Shown piece by piece: positions 1-64,000 of a stretch of 64,000 nt of DNA. Source of the DNA: Cystobasidiopsis lactophilus (taxonomy: Eukaryota > Basidiomycota > Agaricostilbomycetes > Agaricostilbales > Chionosphaeraceae). The stretch spans positions 496,001-560,000 of the forward strand of contig BCIO01000005.1 in NCBI GenBank assembly GCA_001599975.1. Direction: 5' to 3'. A model generated the notes under the pieces. The model worked only from the letters and a program-made list of their open reading frames with translations. It had not been told where the DNA came from and searched no databases. Positions within the stretch are counted from its first letter, which is position 1, and each line of letters opens with the position of its first letter. The position numbers were made by a program, and so were the translations under genes.

Positions 1-951
1 ACCGTCAAAGCGTTGGACCAGCTCGGACACTCTGCAAGCATTCCACTCCATTGCGCCAATACCGACACCGTTTTCCGGTTCACAGGTCAGGGTCAACTTT
101 TCGATACCACCAAGCTCATCGCACCCCTCGAAAGTGTCCCAAGCATGCACCATCTCGACTAAAACTGATCTGCACCAAGCCACTAGCGGCATCATGGCCG
201 TAAAAGGCTGAGGCGGCCCATAAAGCGAGAGGACCAAATGTCGCAGCTCGCGAACAGGTACTGCGGTAGTTTTGTCGCGGTTTTTGAAGCGAACATCTTG
301 GAGGCTGAGAATTGCGAGATGCTCATTGGTTTCCAAGAGTTGAGCCATGTCGTCCACTTCATGCACAACACACTGGGTGGCGGCGTTGAAGATGCGTATT
401 TCGGTCAGACGAGGCGGCAATCGGCGCAGAAGTTGCCAGAGCGCTAGAGTCGAGACTCGGTTCAGCGGACCAGAAAAGAATACTCGGGCGATGTTGACGC
501 AGAAGGGCGCCACTGAAAGGATCGACATCAGAAGACTGGCGACCGCAGAATGTGCGGCTTCTGAGTCGTCGTGTACTACACTTTCGGACCCATGATGCAC
601 GCGGATGTCGCGGATGCCAGCGGCAAGGTTGATGCCTTGCAGATGAGCGCGGGAAAGGAGATCAAGGAAAAGGTACGCCCGATTGAGATCAGCAGGCTTG
701 GGGTATGCTTTAAAAGCAAACGTGATGACCGAGAACAAAGCCTTTCGCGCGGCCGGGAGGGTTGCCTTGCTGAGGAAGAGTCGGTGAAAAGCGGCACTGT
801 CGATTCCGCCGCTGTCATCATCAAGGTCACCTCGAGCTAGGTAGAAGATTTTTGTCTGCACTTCCAGCGGGCTGATTGGAGAGCGGTTCAGAGGCTCGTC
901 AGAATGGGCCCTGCGAGCGACGTTGCCTTACAGGTCGCCCAAGGACGGCAT
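1..951 (-). CDS. F-box-like protein, paralog 1 of 3 (3' end outside window)
   Basis: Exon 1 is 951..932 (20 nt, MPSLGDL) and exon 2 starts at 871 and is open to the left edge, so the C-terminus is missing. The intron 931..872 has a GTAAGG donor. Joined, the N-terminus reads MPSLGDLPLEVQTKIFYLAR, which fits the start of an F-box (LPxEVxxxIF). The rest is leucine-rich and aligns by eye with the two downstream paralogs (for example LFLxKATLxAAxxALFSV, LSVAPFCxNI, LWQLLRRLPP). F-box proteins usually select substrates for SCF ubiquitin ligases; that role is inferred here. The three genes lie head to tail and look like local duplicates. Confidence 0.7.
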
Positions 952-1486
952 TCTCTCGAGCACAAGGTGGGTTTTTGGAGTATTGTCGTGAGGAACAGAG
1001 AGGCAGGCAGTCCTCTAGGGCACTGAGAGCTTGGCCAGGCCGGGCTGCTGGTTTCTTCGAACGGAACAATTTGCTCGGAGTTTAAGGGCCCTGGAAGCGT
1101 CGTTCAGTTTTCCGATTTGGTAGCAGCGTTCTTGATCGCACGGAGAGCACGTACAGCTATAGGCAGGATGCGACTGTTGGAGAGCCTGGACAAGTTTGGT
1201 CACCGCAGGTGAGCTCGCTCTTGGAGAACGGTGGCAAATTGTGGTCGGCCCAGAACACTCTGGGTCTGGCACAGCGAACTCTTTGGGCACTCCGTGTATG
1301 TATTGTAGACTGGGAGTGCTGATTTCCCGATCTCTCGGTTGGGAGAAAACGCCCGGCCGCTTTGACTGCAGTCAGCCAAAATGTCCTTTCCTTGTCTACA
1401 CAAGAAGCCTGCCCTGTCCTCTCTGCTCCCTTTAATGGTAAAACCGCTGCTCGCACACTCTGCACCATTCCTTCCCGTGGGCAGAC
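952..1486. other. Intergenic region between F-box-like genes 1 and 2
   Basis: About 535 bases between the start of paralog 1 and the stop of paralog 2. It should hold the promoter of paralog 1 and the 3' end of paralog 2. The short ORFs here overlap on both strands and show no family signature, so I call no gene. Confidence 0.5.
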
Positions 1487-2706
1487 CTATCCGATGGTGA
1501 GATCCACCGCAGCGAATAGCTTCTTCAAAGCTTGACCAACTGAGGCGGACAGCTTGAAGGAGTCTCTGATGTCCGAGATCTTGATCCGTTTTATAGTCGA
1601 AAATCGATTAATATGTTCGGCCAGCGCCAAGATGAGATGCCGCGCTCCCTTGACGGTTTCGAATTCGATTTCGACAACTGTAGGCGACAAACACCCATTC
1701 GCCAAATCTTGCACAAGTGCAGATACTTCGGACTCTGATTGAATGTCGACCCACTCAAAGCGAAGAGTGCGCAGACTGTCGAAGCGTCGAAGAATCTCGC
1801 AGCCGCGCGGATTATTCCAATCGATCGGGCCTAGTTCTCTGTTGTCCTCCGGCTCGCAGGTGAAGCTTAGCACTTTGATGCCGCCGAGATCGCGGCAGTC
1901 CTTGAAAATCGCCCAAGCCCGCTTCATGTCGACCGTCACGGAAATGGCGTAAGTCGCCAAAGGCGACAAAAGTGCAAGAGGTTCGCCTATTCCGAGGATT
2001 TCCACCTTTATATGCCTTACTGAAGGAGAGCTCGATGGGGTCGTTGGACTTGAATTCTGGAAGCAGACATGGACCAATCGAAAAAATCCGAGGTGCTGAT
2101 TGCTCTTGAAAAACTGAGCCATGCCGTCGACGCCGACAAGTAAGCACGTGCTGGTATTGTTGATTATGATATGCTGAATGCATGGCGGGAAACGGCGCAG
2201 TAATTGCCACAACATTTGGGCCGAAAGAAGGTCCAGCGGACCCTGGAAGAAGAAAGAAGAGATATTGGAGCAGAAAGGTGCCACCGAGAGTAGCGAAGTC
2301 ACAATTCCAGCCACGGCGTGGCGGGTTGTTTCGTTTTCGGGAGTCCACGACCAAGATAATCGGAGGTCGCGAATGTTGGCAGCAAGATTGAGCCCCCGGA
2401 GCTCAGAGCTCGTGAGGAGGTGGACGAAGGAGTAGACTTTGTTGAGCTGCAGTGGAGAAGGAACAGAGTCGGAACTGAAGGTGACCACAGAGAATAGCGC
2501 TTTTTGTGCTGCCTGCAAGGTCGCCTTGCAGAGAAACAGCCTCTCGAACGCAGATGTATCAACCTCATCGCCGCCGCCGCCGTTGATGTCCGTCCGCGCC
2601 AGGTAAAAGATCTTCGTTTGCACCTCCAGCGGACTGTGAAGGCGCCATGAGCTTCATAACAACAAAATTGCGCGGGAAATGCTCACAGCTCGCTCAAGGA
2701 CGGCAT
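1487..2706 (-). CDS. F-box-like protein, paralog 2 of 3
   Basis: Two exons: 2706..2687 (20 nt, MPSLSEL) and 2633..1487, giving 388 residues. The intron (2686..2634) is in phase 2 and has a GTGAGC donor. The N-terminus MPSLSELPLEVQTKIFYLAR is an F-box-like helix pair; the following roughly 340 residues are leucine-rich without clean LRR spacing. The first ATG lies only in the tiny exon 1; without that splice the frame has no ATG start. A proline/serine stretch (TTPSSSPS) sits mid-protein. Probable role, by family, is substrate recognition in an SCF ubiquitin ligase. The substrate cannot be inferred. Confidence 0.75.
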
Positions 2707-3111
2707 CCGGCAAATTGTGGCTTTGAAGCGGCTCTTGACGGTGTCTACAGCTTCATAGCGAAATCAATGATGGCCTATTACCACAAGGAGACAGAGACTG
2801 ACATTATCAGCAGCAAGGTGCGCTGGGCGGGAAAGAGCACATAAGTTGCTCGGTCAACGGTGAGTCTGCAATACCGAGTGGCAATGGTGGTCCAATAATC
2901 CTGATTCTGTGTAGGGTTTGTTTGAATTCCTATGATTGGTATTCAAAGTCCGAGAGCTCGGTCGCGACAGGTACAAGCGAAGCCCCTTGCAAGTAGTTTA
3001 ACCCTCAGACCGCTCGCCTGCCCAGGTGTTTTGTTGCTGACAAGATCATTGCTACTTTGTGGACACCACGAAGGAAGAAGCTTGGGGAGGTGCCAGCAAG
3101 AAGATAGAAGG
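2707..3111. other. Intergenic region between F-box-like genes 2 and 3
   Basis: About 405 bases holding the presumed promoter of paralog 2 and the 3' end of paralog 3. I see no conserved coding frame, RNA gene or repeat. Confidence 0.5.
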
Positions 3112-4317
3112 TCACGAGACGGTGAAAATCACGGTCGAGTACAGGAGGTGGAGAGCATTACTAATGGCTGGCGTCAACTTGAATGGCTCGTAGACTTCGA
3201 CCAGCTCGATTGTCTTGAGTGCAGCAAAGAAGTCGAGATGGCACGCTAGCCTCAAAATCAATGCCTCTGGGCAGCCCACTCGACGAAAGCGGAGGTTCGT
3301 CAGCGTCGACCCGCACGCAGAGGCCAACGCGGCGAGAAGCGGTTCAAGGATCCAAAATGCAGACGAAGTGGTGTCAGATAGCTCGAAAGACTGAAGCTTG
3401 CCGAATTGTCGGAAAACGGGAATGTATGTGCTGGAGAACCAATCTCTTGCGCCTGTTCCCGTCCACTTGAGCTTCAGTACTTCCACCCCTTCCAGACCGC
3501 CACAAGCTTGGAAGGCTTCCAAGAAGTTGTGGAGCGGCACTTCAACCGACTGTATATAATGCGACAAGGGCGCCATGGCGGTCAACGGACCCACGCTGCT
3601 CTCGATCAAGAGCTCGAGTTTGCGTTGCAATCTAGACGTGTTAGTTGGCCTGTGGTGGTCATTGTTTTTGAAAGTGAGACTGCCCAAGCAAAGACGAGTC
3701 AAGCGTGGCAGGCGCTCGAACAGTAATGGGAAGCCGTCATTGATGGCCACCACCGCAGATTTGTCGCGGCTGTTGTTAACCAGTGTAACGATTTGCACAC
3801 GGGAAGGGAGCCGCGTAAGAGCCATCCAGAAAGTCTGGGCAGAAATTTCGTCCATCGGGACCGCAACTTCAAACGAGGTGAGGTTGACGAGCAGAGGTGC
3901 AAGCGGCAGCAAAGAGTTAGCGACGGCGTATGCAACTAATATCTCAGTCAGAGAGTTTTCGCCGAACATGACGTCGTTGATGAGGTTGACGATCTCCAGG
4001 CGAAAGATGAGAGAGGTCAGGCTCTCTGGCGGCAGCTGAGAATTGTGGATGGTGTTGACAATGCGAAACCAGGTCTTCGTGAAGGCTGCTGTTTCCCAGT
4101 CCTGAAACTGAAATTCCAAATGGGACCAAAGGGCAACTCTGGCGGCAGGCAATGTGGAGCGGCAGAGGAACAAGCGCTGCCAGCTTTGGTAATCGTGCCC
4201 CCGTGCCATCACGAAGATGATGGATTGTACTTCTGTAGGACTGCCAGTGGTCCGACCAATGAAATTGGTTCTATAATCAAAGCAAAAAGCACCGTACAGG
4301 TCAACGAAGGAAGGCAT
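3112..4317 (-). CDS. F-box-like protein, paralog 3 of 3
   Basis: Exon 1 is 4317..4298 (20 nt, MPSFVDL) and exon 2 is 4240..3112, giving 382 residues. Spliced, the start reads MPSFVDLPTEVQSIIF, the same layout as paralogs 1 and 2. The 57-nt intron (4297..4241) is a multiple of three and has no in-frame stop, so an unspliced message would also be translatable, with 19 extra residues. The conserved exon 1 in all three genes argues for splicing. The body is leucine-rich and diverges from paralogs 1 and 2 more than they do from each other. Function by family: SCF adaptor (inferred). Confidence 0.75.
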   Translation of the reverse strand: MPSFVDLYGAFCFDYRTNFIGRTTGSPTEVQSIIFVMARGHDYQSWQRLFLCRSTLPAARVALWSHLEFQFQDWETAAFTKTWFRIVNTIHNSQLPPESLTSLIFRLEIVNLINDVMFGENSLTEILVAYAVANSLLPLAPLLVNLTSFEVAVPMDEISAQTFWMALTRLPSRVQIVTLVNNSRDKSAVVAINDGFPLLFERLPRLTRLCLGSLTFKNNDHHRPTNTSRLQRKLELLIESSVGPLTAMAPLSHYIQSVEVPLHNFLEAFQACGGLEGVEVLKLKWTGTGARDWFSSTYIPVFRQFGKLQSFELSDTTSSAFWILEPLLAALASACGSTLTNLRFRRVGCPEALILRLACHLDFFAALKTIELVEVYEPFKLTPAISNALHLLYSTVIFTVS

Positions 4318-4650
4318 CTTGCGCGCTTCCACAGGGAGCGCCGCCCCAAAGCCCAAAAGAACCGATGGCACAAACGCGAGGAGAGGATACGATGTCCTTT
4401 TGGCACTTCGACAGATCAGAAGCGCTGATCTAGGAGGGTGACAGGTGACAGGCCGAAAGTTGCGGTGGCAAGCGAAGTGGAGCCTTCAAGGCGGACAGGG
4501 ATAGTCCTGGGGCGGTAAGGACACCTTTTGTCGGCTAGAATCGCGGGCAAAGCAGACCAGAACTGTCAAAGGTGTTGGCCGGCGAGGTGCAACAGCGAAC
4601 GCCAAGCTTGGAGCGAGTTGGCCGCACGCTCCGAGCTCAAGCAGACAGCA
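4318..4650. other. Divergent promoter region, F-box-like gene 3 / SmgGDS-like gene
   Basis: About 330 bases between two divergently read genes, so it should carry both promoters. An ORF reading MPSVLLGFGAALPV extends the F-box gene 3 frame upstream to 4371, but the conserved MPS start of the paralogs speaks against using it. Confidence 0.45.
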
Positions 4651-7068
4651 ATGGCCGACAGCGTTGCTGCTCTCGTCGCTTCGCTCTCGCAAGACAACGA
4701 GGGCGACGTTCAGACCGCCAAGGCCGTCGCTGACAGCTTGACGACGCCCGCCGCCCGCGATGCTCTGCCGCCCAATGTTTTCACGCTGATCGGACACCGC
4801 CTGGCCTCTGCGAGCTCGCCGTTGACGACGCAGCTGCTTCGTGTGGTTGGCAACGCCTGCTTTGACCATGGCAAGTGTGTTGGGAGCCAAGCTTGCGGCG
4901 AGGGCTAACAAACGAGGAGCACACAGAATCGAACCGCAAGGCCTGCGTCGAGGCCCGCATCCACGCTGCCATCGTCGACATCTGCAAGAGCATCAGGACC
5001 CTCCGCAACAGGACGAACGACCAGCTGGCCTTGCTCAGGGCGGCGGTCGGCGCTCTGCTCAACATGATCATGGACAGTGGTGCGTTGGTCTGTTACCCCT
5101 TTTGAAAACGCTTTCTCAGTCTTTAGAGTCTCGCACAGACTTTGCGCAAGCCGCCTTGCTGCAAACGGACTTCATCCCGGTCGCCCTTAGCCTGATAGAC
5201 CCGCTGGCCACTTCGCACGAGCCGCTCTATCAATTCCACCTCACCCCGGCCGGCCCTGACAGCGCGACCGCGGCCACCATCACCCTCTGGCTCTTCCGCA
5301 TCCTCCAAGAGTTGCACCATTCAGGTTCGTTCTGGTTCCCCTTCATTGACTTGGGCAATTGGCATGACGAGCTCGGTTCGAACAGAAACGCAAGCGGCCG
5401 TCATCAACAAGCAGCACTTGAGCTTCACGCCCTTGGCCCAGGTGTTCGCCGTCCTCTCCCAGCCCTCCGCCTCCCCAGCAACAACAGCCGCAGACGCCAC
5501 CTTGGCCGAGACCGAGTCCGACATTGCGTTGATCGCCGCCGAGCTGCTCGAGGCTTTCGTGCTCGACGTCGACTCGGCTCGCTTGGAACTGGCTCAACCC
5601 CGCACACTGTTCGAGCTGTTCAACTTTGTCGAGCTCGCAGCCTTGCCGTCCGGCTGGGCGGGGCAGGACGCGCTGACGAGCGACTTTGGCAACGTGAAAG
5701 CGGCCGTGTGCAAGAGCTTGACCGCCATCGCTACTGAGGACGCGGTCATGAAGGCTTGCTTTGTGGCTCCTGCTGCGACGGCAAATGGCGCCCCAGAGAA
5801 GCAGGCTGCTGGGCCGGTCGATCTGAGCTGGGTCATCCCTTGCTTGAAAGAATGGCTCGCCGGCTCCAGGGAGGACCTGGTCATCTGCGCCAGCGTCATG
5901 CTCGCCAATCTGGCCAGATCAGGTGCGCTACCGCCGTCACTTTTGTCAAATTGACTTGATACTTGAAGGGTCGCACAGATGAAACCTGCCTGGCTCTGGC
6001 GCAGCAACACAACCTCCTCCAGACGCTGACGCCGCTTTTGAGGTCCACCATCGCCTCTGAAGCGCCCGACGCTCCCAGGTCGAGCTTTCGGATCCAAGTG
6101 CTCCACGGCATCACGGGACTGCTCAAGAACCTTGCCATCCCTCGTGAGTGGCTGTCCCATTGATCTCATAGAGATTTGGTTTCATTCCTCATCACAGCCG
6201 CCAACAAAGCTGCCTTGGAAGACGCCGCTCTCACCGGCCCTCTCCTGTCCCTCCTCTCGCCCCAATACGACATTGCGCAGCCTTTGCAGGTGGCGGCCGT
6301 CGGCCTGCTCAAGAACCTGTGTTCCGGCGACCTCAAGAACTCGATCGACCTCGCCGACGCCCCGAACGCGCTGTCCATCTTGCTCGGAGTGGTGGATCGG
6401 TCGGACGACGTCCGGCTCAAGACGGAGGCTTTGCGCATCTTGGTCAACGTCATCCGCTCGCTGTGGACCATCCCTGGTGGTGCTAAAGCTGCGGTGGACG
6501 TGGCCAAGAAGAACATCTTGACCGAGACCAGAGTGTACTCGGTGTTTGCCACCTTGATCGCAACCAGCCTCAAATACCCCATCATCATCAACGAAGGCGT
6601 CGTCTCGCTCTCCCGCCTGGCTGCTACAAGCCAAACTAGTGGTACGTTTACCTCCCTTTCCTTGCTGCTTGAACAGGGGGTTGAAGTCGAAAGCCCACAG
6701 CCGACACCACCCTCCGAGCTCTGCTGGTGCCCGCGCCTACTTCAGCCTCGGCTTCCTCGTCTCCCAAAAACGCTTCAATTGCTCTTCCACCTCTTTCTGA
6801 CCTGTCATTGACGGCACCACCAAGACGGACGAGCATCCTGTCCTCGCTCGCCCAGTCGCTCGACGGGCCCTCAGACCCCAAGCGGCCCAAGCTGGCGGAC
6901 GAGATCCAGCTCAACGTCTTGGCCTTGTTCGAGCTCTTGCTCCAAAGCGCGTCGACTGGGAAAGAGGACGCCGGGGCGGACATCAAAGGCTCGGTCCAGA
7001 AGGTGGCGAGCACCGGGTCGGACAGGCTCAAAAGCAAGGCGCAGGCAGTTTTGGGGTTGATCGCTTAG
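4651..7068 (+). CDS. Armadillo-repeat protein, SmgGDS/Rap1GDS1-like
   Basis: Seven exons (4651-4870, 4927-5079, 5139-5324, 5386-5922, 5979-6143, 6198-6641, 6701-7068) give 690 residues. The protein is almost wholly alpha-helical ARM-like repeats: LRVVGNACFDH, AAVGALLNMIMDS, ASVMLANLARS, ITGLLKNLAIP, AAVGLLKNLCS, EALRILVNVIR. This spacing and the length match the SmgGDS/Rap1GDS1 family, which acts as a chaperone or exchange factor for small GTPases with polybasic tails. Intron 1 uses a GC donor (G|GCAAGT) and joins FDH to ESNRKA, as expected for the family. The last 120 residues are serine-rich and low in complexity. The exact GTPase partner cannot be told. Confidence 0.8.
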
Positions 7069-7143
7069 ATGGTTGCAGGGATAAATTGTACAATGAGAAC
7101 CTGAAATTGGTTGGAGCCTTTGCCTCCCAAGTGAGAACCCTAT

Positions 7144-8307
7144 TCAAGTCGTGATTGCCTAACATGCTTGTCAGCTTCAACGCACGAGCTGGCTCTCTGA
7201 GAACGATACCTCACCTCATAGAGATAAGTGAAGCCAAAGATGACAAAGAGAGCGCCACCGCATTTAGTAATGAGCTTCAAGTCGATCTTGTCGGCAAGCC
7301 ACCGTCCCCCAAAGACGGCAGCAGCCGAGCAAAAGGCGTGGCCTAGTACTGAGCCCAGAGCCACAATGTAGATGTCCTGGATACAAATGCAAAGGTCGGC
7401 CTGTCGAAGGGACACAGGACATCAAAGGGTGCGCGGAAGGCTCACATGTGCTGCGGATAGGGCGATCGTCGACACCTGGCTTTTGTCGCCCCACTCGGCG
7501 AGAAACGTCATGAGGAAGATTTGAATCAGGGCGGGCGGTAGATAGAGGGCAGCAAGGTCGCGAACGGAGTTGGGCGCCGACTCGCTTGCAGAGGATGCTC
7601 GCCGGTGGTTGAGCTTGTGAGATACTGGAAGTCTGGGAGGCGACAGAGGTCGAATAACCGGTGCCATTCCTTCTTCGGCTTGGCTGAGTGACAAGGCGGA
7701 TCGTGACGGTGGGCAGCCAGCCATTTTTTCCTCGGCGGCATCGGCTTGCTGTTGCACATCCTTCATCTCCTCTTGCAGCTGGCTGTCTTTCAACGAAAAC
7801 CCTTGTTGGATCATCATGCCGCCAAAGACGAAAAAGAGAAGAGCCGCAGCTGCTGTGGTGGCGCGCCGGGACATGACAGCCGGCAGAATGTAGCCCAGGA
7901 AGGCCGAAAAGAAGGACATAAGCGCCAGAGCACAAAAGGCGCCAGCGAAAACGACCTTTCGTGAGTGCCTGGTGGCCATTATTGCCGTTCTGTTGAGATG
8001 CGAATTAGCGGTGGCGCAAGAGCTTTCCAAGAACAAACCGAACAATAGAAAGGTCTTGTCGCCCAGTTCTGAAGCTGTGAAGGGAGAAGATTGAGTTTCG
8101 CTACTACACTCTACGCAAGAGCGGGGGTGACTTGCCCACAATCATGGCTGCCCGTTCGCCATCAGCATCTCGGAATGAAAGGTAAGTTTTAATGAAGCCG
8201 GCATACCTGCTGATGCACCAACGCCGTTCGACCAAACACACCAAGATGATAGCATTTTTGAAGGGCAAAATGCCTTGCTTTCTGAGAAACAAGTCCCGAG
8301 TCGACAC
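7144..8307 (-). CDS. GDT1: Gdt1/TMEM165-family Golgi cation transporter (5' end uncertain)
   Basis: Both signature motifs of the family are present: SELGDKTF in the first repeat and AEWGDKSQ in the second. The family moves Mn2+/Ca2+ (with H+ exchange) across Golgi membranes and supports glycosylation. Firm exons are 8074-8044, 7989-7446 and 7376 to a stop at 7144 (or 7140 if the last intron is not removed). Splicing gives SELGDKTFLLTAIMATRHSR and LSAAHDIYIVALGSVLGH, close to the family pattern. A polar linker of about 100 residues separates the repeats. The first exon is not certain: a hydrophobic stretch FKNAIILV near 8265-8235 joins in phase to SELGDKT, but its ATG was not found. I set 8307 only as an outer bound. 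Confidence 0.78.
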
Positions 8308-8761
8308 CGATGCCGCGCAGGTCGGGCTTCCAGCTAACAGACAACTGGCCGGCTTTCACTGTGATATCGGACGTAACGGCCAACTATATTGCTCTAGAAG
8401 TAAGAGACGGAATCGTGAGGACCATCACACAAGCCAACCCAGCACACCAGATCTCAGGGCAGTCTGGCCATGCAATCTTGTCGTGAGGCGTCCATCATGT
8501 CTGCAGTCGTTATTTTGAGCTACACGTTCGTTCAGGCCTACATCGGTGGCTAGCATGAGCGAAAGTGAGACACTGGACAAGCATGTACTCGGTGGCTTCT
8601 GGGCAACGTGGGCAAGACTACTGTCGGGAGAGCATGGTCGCTCGCTAAAAATACCCATCGAAGCCGCCACCAAGAAAGTGCACCTTGCTTTCTGTCTGTT
8701 GCGCTTTGCTCCGGTCAACCAAAAGATTCGCAGGCGCCAGGGGCTATCGGTTCCCGTCAAA
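8308..8761. other. Divergent promoter region, GDT1-like / acid phosphatase
   Basis: About 450 bases. It should contain the GDT1-like promoter plus any missing first exon on the minus strand, and the acid phosphatase promoter on the plus strand. An A-rich stretch (ctaaaaataccc, about 8645) lies some 110 bases before the phosphatase start. No other gene is supported. Confidence 0.4.
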
Positions 8762-11109
8762 ATGCAGGTCGCCAGAGTTCTTACTGCTTTTGCCACCATC
8801 GTTGCTGCCGTGCCTTTGGGAGTTGTGGACACTCGGTTCCCTTACACCGGTCCGGCAGTGCCGATTGGCGATCTGGTAGACCAAACTATCAATGGGAATG
8901 GCAAAGGTTTCATCCGCTTGGTCGAGCCCCCTGCTGTCGTGCCGTCCTCGTCGAAAGTCACGAACAACATCAACACTATTGCTTTGGCCTACTTGCCCGA
9001 CGGAATGAACGTTCATTTCTCAACCCCATTTGGCATTGGTGGCTCTCCCGCCGTTCTGTATGGGACCAGTGCTTCGGATCTCAACAAAAAGGCCAGCGGC
9101 TACACTAACACGTCGGTTCACTCCTTTACTACCACGTCCGGGCCTATCTGACACCCGTTTTCCTTTTCAGCTACGACCGGACCCCGCCTTGCAGCGAGGT
9201 CGCCGTCACTCAGTGCAACCAATACTTCCACGAAGTCCAGCTGACTGGCCTCAAGGCTGGCACCAAATACTATTACAAGATTCCTGGTGGCAACGGCACT
9301 CAGCCATCGAGTGTGCTCAGCTTCAATACTGCGCCGGCCGCCGGCACCACCAAGGAGTTCAGCGTTGCCATCATCAACGACATGGGCTACACCAACGCCG
9401 GAGGGACCTACAAGCAACTCGTCAAAGCTGTCCAGGAAGAATGTGTCAGCTTCATGTGGCATGGTGGCGATATCTCGTGAGCTTCATTCCCATACCACAC
9501 ACCCGTGTAGTCATACGAAGCAAAATCAAAATGCTGAGATTCAGCTTCTTTCAGCTACGCCGATGATTGGTACAGTGGTATCTTGGCGTGTGATTTGGTT
9601 GGCGAAGATGCGTGGCCAGTCTGTTACAACGGCACAGAATCATCTCTTCCGGGTCAGTTTGGGTCTCGCATCCGCACGTGTTCATAGTCACGTCTCACAT
9701 GCTCCCAGGCGGCGTCATCACCGACCAATACAAAACACCGTTGCCTGTCGGAGAAATCGCAAACCAAGGTGGACCGCAAGGTGGCGATATGAGCCCAGTC
9801 TATGAAGTGCGTTCCTTTTGCGTGGGCACTCTCCGCATCTGCAGCAATCTCTGAAAAATTTCGGTAGTCTAACTGGGATCTGTGGCAACAATGGATGAAC
9901 AATGTGACCGTTCGAGTTCCATACATGGTGACACCCGGCAACCACGAGGGTCAGTCGTCACAGCCATCCGTTTGACCTGTCGCTAACAGTCAGTGTGCCC
10001 CCGAAAAGCTTCCTGCGCCGAGTTCGATGGTCCTAACAACGAGCTCACTGCCCTCCTAGTCAACAATGAACCGGTCAACGCCACCTCGCCTACTTCCAAT
10101 CTGACCTATTACAGCTGCCCGCCGTCCCAGCGTAACTATACGGCATACCAAAACCGATTCCGTATGCCAGGAGAAGAAACAGGCGGAGTCTCAAACTTCT
10201 GGTACTCGTTCGACTACGGCTTGGCCCACTTTATCAGCTTCGATGGGGAGACCGACTTCTACCAAAGTCCTGAGTGCGTGCTGGCTGTGGTTTCCTATAC
10301 TTTGCTGAGGTCGTGTCACAATCAGATATCCTTTTGTTGCCGATCTAAGCGGGAATGAGACTATGCCTGCGAAGGGTATGTCGACCGCTGCTACGTCGTG
10401 CTTTACTGACTCTCAATGCAGATGAGACCTACATCACGGACTCTGGGCCTTTCGGATACATCAATGGCAGCTACAAGATCAACGAGAACTACGAGCAGGT
10501 CCAATGGCTCAAGAAGGACTTGGCTTCCGTCGATCGCTCCAAGACTCCCTGGGTCTTTGCCATGTCCCATCGCCCCATGTACTCGTCCCAGGTGTCTTCA
10601 TACCAAGCTCATATGCGGAATGCTTTCGAGTCACTCTTCATCGAGGGTGGCGTCGACGCATGTAAGCTCTGACCCAAGCTTTCTCTTATCTGGATTGGGA
10701 CTGAAGCATCTTGAATCCAACAGATTTTGCAGGCCATATCCACCTGTACGAAAGGATGGTGGTAAGGAGGCTCTTCTGAGACTCGTGTTGGGGTAGCTAA
10801 AAAGCACACTCTTCCCTCGACCAGCCCCTTAAACCCAACAGCACCGTCGACAGCGCCTCCATCCTTGGCAACACAACCTACAAAGTAAACACTGGCCACT
10901 CGCTCATCCACCTCACCAACGGTCAGGCCGGCAACATCGAGAGCCACAGCGAGCTCGACGGCAGCCCGATCTTGAACGTCACCGGCTGGCTCAACGTGGT
11001 CGACTATGGCTACACCAAGCTCACCGTGGTCAACGCCACTACCGCCAGGTGGGCTTTCATCAGAGGGTCGGACGGGTCCGAGGCGGATAGCTTGACGCTC
11101 ATAAAATAA
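8762..11109 (+). CDS. Secreted purple acid phosphatase (calcineurin-like metallophosphoesterase)
   Basis: Ten exons (8762-9111, 9171-9476, 9555-9652, 9709-9806, 9868-9949, 10009-10273, 10326-10375, 10422-10661, 10724-10761, 10825-11109) give 603 residues. An N-terminal signal peptide (MQVARVLTAFATIVAAVPLG) is followed by a fibronectin-like domain and the metallophosphoesterase core. Metal-ligand motifs in order: NDMG, GGDISYADDW (GDxxY), GNHEA, MSHRPMY and GHIHLYER (GHxH). That is the purple acid phosphatase set binding a dinuclear Fe/metal centre. Several N-x-S/T sites fit a secreted glycoprotein. Likely role is extracellular phosphate release from organic phosphates. The conserved NHEASCAEFDGP block fixes the splice into exon 6. 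Confidence 0.9.
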
Positions 11110-11968
11110 GCTCTCTTCCGAAGAGACCTGATAGTCTGCAAACAAATCCTGTCGTTCACAAGCCAAAACTCAGTCGGATAACACGAGGCTGGAGACTGAC
11201 ATGGACCACTCCTGGGTGGGGGCGAGAGACAATGGGCACGCCACTCCGACTTGCTCTTGCCCACGCTCCAGCAATCTCTCAGCTCTGTCATTGTCGAGAC
11301 AGCTGGGAGTTCTCTCTTCTGAATATAGTTCTGAGGCACGACGATGACTCCTCTTGCGGAGGTGCTCATCCGTGTCGCTCCCGCCGCTTGCCTCGCTACA
11401 GAAGTCGGCCTTGCCCTGAAACCCGTCGAAGTGCTCTAGAATCGCGGCATTAGTCTGTTCTCTATGATCTCTCGCCTTAATATACTCTCCTCCATCGGAG
11501 AGCGCCTCGCCCGCGAAAGCAGACGCTGTTCGTTCTCGCGTTCGGACGGGACGAGCTCAGGTGCTTCTTCTGTCGTGACGCTTTCTCTTCCTCACCCTGG
11601 TCTCTTTTTCTCCTTTCCTGCTTGCGGATCTGGTCTGAAGTGAGATGCTGAGTACTGCTCGACCGCCTACGATTCGTCATATGTGAGACTTGGCCCAGCT
11701 TTCAATGACAGCGCCTTTTCTTCCCGAAAGCTGAAGAGCTAAGATGATGCCAGGACAGAAGCATACAGATGTACACCAGCAGACAGCACGTACCTGATCC
11801 GCCCCAGGCGTGCTCTTACAGAAGCTGCTCCGCCCCAGGCGTGCTCTTACAGAAGCTGCGGGTGACTTGCTCTGGTCTTCAAAAAGCGCCGGTCATGTCT
11901 CTCTCCCACTCCTTCACTGAAGCCTCCCTCCATCACCGCTCTCCTCCTTCACTGGTCAATTTTATGCT
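11110..11968. other. Intergenic region with a 31-bp tandem repeat
   Basis: About 860 bases between the phosphatase stop and the orphan gene. It contains a perfect two-copy 31-bp repeat at 11798-11859. A basic minus-strand ORF (11680..11477, 67 aa, rich in R/S/K) is present but shows no family signal, and I do not call it. Confidence 0.45.
11798..11859. repeat. 31-bp perfect tandem duplication
   Basis: Two identical adjacent copies, 11798-11828 and 11829-11859, each beginning tccgccccagg and ending agaagctgc. They lie about 110 bases upstream of the orphan gene start, so they could duplicate a promoter element. Perfect identity suggests a recent slippage or duplication. Confidence 0.9.
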
Positions 11969-14529
11969 ATGGCTGCGAACTCTGCGCCTTCTTTTGGAGA
12001 TTTATGGAACGAGGCCACTTCCAAGTATAAGAGTCACTCAATTTACGCAAATCTAACCGGTGAGGCGCGTCGCACTTCCATATCCTACCTCTAAAGCAGT
12101 AGTCAGACTTCGCCGGCAAATTCGACGAAAAAGTTGAGAAAGGACACGGACAGTATGCCCCGGCTGTCTTCGTAGTCTTTCTGCCAGAACACCTCTGCGG
12201 GACCTCGTACTGCCTATATGATGTCATTTTCTTCGACATATGGCAGCTTCGAGCTCATGTAGAGCGTTCTCTCAAGAAAAACCGCGCCAGTACGTTCGAG
12301 ATCCCGGAAGCTACAGCATTCATCATTGGCTGACGCTGTCACCACAGTCACTTTATTCCTGGTGTACGATGAAAGTCACACTCGGACCCTGGCTGTCCAA
12401 GAGCTTGGCGACAGGGTTTCGAACAATGTCTTCATTGATCTTCGCGACAGAATTATGATACATTGGGTCAAAAGGACAGACAAGGCCCCCATTCCTGCGG
12501 ACACTATCTCTTCCATCAAAGATGGTCTATGTGGAGCCTCATCGTCTTCATCGCCTTCAGGAGTGATGCTTTACTGGTTGGGTTACGATGAACCTTGGGC
12601 GGCTGATATCCTGCGCTCACTTCTCGAATCTGTCGTCCTCTCCCACGGGGTTGGTCCGTGGCACGGCATCAAATTCATGCCTAATGGTGAAAGCTTACGA
12701 CATCTCGTTCTATGTAAGAGGCGCGCCACTTTTCTGCTCCCGCCGAGCTTCTGATTAAACCTCGACAAAGCCGTGCCCGCGTACTTCATCAAAGATTTAT
12801 GGCCACGCCTCCACGAAAATGCGCTTCAAAGAGACCAGACCCATTACACTGAAATAGCCGAGTTCATCAAAGATTGCCCGGCAGGAGATCGAGGACAGCT
12901 TGCAGCTTGTAAGGTCCCTGTCAGCAGTCTGTGCTAATGCTGAAGCAGATTTTTCTTAGTTACGGAGGCCTTTGCCTATGGCCTTCCTAATCGCGGTGCT
13001 CAAGCCAATCGTGTAGTCCATCAGCTCCATGACGAGCATTTGTACTCGCCGGACCTACCCTCCGCCTTACAAAGCCTCGGCAAAGCCTGTATGTTCTGGG
13101 ATGCGCACCGGAGTCTTTTGGCGTAAGTCTTGCGCTTCCAAGTATACCTTTAAACCACACGGTTGCTCAAACTCGTATCAGGCACCAACTTGCCAAGGTC
13201 CAAACACTCCAGCAGTCCGATGTGCTAAAGCGATGGTATCCTATGGAGCAAGACCAAAGTGTGTGCTACTATGCAAAGACCTAACCACTCTGAAGATGAC
13301 ACTAACTTTTTGGTTGCCTTTCAGAACACATTGATACTTTGCTCCAGGAAGTTCGCAAGCGCCAAGAACATGCGCCTCTCTACATGATTGTCTGCGTCCC
13401 AGAGAAACTCTATCTAGATCTAGCGGAGCACCGAGATCAACAGACTCGCTTACGTGTGCTCCACAACCTACTCGAAATCTCATCAATACACGGATTGAGG
13501 CTGTCTTCCGATGACCTCGCACGAAGTAAGTGACTCTCTGGAAGATCCCAAGAAAGGTTTCTTGACTCGGAGGACGCACAGAGCGGGTCTGTTTCTTACG
13601 TACTCGCGAGTTTTTGCAGTCTGAAGAGAAGGTCCTCAACGCATGGCTGGGTGTCGGCAATTGGTACCATTCCACCGATATGAGTATGTCCAAGAACATG
13701 CTTGATGGAGGACTGGGCGCCGTGGACGCAGGAAGAGACAAAGAGCGACATGGCCTAGCGATTTACTTCATGGAAGGCTGTCGTGCGACGGATAAATCTG
13801 TCGTCTGGCTTGCAGACCTATTGTCAACATTCGACGTCCTGGATTACTCGTACTTTGGAAGCGCCAAGGCGCCTGGGCCCCTTGGCCGCGATTTAAGCCG
13901 TTTGGAACTTTGTGCATTCTTCTGGCACTCCAAGCCTTTGTGCACGCTCAAGGGATTCCCGCAGATTTTCCTGACGGTTTCAGTTTTTTCGAAGACCGGT
14001 ACAGCGTCGACAAAGAATGGCTGACTCCGTATATGCAAAGTGTTCGACTGAACCGAGTACTCGATCCAGACCCCTCAAAGCATCCAATCAAGACCGGTCT
14101 TTGGCCCCTCGCTGTTTTCAGTAAGCTCTAAATGGTTGATGTAGATCTTTCTTATTGTGCGGTTGAAACAGCTCGCTATTGTGTGCTTGTCCGCGTTCAA
14201 GGTTACGCCACGGAAGTTATGCTGTGGCCCATGGCGAAAAGAAACACCCTGTAAGTCGATAGCTCTTCGTAAACCTACCGTTTCGCCGATGTGGCTGCAG
14301 CTATCAACGAATGTCGTTGTTGCAAAGTCTCCTGGTCCGCCGACTCCAAGAATACGTCGAACACTGGCAAGGCCGGCGGCACGACCAGGGATATGCAGAG
14401 ATGATTGAAAGAGAGGGCCTGGAAGACAAGGAGCCATCCGAATGGCTGCAGTTTTTACAGGCCAAATACCGCCTTAAGGCGAGGGCGACAAGGCAAAACT
14501 CAGGTGGACAACCCAAAATGCAATTCTAG
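11969..14529 (+). CDS. Protein of unknown function (680 aa)
   Basis: I do not recognise the family. Eleven exons (11969-12059, 12107-12289, 12348-12713, 12771-12908, 12960-13122, 13182-13258, 13325-13525, 13582-13911, 13935-14120, 14172-14250, 14301-14529) give an unbroken 680-residue frame. The frame only holds if a 23-nt intron (13912-13934) is removed; otherwise the reading frame changes inside exon 8. The protein looks globular, with short alternating hydrophobic strands and helices (AVFVVFLPEHL, ITLFLVYDESH, LYMIVCVPEKL) and a basic C-terminus (LVRRLQEYVEHW, KYRLKARATRQ). There is no signal peptide or clear membrane segment. ATG 11969 is the first in frame with exon 2. Confidence 0.6.
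13912..13934 (+). other. 23-nt ultra-short intron
   Basis: Begins gtgcattc and ends ctccaag. Removing it joins GAA CTT T to CC TTT GTG and keeps the frame open from both sides (RLEL|SFVHAQGIPADF). The whole coding sequence then sums to a multiple of three. Confidence 0.6.
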
Positions 14530-15245
14530 AGCCTTTTTTTTAAGAAAGGGCACCGTTGTCTAAGACGAGCGTGTGAGTGTGACTTTGGTCGCAACCCTTG
14601 AATGAACTGCGACTAGCAGCTTGCTGGGAGGCATGCAGCAAAGGGCAGGACGCTGCGCGCTGCCGTATGTTGAGCATAACCGAACCTGGGAGAGGATCGG
14701 TCAGCTGAATTGCGCGAGATGAAAGGTGTAACCTAGAGCCGAACCTGGAGATTTGCCACTCGGGCCGCCACCAAGCCGGAGCCCAAGTGTAAGAGGCGGC
14801 ATTGATCAGCCTGTGCCTCTCGTCACAAATGCATCAGATCAGAATGGATGAGTCGAGGAAGAACGCACGAGCATGAAGGCTGCTACACAGTCCTCTGTTG
14901 GCTGCGACCGAGACAACTTGACCCCTCGACGGCGAAACTGAACTCAACCTCGAAGTCGCCGGCGGCCATGTCGGTCTGGACCAGCGCACCAACGAGAGAG
15001 CACAACCAATGTTGGACGGCTGGATGTAGAGATAAGCAAATGCATCAGCTCTGGATCAAACCGAGGGACAAGCAGAAGTCCTCGCACCTGGACTCTTTTC
15101 CTTGGCTTCCGCTTCTGATGCCCATCCCACTCTAGCGATGCAGGTTTCACTGACTGTGACGGCACAAGAACGCTTTTCAACTCGGATCCAAGTAGATGAG
15201 GGAGGGAGGCCAGCGCACCCTCCATGAGAGACAAAAGCCGCCTCT
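14530..15245. other. Convergent intergenic region
   Basis: About 715 bases between the ends of the orphan gene (+) and the Tim17-like gene (-). A T-run follows the orphan stop at 14535. Short ORFs on both strands have no recognisable product. I see nothing further in it. Confidence 0.5.
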
Positions 15246-16089
15246 TCAAACTTTCGCTTCCTCCACTCCATTAGCATTGCCACCAGCTTGCTTCTCCGCC
15301 TTGAGCCTCTGCCGCTCTCGGTACTCGTCATCTGGAATTTTTCTGCAGGTCGCCCAATTCTTATAAGAAAACGCTTTCCGCCTTCAAACTGGTAGTGAGT
15401 GATCCACCTGATAGGAGCGTAGGAAGCCAGCTTGTCCAAGAAGGACACCTTCTCCTTGAGCTCCGCCGTCGAGCTCTGGGACTCTTGGCGGGCGAGGTAT
15501 TGGACGCGCAGGAAGTAGAGCTCGTTGACCAGGATCTGCATGGCCGAGGCGCCCAGAGCGGTGGTGAATGCCCCAGAGAAGAATCTTCTAGGCCCACCTG
15601 TTCGCCCGACTTCTCTATTAGCTCGAGAAAAGGCGAGCTGATGGGGAGGCAAGAGGACGAACGAAAGTAAGCGAGCAAGCCGCCGCCCGAGAGCGCCCCG
15701 GCCGCAGCGGATTCGAGGATGTTTTGGGTGTGGAACGAGTTGGCTTCCCAACCCAAGGAGCGCGAGGCTGGGATGCAGAGGTATTCCCTGAAAGCTGTCC
15801 ACCCGGCAGGATTCGCATGAGCTCGAGCAGGGAGGCTCATGGAGTCAGGAGCCAGACGAACAGAAGAAAGTCAAGGCGAAAATGCTAGTGTTGAGCCCTA
15901 CGGAGAAGGCGGTTGGGATGGCAGGCACATTGCGAGAGAGGCCAATCAAGCTGCCGGCGACCGCCCCAGCCGAGCCTGCGTCCACTTTCAGCGGCCAGCC
16001 TGCGCAGTGATCCAAGCAGCGGCCATACCGAATGCTAAAGAGCGAGTGGCCACGGTCAAAGGCGCGCCTTCATCGACGGCGAAGACCAT
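15246..16089 (-). CDS. Tim17/Tim22-like small membrane protein
   Basis: Five exons (16089-16029, 15999-15862, 15794-15663, 15597-15408, 15381-15246) give 218 residues. The first half has glycine-rich membrane segments (GSAGAVAGSLIGLSRNVPAI, FSVGLNTSIFALTFF) followed by FREYL, and a second glycine-rich pair (ESAAAGALSGGGLLAYFRG, FFSGAFTTALGASAM). This pattern resembles Tim17/22-type mitochondrial inner-membrane proteins; the exact family is not certain. The charged C-terminus contains IPDDEYRERQRLKAEKQ. Two introns are ultra-short (29 and 26 nt), and without removing them the frame breaks. No counterpart with a known substrate can be named. Confidence 0.62.
15382..15407 (-). other. 26-nt ultra-short intron in Tim17-like gene
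   Basis: Reads gtggatcac...tttgaag on the minus strand. Splicing joins ATC AG to G CGG AAA and opens the C-terminal frame that ends at 15246. A 19-nt alternative ending at the internal cag leads to an early stop. Confidence 0.55.
16000..16028 (-). other. 29-nt ultra-short intron in Tim17-like gene
   Basis: Reads gtatggccg...ctgcgcag on the minus strand. Splicing joins TTC G to GC TGG and gives RSLAFGWPLKVDAGSAGAV. Unspliced, the frame meets TGA within a few codons. Confidence 0.6.
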
Positions 16090-16240
16090 CACTGATTTTT
16101 GTTGATTCGCGGCAGCTCGTTGCTTGAGCGGAAGAGCCTCCTGTCGACCCTCGGCGACCTGAGAACGGCGTGTGGCAGCGAGTGAGAGTAGAGCTAGACG
16201 CGCGCGCAGGTGCAGAGCAGAAGCAAGTGGGCGAGCGACG

Positions 16241-19200
16241 ATGTCGAACAACATCAAGGTGCGCACTCCTGCATTGGCCTCTCGCTCGCATGAAGCTGAC
16301 CTGTCGCTTGCTGCGTCGCTCAGGTCGTGTGCCGGTGCGTTCCCAGCCTCGCAGTATACTAGCACAGTATGCAGATGCACCGAACACACAGGTTCCGGCC
16401 GCCGAACGCGCTGGAGCAAACGCAAGGGTCCGACATTGTCGTCGCCATCGACCCGACGTGGACGACGGTGAAGCTCAAGTCGCAGGAGTTCGCCAAGGGC
16501 CCAGAGGCGGATGGCTTCACCTTTGACCGCGTGTTCCCCATGAACACCCAGCAGGCCGAGGTGTTCCAGTTTGGCGTCAAGGAGATTGTCGACGGTGCGT
16601 TGCTTCGTCCCTTACCTCTAGCTCACTGGGCTGCGTCTGACGTCGCCTCACACAGATGTGATCAATGGTTACAATGGAGTGAGTCTTGGTCCTTGTCAGG
16701 CCCGGTCGAGAGGCGGAGTTGATGTTTATGCGCACCAAACAAGACGGTGTTTGCGTATGGCCAGACTGGTCAGGAGGCTTTACCTTACCCTTCCTTATGA
16801 GAGTAGCTCATGCGATGGAGGTGTCTTGACAGGTTCTGGCAAGACGTTCACGGCGCGCTTAGGTCTCTCCTTAAGCATATAATTCATGCTTAGATTTGTC
16901 CATTGATGCACAGATGATGGTGAGCTCGCTCTCTCCCTATATCCAACGTGGATATTCCATGAAGAGGAAGATCACAGGGAGCCGACATTGAAGACAACGA
17001 GCTCAAAGGGCTGATCCCCCGCATCACCGAGCAGATCTTCGCCTCCATCATGTCCTCCCCTGCGAACCTCGAATACCTGGCAAGTCGAGCCTCATCTTAG
17101 ACAATAAATCTATCTTAGAGATACTACCCGTTTGCAGGTCAAGGTGTCTTTCTTTGAAGTTTACATGGAGCGCATCCGCGATCTGCTCGCTCGTGAGTGG
17201 ATTTGCAACCCTAGAAGGTGCTCTTCTAATCTTGCAACGGAATCTCACAGCTCAAAACGACAACCTGCAAGTGCACGAAGAGAAGAGCAAGGGCGTGTAC
17301 ATCAAGGGCCTCTCCGACTTCTACGTCGCCAGCGCCGGCGAGGTGCTCGAGATCATGCGCCAGGGCGGGTCCGCCCGCGCTGTGTCCGCCACCAACATGA
17401 ACGCCGAGTCCTCCAGGTCCCACTCCATCTTCGTCATCACCATCACCCAGCGCAACACCGAGACCGGCTCGCAGAAGCACGGCAACCTCTACCTCGTCGA
17501 CTTGGCCGGTTCGGAGAAGATTGGCAAGACGGGCGCCTCGGGCCAGACGCTGGAGGAGGCCAAGAAGATCAACAAGTCCCTCTCGTCTTTAGGCAACGTC
17601 ATCAACGCCTTGACGGACGGCAAATCCACCCACATCCCCTACCGCGACTCCAAACTCACCCGCATCCTCCAAGAATCCTTGGGCGGCAACTCCCGAACGA
17701 CGCTGATCATCAACTGCTCGCCGTGCGGGTACAACGAGCCGGAAACGCTGTCCACCTTGCGCTTCGGCATGCGCGCCAAGACGATCAAGAACAAGGCTAG
17801 AGTCAACGCCGAGCTCTCCCCCGCCGAGCTCAAGGCCTTGCTCAAGAAGGCCCAGAGGGACGTGGCCTCGTACTCGGCCTACATCGCCTTGCTCGAGGGC
17901 GAACTCAAGACTTGGCGGGACGGTGGCAAAGTCGAGAAAGCCAACTGGGTCTCGCTCGACCAAAAGGCCTCGCTCGCAGCGCCGGCCATGATGGCTGAAG
18001 ACTCGGCTTCTGGAGCCACCTCGCCCAAAGGCAATGTGTCGCCGGGAATGGCCAGCCGGCCTTTCACTCCCGTCAACCCGCTGCTGGACAACTTAAGAGA
18101 AGGCGCAAGTAGACCGGAAACGCCTTCGGTTTCGGCGCTAGACAAGGACGAGCGGGAGGACTTCTTGAGGAGGGAGAACGAGTTGACCGACCAATTGGCT
18201 GAGAAGGTTCGGCAATGCGACTTCATTATGATCTCCTTTTGGAGCTCATGGGCCTTAATTTGTTTGATGGACAGGAATCGGCGTTGGCCTCTTTGGAGAA
18301 GATGGTTGGCGAACTCCGGGAGGAGCTGCGCTTCTTCCGGGATCAGGAGAACTCGATCAGCGAGGTGGGTGGCGTGCGCTTTACGACAGATGAATCCTTC
18401 GCAGATGAATCCTTCGCTCATCTATTTCGGTCGACGTTGTCCATAGGATAACAAACGGATGGGCACTGAGCTCAACGACCTTCGGCTGCAGCTCGAGCGC
18501 GTGCAGTACGACTCCAAAGAGGGCACCATCACGCTGGACGCTGTGCGCGAGCAAAACGCCGAGCTCACGACCGAGGTCGAGGACCTGCGGCGGCAGCTCA
18601 ACGAGCTCAAGCTCACCTCCCGTGGGCTGTCCCAAGAGGGCAAGGAGAAGAAGAAGGCCGAGAAGATGGCGGTGCTCATGGGCAACTTTGACACGGGCGG
18701 CATCTCGGAGAAGGAGGAGCAGATCCGAGCGACTCTCAAGAAGCTCGACGAGGCCGTGCTCAACGCGGACACGCTCACGCCGGAGGACATGTCCACCTTG
18801 CAGGGCCAGCTCAAGGACGCCCAGCAGCTCGCTCAAGATCAGCAGTACAAGATTGCGACTTACGTTGAAGAGCTCGAGCTCACCACTCGAAGACGGGACG
18901 AGGTCGAGACCCGGCTGGCTCAGGTCGAGCAAGACTACGAGGAGCTGCTGGACAAGAGCCTGCATGACGGCGGGGACGTCAACGGTTCCGAGTTCACTCC
19001 GCAAGACGTGCAGGAGCTGCGCTTGCGCTTGGAGGCGCAATACGCTTCCAAGAGAGATGCAGCCGCCAAGGAGATCGCCGACCTTAAGCTGCAGCTGGAG
19101 CACAAGGTGTCCGAGAACCGCAACCTCGAAGTATCCATCGAATCCGTCAAAGGCGCCAATGAAGAGCTCAAGGTAAGTTCATTGCCTCCCTCTATCTCCT

Positions 19201-20194
19201 GCAGAGATTTATACCACGGGATGTGCCCACAGCGCGCTTTTGCTGTTACGGCGGCCGGCATCGAAGGTGGCAAGGATTTGGCCGAGAGCGCGAAGGACAT
19301 GGAGCGCATCCGCAAGACGATGGCAGGCCAGTTGGCCGACTTTGAAACCATGAAGAAGGCTTTGATGAAGGACCTTCAAGATCGGTGCGAGAAGGTGTGT
19401 TTCCTGTCGTTCCAATGTCTGCTCCAACGTTGTGCTGAAGATGTTGTCTCTTATAGGTGGTCGAGCTGGAGATGTCGCTAGACGAGACGCGCGAGCAGTA
19501 CAACACGGTCGTTAAAGCCAGCAACCACAAAGCGCAACAGCGCAAGATGGACTTTTTGACGCGCAATCTCGAGTACGCTGTCTCCTCTTTTGTCTTGGGG
19601 ACGCTAGGTCTGATCGCGCCCCATAGCCAATTGGTGTCTATTCAAAGACAGGCGAGCGCTATTGAAGACAGTGCGCACGTTGATTGCTGACTTGCATCCC
19701 AGCTGGTCGATCAAAACCAAGCTTTGAAGAAGGACATCAGCGTTGCGGAGCGGAAGTTGGTAGCGCGAAACGAGCGCATTCAGAACCTCGAGGCGCTACT
19801 GCAAGACTCGCAGGACAAGCTCGACCAGCAGAATCAGCGGTTCGCCATTCAAATGGCCGAGATCAATCGGCGCCTGGAGACAGCCCGCGACAGTTCGTCT
19901 CTTTCTCTTATTGTCAGTGGTCACGTCTGATAGTAGACCACAGGCGCATCACAATCCAAAGGAAGCTCATTTGGTGGCTTTTCGCGACTGGCCAAACCCC
20001 TTCGCGGGCAAGGGCCTGCCGCACCGGCGTCCGAAGCCTCCAAAACCCCGTGAGTCGTCACTTCGTGTGGAATGGCTTGCGTCGGCTGACAGGACTGCCC
20101 TCGCAGTACTGCCCCTGGTGAGCATTCCCCTCTTAGCGCACACTTGGTCGTTGCTGATTTCAAAGTTGCTGCAGCTCGGTCTTCTTGGTTTTAG
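16241..20194 (+). CDS. Conventional kinesin heavy chain (kinesin-1)
   Basis: Nineteen exons sum to 957 residues. Motor domain about 1-330: VVCRFRPPN, P-loop GQTGSGKTFT, switch I NAESSRSHSIF, switch II DLAGSEKIGKTG, and HIPYRDSKLTRILQESLGGN. The neck and stalk are coiled coil. The tail carries AERKLVARNERIQNLEALLQ, the fungal kinesin-1 signature, then the autoinhibitory SRLAKPLRGQG and ends RSSWF. This is a plus-end microtubule motor for organelles and endosomes. Exons near the start are tiny: 18, 11, 20 and 6 nt (16241-16258, 16324-16334, 16833-16852, 16914-16919). Three introns appear to use GC donors: 16853-16913, 17080-17137 and 19652-19702. The last intron (20118-20165) is optional, since reading through also reaches the same end. 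Confidence 0.93.
18387..18416. repeat. 15-bp tandem duplication inside a kinesin intron
   Basis: cagatgaatccttcg occurs twice in a row (18387-18401, 18402-18416) within intron 18365-18446. It is probably a neutral slippage product. Confidence 0.85.
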
Positions 20195-20708
20195 TGAGCG
20201 GGATTTGCTCTCCTCTGCCCACCTTGTTAAGCTGATACCCTTTGTGCAGTGCATAGACAGTTTGAATGTCCTATACCCTCGCATGGCGATATCGGGCTTG
20301 CTTGCAATTACGAGCAGCAGCGCTTTTACCTGCTTATCTTCTCTCCCCTCTTGTTTTCTGTGGGCGCCTGTAAAATCTGCACGAACCGCAAGTTTGGAAA
20401 TTTGCGGTGGCAAACAACGATTTGCCGACCGAGCTCCTTTCCTTGAAACAGCCACAGAACGCATGATATGCTCCTCGGTTCCTATCGGGTCTGTTCTTGA
20501 GACTTGCTGCCTATGATTGCGCGCTTCGAACCGAAGAAAGTGACCAGATCAGTGCCAGTCAGCCGGCACCTTTGCTTGGGCGATGATCCACCGAGGCCGC
20601 GCTGGATCATGATGCGGGGCCCGCCTGCATTTAAACTTGGCCCTTTGCTCACTCTTAAACGGCCAGGCTGGTGTTAGAGACTGTTTATCATTGAAGAGAG
20701 GCCGCGCA
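20195..20708. other. Intergenic region, kinesin / OBAP-like gene
   Basis: About 515 bases containing the kinesin 3' end and the promoter of the downstream gene, both on the plus strand. There are short pyrimidine-rich tracts but no supported ORF. Confidence 0.45.
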
Positions 20709-21704
20709 ATGGATTATGACGAGCACGAATCGACCGCGCTAGACTCAGAAAGCTGGGGATCCGATGAAGAGGAGGCAGAGCAGATCCAGGAGTTCAAGCC
20801 CGTCAGCCAAATACATCGCCACTTGTGTGCATTTCACGCCTACGCGGACGATCCAAACGTAGGTGCCTCTTGTGCAGTGGGCGAGGAGTGGCACCCGCTC
20901 ATTTTGGAGCAGCGGCATGTCCGAGCTCATCACTTTTGCACTCATTGGTCCAAAGACGTCCAGCAAGCAATCATATTTGACTCCGACGATCCCAAGGCGC
21001 GCTTGATTGGCATTGAATATCTCGTTTCTGAGGTGGGTCACTTTGTTCATGCGCATGAATTTCCGCTTTTGAAGCTGACATTGCGCGGTCGATCCAGCGA
21101 ACCTTTGCCGGCCTTCCTGATGACGAGAAGAAGTACTGGCACAGCCACAAGTTCGAAGTTGAGAGCGGTTTGGTGATGATGCAGACCAAGTCGCGCATAC
21201 TGAGTCAGTTGCTCTGCCTCTTGCCGCCCACGAACCCCGTCGAATAAGTTCCTCGATTCAGACAGCCTCAATGATGAGGTGGAAAAGCCTGCGATGCTGG
21301 GGCTTCGACGAATGTATGGAAAAGCAGTTCATACATGTAAGCCTCTATCACAATCCTCCCGCGGCCATCCTTCTCATCGCGTCTCAAGGGCAACACGATA
21401 TACACCCTGACGTTCCTATGGGTACGGAACTTCAAATATGCTGACGCAATGTAGCTCAATAGTCGAACCAGGCCCACCGCAGCTGATGATGTCCATCGTT
21501 TCGGAGGACAAGATGGACCAGCAGCCCCTCAAGACTCTGGTCTCGAAGCGCGACGTCGACCTTGGCATCTCCACCAACTACAAGCGGCAACACAGGAAGA
21601 GCTACTTGCCTCAAGACGGCTTCGAGCCGGACGCCTCTGCCGACTGCTGGCGGTCAGGAGAGGTCCCACAATTCGAACCCATTTCCAAGAAGGTGTCTCT
21701 ATAG
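20709..21704 (+). CDS. Oil-body-associated protein-like (DUF1264)
   Basis: Five exons (20709-21032, 21098-21203, 21262-21336, 21389-21421, 21463-21704) give 259 residues. The family blocks are in order: [26 protein letters not shown]-type [65 protein letters not shown] and [12 protein letters not shown]1264 proteins are known from plant oil bodies and from fungi, and their biochemistry is unresolved. The acidic N-terminus ([12 protein letters not shown]) is extra. The family blocks fix each splice, including the 33-nt exon 4. Confidence 0.85.
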
Positions 21705-23043
21705 CATTGTTTGTCATATTCATCATCAATTTGCACTTCACCATGGTCTTCTTTGTCGCATCTTTCTTGGTCGTGTTCCTGTCGGCTGCTCGCTTCCGCT
21801 TGCCGGCGCCTACTCCCGGGTCCGAAGTCTATCTCACTTTCCTGCTTCCGGCGGCCCTCTTGGGTGTTTCGGGGTGTAGCACCGTCTCCTTCGTACGCCC
21901 ATCTTGCTTTGTCGTAGCCCACGCGGAGGTCGGGCGGCAGAAGGTGGCGGCCTTCGCTTCTTGCCCGCTTCTGGCGCATCTGGTGCGTTTCGAGTCCCCA
22001 AAAGCTTGTGGTCACTTGGGCGCTGATAGCGCAGAGAGCCGCATGCAGACACCGCCACTTTACGTGGCAAGATGCTGGCACACGACCTCTCAGACGAAGC
22101 TTCTCCGACGCCAGCCACATGAGCTCTTACATGGGTCCCGTCGGCGAGACATGGTGTCACGGGCGATGCAGTTCGGAAGCGCCAAACCTAGGATCCATCG
22201 ATTGCGAGGGAAGAGGAGTCAACTAAGGAGGCACCTCCGTGCGCGCTCCTCGGAGCCGCTGATCTTGCTTCGCTTTGGTCGCTCAAAGAGCCGTGCGCTT
22301 TGGTTGACTTTGGCTATCTTTTCAGCGTGTAGTTCTGTACCAAAAGGCAAACAGGAACAGGGGAAGTTTCGGGAACGACGGTTGAAACGATGCGTCTGAA
22401 ATCGATTGGCGCAAATTCTTTCGGTCTGCTGCCGTCACCCTCAGTTCTTGCTCCGGCAAGCCCCTGCTTAATTCCTTGCACATACGACCTGTACAGAAGC
22501 TGTAGAGGTGGCCAAGCAGAACCCAAGGCGGCCACAATTCGCCCTAGCGCACGCCTTCTCATCATTCTCTGCTTTGTCGCCTCGAATCTATCTGGCTTCC
22601 TGTGCCCGCCGAGCCTCTTGACCCCGAACGACCTTCGCTCTCTCTGTCCTCGACCACCACCTCCTGCCCTGTCCCATTTGTGTGTGCCGCGCCGTTTGCA
22701 CAGTGTTTCAACAAAATTCCAACCTGACCAGCTTGTCGCCTTCCTGCGGTCGAAGCGCACACGTTGCTCCCTTTCCTTCACCCCTCTTTTTCGCGCTCTT
22801 GTTAAGGCCTGCGAGCGCTCCCTGGCCCGGCATTGCCTTCCCTTAAGACCCCAAGGTGAGCGCAACCGCCCTCCCCTCCGCATCCTGCGTTGGCATTGAC
22901 ACTTTTTTGACAAAGGAAAATTTTGGTCGCGTGCTTTAGCGTTGTGACCAGACACGATCAAAAGTATATACACAGTACGCGGAAAACCCGTTCTGAGCCA
23001 TTCGGCGAGGAGTCTCACCCGCCAATGCAGTTCCTTGGACAGC
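21705..23043. other. Long region before the Pumilio gene without a supported gene
   Basis: About 1.34 kb. Two long open frames exist (+ 21707-22399, and - 23285-22314, which overlaps Pumilio exon 1), but both are arginine/serine-rich, of skewed composition and without family features. The region is pyrimidine-rich near 22700-22860, as expected of a promoter and 5' leader. Pumilio mRNAs often have long leaders, so I read it as regulatory sequence. Confidence 0.4.
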
Positions 23044-26000
23044 ATGTCGGAAGCCCCAACCCAGGACGCCCCGCGGTCCGGCCAGGCGACGCCCACCGGT
23101 GACCAGGCTACCAAGCCCCAGCTCAGCATGAGCCTGCGAGACTTGCCTGCTCCCTCCTTCAAGGCGGGCCCCGCTGGCCAACGCAGCGTCCCTGCCCTCG
23201 ACCGCCCCAACCTGTTTGGCGGCATGACTTCTGAGAAGACGGAGAAGCCACCCAAGACGCCGACTGGTAAGCGACCGCCTCCCAATTGCTTGTTCTGGTC
23301 GCAACAAAAACTGAATTTGCCCAGGCACGCTCACCCCTGGCGCGGCCGGTCAACTGGGTTTGGGCCGAGAGCCTTGGAACCTGTTCAACGACAAAGCGGC
23401 TGAGGCCAATGGTAGGTGGCGCCCCGTGCTTGTCGTACACACAGCTTCGAACTGAACGCGGGTATCGACAGGCAAAGACGATTCGTCCCTCCGCGTGAGC
23501 TTCTGTTCTCATCCGTCATTGCCCTCGAGCACAGCCTCATCTCCCTGCCTTCGCAGCCTACTGGAGGATTGGCTCGCTCCTCGTCCTACAGCGGTGACCT
23601 CTCCACTCGCAAGTCATTCGGTACGATCGCTTCTGAAGTTTAATCGCACAACGGGCCTTGCTGAACTTTATCACCCACAGAACGCAGCTCCTCCTCGCTC
23701 GCGCCCAACAGCTCCAAGGACGTGTCCTCCGCCTCTCTCGACTCGGCTATGAAGACGGAGAAGGCGCCGACGCCGGAACCGACGAAGGCCAGCCAGGCCA
23801 CCGACTCACTGACCAACAGCATGCGCGATTTGGGCATTGGCAACTCCCAGCCTCGCCCTTACCAGCCCCCCATCAGCAATGGCAACGGTGTTCAGCAAGC
23901 CCCTTGGGTGGACCCAGCCAAATCCTACGAAACCATCGCGGCGGGCGGCTTCTACAACACCCCGTTCAACCCTTTGGGCATGGCCGACCCCTCGGTCCCG
24001 CAAGGTGGCTACGGCTCGCCTGCTGGCATTGAGCCCAACTACGACCTGTTCCGCAGGGACTCGGGCTACGGCGCCGGCATCGCCAACCCCATGGACTTTG
24101 GCATCAGCGGTCAGCCGCTCGGCGGTCAACCTCGCAATCTCAGCCGCCCAGCCTCGGGTTGGCAACTGTCGGGCTCTGAGGCACAGCGAGGTCAGTCGCG
24201 CAGCCCCTCGCGCTATGCCTCGTCCAGCATGTCCCGCCAAAGCTCGGGCAACTCGACGTACGGCATCCCCCGTGGCAACGGCAGCCAATGGGGCAACGAC
24301 AACATGGCCTACGGCCAGATGGCCCAGCAACAGCAGTACGGCATGAACATGTACGGCGCGCAGCCCCCGCCCCAGCGCCAGATGCAGCCCATGACCAACA
24401 TTGCCCGCGGACCGGGCGGCTACGAGTCGGTGCCCATCGACTACTCTGCCTACGGCGGCGCCTACGCCAGCGGCATGGTCATTGGCAACAGCACTCACCC
24501 CGAGTACCCCGGTGGCATGCCGGGAGCTTTGCGCTACGAAGACCGCGCCCGCAGCATTCGCAGCCCCATGCTCGAAGACTTCCGCGCCAACCGTCACCGC
24601 CGCTGGGACCTCTCTGTTTGTTCTAGTCGCTTCTGTGCCTGTGTTGCTCGCGCTCATCCTTTAGCAGGATCTGCGTGGTCACATTGTCGAGTTCAGCGGC
24701 GACCAGCTCGGGTCGCGACACCTTCAGGCCAAGCTGGAGTCTGCCACCGTCGAAGAGAAGCGAATGTGAGTCTCTGACGAGGTCGCTGCACTCGGGGAGC
24801 TGATTTCGGTCATATCGTCCTCACAGCTTCTTTGACGAGATGATGCCCAATGTCTTGGCTCTCTCGGCTGACCTCTTCAGCAACTATGTGTAGGCTACTT
24901 GATAACTCCTATTGACTAAAAACACTGAGCACAATGTACAACAGCGTTCAAAAGGCATTCGAGATCGCAGACCACAACCAGAAGCTGGCATTGGTCAAGG
25001 CTTTGGAGGGCTCCGTCCTGCAGCTCAGCCTGCAGATGTACGGCTGCCGAGTCATCCAAAAGGCCCTGGAGTGCGTGTTGGTCGATGAGCAGATCATCCT
25101 GGTCAACGAGCTCAAGGGCAACGTCCTCAAATGCGCCCGCGACCAAAATGCCAACCATGTCCTGCAGCGCGTGCTCGAGCGCGTCCCTGCCGACCGCATC
25201 AAATTTATCCCTGAAGCTTGCGAAGGCCAAGTCTATGCCCTCGCCACCCACCCTTATGGCTGCCGCGTCCTCCAGCGCATCTTGGAGAACACGAGCGACG
25301 TCCGACCTCTGATCGACGAGCTCCTGAAGTACACCGAGAACCTCATGCAGGACCAGTATTCGAACGTGAGTGCTTGCCGCACTTTTGGTGAATGGCTGGC
25401 TTACGCATTCTCCATCGCTCGCAGTATGTGATTCAACACCTTTTGGAGCGCGGCACCCGAGCCGACCGCACGGCCATCATCAACGTCGTGCGCGGCCAGC
25501 TCGTCCCTTTCGCCCGCCACAAGTTTGCAAGCAACGTTATTGACAAGGTCATCCTTTGCGCCGATGAGGAGGAGCGCCGCGCTTTGACCGACGAGCTCCT
25601 GTACGACCCCTCGGCGGTTGGCACCTTGCTCAAAGACTCCTATGGAAACTATTGTTTGGTGAGCTCTCCTGTGGCAAAATGTTCAGGCTGTTCTAAGACC
25701 TTGCCAACAGCAAAAATTCATGCTTGGTGCGTTGCCTCTGTACCGGTGCTGGCCTTTGCTAAAATTAAAGTCCATGCGCTTCAGTTGTCACCGGGTCGGT
25801 TCAATCACTGCTTCATTACTCCCAATTACTAAAAGCAAGGCCAATAGATCTCAACGACAGCCCCTTATGGATCGTGTGGCCGACGCTTTGACGCAGATTC
25901 GCAAGTATTCTGGCACCTAGTGAGCGCATTTCCCCCAAGCTATCAGGAGACAGTACTCATGCTAGGAGCAGCTCCAAGCACTTGTTGGCTATCGAAGTGA

Positions 26001-26198
26001 GTGATGACAATTTGATTGGCCGCGCTGGTTGTTGACTCGAATTTGGTCTGCCGCGAGCAGAAGTACATTGCAAACGAGGCGTGAGTTGCGTACACTTGGC
26101 CATGTATCGCCACAAGACTGACGAGCATGACCAGCGCCCTCAACTCTTACCACGCTCAAAATGCCAACTCTGTCTCGGTTGGCGGCCCTCGCCATTGA
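23044..26198 (+). CDS. Pumilio (PUF) RNA-binding protein
   Basis: Fifteen exons (from 23044-23266 to 26135-26198) sum to 781 residues. The N-terminal half is low-complexity and rich in S/P/G/Q/N. The C-terminal half holds PUF repeats: [95 protein letters not shown] and [16 protein letters not shown] proteins bind 3' UTR motifs and repress or localise mRNAs. Repeat 8 is spread over tiny exons (25711-25726, 16 nt; 25785-25794, 10 nt), and the final three exons (25966-25996, 26061-26080, 26135-26198) extend the protein past an in-frame TAG at 25918 that lies in an intron. The region of the first repeat after WDLS is fixed by the repeat motif. Confidence 0.9.
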
Positions 26199-26955
26199 TC
26201 TGTCTCTCGCAACCACCCCGGCAGTCCCTCTCCTCCCACTCTATACCCCATCATCCAAATGCCCTTGTTTACCCAGCAGGAACAACAAGTTAATGACCCA
26301 CCACTGCTTTGGGCGCCTCTCCTCTGTTCGGTTCAGTTCCGCACCTCCCCTCGTCCTATCGGTTCCACTCTTCGAGATGGCGCTGGCCCATCAGCCCTTT
26401 GCTTCTTCTGTTGATGAACGGGTTTCAAGTTTCTCTGCATCCAGCCAGGTCGGGCGTCACTGCCATCTTCCATCGTCTTTTTCTCTTCCCACCCCGCATG
26501 CAAGATTTTCTCCTTTCGCATTGTCATATAGCATTTTTTGGATACCAAGACGGAACTTTGGGCACGTTGAAATCGAAACACAAGAATGAATGGCCTCTCA
26601 AACTCGGAAAGCTCTGCAACTCGGCTTGGCAACCAAACTCGTATGAGCCGTGGCACGGTCCATTTTGTAGAGGCCACCATTTAGCTTGTCTTAATAATGG
26701 GAGCCGGCATTCGATGATTGCTTGTCCGCTGTTGAAGGCGAAGGATTTGATGTCACAGGAAAGAAAAAATCTCCATGCTACAAACGAAAACGAATGACTG
26801 CGATACTTCTGTAAAGATGACGAAACCACAATCGACATGGGCCAAAAGGCGAGAAAGAGAAAGCAAAAAAGCTTTGCGAGGTTGGTGCGGCGGCGAAACG
26901 TGTATGGCCAGCTGTTGATCCGAAAATCCGCATTCTCTGGCCCGTTTCCTTCTTT
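26199..26955. other. Convergent intergenic region
   Basis: About 757 bases between the Pumilio and cyclin stops. Open frames on both strands overlap without family signature. Both 3' untranslated regions must lie here. Confidence 0.45.
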
Positions 26956-28824
26956 TCAATAGGCAGTCTGCTGCTGACTTGTCCAGACACCATGCTGCGG
27001 TTGCCAAACTGGCTCCCGGCAGCCATAGCTGAGAAGTTCTGGCTCGAGCGACCCTTTCCGAGGGCGCAAAGGCGAGCTTTCTCGAGTGGCGGTGTAGTGC
27101 TTCGCGGAGACGGAGCGGTGCAGGCCATTTGTAGCGAGGCCGCCCGCGCGGTCGTGCCCTCCAAAGGAGGTGTTGATCCACAACTGGGGTTTCGAGGCGA
27201 GTGCTGCAGACTGCGACGATAGAGTGTTGTTGTGGGAGATGACATCGGCCAGGGTGGCCGACCGCATCAATCGTTGACGTGGTGCCACAGAGACGGAAGA
27301 AGAGTGGTAGGTTGCAGATGCCGGCGACGAAAAGTCGGTCAGCGAGGCCCGCACCTCTTGCGTTGGGCTCGGCATCGGCAGGACGTCAGAGGAGGTTCTC
27401 GACACGGTGGGCATAACCGGCACCGACGGCGACGAGGGCGGCAAGATGCCTTGCTGCTCCTGCAGTTTCCGCAGGCGGTTGGCCCAGTTGTGGAAGACCT
27501 CGACTTTGACAAAGAGCCGGTAGTCGAGCAGCTTGAGAAACGCTTGCTCGTTGCTGTTGATTTCCGCGACCGATAGACCGGAGAGCCTTGACCAGGCTTT
27601 GTGACGCGGCGAAAGACAATCGAAGTTCAACCTTCTGCGGCAAAGCTGTTGGAGCAAACGAAAGAGAACACACCTCGATTGGAGTACGTTCGGTCCAAAA
27701 GGTTTTTCGAGGCAACAATCAAGGATGCCAAGAACATGCGGCGGCCACAGACGACTGGGTCGCGAGAAGTGGCGAGGACCTCCGCAGCAGCGGCGGTGAA
27801 CTCGTCGGTGGATGGGCTGGAGGGAGGGCTGGGGTACGGCGTGGCGTGCTGCTGGGCCGAGCGGATCTTGGCGAGGCAGGTGAAGTGTTCCTTGGCCGAC
27901 TCGGCGGCCGCCACCCGGGAGCGGATCTGCGATCGGACTCGGTGGAGGTAGTAGAGGGCGGTCTGGAGGACGATGGCGTTGGATCGGCTGCGGCGCAGGG
28001 TCTCCTTGATGAAGTAGCGCAGGGGCAAAACTTTGCTTTCGCCACCCGATGGGGACGCGCCACCGCCACCGCCACCCAACAGAGGTGAGGTGTCGCCTCC
28101 ATCAGCTTTTCGGGTTGACGCCGGCCAGATCGATTCGATGGCAAGGATAGAGACGCCTTTCGAAGGCAAGGGGAGTGAGCTTGCGCGTCCTGGGGCCAGG
28201 TGGCAACGTGGAAGGTGGCGCACCTATTAGCCCTTCAACGAACTCTTGCTGCTCCCAGGGCTTGAGGCAATCGAGCGCTGGGGTGAGTTCCAAATGTTGC
28301 TTATCCAGGGCTGGGGCTGAGGGAGGAAGTTCCGAAGAAGGAGGTGGTTGAGGGAGAGAAAGGGCGGAAAGGTCAATTTGAGGTGGTGGCGCAAGATGAG
28401 GTAAGCCGGCCTTGACTCCGCCGGCCTCGCCCTTCCACTCCGGATGACTCAAGTGCGGCTCCAGAGCCGGAGTCGAGTACACGTCCGGGCTGCAAGTGAC
28501 CATGGGAGCGCCGCAGGAGTCCGGATGCCAGCCCATGGCGGCAAAGGAGAGCGGGAAGCTGCCACTGCCGGCTGACGAAGCCGAGGACAGCGACGAGACC
28601 GAGGACGACGCGGAGAGGGGTGGCGTGGGTAGGTAGGAGGACGAGGAGCGAGCCGAGCCAGGGTGGGCGAGGCGGCCATGGGAGCTGGAGGTGCGGGAAG
28701 CGTCGAGGTCGTCCGAGAAAGTTCGCGATCGACTGCGCTTGGCGCCACGGAGCGGTGAGGAAACGAAGTGGTGGGGGTGGAGGGAGGCCATAGGCGAGGA
28801 GAAACGGCGACCGGAGCAGTCCAT
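26956..28824 (-). CDS. Pho85-type (Pcl1/2-like) cyclin
   Basis: Three exons (28824-28224, 28156-27674, 27596-26956) give 574 residues. The cyclin box lies in the middle: VLPLRYFIKETLRRSRSNA, LQTALYYLHRVRSQI, MFLASLIVASKNLLDRTYSN, then RAWSRLSGLSVAEINSNE and FLKLLDYRLFV. The NRAWSRLSGLxxxEINxxE block is typical of Pcl1,2-type cyclins that activate the Pho85 kinase. Long serine/proline-rich tails on both sides are usual in basidiomycete homologs. Likely role: cell-cycle or nutrient-linked targeting of Pho85 (family knowledge). Confidence 0.86.
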
Positions 28825-30179
28825 AGTAGAGTTGAAGAGGGTTGGCCGAAACAGGGCTGAAAGACGAGAAGGCCGAAACTTGGCTTTCCGGTCTTGCTAG
28901 ACGCTGCGACGGCGGATAACAAATTGCCTCAGGCGAACTGAGAGGCGGTGGTACTGCTGTATGAACAGGGTATCAAGCCTGTTTTGCTGTGCCGCACAAA
29001 TGTCTGCTCTTGATTATCCGAGAAAAGGCTGGCAACGAAGTCGAAGCGAATCGCTTGCAGCTGGCCAGGACGGGGGGTCGAGAGCAGGCGGGTAAACCGA
29101 TTGAAGACGAAGACGGGACACCGGGAGACGATGGGTTGGAACCAGACGGGGCGAGGCGAGCAAGCGTCGAGGGTTGGGAGATCCTCGGCCGCAACAACTC
29201 TTTTGTTAATTCACTGGGCCTTCAGATGGCCAGGGAAGGCCGGACTGAGGCGAAGGACATGTTGACTAGTGACGAGGAGCGAAAACCGAGAGCGATGAGG
29301 GACCTGTGCCGGGTGTTGTTGGGGGGTCGGGGCGACGGGAGCTGCGAGCATGCAACTTGCGAGCGGGCGTCAAAGGAGAAGGCCTATTGGATGACCTAGG
29401 TGGTGAGCGAGAGTGCACAGGACACCAGCCGAATGACTGAACAGAAGCAACGAAGGTCAGAAGGCGCACCGAGGGCCCTGAGTCGTCCTACGTACTGAAG
29501 GCGTCGAAGCAACTGAACAGCCTTCTTTGCTGTGTGGGTGAGCCCGGCTTGTTCCCTACCAGGCCGGTAGTAGTCCAAGAAGCAAAAAATGTAGGTGACT
29601 CCGACGAGCTGGCTGAGCAAAACCTCAACGAAGAGGTCTGAGTCAAGCAGAAGGCAAGGTCAGAGGGTGGCGGCGGGCAAACGCAAGGCCGAGCCCTTTT
29701 TGCGGCATCGCCTGCGCGATTTTTTTTTTTTTTCCCTGCCCCAGCTGAGAGAGCTCCCTTTTAAAGCCGGCTCCAAGAGGAGTCAAGACTCAGAGGCGAT
29801 GACACCCTTTCCCGTAAAACCCGGTTGACCCATTTGACTCCGCTGATGCAGGTCTCTTGGCTCCGAGATAAGTCCTTTGGAAATGTGACCACACACTCTT
29901 GAAGGTCCGGAAAGCACTTGCGTAGGGCTGCGTGACGAGTGACTGGGTGGCAAAAAAAAGATGATCTGCCCTCGGAGATGCGGCAGTCCGACCCTGGTAC
30001 TCCAGCCGCACAGCTTAGTGTTTATCGCAATGAGATCATTGGGTGCAGGCCAGACTGAATGGGGAAGCAACCGGCCTTACCTATTTGGAGGAGGGGCACG
30101 CGCCCAATTCTGGTGAGCCAAATGGCCCGGTGGATGATGCCATCCCGTGCCTCCGTTGAGCCTGAACGCCTGAACCGTA
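28825..30179. other. Long upstream region of the cyclin gene
   Basis: About 1.35 kb between the cyclin start and the end of the signal peptide peptidase gene, both on the minus strand. It contains a T-run of about 15 at 29720-29734. No ORF shows coding character. A long promoter suits a regulated cyclin. Confidence 0.4.
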
Positions 30180-31410
30180 CTACTCGGTTTTCTTCGGTGG
30201 TGGCCCGTCGACAAACTTCCAAAAGTCGGTAAACTCGCGCCTGGCCAGAGCACAGAGCACCACGCTCAGCGAGCACGCCGGCGAGAGGTAGAGCCTGCAA
30301 CATTGGTCCAAGTTTAGAGCACGATGTACAGAGAGCGAAGAGAGACTTGCAAAGCTGGCTGGGCCGCCTTAAAGAGGTGCATCACCACGATGGTCAAAAT
30401 CAGGCCTAAAAGGTAGGCGGTGATGCAGGATATGTAGTAAGGCCGCGGGAAAGAGGACGTCGGTAGCAGCGCTTTGTTGTTACGATGAGCTTGATGGAAG
30501 TCGAATCGGAGGGCCAGAGCGACGACCAGGCCGGGAATGACAATGTCGCCTGTGGATAATTCGCACCTGGTTGAGTCGCGCTTTCGAAGACTCACGCAAA
30601 GAACCAGCCCACCAAGTCCAAGCATAGCAAATCCCGCTGTAGAATCCGACGAGTCCTTGGGCCAGACCATCTTGATAGGCGCTTCGAAGTCGGTCGCCAC
30701 TCTGCAGGCCAGAAACGCTCGGCCGGGCTCCATGAAAGTAGACCCAATGAGTCCACCTACGATACCATGATGGGCGTGAAGAACACAAAGTAGATGTCGT
30801 ATACAAAGAGGCCAGCCAAAAGCAGGAGGCCGGTGCGAAAGGAATCGAGGCGCAAAAGGGCGATGGTGTTGAAAGCGAACACGGTGCCAAACAGGTTGGA
30901 CAGCAGCCAGTGCTTGGTCTGAAAGTGTGCGGCAGACGCCAAGCCCGACAACGCGGCGAACAGGACGTGGTAGTAGGAGAAGCGAACGTCGAAGACCGAG
31001 TAGCGACCTTCTGACAGCGCCAGCTTGAGAGTCTTGGCCGCTACCCAGCGCGCTTTGCCCATCATCCGTTCTGCCAAGGCACTGCAGAACCTGACCATTC
31101 CGCCAAAGCCAATGCAACCCAAATAGGCGTTCAGCACGAGATTGATTAAATCCTTGCTCAAATACTTGAACGCCACATAGAGCGAGCAGAGCATGATGCC
31201 AGCCAGCACAGGGAACAGCAACGCATCGCCTGCTGTTAAGGACTCCATCTCGTCTTCATCCTCCTCCTCGTCCTCTGGCTGCTTTTCGCCCTCGAGCCCC
31301 TTCTTCTTGGCTTTCTTGGGCGCCCGGATGCTGCCTTCTGCGCCCAGGTGCAAGGGTATCAAGGCGCTAACGACGATGGCCCCATACACTTTGAGGGCTC
31401 CAGCGTCCAT
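30180..31410 (-). CDS. Signal peptide peptidase (presenilin-type aspartyl protease)
   Basis: Four exons (31410-30761, 30701-30613, 30549-30351, 30294-30180) give 350 residues. There are about nine membrane segments. The catalytic motifs are both present: YD in LFVYDIYFVFFTPIMVSVAT and GLGD in FAMLGLGDIVIPGL, followed by the QPAL motif (AAQPALLYL). This intramembrane protease of the ER cleaves leftover signal peptides and some tail-anchored proteins. An acidic lysine/glutamate loop (about residues 30-55) lies between the first two segments. The last intron has a GC donor (GCAAGT at 30350-30345); only this splice keeps QPALLYLSPA in frame. The C-terminus PPPKKTE ends in a KKxx-like context suited to ER retention. 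Confidence 0.92.
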
Positions 31411-31738
31411 GGCGGATGGTGGGCCGGGTCTGAAAGTTCATCGTTCGAAATCAATCCTGGTGATGTTTGCTGTCCCTCTTGAACTCAGTCCGTAGGGCAA
31501 GGGGAGGCAGTATAGTGTACAAGAAGGAAAGCCCAATGTCCGTTTAGGAAGCCTAGCGACGTCCGGAACTCCTTTTGAGAAGGTAAAACGCCGTCGACGA
31601 GAGATGGCCGTGTTCGCCGCCCGCCGGCGGTGAAAGAACGCCAAGAGAAAGTGGTGAACCAACAGAAGACGACATATAAGGCGAGGGTATCGCGTGCGTG
31701 GAAGTGTAAGAGAGCCTGGTGTGCAAAGTGGAAGGTGA
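31411..31738. other. Gap between signal peptide peptidase and bZIP genes
   Basis: About 330 bases. It holds the promoter of the peptidase gene and the 3' end of the bZIP gene, both on the minus strand. No gene is called. Confidence 0.5.
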
Positions 31739-32606
31739 TTAGAGCGCGGGCACGGCGCCAAAGAGCGAGTCCAGCTCCCTCGTCATCTGTTGCGGCATGT
31801 CGGTGCAGTCGACGACGTTGTCGCAGCACGGGCGCTTGCCGTTGGCAATGATGCTTTTGCTGGGGAGCTCGGTAGGGGGAGCTGGGAGGTCCAGAAGCTG
31901 GTTCGCCTAAGACCCGCGGAACACAACGGAATCAGCTGCCACCCTCTGAGATGCCAACTTCTGTCGCCTCACCGTCTGCACGTTGAAGCCAGTGTACTGG
32001 TCGCCCATGGGAGTGTACATGGGGAGGTTGAAGCTGGGGTAAAAAGTGGGAGGAGGGTAGGCCATCGGGGTAGACCAATCTTCGACCGGCCACGCGCCCA
32101 GCTGCTGCATTGACGCCGTGTACTGAAACTGGAGGTCTGACACCGGCACCTGGTACGGATCTGGCGGCGGCAAAGCCATAGCAGGCGACAGGAGCGGCGG
32201 AGGGGAAAAGGATGATGTCGAGGTCCGCGGCGATAAAGTCTCCAGCTCTTGGATCTGCTCGTGCGCCGGCCTATAATCAGCTCCTCTGGACGAGCGCAAC
32301 CCAGCGAGGCTGTGGCGAACCTTGGCCCGGAGTGCGGCGTTCTCCGCTTCCAGCTGGGCATTGGTCGACTTCAGCTCTTCGTTGCTCGCTTGCAGACCCT
32401 GGATCATGGCCGCCCGCCTGGCCCTGAACTGCCTCGAGTTCTCTCTGGACTTGGCATATTCGAGCCTGCGTGAATGTAGGCGAGTCAATAAATGTCCGGC
32501 TCAAAGCGGCTCAACCGAGGCAAACGCACGAATCGTCTTGTTTGCGGCCACGGGTTGAGAGCCGCGCTGAGCCTGCTGGCAGGGGAGCCTTCGCCTCAGC
32601 GGGCAT
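31739..32606 (-). CDS. bZIP transcription factor, candidate regulator of the adjacent arsenite pump
   Basis: Three exons (32606-32530, 32465-31973, 31906-31739) give 245 residues. The basic region is YAKSRENSRQFRARRAAM (about residues 28-46), directly followed by a leucine zipper with leucines seven apart (GLQASNEEL, KSTNAQL, EAENAAL) and asparagines at three 'a' positions. The middle is proline/serine-rich. The last exon ends with cysteines 217, 218 and 224 in PCCDNVVDCTDM and the acidic tail ELDSLFGAVPAL. It is divergent from an ACR3 pump, as ARR1/YAP8 neighbours ACR3/ARR3 in budding yeast, where the factor binds As(III) through cysteines. The basic region is not a clear Yap type, so orthology is not claimed. 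The start could lie further upstream. Confidence 0.78.
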
Positions 32607-32682
32607 GTCTGCTGTATTGCCCTGGCGAAAGTTTGCGGCTGGCGACTGGCGGTGTGACCAGAACCCACGCCAGAAGCTCGCA

Positions 32683-32695
32683 TCTCGATTCGAGA
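32683..32695. promoter_or_regulatory. 13-bp inverted repeat, candidate bZIP operator
   Basis: TCTCGA, one spacer base, TCGAGA: perfect 6-bp arms. Homodimeric bZIP proteins bind such dyads. The yeast Yap8 site is also a 13-bp pseudo-palindrome (known), though of different sequence. Confidence 0.4.
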
Positions 32696-32853
32696 CCCCC
32701 CTGTTTGACCCCCCTCTCCTACTTCTTGAACATCGGCACATTGTGGCTCGCTGCAGCCGTCGTCGAAGACAAAGATCCCACCAGCGAGAACTGTCAAAGC
32801 AGCTGCTGTACCCCCTTGTGCGCCCGCGGGAGTTTCTTGCAGCAAAAAGCTAT

Positions 32854-32865
32854 TCGAAATTTCGA
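32854..32865. promoter_or_regulatory. 12-bp perfect palindrome, candidate operator
   Basis: TCGAAATTTCGA reads the same on both strands. It lies 58 bases before the ACR3 start codon, so it would fall in or next to the 5' leader. Confidence 0.4.
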
Positions 32866-32916
32866 CGCCCTCTCCCCAGCCAGCCGCTGTCTGCTCCTCA
32901 TCCACGACTCTCAATC

Positions 32917-32955
32917 ATGACCAATGCTGGAAAACTTGGAGTCAGAAAACGCTGA
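32917..32955 (+). other. Short upstream ORF overlapping the ACR3 start
   Basis: ATG at 32917 opens a 12-codon frame (MTNAGKLGVRKR, stop at 32953-32955) that overlaps the ACR3 ATG at 32924 in another frame. If the leader starts before it, scanning ribosomes meet it first. This could damp translation. Confidence 0.4.
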
Positions 32956-34723
32956 GCTGAAAGCCAAGCGGGAGCGGCTGCAGGATGAGAACGCGGCCCT
33001 CAAGGCTCGGTTGCAAGAGCTGCAGGCAAATCGAGAGGAAGAGGAGCCAACACCTCCACGCCCGGCGGACTCTCCACCCCGGCCCGCCTCGCCCACCAGC
33101 GTGCACGATGTAGAGGTCCTACCACCAAAGTTCGAGTCGCTCAAGCTCGAGGAGGAGAAGGGCCTGCTGCCGAAGAAAACACCAAAACAACTCTGGTCGG
33201 ACCTGTCCTTGCTGGACAAGCTTTTGGCGCCGCTCGTCCTGACCTTCATGATCTGTGGCTGCGCTGTGGGGGCAACAACTGGGAAAGCTGTCCCCGACGC
33301 TTTCAACACCGTCCAGTTCTATGGCGTTTCCGCCCGTGAGTCGCATCATACAAAAACTCTCCGCGAGGCGCTGAAGATTCTTTGGATTGTTCGCTTAGCC
33401 ATCTGCATTGGTCAGTCTAGTGTTTTCAGGTCGGACGTGCTTCGTTGGCTAACGGTTTCAAACAGGCCTCATCATCATGATGCTGCCCATCCTGTGCAAA
33501 GTGCGCTACGAGTGCCTCCCGTCAATCTTCCGCGACCGCAAGATCTGGAAGCACCTCGCCGTCACCTTTGTCCTTAACTGGCTCATCGGGCCCTTCGTAA
33601 TGTTGGGTTTGGCTTGGGCAACACTGCCTGGTCAGTCGCGTGAACCTTTCAGCCCAATTTCGCATCGACTGACGGAAATCCCTTTTAGACCAACCGCAGC
33701 TTCGAACCGGCGTTATCTTGGTCGGTATCGCCCGCTGTATCGCTATGGTCAGGTTCCATTGCCTCAGTGATGTTTTCAAGCACTCAGATTGAAGAAAACC
33801 GACAGGTCATGATTTGGAACCAACTGGCGGGTGGCAACAGCGAGTTCTGCGCCATCATCGTCGTCTTCAACTCCATCCTCCAGATTGGTCTCTTTGCACC
33901 ATTTGCAGTGTTCTTCATCAACGTCATCAGCGGGGGAGGCGACCTCATCGAGCTCGAGTACGAGGACACGGCCATCGACGTGCTCATCGTGCGTGCTCTC
34001 GATTTGGCTCTGTAGTCCAGAATAGTGCTCACGCAACGGACTACAGTACCTGGCTATCCCGCTGGCTGGCGGCGTCGGCATCCGCTTCCTCGTTTGGTGG
34101 GCGATGGGCAAAGAGTTCTTAGAGAAGCGCTTCCTCCCCGCTTTCAGCCCCTTGGCCCTCGTCGGCCTCCTCTACACCATCTTTATCCTGTTTGCTTTCC
34201 AAGGTGGGTTTTTGTTGAGCCCGCAACAAATCTGTGCTCAATAACGCACGCAGGCAACCACATCGTCCACAACCTGGGGCCAGTCTTCCGCACCATGGTC
34301 CCTCTCTTCCTCTACTTCTGCATCATGTGGAGCTCGGCGTTTGCGTTCATCTTTTGGCTGGCGCGGTATCGGGACCGCGACTTTGATTACGAGACGGCCG
34401 CCGTCCAGAGCTTCACTGCCGGCAGCAACAACTTTGAGCTGGTGAGTGGCGTCATTACTGTAGGTTGATTGGAGACTAAACTTTGTGACTATACACAGGC
34501 CATTGCGGTGACGATCGCTTGTTATGGAGTTTCGAGCCCCCAAGCGCTCGCAGCGACAATAGGTCCGCCTTATTTCTCCCCTGGCCATTGCCTCTCATCT
34601 GATTGACCATCAACAGGACCTTTAATTGAGATACCTGTCATGCTGCTTCTGGTCTACGTCGCGCTCTACCTACGAGGGCGGCTGAACTGGAAGCACTCAT
34701 ATCGGATTCGGAATCCAGCATAG
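32924..34723 (+). CDS. ACR3: ACR3-type arsenite efflux transporter with an N-terminal leucine zipper
   Basis: Nine exons (32924-33335, 33399-33410, 33466-33630, 33689-33747, 33806-33988, 34047-34203, 34254-34441, 34499-34562, 34617-34723) give 448 residues and about ten membrane segments. Diagnostic ACR3 blocks are ICIGLIIMMLPILCKVRYE, GIARCIAMVMIWNQLAGG (with the cysteine essential in ACR3 pumps) and IACYGVSSPQALAATIGPLI. The family exports As(III)/Sb(III) across the plasma membrane. Residues 1-40 are unusual: leucines at 5, 12, 19, 26 and 33 form a five-heptad zipper with asparagine at 'a' positions 9 and 23, followed by an acidic and proline-rich linker before the first membrane helix. ATG 32924 is the only in-frame start ahead of the core. 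Confidence 0.92.
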
Positions 34724-35031
34724 AACTTGAGCTCTGCTTCGGGCTTATCGGAAGGGCGCTCTTTTGGTTCGCAACACGTACACCTGTATTATTTCCTTGT
34801 ATTCATAGCGGGGCTGCACGGTTTGTTTTACGCTCACACCCTTTGCATCAAAATATTCAGAGATAGTAATGCTCTGTTCTGCGCACACTTACGCTACGAT
34901 GACGAAGTGCCATAGTCTCATTTAAGGGCTCTCAGCGCGCCCGCCTCTAGCTAGCTATCGTACATGTTTTACAACCTTCGAAGAGGAACTGCCTATTTGT
35001 CTGCCGCCCGCTGCCAATGTCACTCTGCAAT
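34724..35031. other. Convergent gap after ACR3
   Basis: About 308 bases between the ACR3 and PhyH stops. Both 3' ends are expected here and I see nothing else. Confidence 0.5.
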
Positions 35032-36267
35032 TCAACTCTTCGCCGGACCAAAAAGATGAGCAAAAGGCATATGAGGTGCTGGCTGGAGCCAATTGAGCTT
35101 GTCGTGCTCCGTATCTTTCCCTTCGATCATATGAAAGGTGTAAATGTAGCGGGACTTCTCGCTTTCGTTTTTCTCGCTCTGTGAGACAAATCGCTTTAAA
35201 AAAGCTCTGTGCTGAGCTGACAGTGACTCTAGCCCACCTTGTGAATGACCGAGCCATCGATGAGAACGAGCGAGCCGGCCTTGCACTCCTCAAGCTTCCA
35301 ATCCGGCGAAGCCGCCCAGTCAACCCCACATGGCGCCTCGTTCGTGCTGACAAACTCAGTCCCGCTATTGTCTAGCTTGCGCACAAAACGGGAGCTGATC
35401 TTGTTCACTTTGTGGGAGCCGGGCACGAATGAAAGGGCGCCGTTGGTCGACGTGCAATCCTCAAGCGCAAACCAGAAGCCTTCAAATGGGTTCAATATTC
35501 AGAATGGAGGGTTGAAGCAGAAAACGAGCCATACCTAGTGCCGAGAGTGGTTTGGTGTACAAGAACCTGCGAGCCAAGGTTTGAGTGATCTTGATATCAG
35601 AAGCAACGCAAGGGATTCAAAGACTCACGTCGAGTCATCGTGTATACTGACTGCGTGTCTGGGTCAGCGTGTTGACCGTGTGGTTGGCAAGGAAGATGGT
35701 TTGCACCTTTGCCACCTATACGCGGCTGCTTGCAGATCTGGCAGTCTTCGCGCTAAGCTCAGCTCAAGATACGCTGACCAATAGAACGCACGACCATAGA
35801 TTGGAGTACTAGAGGAGCAGGAACACTAAGACACAACATTCATGCAAGCAGCATGACAGCTCACCCAGCGGATCTTTGTGGTAACCCAATTGCTTTGCCA
35901 ATTCCCTCAGGTCCTCGTTCTCCAGAGTAAACTTGCGGTACGGCGGGGACAGTTCGTGCAGAGCGTGACCGATCTTGTTGACCGCGAGCTCTTTTGGGCG
36001 GGTCAGGTTGCCGTTCTCGTCAAAGGCGTCCTCCTCGAAGAACGTTCGGATCTTGTCGTTCGAGTTCAGGAACCAGTCAGAGCCCACTTGCTTATCGCCT
36101 GTCGAGAATGTGGTCTTGGGATGCGACTCCAAGTCGAAGTCGGCGAGGATCGAGTGCGCTTCTGACAGAAGCTCGCTCCGGGTCGCGGCATCAACGAAAT
36201 CGGGCACCACAAGGTACCCTTGTTCGTAAAACTGCTCTCTGGCTTCCTGGCTGAGCTTGAAGGGCAT
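35032..36267 (-). CDS. Phytanoyl-CoA dioxygenase family (PHYHD1-like) Fe(II)/2-oxoglutarate oxygenase
   Basis: Seven exons (36267-35865, 35808-35795, 35737-35707, 35650-35629, 35566-35535, 35479-35238, 35178-35032) give 296 residues. Blocks in order: GYLVVPDFVDAATRSELL, LGYHKDP, LQSMICKQPRIGGKV, the iron-binding HxD in SIHDDSTFLYTKPLSALG, GFWFALEDC, the second ligand histidine in IDGSVIHKSEKNESEKSRY, and YTFHMIEG. This is the PHYHD1 pattern, a cytosolic oxygenase whose natural substrate is unclear. Four central exons are only 14-32 nt; the splice chosen at each one is the one that restores the HDD and QSM blocks. Confidence 0.88.
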
Positions 36268-36440
36268 GACGGCGGCGGACCAAAAGTCGCGCTCCTCCGC
36301 AGAAATCTTTTCCAGCCGAAGGAGTCAACGCTTGTACTAGCTCCATCAGAGCTCTCGTGAGTCTGCCGTCTGCTGTAACATCTGCCTAGACTAACAGAGG
36401 GTGTGCCGATATACAGACCACTACCGTCAATCAATCAAAC

Positions 36441-38457
<2,017 letters not shown>

Positions 38458-38745
38458 AGAGGCTTTACACTGCATTCCTTCCCACTTCAACAGAACCCCA
38501 AAATCGAGTCTGGTTCTAGACTCATTGTATACGTCCTACTTTTCGGCTGGTGTTCATGTTCCGGCGTTCCCTTTGCAATTACACAGACTTGTTTTGAACC
38601 AATTTATCCGCGGCATTTCTTCTTCTCTTGTTACTTTAGGATTTACATTAATGAAGGGAGGACGATCCCAACACTCCCGAAGGCTCTTGCCACCTTGGAA
38701 CTTGCGAGCCAGGGCCGTTGCGCTTTTCTCTCTTCTTGCAAAACA

Positions 38746-40216
38746 ATGGCCTGGCTCCTTTCTAGCTTCAATGCAAGACGTCTCGACGCCGGCCTCACCA
38801 ATCCACCATTGAGTGCTAACGATGACTCCGAGTTGTCGCATGCGCAGCCAGACCCTTTTTTCGCCGACATCTCAATCTTTGTTCGAATCTACGATGACGC
38901 TCTCAAAGCTACTCGTCTTATGGAAGTGCTCAGCATCACGGCCGAAGACCAGCGCAAGATCTCGCGGGAACCTCTGACGACGGCAACATTGGCGTCTTGG
39001 GCCACGGCGGTGATAGGTCAAAAGGGAACTCTGCAAGCGCTCAAGAGCCCAGATGCAAGCTTCCTCTGGCTTTTCGAGCCTGATGGCGATGAGGGCGAGG
39101 ACTCGAAAGGTGAGCCGAGTCTGGCGCTGGCAGATCGTCTTTGACTTCTCGCGCCGGCAGCACGCCGAATCCTTCGCACAATAATTCCAACAACCGAGTT
39201 AAAGCGCGTATCGTCGACCAGCAGTAGCAGTACGTCTGAAAGTTCAGCTGTGTCGACAGAAGAGGAACTCCAACCAGCTTTGGCGACTGATTGCCCCTCA
39301 CACCTAACAAATCGATTTGGGGACGGGTTACCACAGCCCTGGAGATTCAGACCGGGCGAGAAGAAGAGTCGGCGCATTCGCATGGGTCTACATGTGGGAA
39401 ACCGCGAAGGAGGGGTCTGCGTCTTCACCGGCCTCGACGATACCGAAGCCTGCCACTTCATGAAGGCTTCCAACTCTGACTGGGTGAGCACTTGGCTCAG
39501 CCAAAATCGCCAAGTTCATTCTCTACTCACCTTCAGTCCGCTGTACACGTCGTGTGTGAACGAGCGCCATTGAGCTTCCGACCGCAGTCAGAGCTGTCAA
39601 CACTCGAAGGCGTCTTTGATCCTCGCATCGCGGCCAACCTCTACGTCGGACTGGCCAAAGCTTACGACAACAACCGACTGTCCTTCTCTGCTTTTGTAGG
39701 TCTTTTTCATTTGAGCGGCCTGAGGCAGGAGCAGCAAGGCTCACAATCAAGCAGGACGACGGAAAATCCTTGACCTTGTCCGAAGTCGCGCTAACAGAAG
39801 GCGGCAAGCGAGTCCTCGCGAAACTTCTCGATGCTGGCGACACAGCACTAATACAAGATACGACCATTCTCAGCACTTCGATTAAGCGCCCGCTGGACTT
39901 GCTCGTTCAGTTTGGTCACGGAGCTCGCCTCTTCGCAAATTTCGGCACTGACGATGCCAAGCGCTTCGCCGAATCTTCACCGATTGCTGTCGACTATCGC
40001 GTCCAGATACTCGCAAAGGCTGTTCCCCAAAGCTTGCCCGCACCATCCTCCGCCACCGACTCGCCCTCAAGACAGCGCCGCCAATCGGACCCAACAAGCG
40101 ACAGGCGAGTGACTGCGTTGACCGGCTTCCAGAGGAATGTGCGCGGCAGTTCTCGAGGTGTCAGGATTGACCAATGGCGGAGGAAAACTGGCGAGGAAAT
40201 CTCAAATTCAGATTGA
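38746..40216 (+). CDS. HNH-nuclease-like fungal protein, probably degenerate
   Basis: Four exons (38746-39109, 39161-39483, 39537-39695, 39755-40216) give 435 residues. The centre reads [21 protein letters not shown], close to the CxxTG...AAHI start of fungal HNH_2 domains. The following [23 protein letters not shown] stands where active members usually have D-x-RNG...LH...FD, so the asparagine and last histidine seem replaced. N-terminal [20 protein letters not shown] is also typical of this fungal family. The C-terminus is basic and disordered. No function is assigned beyond the fold. ATG 38746 is the first in frame. Confidence 0.6.
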
Positions 40217-40543
40217 AAGGCATGTCTTGACAGTCCTGAGAGCGAAAGGCGGTTGCGACAGCGCAAACAAAATGAAGGTAGAAGGTCAATGAGAAGATTG
40301 GCTTGATGAAAGCCCGTGATGGCATTAGTTGATAATGCATAATGAAAGTGGGGGATCTTGTGAATGCTGAGTGGAAGGGGTGATACTTTGTGATGCGCAC
40401 GAAAACCCAAAGCCCTTCGAAGAACCCTTCTTGTTTGGAGACCGGAGACCTTGGAAACGATTGAAAATCTACTGTTGAGGTAATACACGCTTGTTTAAAG
40501 CTCTTTTGGGGGTGTGGTAGTGCCAGCAGACGCCGACAGTTCT
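40217..40543. other. Convergent gap, HNH-like / C1-THF synthase
   Basis: About 327 bases with both 3' ends. Open frames here are antisense continuations without coding character. Confidence 0.45.
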
Positions 40544-43500
40544 CTACGAAAGGCCCACAATGGTGCCGTCGTCTAGAAGGTCTTGATTGAAGAAGCCGGG
40601 TAGCTGTGAAACGCAAATCAGGCATTGCTTGGATCAGCCAAGAGGTGGGCAGACACTCACTGTTGGAAGACCAGGCATAGTTGACATCTCGCCCTGCCAA
40701 ACCGATGAGCTCAGTCAAAACAGACAACCAGAGAAATTGACTAACGACCAGCGGGTAGATGAAACCTGCGCCGACCGACGCCTTCACGGTGCGGATAGGC
40801 AAGGTGAAGCCTGATGGAGCGCCCTTGGCCGCCGGATCGGCAGAGAACGAGTATTGCGTCTGGACGCGCAAGTTCGCTCAGATAAACGACGAAAGCAGGT
40901 GTTTGAGGGCTCACCTTTGCCATGCAGATCGGAAGATGTGCGTAGCCTTGGTCGGTGTAGGCCTGGATGCGCTTCTCTGCTTCCTCGGTGTAAGAGACGT
41001 CGGCTGCGCCGTACATCTCTTTGGCGATGGTGGAGATCTTGTCCTTGATGGACAGGCTGTCTTCGTAGAGCAGCTTGAACTTGGACTCGTCGCGGCATGC
41101 TTCGATGACCGCGTGGGCCAGCTCAATGGCGCCAGCGCCACCTTCGGCCCAGTGGTTCGCGGCAACAGCTGCGTCTGCTCCAGCCTCGAGAGAAAGCTTC
41201 TTAATAAGCTCAATCTCGGCGTCAGTGTCGTTACTGCACAGAACGTCAGAGATTGGCGACAAAGCAAAATTATCAGAAGAACATACGTGAATCGGTTGAC
41301 GCCGACAACGACCTTGATGCCCATCTTGCGAGCGTTGCTGATGTGCTTGGCCAGATTGCAGAAGCCCTTTTCCAAGATCTCCAGGTTCTCCTTGGTGTAG
41401 ACGTCGGACAGAGGCTTGCCCGGCGTGACGGCTGGTCCGCCACCGTGCATCTTCAAGGCGCGAACAGTTGCCACCAGAACGACAGCGTTGGGAGTCAGAC
41501 CACTGATCCTGCACTTGATGTTGCAGAATTTTTCCATTCTGTGACCGACGAGTAAGAATTGTCCGGTGCAAATCTTGCTTCGGTTTGCTGCTCACCCGAT
41601 ATCGGCGCCAAAACCTGCCTCCGTGATGACATAGCCGTAGTTCTCTTCTGGCTCGCCTTCTTCAACGCCTGCGAGCTTGAGGGCGATCTTGTCGGCCAAG
41701 ATGGACGAGTTGCCATGAGCAATATTGGCGAAAGGTCCAGCGTGGACGAAAACGGGAGTACCCTGTGACACATTAGAGTTGAGCCTTTGGAGGCTAAGTA
41801 GCCCGCTGGACTCACCTCCAAAGTTTGCATCAAGTTGGGCTTGATGGCATCCTTCATGAGAATGGCGAGCGAGCCAGCGACGCCGATGTCGTCGGCAGTG
41901 ATTGGCACGCCCTTCTTGCTATATGCGACGACCATATTGCCCAGTCTGTTTGGAGCTCGTGGTCTAAACCTCTTCATCGTGGCAAAAGGTGAGGCTCCAA
42001 CCTTTCGCGCATATCCTTGATGTCATTGGCCAAAGCAAGCACGGCCATGCACTCGCTGGCAACAGAGATGTCATAGCCAGTGCGACGGGTCAGGCCCTTC
42101 TCGGTGGCGGCCTGCCCAACCGTGATCTCGCGCAAATAGCGGTCATTAACATCCACAACTCGGTTCCTGTATGGTCAATCGAGGAGAAGTCAGCAAAGTG
42201 ATGATTCGAAGTCAGATTGTCCGCACCAGGTGACATTCTCGGGGTCAATGTCCAAGCGGGCGAACTTGCTCTGCTCCTCCTCGGTCAAGTCATCCGGGTT
42301 GGTCTTGTCAATGCCAAGCTTCTTCAATCGGCGGAACATGATGGGCGTGAAAGTCCTGACGCCTTTCTTGGCCGGGCAAAGACGCCCGAAGAGCGCCTTG
42401 TCGGACTGGGTCGACTCGTGAAAGTAGCGGGCGTCGATGGCGGCGGCACACAAGTTGTTGGCGGCAGTGATGGCGTGGATGTCGCCGGTCAGGTGCAAGT
42501 TGAACTCGTCCATGGGAATGACCTGCGAGTAGCCTCCGCCGGCGGCGCCGCCCTTGATGCCGAAGGTGGGACCTTGCGAGGGCTGGCGGACGCAGGCGTA
42601 GGCGGCCTTGCCGAGGTGGGCACCCAGAGCTTGGGCTAGACCAATGGTGGTAGTGGATTTGCCTTCACCAAGGGGCGTGGGAGTGATACTGTGAGAGTCG
42701 TGCGACACCCTTCAGCACGGTGCATTCTAACTGATCACTGACGAAGAACCCTGCTTACCCAGCGACAACGATATACTTGCCATCCCTGCAAGCGTACATG
42801 GGAGCTTAGTAAAGATTGCTACAACGTATGGGCACAACTCACTTGCGGTGGGCCAAGCGCTTGAGGATGCTGAGGTCGACCTTGGCCTTGTACTTGCCGT
42901 ACAAGTCTAGCTCGGACTCGGACACGCCAATCTCGCTGGCCAACAAGCTGACCAGCTTAGGGGTCTGAGCTGAAGCGACCTCGATGTCGGAGGGCACGTT
43001 GGGGAGGATGTTGAGCTTCAAGGGCGAGATCTTGCGAGCGAGCTTCTTCTGGAAGAGGCGCTCCGCGCTCGTCACGATGTTCTCCATCAGCATAGCCACC
43101 GTCATGGGGCCGACTCCTCCTGGGACCGGGGTGATGTATTTGGCCACTTGGGCGGCCGACGCAAAGTCGACGTCGCCGACCAATCGGCTGCCTGACTTCT
43201 TGGTGGAGTCTGCGGACATGATACCAGTCTTAACTGAAGAAACAGCTGATGTGTGGCGTCATTCTCACCTGGAATGCTGTTCGTGCCGACATCGATCACC
43301 ATGCAGCCCGGCTTGAGCCACTCGCCCTTGATGAGCTGAGGCTGGCCAATGGCAGCAATGAGCACATCTGCCTTGCCAATCTGTACAAACGCCAAAAGCC
43401 AGAGACTTCAACCAAAGGATGTCTCACGTAAAACTCAGCGTGCGCACCTGTTCGGCCAAGTTGACGGTGCGGCTATGGCACTGAGTGACGGTGGCGTCCC

Positions 43501-44304
43501 TAGAGCGGAGCATGGCGCAAATGGGGCTGCCCACGATGTCGGAGCGACCAAGAACGACGGCGTGCTTGCCGGCGAGCTGGTAGCCAACGGAGTCGATGAG
43601 CATCATGCAGCCGGCCGGCGTGCAAGGCGGGAACAGCGGGTTGCCAGACCGAGAGCCGAGCTTGCCAATGTTGTAAGGGTGGAACCTGAGCAGTGGCCCC
43701 AAGCCGTGATCAGCACAAAATCAAAGCGCATAAAATTTGGGGGCAACAAAACTGACCCGTCGACATCCTTCTCCGGGCTGACGGCCTCTGTGATCCTGGA
43801 CTCGGCCTCGCGGGTGATGTGAGGAGCAAGAGGCAGCTGGACGAGGATGCCGTGCACGTCCTCGTCGCCGTTGAGCTTGCGCACAGCAGCCTCAATGGCG
43901 GCCTCGTCGACGTCCGCCGTGTCCTCGAGAACGACGTGGGTGAACTTGATGCCCGCCTCCGCTGCTGCCTTGGCCTTCATGCGCACATAGGTCGTCGAGT
44001 CCGGCCTGGAGCCTTGCTGGATGATGGCGAGGTGAGGCTGGAAACGCGGGTATTGGGCTTGAGTCGCGGTGACCCTTTGCTGCACGGCGGCCCGGATGGC
44101 CCTGCGTGTTGACGCATCAGCACACCTTACACGCTGTGTATGTGTAAAAGCAACGCACTTGGCCTGCTCGGTGCCATTGAGGAGGACGGCTTGGGCATCG
44201 ACTTCCATCTTTAATTTGCTTTGCTGCTGGGTTGCGCGGGCGACTTGGACGAGCGAGTGCGGGATCTGAGATGAGAAGAGCCTCCACGTGGGCCTCAATC
44301 TCAT
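40544..44304 (-). CDS. ADE3/MIS1: Trifunctional C1-tetrahydrofolate synthase, possible dual mitochondrial/cytosolic starts
   Basis: Fifteen exons sum to 978 residues from ATG 44304, or 946 from ATG 44208. Residues of the short form: dehydrogenase/cyclohydrolase about 1-300 ([61 protein letters not shown]), then formate-tetrahydrofolate ligase ([84 protein letters not shown]). It interconverts 10-formyl-, methenyl- and methylene-THF for purine and methionine synthesis. Both ATGs are in frame: the upstream one adds 32 residues, [17 protein letters not shown] and on, which are arginine- and serine-rich and lack acids, like a mitochondrial presequence. Confidence 0.95.
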
Positions 44305-44523
44305 GCAATGGCGGATCTCCAACCTGCGTGTCGAGGAGGGGGCGAAAAAGTTTTGTTTGGGTGGAGCTTCCTGCCTTCGGCGCGGCAAACCCGTGGCAAA
44401 CGTCCTCCGCTTGAATCCGTTCTGAAGCGACGAGGTCTTCGAGTGCGTGCAGAGTGTTATATACAACAAGTGTGTGACAGTGTCCAAGAACCAAGATTAA
44501 GGGTGAGAGAGCGTCCGTTATTT

Positions 44524-46584
44524 CTATAGAATAGCGAGCGCGCCAAGAGCGATAGAGATCAAGGCGGCCCAGAGCGGTAAAGAGGATGCGAGTGCAGATG
44601 CGCCGGAAGAGGTGGATTTGAGGGAGACTTGGGCGACGTTGGCGGAGATGGCCAGCGCGCTGCTGCCTGACGAAAGCGCAAAGCCGGCTTGGGTTGGCGT
44701 CGAGTAGCCGGTACTTGTGTACACCACGGTTTCCGACGTCAAGCTGGCAATAACGGTGGTCAGGATGGCCGAGCCGGTGGCTTGGGGCGAGGGCTGCAGG
44801 GTGGTGGGCACGGCCGGATCGACGGAGATGAGGCCGTTCAAGGTCGAATTGGCCCAGACGAAGCGGGTGCCCATGGCGGCCACGGCAGCCTGGAAGCCGG
44901 TCAAGGTGTCCGTCGTGTTGGTAATGCGGTAGTCCTGTTGGTGAGCGCTCAGCCACGCTGCCTCAGCAACGTAAGGAGGAAGACCAACCCGATAGTCTTG
45001 GATGCCACCATCGTACTCGTCTTTAGCATGTTCAAACTGAAGCAAATGGCATGAGATTTGACCATAGTGAGCGTGTGCAAGTCAAACACACCATAACAAC
45101 GCTCTTGATGTTGGGGAACAAGTCATAAACTGCACTTCTTCGTCACAACTGACTCAAAGCGTCAAAGAGGGGGAACAGAAGCGCACAAGTGGTGTTGGTC
45201 AAGCAGTCGCCCCACCAAGCCTGCTGCATCTCCATCTGCGTGCTGCCGCCGGTGACGTTGACGTGGTAGGCCGCTCCGGTCTCGCTGAGGAAGCACGGGC
45301 GGTTCGGGGTGGCGCAGTAGGTGTCGTAGAAGGGCGTGTAGTTGGTCGCGTAGAAGGGATCCTCGCCCATGAGGATGTGCGCGCAAAAGCCACCCGGTTG
45401 GGGTTCGTTCAAATCTGTGGCGGGCAATGATTTCGACATGAGAACTCTCATAATGGAGAAGACCGACGCACCTTGAAAGCCTGGACCTTTGTAGTACAAG
45501 CTGACGCCAGCCCAATCGATCTGGGCATCGCCGGGGTAGTAAGGCGAAAAGGCATCATCAGCAGCGGTCAGCTGGCCGTCGTGGTTGGTGTCCAGCGCCG
45601 TCTTGTCAGCTGCCAGAACAATGTCGGCCAACGTGGCACCTGAAGGGTAGCCGTAGGAGGAGTTGGGAGACCAGACGATCACCGTGCTGGGTGCGATTTG
45701 CTTGACGATCGCATACATCCGAGCCCATACCGCCTTGAATAGCGTAGGTTGTAGAGCTGCCAGTCGCAATGACGGTCAGAACTCGGAACAATGGAGTTAA
45801 AGGGGGTGAGCGACTGACCATAGGAATTCCAATCTGGGTTCGAAATAAGTGAGACATCGGACGATGGCTTGCGCGGGAAGACAAAAACCTACTGCCTCCC
45901 ATTTCAGGACAGAAGCGCAGGTAAGTCGTTCTCCCAGCCGCTTCATCTGTTAGCCAATGGAGCAGCTAGTTAGCCAACGATTGGCAAAAAAGGCGCAAGC
46001 GCCAAGGAGCACCACTAACACTTGGCGATCTGGTTGGCGAGCTGGACCAGGTCCGAGTCGGTGACCGCGCTCAGGTTTCCAGGTTGGTCGGCGTAGACGG
46101 TCAGGAAGTAGGCGGCGTTGGTGGCCGTGCCGTCGACTGCGGAAAACAGCGCTTCGCCACCGGCCCTGGAAGGAATCAACATTGACTTTTTTTCAGCCCA
46201 TCCGTCCGTTTGACTGAGGACTAGGGGAAGAGACGGACCCTGTGACATAGTCGTACGCTGGCAAAGGGATGGACTGTGCGATTTGAAAGATCGGAAAGCT
46301 GGCGATGGGGCCAAAGCTTCTCAGCATAGAATCGGACGCCCGACACGACGGTGTGGCCTCACTTGAGTCCCATCCGGTTGTTGATGGCAGCGGGAGTGTC
46401 ATTAGCAGACATGTCAACCCTTTGCACATCGATCTTAGCGCCAAAACAATGGGGGGAGGCAAATGCAAACACAAACACACCAAGCTCCAATGTAGACCTG
46501 ATTCCCAGCCGGCACGCTTGCGAACTTTTGAGCCTCGGCCAGAGCAGTGGCCAGGCCTAGCAATAAGGATACTGCAAACAGCAT
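44524..46584 (-). CDS. GPI-tailed GH26-like glycoside hydrolase
   Basis: Eleven exons (46584-46477, 46433-46363, 46316-46239, 46165-46020, 45946-45893, 45833-45819, 45756-45473, 45415-45154, 45129-45092, 45036-44989, 44934-44524) give 504 residues. A signal peptide (MLFAVSLLLGLATALAEA) and a hydrophobic end after a Ser/Thr-rich stretch (LPLWAALISIALGALAIL) suggest GPI anchoring at the cell surface. The core has RFCPEMGGNWNSY, with a catalytic-type glutamate, TVIVWSPNSSYG, DWAGVSLYYKGP, and FLSETGAAYH with a second glutamate. This is like fungal GH26 (beta-mannanase-type) enzymes; family assignment is by pattern only. One intron is 24 nt (45130-45153). Confidence 0.75.
45130..45153 (-). other. 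24-nt ultra-short intron in the GH26-like gene
   Basis: Reads gtcagttg...agtgcag on the minus strand. Splicing joins TTG A to TT TAT GAC and gives FDALIYDLFPNIKSVVMFEH; unspliced, the frame stops after two codons. Confidence 0.6.
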
Positions 46585-47637
46585 GGTGATGGTTGAACGA
46601 GAGGCGGCGGAGATGATGATTCTAAAATCCGCAAAGAGCAGCTGCGGATGTTGAGCGAGTGGCTGCTGTTGCCCCCCAAAACAAATTAATTGGCTCGATG
46701 CTGGCTGGCCGGCCTTGTGGAGTCGTGACTGAACTGAACGGACGACGCTGGGTGGCGAATGACGAATGATGCTGGAGTTGTCCGACCGTTGACCTTTTTA
46801 GATGTTTACTGCGCCTGTCCCCGTGTCTGGCGCGCACACGACCGCAGATGCCGAGCGCTGGGTTTGGTTGTTGGCGAAGAACTAGCGGTTTAAATAAGCA
46901 TTGCTCGAAGTCCCTCGAAGGCACACAAAGTGGGCGGTGAAGAAGGAGCACAAGCCTCAGGGCCGGAGTCGACGCCGAAAGTGTGACAGATCGGACCATT
47001 ATTCTGTCGCAAAAAAGGTGACAGACCAAGAGCTCCTTCGAACTCGCAAACCTTTGGCAAGCAGCAGCGACTTGCCTCCTCCCAAAATGCTTCTTAAGAC
47101 TCGTTGCTCTCGAGTAACTGACGTCCATGAAACAAGTCCAGAGAGCGCGCGCTCAGAGCACATTTAGAGATCTTAAAACCATCGTCGAAGCGTTTCCATT
47201 GCGCGAATCCCTGCGCGGCTTTGGGGTAGGACCCTGGCCGCGATAGGCGTGCTTCAATGATGACCTGAAGATTCCCTACATTCGTCCTTCCCTCTCCATG
47301 CCCTTGCCTCTTTTGCATCCGTTGACCTTGAAAATTTGTGAGTCTCCCAAAAATTTTGGGCTTTCCGTCTTCTTGGGTCTGTCTTTTCGCCAACAAACAA
47401 TGATGATCTTCTATGTAATAAGAGAGAGCCGACTTAAATGGAGTCGGGGAGGCCGACGAACTTGATGGGCTCTGTGGGTTTCGAAAGAGCTCTCTGGGCC
47501 CATCTCTTCTGAGGAACTCCCCGCTGGTTCTCTGTGTAGCTAAAAGGCGAAACTGATTCTTCTCCTCTCTCTCCTCCTCCTCATTATGCCCTTACGGTTT
47601 TCATTTGAGTTTGAATTGAACGATTTGCTAATAAAGT
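46585..47637. other. Long upstream region of the GH26-like gene
   Basis: About 1.05 kb between two minus-strand genes. A minus-strand open frame (47128..46622, 168 aa) has no signature and biased composition. It is best read as the promoter of the glycosidase gene. Confidence 0.4.
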
Positions 47638-49615
47638 TTATGGTGCGCTTTTGGGCAGGCTCGCTTGGTCTTTCTCGAAAGCGTCCTTGGCCTCTTGCAA
47701 GAAGTCGGCGTCGGACAACACCCGCCAGCCCACAGCCGCGATGCCTTTGGCGCTGGCCAGCGTCTTCTCGTGCGCTTCCTTCGTCCGCGCCGCAGCCGTG
47801 AACCCGGCCGTGTGGTTGCCGTTTTGCAGGCCGCCAGTGTCGATGGCGAACAGAGGGTGGAGGGCCGGCATTTGATAGCAGACCTGTTCATACCCTTGCA
47901 TCAGCGAATGCTTGTAGGCAACAAAAGTGCAACTCACATCGCCAAAGTCGGTCGAGCCAAAGGGCTGCGAGAGCATATTGCCGGCTGAGCTGGAAGGACA
48001 GCTGAGGAAAGCTGAGGAACACTCACATCTCCACCACCGGGGAAGTCAATGTCCAGCCTCTCGCCCATGTAATTCGTAAACGCCTTGCCCAGCACCGGAT
48101 TCTGCCTGACATCTGTAGGTCGAGCCTTTCAGACCAGATTCTGTCAAAGCTGGTTTCGCCAGTCAGGAACCCACCGGCGTAGGTGTAGGCCCAGTCCAGC
48201 TTCATCTCGCAGCCCGTGGCCAGCCGAGCAGCTTCCAGGCAGCCGGTGACCTTCTTCTTCAGGTCCTCGAGCTGCGACAGCTCCGTCGTCCGCAGGCAAA
48301 TCGTGATCTTGGACCAATCAGGGATGATGTTCACTGCCGCCCCTTCCCGAGTCTGGATCAAACCTATCCCAAATCAACACAGCGTCAGTGAGCGTCTGGC
48401 GTAAATAAAGGGGAGAGGTCACGCACTGTGAATGCGCCAAGTAGGTTGGATTTGTTGTCGCAAGAGCGAGAGGTTGGCATAAGCCGCCACAGAGGCGTCC
48501 AAGGCGTTGATGCCCTCCCACGGCGCGCCAGCAGCGTGGGCGCCCTTGCCGATGAACTCGCACACGACCTCCGTCACCTGAAGAAACAAAAGCGCTTTAG
48601 TTCTCAGCTTCAATGAGTGTTGTCAGCAAGACACACAGCCAGCATCTTAAAAAGACCCTGCAAAGGCTTGGGCGTAGGGTGGATCATGAGGGCGGCATCC
48701 ATGGCTTTGTAGGCGCCGGCCTTGATTAGCTTGATCTTGCCTCCGTCCTTCTCTCTGAGCAGATACAGTAATAAGAAACTTCTGCAGGGCCGAACGGGTG
48801 GAAGGCTCACTCTGCAGGCGTGCCGAGTAAGATGACCTTGCCAGCTGTGAACGCGGCCTCAGCTCCATTAGTGACCTAGCAATACAGGAAGCATACGAGT
48901 GTTTCTCTGAAGGGTGGTGGATATGAGTGAAGAGCATCAGATAGGGAGCAACAGAGGGCGGACCTTTTTGAGCAACTTAGAGCAAGCGATAGCGGCCGCC
49001 ACGCCGCCAATGGCGATCAAGTTGTGGCCACAAGCATGACCAACGACCGGTAAGGCGTCCATTTCTGAGTTGAAGCCGATCGTAGGGGCTGCTGTGGCGC
49101 CATCACCCTTCACCTCGAAAACGGCTTCGAAGGCGGTCTCCAACCTGAACCATTCCCAATTCTGTCATCAAACACCTGCATCTGGTGGTATATTGTACAT
49201 ACCCATAAGCGTGGGGTGTGACAGTGAAGTCAGAGTGCTTTTCCAGGAAGGCCACCAGAGCGTCATGCGCATGCTTTTCTTGCCAGGCCAGCTCCGGGTG
49301 ATCGTGGATGTCTAGCGACAGGGCACGCAAGTCCGGCGAGAGCTTTTCAATGTAGCTTTCAATGAAGTCGAGGTCCTCGCTAGAAAGCTGCCAATCTGAA
49401 GACTGCTTCTTCTCATCAGGCTGAGCAATTTGCAAGCCGGCCAACGATGGGCGAGTGTAAGCTGGCGGTGGCGCTGAGTCGTCAGCCTCGAAGGCCTCCT
49501 TAGAGTGGCAAAGTAGCATATTAAACAGTTTGGACATGGCTGCTGGCGCAAGAGAGGTCTCAGGGCCACTTCGGCACAAAACCGATTCGGAAGCGGACAG
49601 GGCGCGGAGTGCCAT
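47638..49615 (-). CDS. M20-family metallo-amidohydrolase (PM20D2/ACY1L2-like)
   Basis: Nine exons give 499 residues from ATG 49615 or 473 from ATG 49537; the second start (MSKLFNMLL) is also possible. Zinc-site and catalytic blocks: [40 protein letters not shown] (catalytic glutamate), [37 protein letters not shown] and NGNHTAGF. The PM20D2-like group cleaves dipeptide-like amides; the fungal substrate is unknown. The intron 47937-47884 is 54 nt, in frame and free of stops, so a retained form would still be open. Its predicted start lies 13 bases from the stop of the upstream protease gene. Confidence 0.88.
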
Positions 49616-49628
49616 GTGTTAATGCAAA

Positions 49629-51393
49629 CTAAGATTTGCTCGTGAATAGCAGTACCCAGCATGCGGAGAAGAGCAGCAAAAGAGGCAGGCGACTTCGGGT
49701 GGCGTCCGACGAGATCGCAGCCCTGAGGGAATTCGACCTATCGGTTGAATTGGCCGCCAACTCTTGGAACGTCACATTTGTGAACTGGGTCGAGCTAAAC
49801 GTCACAGCACCGGTAGAGAGATCATAAGATGTAGCGAAGCGCTCTGCGGACATCTGCAGATCAGCCTCTAGAGACGCCGGGCTCGGAGCAAGAAGCACAC
49901 CTAATAGCTTCTGGCCCAAGACAAAGTCCAGTCCTTGTCCTGAGACGGTGCTCAAGTCGCCGAAGACAGCGTAGCGTACGCCCACTTGAGCATCCTCGTC
50001 GATGCCCAAGGCGGCGTTCAGCTCTTCTGGAAAGAACTGAGCATCGCCGATGAGCGACAGGTTAGCCCCTGTCAGCTGGACTTGTAGGTCAGGTAGGTCG
50101 GCGACCTTGGCGGAGTCTGTCAAGTGGGGATTTCAGCTTCGGGTTTGAAGGCAGCCAAGGAGCTGAACAGACCAATCTTGATAAGCCTAGTGCTTGAGTC
50201 AATCTCGGCACCGTACTTCCCCAAGGTAGTAGCATAGTTTCCAAAGGCGTCTGAGCTAAGCAGGCACAAGGAAGTTCCGGTGTCCACCTGTCGGCAAAGG
50301 CGTGACCTTGTTTAAACTTGCCCCAGCCTACCTGGTTAGCAAGAACTTACAATGCCCGCCGAAGTTGTTACCAATTGAGTATCGCCCAGGGAGAAGCCAG
50401 CGTCTATGCTATAAGCTCAGTCCGATGTCGGAGCTGTAGCTAATGCCCAAAGCTCACCAATTCCCCAGAACTTACTCGCAGGACTGTGTGCGGTCTGGGG
50501 CGCTGTTGTGATGAACTGAAGCGTGTGGCTTTCGTCGTTGCCACCGAACGTAAGTAACCCATTGGGGTTGACTGTTTCCAGAGAGGGAGCAAAAACTTGT
50601 GACGGGCGGGTCAGCTCCGTTACTGTTTGCAAACGCATCATAAAGCAGCGACACATACAGACAGAAAGAATAGGTGCGTCAATCTGCCCCTGCTCGGCTA
50701 ATGTTTCCACTAATCTGTTGGCCCCATCGCGAACTCAGTCAATGTCTGCTAAAGGCGGAATATGCTCACGTCGGGATGGTCGAGCCGAGCGGTGAGACTG
50801 TGCCGTTGGTGAGCCCTCTTGGACCGAGTCCCAAGATTCCATCCGCGCTAAAGCCGTCTGCAACTTGAGCTACTCCAGTGCCCTGCTGACGGGCAACCAA
50901 GCCTCCAATCACCACAGTGTCTTCAAACAGCAACCCTGTGAGCGCTCAATTCCGCTCAATACCAACAGACGTTGTACATTTTAAGGGCTGGCGCACCTTC
51001 AAATTGGTTGCCTCCTCCATAACTAACGCTGACGTTGCGGCCGGTGGCCTTGCTGGACCCAGAAGGGTTATATGGAGTCTTCGCCCCTATCCAAGTGTTC
51101 GACGAGCCCGTGTCGACAAGCACGGTGTGCTGTTCTTGATTTTCGCCCACCATGAGCGTGACGTCGTAGTCCAAGAGGAGATTGGTGGCTGTAGCAGTGT
51201 TCAAATCGGTTCTGAAGCAGACTGCGCGTTGTCGATCTTGCTTCAAAAGCCAGTGCGTCTTGTCAGACGATGACTGGGAGATCAGGAGACGGGTGGATTC
51301 GCGAAGATGTTGACCGGCATTGAGTTGGAGTGAGACGATCTGGCCAGCAGAAACGAAGCAAGAGAAGGCGAGGGCAACGAGAGCGACGAGCAT
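49629..51393 (-). CDS. Pepsin-like aspartic protease A, secreted and probably GPI-anchored
   Basis: Eight exons (51393-50997, 50935-50770, 50714-50659, 50595-50458, 50403-50351, 50287-50173, 50116-49901, 49843-49629) give 451 residues. Signal peptide MLVALVALAFSCFVSAG, propeptide, first active site VLVDTGSSNTWIG, ADGILGLGPRGL, second active site GIVDTGTSLCLLSSDAF, then a Thr/Asn-rich stretch and a hydrophobic end (PLLLLFSACWVLLF) as in yapsins. It is a tandem paralog of protease B (51852-53603). It has one intron (50769-50715) that B lacks. Substrates cannot be told. Confidence 0.9.
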
Positions 51394-51851
51394 TACGGTC
51401 TTCCAGAAGCGGCCAGCGCTTCGTTCACACGGTTGTAGGAGAACGAAAGATGGCCACCCGTCTCATACTCAGAAGCCAAGCCGCCAGCGTTGCCTCTTCA
51501 CATGTAAATTGAGGTCCTTGGCGACCACACCCTCCGCTCCACAGCACATCCGAGCTGCTCAGCCTCTATTACCTTCTAGTGTTGGTGAACCATCCATAGC
51601 CAACAATGAACAGAAGCCTTTCCGCATGCTGGTGAAACGACGGTGGCGGCGCAGGGATGAGAGTGAGTTCTGCAAGGATGTTTAGTTCGCCGCCAAAGCC
51701 GTCTCAGAGTTGTTTTATAGCAAATGGTACTGTAGACGCGTCACTGCTTGCTGTAAAAGCTCTCGCGGCCGCCTCAGCGTGGAACAGGCTCGGGCTCATT
51801 AGAGGGCAACTCCCCCAAGCGCGATTTAAAATGCCATGCGTGTAATGCAGT
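51394..51851. other. Gap between the two aspartic protease genes
   Basis: About 460 bases: promoter of protease A and 3' end of protease B. No separate gene. Confidence 0.5.
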
Positions 51852-53603
51852 CTAGCTTGTGTGCGTGAGACACAAGAACAAGCCAACAGAAAGGAGCAGA
51901 GATGGTGCCCGGCGGATGCCAAAAGACGATTTTGGAGCTGGCGGTGGCGATGACATTGTTGGCAGCTGAGCGGTCGGGCTGCTGGTGACATCAGACGAAG
52001 TTGGAGGAGCTATGACTGCTGTCCCTGGCGATGTGGATAGGTTAGCGAGCTCTTGGAACGTCATGTTGGTGAACTGGGTAGCGCTGAAGGAGACGGCGCC
52101 CGTCGACAAATCGTAAGATGTCGCAAAACGTTCTGCCCGAACGGCTCTGATCAGCTGACACTTGAATACGCTCACGAGAATTCTTACCCAAAGCTTTCTG
52201 GCCCCAGATAAAGTCCAGGCCGCTCCCCGAAGGGGTGCCTAAATTGCCGACCACCGAGTAGCGCACACCGACACCTGCTCCGACGCCCAAGGCGGTGTTC
52301 TGCTCTTCCGGGAAGAACTGGGCGTCAGAAATGAGCGCCAATGTAGCTCCCGTGAGCTTAGTTTGGAGATCGGGGAGGTCGGCCACCCTGTCCGAATCTG
52401 AACAGAGTTCAGGCTGGCAGACACGACATGGAAAAAGCATGGTACAGACCGATTTTGATGAGACCGGTTTGGTCGTCCACCTCGGCGCCAAACTTCCCCA
52501 AGGCAGTTGCGTACGCTTCAAAAATGTCCGAGCTGACTAGGACGAGCGATGTACCAGTATCGACCTATTTCGGGAGAGTTCAGCCTTCAAGGTCTAATCA
52601 TTAGATAGCAGGATAGAGCTTACGATGCCGGGCGCAATTGGCCCCAGCTGAGCGTCGCCCAGGTAGAAGCCAGCGTCTGGTCATCACGTCTCAGGCGGCT
52701 TCATCGTCAACCCTCAGCGCAGGGCTTACCAATGCCCCAATACTGATGCGATGGCTGCTTTGCGGTCTTGGCAGCAGTCGTGAGGTGCGTCAGCTGGTGT
52801 GTCCCGTCTGGGCCGCCAAAGGTGAGTAAGCCATTCGGGTTGATTGTTTCTAGGGAGGGCGCAAAGACTGTTTATCTTTCCAGTTATCCCGTCGCTTACT
52901 TTAAAGCGTGGATAAATGCAGGGGAGACGCACAGACAGAGAGGATCGGCGAATCGATCTGGCCTTGGGCCACCAGATTCTCAACGAACGTTGGGATAGTT
53001 GAGCCGATAGGTAGCACTGTGTTGTTGGTTAGCCCTCTTGGACCCAGCCCTAGAATGCCATCGGCGGTCGGAAAGCCAGTGCTGTTCTGTGCCACTCCGA
53101 TGCCCTGTTGCTGTACAACCAACCCTCCTAAAGCCACCGTGTCTTCGAACAGCAACCCTAATGTGATAGTTCGACACAGTTGCGGACCCTTGTGTTTGGA
53201 CAGACGCACCTTGGAAACTGCCTGATCCATAGTTGACGGAGACCTTTCTGCCAGTTGCGGCACTGGTTTGAGTCGCCTCGTACGGAGTGCGAGCTGCTAT
53301 CCATGTGTTGGAAGACCCCGTATCCGCAATCAGAGTATGCTCTTCTTGATTCTCGCCGACTGCGAGAGAGACGTGATAAGAAAAGAGGACATTTGTTGCA
53401 GCGGCTGGGGTCGAGTCGTCTCTGAATGACGCCGCACGGAGTCGGTCTTGGGCGAGAAGCAAGTGCGAGCCCTTGGTCGCCGGCGTGGAGGCCAAGAGAT
53501 TAGAGAAGCTACGACGGCGATGAGCAGCATCAAGCTGGACTGAGACGATCTGGCCGGCAGAAACGCAAAAAGGAAGGGCAAGGGCGAAGAGAGGGACGAG
53601 CAT
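51852..53603 (-). CDS. Pepsin-like aspartic protease B, secreted and probably GPI-anchored
   Basis: Seven exons (53603-53210, 53157-52933, 52867-52730, 52676-52624, 52564-52450, 52397-52188, 52132-51852) give 471 residues. Signal peptide MLVPLFALALPFCVSAG; active sites LIADTGSSNTWIA and GIVDTGTSLVLVSSDIF; GILGLGPRGLTN between them. A Ser/Thr/Pro-rich spacer (SSDVTSSPTAQLPTMSSPPP) and hydrophobic end fit a GPI-anchored yapsin-like enzyme. Intron positions match protease A except for the one missing in IPTFVENLV. The two genes are clear tandem duplicates. Confidence 0.9.
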
Positions 53604-54153
53604 GTCTGTTGGGAGCGACCAGCGCTTAGATCCCAGTGGCCAGCACGGGTCTACGAATAAGCAAGATGACCAGCAGCTTGTTGCATTGGACGAGAAGGCC
53701 AAGAAAGCGACGCGCATTCAGAGATCATTCCATGGCAACCACGCCAAACACTTTGCACCGCGAGATCAACTTTCCTTGGCTGCTTCAGACCTCGAGATCT
53801 TGCTAGCAATGCCAAGGGAGGTCAGCCTTCCTCGTGAAATGCTGGCCGAGGGCAGACGGCTGGGGGAGCCGGTCCTCTTTGAGCGCACGAGTGCTATCGG
53901 TTTAGAGCTATTCATAGCTTGCGTCAAAGTGCGGGGCCTCGCAAAATGCAGTTTGGCCGCTCCTCTTCGAGGTGACGACGCTGCATGACTTTGGATGGCC
54001 GTAGTTGCGTTGTGGTGCTTCAAGCGTGCTGCTGGCATCCTGAATCGTCTCTGCGACCAGCGAAGTCGACAGGCAGGCTCATCCATCGTAGACAGCTTTG
54101 CGAAACGCCACAAAAACCGAGCTTGACCAGTCGCTCTGCGCATTCGTCCCAAC
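53604..54153. other. Divergent promoter region, protease B / adenylate-forming reductase
   Basis: About 550 bases with both promoters. A 128-codon open frame on the plus strand (53602-53988) has no signature and no splice link to the reductase, so I leave it uncalled. Confidence 0.45.
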
Positions 54154-57100
54154 ATGGCGCGCCCTCAAAGACTGCCCGTTGACGACTTTGTCACTCCGCA
54201 AGGACAGAACTCAAAGACTTTCAAGTGCCCTCCGCTGGATGGATCGCTTAATCTGCCAATGCGTGAGTGAATCTGCTCCTTGCCTCTGTGCATGACGCCC
54301 TCAGCCAACTTCGAGAGCTTCAGTGCTGGACTTCCATGCCGAGCATTCTTCAGAGCATCCCTATGCTGTATTTCCGAACGATGATGGAACTATTCGGACT
54401 GTCAAGTATCCCGAGCTCAGGCGCTCAGTGCACCGGTAAGCTGCCAAATTGCTGCTGCTCGGAATTTCACCGATGCCCCTTGACGGGCTGCAGAATGGCC
54501 AAGATTTTGAAGGCTGCTGTACCCGTCACTGATGGGGAAACGCCGACTGTGTCTATCTTGGCTTCGAGAGATCATTTGACCTACGCCACCATGATTCTGG
54601 GGGTGTTGAGGGCCGGCTTCAAGTGCTTTCCTTTGTCCAACCGAAACTCTGCGGCTGGAACTACACATGTAAGATTCTTGTGTCCTACCCAAGCGCTCGC
54701 TGACGCCCAATGGACACTAGCTCCTCGATGTCACCGGCTCCAATTTCGTTCTGTATGTTCCCTCTCCCGACCTCATCATTCATGTACTGAGTACCAAACA
54801 GGACGTCTACCGAGAGCGAAGGAGAAGCCCATCTAGTGGCGGCTGCCTGCGAAAAGCTACCTAACCTCAAAGTCATCCCGGCACCCATCTTCTCCGACCT
54901 GTACGATGGAACGCATTTAGACGAGGAGCTGTTGCCGCCCATGCAGACACCTGTCGACAACCACGAAACTTCCGTGATCTTGCACTCTTCGGGCAGTACG
55001 GCTTTTCCCAAGCCGATCGCGTTGTCGCACATCCATGTCCTCTGTGAGTCTTTTGACTTTCGGGCGAATCCTTCTAACGGACATTCCACAGTCCAAGAGC
55101 GTCAGATGAGCTACTCTTACCACGACTTCTGTGGGGAGATCAATGGAGTCTCGTCTGCGCCAGCGCACCACAACGCCGGCTTTGCTACCTACCTGGGTTT
55201 TGTGTTCGGCTCAGGCGAGATTGTGGCCGTCTTCAAGCCTCAGAACCCGCCTCAGATTCCCACTTCTGATAACCTTTTAAAGTAAGTGATGGTATAATGC
55301 GGCTCATCCTTGAACGCCATTGAAACAAGGAGTGCTCAGGCTATGGCAAGACACGGGTGCGACCATGGGAATGGCGCCTCCTAGCTTCCTCATTGTGCGC
55401 CCCGATCCATATTCTACGAGATGTCAGCTAATGACACCATTCAGCAATGGGCGGCTGATCCCGAGGCCTTGAAATATCTCCGGACTCTGAAGCAGCTCTG
55501 CTACTGCGGTGCTCCTTGCCCTATCGGAGTCGGCGACAACATCATCCGCGAGGGCATCAAGCTCCACAGTAACTGGGGAGCGACCGAGCTCTCCGTCGTC
55601 GACCAGTTGTGGCCCAAGTCCTTTGGCGAACCGAACGAAACTTGGGTAGACTGGACCTTCCAAGAAATCACGCCCAATGTCGGTTCTGAGCTCATTCATG
55701 ATGGAACTCGATACTGACACTGCATTGATCCTCTAGTGCAATGTTGTCTTCTTGCCGGTCGAGGGAGACAATTTTGAGATCGCTTTCGCCGATGGCCCAT
55801 CCCACAGCCCGGTCTTCCACAACGACAAGGACCGCAAGCTGTATCGCACCAGCGACCTGGTCGAGTTCCATCCCAAGCGGAAGACTGCGTTCAAGATTCT
55901 CGGGCGGCTCGATGATCAGATCATGCTTGCAAATGGCGAGAAGACCAACCCTGGGCCCCTCGAATTGATCATTGGCTCCCACCCTTTCGTCAAACATGTC
56001 GCCTACTTTGGCCGAATGCGCTTCCAGAACGGCATCCTTGTCGAACCAATCGACGCCGAGAGCGTCGATACCAACGATGCCGTCCAAGTCGCCGCATTTC
56101 GAAATGCAATCTGGCCGGCAGTCGACGAAGCCAACACATTCAGTCCGACGCACAGCAGAGTCTTCAAAGAGATGATTTTGATCACTCCGCGCGGCAAATC
56201 CTTCGCCGTGACACCAAAGGGCAGCGTCAGCAAGCCAAAAACCTTGGAAGCTTTCGACACCGAAATCGAGCAACTCTATGCGACAGTTCAGGACGCTGCC
56301 GCCAGTGCAATTCCCCTGCCAGAGAAGTTCGACGAGGCGACGGCCAAGGCGTTTGTTGGGTCAGTGGTGCGCGAAGTGTTGCGCCCGGCTGGCGGCACCT
56401 CGCTGGATTCCAGCAGTGATCTCTTCGAGAAGGGGTGCGACAGCCTTCAAAGCACCTTTATACGCAACCGTTTGGCCTCCGCACTCCGCCGATACGGTTC
56501 CCGCGCCACTCTCTCGACCAACTTCGTCTACGAGCATCCCACCATCGATCAGCTCTCTCATCAATTCTTGGCCTGCTGTAGCAGCGACAGCTCTGGTACT
56601 TCGCAACCGGCCGACCCCAAGGCAGCCCGTGCCAAAATGGAGGCCTACGTCACGCAATTCACGGCAAACTTCCCAAAGCACACCGGCAGCCTCCCACTGC
56701 CAGCCAAGAAAACGGTCCTACTTACCGGCACGACTGGCAACTTGGGCTGCTATTTGCTCAACGAGCTGCTCAATGACTCCTCTGTGGCCAAAGTGTATGC
56801 CTTGAATCGCCCTGCAGCAGTTCCCGGCGCCGAGCGTATGGCGAAAGCCTGGTCGGGCCGAGGCCTCTCCCCGTCAGACTTGCAGTCCGGCAAGGCTGTG
56901 CTGGTTGACGCTGATCTGGCCAAGCCTGGCTTCGGCATCGCCACCTCCCTTTTCGAAGAGATGAAAGCGAGCGTCACTCTCATCATTCACAACGCTTGGC
57001 TCCTCAACTTCAATCTTGGCCTGGATGCGTTCGAGCCCAACATGCGAGCAGTGCGCAACTTGGCAGACTTTGCCCTCACTTCTCCCTTCCAATCTCCGAG

Positions 57101-57891
57101 CCGACTTACCTTTGTGTCGTCGATGGCCTCTATCTCGGCCCACCCCGGTTGGGTTCCCGAAGAAAAGGCGCCGACTAGCTGGGTCATGCTTCAAGGCTAC
57201 GCATGCAGCAAGTGGGTTGGAGAAAAGATTGTTGAAGCGTCCGGCTTGTCGGCCACCAGCATTCGGGTCTGCCAACTCTCCGGTTCGACTGTGAACGGGT
57301 CGTGGAACGAAACGGACTGGTTTGCGCTGTTGGTAAAGACGGCATCTCGCTTAAAGTGCCTGCCCTCTGGCAAAGGCGTACGTCTCGGCATCTATGTTGC
57401 CAGGTTTTGACTGACGGAGCCTCTTTTTAGGTCATTGCCTTTGTACCGATCGATTCTGCTGCTAGAGCCGTTCGCGACTTTGCTTATGATTCGTCCACGC
57501 CTTCAGTCGTTCATCTCGTCCACCCGAAGTCAGTTTCCAAGCTTTAGCCACGTCTTTTCAGACTTAATATTTTAGCAGGACTATCACTTGGACAGAAATG
57601 ATGCAGCCCATCGGCAAAGCGCTAGGTGTCCCGTTGGTGCCCTACGCCGAGTGGCGCGACCGCCTTGTCGCGGATCAAGACATCGTCAACAACCCGGCGA
57701 TCAAGCTCTTGCCATTCTTTCAACACAGAACTGCAGACGATGTTGATCCCAACCATGAAGCTATGGGCTCAGTGCGGCTACAGTCCGACAAGGCGCAGGC
57801 TCACTCGCCAACCCTCGCCAATTTGCCACCGCTGTCCAGCGAAGACTCCCTCAGATGGATCTCGTACTGGCGCGGGATCAAGTTCTTGTAA
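54154..57891 (+). CDS. Single-module adenylate-forming reductase (A-T-R, NRPS-like)
   Basis: Eleven exons (54154-54262, 54324-54435, 54494-54668, 54721-54752, 54802-55043, 55092-55281, 55340-55394, 55421-55678, 55737-57377, 57431-57528, 57579-57891) give 1074 residues. Adenylation domain about 20-540: HSSGSTAFPKP (ATP loop), YCGAPCP, NWGATE, RTSDLVEFHP and ILGRLDDQI. Carrier domain: LFEKGCDSLQS, with the phosphopantetheine serine near 627. Reductase domain: VLLTGTTGNLGCYLLNELL (NADPH site, about 720) and SSMASIS, ending WRGIKFL. Such enzymes activate an acid, hold it as thioester and reduce it to aldehyde. It is shorter than Lys2 and has the domain order of fungal carboxylic acid reductases. 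Its substrate is unknown. One intron (55395-55420) is 26 nt. Confidence 0.9.
55395..55420 (+). other. 26-nt ultra-short intron in the reductase gene
   Basis: Begins gtgcgcccc and ends ttctacgag. Since 26 is not a multiple of three, reading through shifts the frame; splicing gives PPSFLIMSANDTIQQW and a coding sum divisible by three. Confidence 0.6.
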
Positions 57892-58341
57892 CCTACTAGT
57901 TCGATGTAGACAAATTGCACGAGGTCAGGCCAATGGTCACCACATGCGTCGAGTCTGCCCCTCCTAGGAGGGTGCGGCCAAACCATTCCATCTTCTCCTC
58001 CTCTTCCTCTTTGCTCACTAGTCTATGACAGCACGGCTCTTAGGAGCATTTCAAGTTCTCTAAGCAGCTTTTCGACGTTTTTTTCTGTTTCGTGACGCGC
58101 TCAAGCTGCAGTGGGTGGCGTCCGGCCGCGGGCTTGGATCAATGTGAATCTTGGTGCAATGCTGGCTTAAGCGGGGTGCTTTCAAAGATTTCCGAGTGCC
58201 TTGCTGACTTCTCAATCGATACTGTGCGAACTGCTCCGGTTCCTGCTCTGTAAAGCTGTGTTCTGGGGCATACCGGGGCGGTGGAGAACGGTCACCCGAG
58301 AGCCCTCTTGGAGCCCTCGTTGATCCATTTGATCCTGAACA
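57892..58341. other. Intergenic region, reductase / MBL-fold gene
   Basis: About 450 bases: 3' end of the reductase and promoter of the MBL gene. A T-run at 58077-58084. Nothing else seen. Confidence 0.5.
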
Positions 58342-59638
58342 ATGCTCTTTTCTTCACAAGCGGCCACGATGGCCAAGGAAGTCACTAGCATCGATATTGT
58401 GCTCCTTGGGAGTGGATCTGCCGATCTCAGTCCTCAAGTTTCCTGTCTGGTGCGGCCGACGAAGCTGTGTCAATCTTGCAAGGCTGCCGCCACAGACAAG
58501 CGGAACGCAAGAGGCCATTCCAGCGCGCTCTATCTCATCCACTACAACGACGGGACGACGCAGTTGGTACCCGTTTGGTCTTGTGTCAGACGCCAGACTG
58601 ACACGGCAAGCAGTAATGTCGCAATTGACTGTGGCGCTACCTTTTCGCAGTCCTGCGCCACTCATTTCCCACTCTACAACGTTCAAAGAATTGATGCGCT
58701 TTTGCTCACCCACGAGCACGCTGATGCGGTTGCCGGCCTGTGGGTGATTGGCCTTCGTCCCCTGAGCGGATCTTATTGTCACTCAGACCGTTCCTACGAC
58801 CCATCACATGGTCTGGGCTCCAAGAGAGCATTCCCGTCTACTGTAGCCCGCTGTGCCACGACCGCCTTTCCTCCGACATGCCATGGGTGGTCTCGGCAAG
58901 CGCATGGCTGGGCCTCGACTTTCGCCTTCTGCCGAGCGAAGGGTTGGCCAAGTTGCTTGATTTTGAAGTGCGTCAATCGTGCTCCGACGGATCAAGCTTG
59001 ACACGAAGACTTAGATCAACGTCTTGGCGGTCGAGCACGGCACAAAGAACGGCCAGCCGAACTTGGCCTCTGGTTTCGTCTTCCCACTGGGAAACGTATA
59101 TATTTCGGATATCAACGCTGCCGACAACGCATTGGTCAGCAAATTGGAAGCACTGCGAGGGGCACAGCCTTTCTCTACCCTGATTGTGGACACCTACCTG
59201 CTCAAGGGCCGCTCTACGCACTTTAACGTCGACCAGGCAGCACAATTCGCTTCAGCGATGTAGGATCTCTCCTTCTGCTGCCCATTGCAACCCTCAAATT
59301 CTGGATTCAGCGGCGTCGCCCGGACATACGGCACCCAGATCCATCATGGGCCGACACACAGCGATCTGATCGCAACAATGGAGCGCTTCGAGCATGCCAC
59401 CAGTCTGCCTAGAGATGTGGATACACTTGCCGGTTTGCCGCCACTGTCGCCACTGTGGATGCGCCCAGCCTTCGATGGGCTGCACATCAAGACTCGTCGA
59501 GAGCGAGGTCGTGTTTTTGTCTCAGACTCTGCATATGGGACTGGCCATTCGGACGGCGTTGGGAGGCTGGGGATACGAAGCACTCCGCTTCAAGTCTCTA
59601 GTAGGACGTTGAGTAATGTCGGGCCCTATTTGACGTAG
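58342..59638 (+). CDS. Metallo-beta-lactamase-fold hydrolase (PhnP-like)
   Basis: Five exons (58342-58562, 58611-58739, 58787-58967, 59015-59259, 59311-59638) give 367 residues; an in-frame ATG at 58369 (MAKEVTSIDIVLLG) may be the true start. The pattern LGSGSADLSPQVSC...CQSC...NARGHSS resembles the PhnP/YycJ group, which has a GTGTSxGxPxxxC start. Metal motif THEHADAVAG follows, then VEHGTKNG, YISDINA, IVDTYL and IHHGPTHSD. PhnP-type enzymes are cyclic phosphodiesterases; a precise substrate cannot be given. The stop lies 14 bases from the stop of the convergent alpha-glucosidase gene. Confidence 0.8.
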
Positions 59639-59652
59639 TTCACTCTATCTAT

Positions 59653-61862
<2,210 letters not shown>

Positions 61863-61949
61863 CTAGCTTTCGGAGGAGTGGGACGAAAGAACGTCATGGC
61901 GCGGTCGCGCGGTGAAAGCTGAGTACGCCCGAGGTGCCACCGAATCCGT

Positions 61950-63781
61950 CTACAATAGTGGTACAACCAGAGCCCTGTTCTTTGCCTCCTTGATTTTGAA
62001 CCACCTGCCAAAACGCGGCTCTTGCCCGAGCGCGGCAACCAGCAGAGCGTGGGTGCCCTCCACTTGACTGGGCACTAGCTGCAGAGAGTTGACGACGCCG
62101 GTCGCTGCGACAGTGAACAGCTTGCGAAACGATTTGAGAGAAGGGTCGAGTGACCACAGCTGGATGTGCCCGTCCCAGGAACCTGTTTGCCACCATGCGC
62201 CCTGAGCTCTCTCCTAGCCAAAATTCAAAAAACAAGCGAACCTGTCGCGAACACGTCCGAATAAGGCAGACATGCAATAGAGGTGATCCACCGCGGCTTT
62301 TCGCTTTCGATACCATGGGCGACAGGCCAGGAGAACAGCGGCTTCTTTTTGCCGGTTGTCCATAGACTGACCGTTCTATGGATTCCGTGCTAATATTAGT
62401 TCTGGATGCCACATTTCAGTATTGTGAACGTACCCAGAATCACCACCGGAAAGGAAGTGGCTGTCGTCGATCATCGCCACGCAGTCCACGCTGGTCTCGA
62501 GGTGTTTGCGCGCCTGCCGCTTCTTCCGCGACGCTGCCTCCTCGTCCTCGTCGTTGGCAATATCGTCTGCTCCTCGGGTGCCCTCGATGACCTCGCGGAG
62601 GCGGGATGAACCTGAGCCTCCGCCACGGAAGACCAGTTGCGACTCTTCGGCGACCTTCCAACACCGAATGCTCTTGTCACTACCGCCAGCGGTCACTGGC
62701 AGCTCCGATGCCAGAATGTCTAAGTCTTGCACGCGCTCTTGGTGGCCGTAGAGGGTGTCAATGTAAGTCAGAGCTACCAAGTCAAATAGCTTGATCGTGC
62801 GATCGTAGGAAGCCGTGTAACACTGGGCGGTGCCTTTTCGAAACTTGACACTCTGAAAAAAGGAAATGATGAGGGAGGCGGGCGGTCACCAAGCTGGAGT
62901 TTAAGAACGAACTGTGATGGCTTCCTTGTGCGACTTCAGCCCCTTTCGCCATTCGAGGCTGCTAGGGCCAATTTTCCACACTCCCAATATCTTGTCCGAT
63001 CCGGCGCTCGCTAGAACAGAGTGATCGTCTGAAAGGGCGAGGGAAAAAATTTCGGCATTGTGGCCGGGCGGATCTTGCTGGCGCGAGGCCACCGTCTTGC
63101 GTTTGCGGAACAACTGCGTGCGCCCAAGACTGTTGGAGTCTCTGGAAGAATCTCGGTGGTGGACAGGTTCTAGCGACCACTGGGCGACCGAGCCGTCTTT
63201 TGAAGCCGTGTAGAGCCATTGCCCATCTGCACTGGCGACAGCAGCCGTGACAGGTAACCGATGTGCCTGCATCTTTGAGGTGTGAAAGTAGTCCGAATCC
63301 GCAGGCTTGCTGAGCTGGGAAGCTAGAAGGATATGAAATTTGCCAGAATGGGCCAACTTCGAAGCAAACCTATGAGGCCAATCCCTTAACGCTGAAGCAA
63401 ACGACTTACGACATCTTGTTGTAGACGCTGAGAGATGTACTCTTTGTCAATTTCAGCCGCGTCGAAGCCTTCTCGGTCTTTTGGGTTCGTCAAAATCAGG
63501 ATCTGCGCGAAACTGAAAAGGAGAGACGCCGTACTCTTTGCCCCTCGAGAAGCCGCCAGCTGTTCCAGGTAGACTTTGGCCAGCCTCACCCGCTTTTGAG
63601 CGGGCGTCTCGTTGTCCGCCTGGTCGCTTTCCGAGCCAGACCCATCGTTCTCCCCTCCAAACTCGTCCTCTGAGCCCTCCTCGATCTCTTCGTCGTGCTT
63701 TCGCCTCTTCCCTTGCGCTTTCGAAGTACTTGGTGCCTCTCGTTGGCGCTTCTTGCCCTTTGCGAAGAACCTGTCACTCAT
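61950..63781 (-). CDS. RRP9: Rrp9/U3-55K, WD40 protein of the U3 snoRNP
   Basis: Six exons (63781-63535, 63477-63410, 63356-62913, 62852-62434, 62375-62242, 62182-61950) give 514 residues. The basic/acidic N-terminus (FFAKGKKRQREAP, then an acidic run) is followed by GFDAAEIDKEYISQRLQQDVL and WD repeats: HRLPVTAAVASADGQWLYTA, FSLALSDDHSVLASAGSDKI, CYTASYDRTIKLFDL, LPVTAGGSDKSIRCWKV, FLSGGDSGTVSLWTTGKKKP and GSWDGHIQLWS. The C-terminal RFGRW-F-I-EAKNRALVVPL is a hallmark of Rrp9. It acts in the nucleolus in early 18S rRNA processing. Two introns were placed using the LQQDVLAHSG and GAKNREGFD joins. Confidence 0.93.
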
Positions 63782-63923
63782 TTTCGTCGTTCGGCTGGGG
63801 AGAATTTTTTGGCTTGCTTCGGCGCGTAGGCGCATAACCTCTCTGCCCTCGCCAGCGACGCGAGTTGTGCGCTTTTACAACCACCGAAGTCGTGCTGTAT
63901 CAAGTGTATCTCCTTGTCCGAAC

Positions 63924-64000
63924 ATGTCAGACGCAAAGAAAGCCAACGTTGGCTTGAATCTCGCCGGCAAGTGGAGCGGTGTCTCAGGTGGCACTCGTTC
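63924..64000 (+). CDS. Start of an unidentified gene, cut by the right edge
   Basis: ATG 63924 opens a frame reading MSDAKKANVGLNLAGKWSGV and on to the window end. It is divergent from RRP9, with 142 bases between the two start codons. Too little is visible to name it. Confidence 0.45.
   Translation, partial: MSDAKKANVGLNLAGKWSGVSGGTR

What the first reader, a model, noticed from the sequence alone, without database searches (positions are those of the whole stretch)
32924..33050. Arsenite pump with a built-in leucine zipper, next to a bZIP factor with a matching zipper
Seen: the ACR3 protein starts with leucines at residues 5, 12, 19, 26 and 33 and asparagines at 'a' positions 9 and 23, a canonical five-heptad zipper, before an acidic/proline linker and the first membrane helix. 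The divergent neighbour is a bZIP factor whose zipper has the same style (AENAALRAKV versus DENAALKARL). Known: ACR3 pumps normally lack such an extension, and yeast couples ACR3 with the bZIP Yap8. Inference: the pump may bind the factor directly and tether it at the membrane when little As(III) is present, giving feedback between efflux and transcription, or the zipper may be a captured bZIP fragment.
Basis: partly seen in the sequence, partly recalled or inferred. Interest (0 to 1): 0.82.

Follow-up and report, generated by a model that had tools for sequence, protein, structure and literature searches.

The report
Arsenite pump with neighbour-like zipper
A fungal-type arsenic-export pump begins with an extra leucine zipper whose closest match found in its own genome is the zipper of the gene regulator encoded right beside it, which suggests, but does not prove, that the pump can grip its own regulator.

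Summary
ACR3 (9 exons, 32924-34723, 448 aa) starts with a zipper: Leu 5/12/19/26/33, Asn 9/23. AlphaFold2 gives a confident helix at residues 2-39, then a low-confidence linker. It passes TIGR00832. The only other ACR3 found in this genome (384 aa) lacks the extension, and 0 of 80 bacterial ACR3 tails, mostly actinobacterial, hold even three heptad leucines. New here: in a genome-wide six-frame search the extension's best non-self match is the divergent neighbour's zipper; the reverse search lists the pump second among non-self matches. The match runs ungapped from Met to Met, 13/30 identical, BLOSUM 71 against at most 46 elsewhere in the DNA sampled. Heuristic pairing ranks the neighbour first of nine genome bZIPs. 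But significance is weak (E 0.07, 0.024), two PDB sequences score higher, DNA similarity is gone, self-pairing scores as well, and no fungal relatives were available. Leading reading: an old zipper captured from, or matched to, the neighbour, acting as a membrane-anchored bZIP decoy. Pump self-association or trafficking is an equal rival.

The parts
32924..34723 (+). ACR3 arsenite efflux transporter, 9 exons (32924-33335, 33399-33410, 33466-33630, 33689-33747, 33806-33988, 34047-34203, 34254-34441, 34499-34562, 34617-34723), 448 aa
   Evidence: GT..AG introns of 50-63 nt joining one open frame; TIGR00832 E 2.8e-98, 329.3 bits over cut-off 282.8, residues 94-429
32924..33043 (+). N-terminal leucine zipper, residues 1-40
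   Evidence: heptad leucines and Asn at a; helix 2-39 in AlphaFold2; best non-self match in the genome search is the neighbour bZIP zipper
33044..33202 (+). proline-rich linker with acidic clusters, residues 41-93, with EEKGLL (77-82), an acidic-dileucine-like motif (motif recalled)
   Evidence: protein; pLDDT 51-60 over residues 41-100; 11 Pro, 8 acidic and 7 basic residues in 41-85
32917..32955 (+). out-of-frame upstream ATG and 12-codon ORF overlapping the zipper start
31739..32606 (-). divergent bZIP-like factor, 3 exons (32530-32606, 31973-32465, 31739-31906), 245 aa
   Evidence: nine best of 12 PDB matches are bZIPs; bZIP_2 E 0.0068, below cut-off
32318..32407 (-). bZIP zipper matching ACR3 residues 1-30, ungapped, 13/30 identical
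31805..31828 (-). C-terminal CC-x5-C: the only three Cys of the bZIP (217, 218, 224), candidate As(III) site
   Evidence: function inferred from Yap8
32607..32923 (.). 317-bp shared intergenic region (between start codons) with palindromes TCTCGATTCGAGA (32683-32695) and TCGAAATTTCGA (32854-32865)
   Evidence: 2 palindromes with arms of 6 or more, 0.154 expected, P 0.014

Best explanation
The pump carries a real, probably translated N-terminal leucine zipper akin to the zipper of the adjacent, divergently transcribed bZIP, most simply an old inverted local copy whose start codon corresponds to an internal Met codon of the bZIP (inferred). The zipper lies in the cytosol on a flexible linker (topology recalled for the ACR3 family; disorder predicted). 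Because it has no basic region, pairing with the bZIP would give a dimer that cannot bind DNA and is anchored in the membrane. When As(III) induces both genes, the rising amount of pump would hold back the factor and limit its own induction; at low As(III) it would help keep the factor out of the nucleus. Shown: gene model, zipper, its rank against the neighbour's zipper. Inferred: capture, binding, tethering, induction, feedback.
For: Searching the 22.1-Mb genome in six frames with residues 1-90 lists two non-self matches up to E 10: the neighbour's zipper (E 0.07, 35% over 49 aa) and another place (E 2.2) (only the three candidates of the tool's first look were scored). Searching with the bZIP lists the pump's N-terminus at E 0.024. 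Ungapped score 71 against at most 46 for any other place in 170,211 stop-free 30-mers of the DNA then held; the 11 other bZIP segments score 2-35 in bZIP register; non-core shuffle P 0.0007, within-heptad-class shuffle P 0.0068. From the bZIP side 71 against 49. Heuristic pairing: neighbour 17.3, eight other genome bZIPs 3.5-12.0; e/g charge shuffle P 0.035. The paralog has no extension and no match to the bZIP near it. The bZIP has exactly three Cys, clustered. Yeast Yap8 binds As(III) directly and ACR3 transcription depends on it (PMC11050377, passages).
Against: E-values are marginal; in the bZIP search a C2 stretch matching mostly beyond the zipper ranks slightly above the pump (E 0.017 against 0.024). 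The neighbour's phmmer score, 15.5 bits, is beaten by two of 177,635 PDB sequences, an M protein (16.1) and MafG, itself a bZIP (15.6); the zipper also matches several unrelated coiled-coil families weakly, so homology is not proven. No DNA similarity remains: 49 of 90 nt ungapped, local alignment P 0.35. Pump homodimer scores 18.0, no worse than the heterodimer. Start-codon context is poor. No multimer prediction, RNA or fungal relatives were available.
Confidence: 0.33

Rival explanations
1. The extension serves the pump itself: a parallel coiled coil that dimerises or clusters pumps, with the linker acting as a trafficking and endocytosis tail. Its likeness to the bZIP zipper is historical or incidental.
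For: Homodimer score 18.0, the highest of the pairings of this zipper that were scored. In yeast the negatively charged Acr3 N-terminus is speculated to bind alpha-arrestins that promote its degradation, and a cited title calls the acidic tail an endocytic sorting signal (PMC11050377, passages). The linker is predicted with low confidence, as disorder would be, and holds a dileucine-like motif (motif recalled).
Against: Does not explain why the best match found in the genome is the adjacent gene. The linker is nearly neutral overall (8 acidic, 7 basic), unlike an acidic tail. Arg at the central a position (R16) disfavours self-pairing in principle (recalled rule).
Confidence: 0.33
2. The two zippers are unrelated and alike only because both are canonical ENxxL[K/R] coiled coils.
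For: Two PDB sequences score above the neighbour. DNA similarity is absent. ENxxLK is a common zipper motif (recalled).
Against: 11 other bZIP segments of this genome score 2-35 in register against 71; non-core shuffle P 0.0007; top ungapped score from both sides.
Confidence: 0.2
3. Gene-model error: the zipper frame is mostly untranslated because the upstream ATG at 32917 captures ribosomes or an unseen exon supplies the real N-terminus.
For: Upstream ATG with A at -3, main ATG with C at -3, 7 nt apart and out of frame.
Against: The frame is open, its codon usage fits coding sequence, its heptads are intact, and no other in-frame ATG of exon 1 precedes TM1.
Confidence: 0.12

Closest known systems
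Yeast Acr3 (Arr3) with Yap8 (Arr1)
   Same: ACR3 pump under a bZIP; the yeast ACR3 promoter is bidirectional (shared with ACR2); Yap8 departs from the conserved basic-region Asn (Leu26), as Ser does here; the yeast N-terminus is negatively charged (PMC11050377 and PMC3865217, passages seen).
   Different: No N-terminal zipper on the yeast pump is mentioned in the passages seen; the factor here is not shown to be orthologous to Yap8 and does not share its three distinctive basic-region residues.
GABA-B receptor with ATF4/CREB2 and ATFx
   Same: A membrane protein that binds bZIP factors (PMC9954556 and PMC3275753, passages and cited titles); that its coiled coil is the contact is recalled.
   Different: Receptor, not pump; C-terminal coiled coil (recalled); the partner is not an adjacent gene (recalled).
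Bacterial transporters that tether regulators (EIICB-Glc with Mlc, MalK with MalT), recalled
   Same: A transporter that holds a transcription regulator at the membrane.
   Different: No zipper and no domain shared with the regulator (recalled).
Plant little-zipper microproteins (ZPR), recalled
   Same: A zipper without a DNA-binding part that poisons zipper factors.
   Different: Free small proteins, not fused to a pump.

Membership tests
ACR3 arsenite efflux family | Match to TIGR00832 over its curated cut-off | tested here: met
   329.3 bits against 282.8, residues 94-429
ACR3 arsenite efflux family | Cys in the P/R-C-T/I-AMV motif | tested here: met
   RCIAMV, R at residue 212; motif described in PMC12860867
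ACR3 arsenite efflux family | As(III) export activity | not testable with these tools
   needs an assay
bZIP (neighbour) | Match to Pfam bZIP_1 or bZIP_2 over cut-off | tested here: not met
   bZIP_2 16.9 of 22.3 bits; bZIP_1 12.9 of 27.6
bZIP (neighbour) | Basic region followed in register by a leucine zipper | tested here: met
   ungapped PDB alignment with GCN4, residues 9-58 of the query, E 0.025; four heptad leucines
bZIP (neighbour) | Invariant Asn of the basic region | tested here: not met
   Ser aligned with the GCN4 Asn; Yap8 has Leu there
Yap8 | Leu26, Ser29, Asn31 pattern | tested here: not met
   Ser, Asn, Arg at the matching places (read)
Yap8 | Direct As(III) binding | not testable with these tools
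   three clustered Cys only
Membrane-tethering partner of a bZIP | Physical binding of membrane protein and bZIP | not testable with these tools
   no multimer prediction; heuristic score only
Captured bZIP zipper | DNA or protein homology to the donor | tested here: inconclusive
   protein score outlier but E 0.07 and no DNA similarity

The most novel reading that the evidence does not exclude
A transporter gene acquired the dimerisation domain of its own divergently transcribed regulator and became a membrane-anchored decoy for it, so that the pump itself is the negative-feedback arm of its own transcription.
Probability: 0.25. Interest if true: 0.85.

Novelty: new variant of a known kind. 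Interest (0 to 1): 0.55.

Why it matters
If true, it is a minimal feedback device in a eukaryote: the effector carries the regulator's own dimerisation interface, so a local copy of about 100 bp would be enough to create a protein-level feedback loop. It would also give fungal arsenic resistance a post-translational control beyond the Yap8 model. Even if pairing is only between pumps, a zipper-bearing ACR3 is an unusual build: the extension is absent from the genome's second ACR3 and no heptad-leucine tail was seen in the 80 bacterial relatives examined.

Tried and rejected
Viral contigs searched for ACR3 relatives: 61 stretches matched a pattern, none confirmed. PDB search with the full pump: no match up to E 1. 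That query and those had a small error at one splice junction (SARLAICIG for SAPICIG); the protein was corrected and the NCBIfam search rerun, while the Pfam and PDB searches with the full pump were not rerun. DNA-level search for an inverted duplication: nothing significant. tRNA scan of the window: none. Literature: no paper in the held library combined ACR3, coiled coil, arsenite and N-terminal extension; the two holding arsenite, ACR3, leucine zipper and N-terminus are a Yap8 paper and a Yap review by title and start of abstract. Searches, with other terms, listed two papers each; of these I saw passages of PMC12860867 and one of its sections and passages of PMC11050377. Those searches are the only basis for saying that I found no report of a zipper on ACR3. 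Rfam, promoter-consensus, tandem-repeat and fold-library searches were not run.

Rows left out of counts: of 17 PF00170 matches, 11 entered the zipper table. L011, L013, L014, L015, L016 and L019 were left out as not bZIP-like or cut by an intron, but stayed in the six-frame background. Searches used eight of those 11 (L006, L010, L017 too short). The PF00170 search also missed the window's own bZIP, so its silence near the paralog says little, and the bZIP list of this genome is surely incomplete. Searches examined the 80 loci kept of 103 relatives; by their titles most are Arthrobacter and kin; start sites are mechanical; 66 of 80 tails are 28 residues or longer; the pump itself is flagged by the same test. 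One search was a script that failed on a formatting error and was rerun, extended. The 180 kb of background contains overlapping loci. The pairing score uses my own simple weights, recalled from general coiled-coil rules, not a published calibrated model.

Full report
Observation. The window is C5:496001-560000 of a 22.1-Mb genome in eight contigs for which no relatives are held; from its short spliceosomal introns and gene content I take it to be a fungus (inference). The finding's coordinates are right. ACR3 runs from 32924 to 34723 in nine exons, the eight introns GT..AG, 50-63 nt, joining one open frame of 448 residues. TIGR00832 matches residues 94-429 at 329.3 bits against a cut-off of 282.8, so 93 residues precede the family domain. 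Residues 1-40 form a five-heptad zipper with d = L5, L12, L19, L26, L33 and a = L2, N9, R16, N23, L30. Composition shuffles reach five heptad leucines in 0.12% (residues 1-85) and 0.024% (residues 1-40) of cases. AlphaFold2 on exon 1 alone gives a confident helix 2-39, a low-confidence linker and a helix 87-119 at the first membrane segment; a single-sequence model supports the helix, not a partner.

Is it translated? The zipper frame has coding-like codon usage, about 1.2 standard deviations above random windows, and ATG 32924 is the only in-frame ATG of exon 1 before the first membrane helix, with a stop just upstream. Against this, the start context is poor and a better-placed ATG lies 7 nt upstream out of frame, opening a 12-codon ORF that overlaps the zipper. 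Leaky scanning would be needed. This remains open without RNA data.

Is the extension normal for ACR3? A search for the SBF/ACR3 family finds one other ACR3 in the genome, on C4, minus strand. Rebuilt, it has 384 residues, is 73% identical to the first, passes TIGR00832, and begins 23 residues before the domain, with no zipper. Of 80 bacterial ACR3 loci fetched (of 103 confirmed; mostly Arthrobacter and kin by title), none has even three consecutive heptad leucines in the tail upstream of the membrane domain; 66 of the 80 tails are at least 28 residues long, and the pump itself is flagged by the test. Two Hebeloma ACR3 proteins have 399 residues (PMC12860867, section 13 read). No fungal survey could be made.

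The neighbour. On the minus strand, with 317 bp between the start codons, lies a three-exon gene of 245 residues. It has a basic region and four heptad leucines aligned ungapped with GCN4 (E 0.025); the nine best of 12 PDB matches are bZIPs. But it falls below Pfam's bZIP cut-offs, where ZapB, also below its cut-off, ranks above bZIP_2; it was missed by the genome scan with bZIP_1; and it has Ser where GCN4 has the conserved Asn. Yeast Yap8, the ACR3 activator, also departs at that place (Leu26; PMC3865217, passages), but the other Yap8-specific residues do not match. The bZIP has exactly three Cys, at 217, 218 and 224, a plausible As(III) site by analogy with Yap8, which binds As(III) directly (PMC11050377, passages).

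Relation of the two zippers. A six-frame search of the whole genome with pump residues 1-90 lists, beyond itself, the neighbour's zipper (E 0.07) and one other place (E 2.2); only the candidates of a loose first look are scored. The bZIP search lists the pump N-terminus at E 0.024, just behind a C2 stretch at E 0.017 that matches bZIP residues 69-162, mostly beyond the zipper. The zipper match is ungapped and starts at Met in both proteins: 13 of 30 identical, BLOSUM62 71. In bZIP register 11 other bZIP segments score 2 to 35; the best of all other 30-mers in the sampled DNA is 46; shuffling non-core residues gives 40 +/- 9, P 0.0007, and shuffling within heptad classes P 0.0068. From the bZIP side the pump is again first (71 against 49). 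Calibrated against PDB the resemblance is less striking: 15.5 bits, with two of 177,635 distinct sequences higher, an M protein and the bZIP MafG. At DNA level 49 of 90 nucleotides agree, third codon positions at 12 of 30, and local alignment is not significant. I judge pure chance unlikely, but old capture cannot be told from convergence towards a partner.

Could they pair? With simple weights of my own, the pump-neighbour dimer scores 17.3, eight other genome bZIPs 3.5-12.0, pump homodimer 18.0, bZIP homodimer 15.5. All four charged g-e' contacts of the pair are attractive; shuffling e and g residues reaches this in 3.5%. So the neighbour is the preferred bZIP partner by this rule, but self-pairing is as good. 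If the zipper came from a homodimerising bZIP, pairing with the donor would come for free (inference).

Mechanism. I favour, at about one in three, a membrane-anchored zipper decoy giving negative feedback, and hold pump self-association or trafficking equally likely; in yeast the negatively charged Acr3 N-terminus is speculated to recruit alpha-arrestins for degradation (PMC11050377, passages), although the linker here is nearly neutral. The shared intergenic region holds two palindromes of 12-13 bp where 0.154 are expected (P 0.014); the paralog's 400-nt upstream region has none of that arm length, but shares two 10-mers with it (0.335 expected), one of them ATTCGAAATT at -85, inside the second palindrome's neighbourhood. 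The 14-mer ATTCGAAATTTCGA occurs once in the genome, which at its length is unremarkable. These are leads for the factor's binding site only.

Verdict.

Noticed in passing
32683-32695 and 32854-32865: Two perfect palindromes with TCGA cores in the shared promoter; ATTCGAAATT (32852-32861) also lies at -85 of the paralog ACR3 in L026.
   Followed up: partly
31805-31828: Only three Cys in the bZIP, clustered as CC-x5-C near the C-terminus: candidate As(III) sensor.
   Followed up: partly
32917-32955: Overlapping out-of-frame upstream ORF with a better start context than the pump's own ATG.
   Followed up: partly
L026 minus strand, about 5631-5681: Second intron of the paralog ACR3 uses a GC-AG boundary in my model.
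   Followed up: no
30757-31437 and 35229-37633: Flanking genes look ordinary: signal peptide peptidase, PhyH dioxygenase, HMGL-like enzyme; no further arsenic gene among the five flanking ORFs scanned.
   Followed up: partly
33149-33172 (ACR3 residues 76-83): Acidic dileucine-like EEKGLL in the linker, a possible sorting signal (motif recalled).
   Followed up: no
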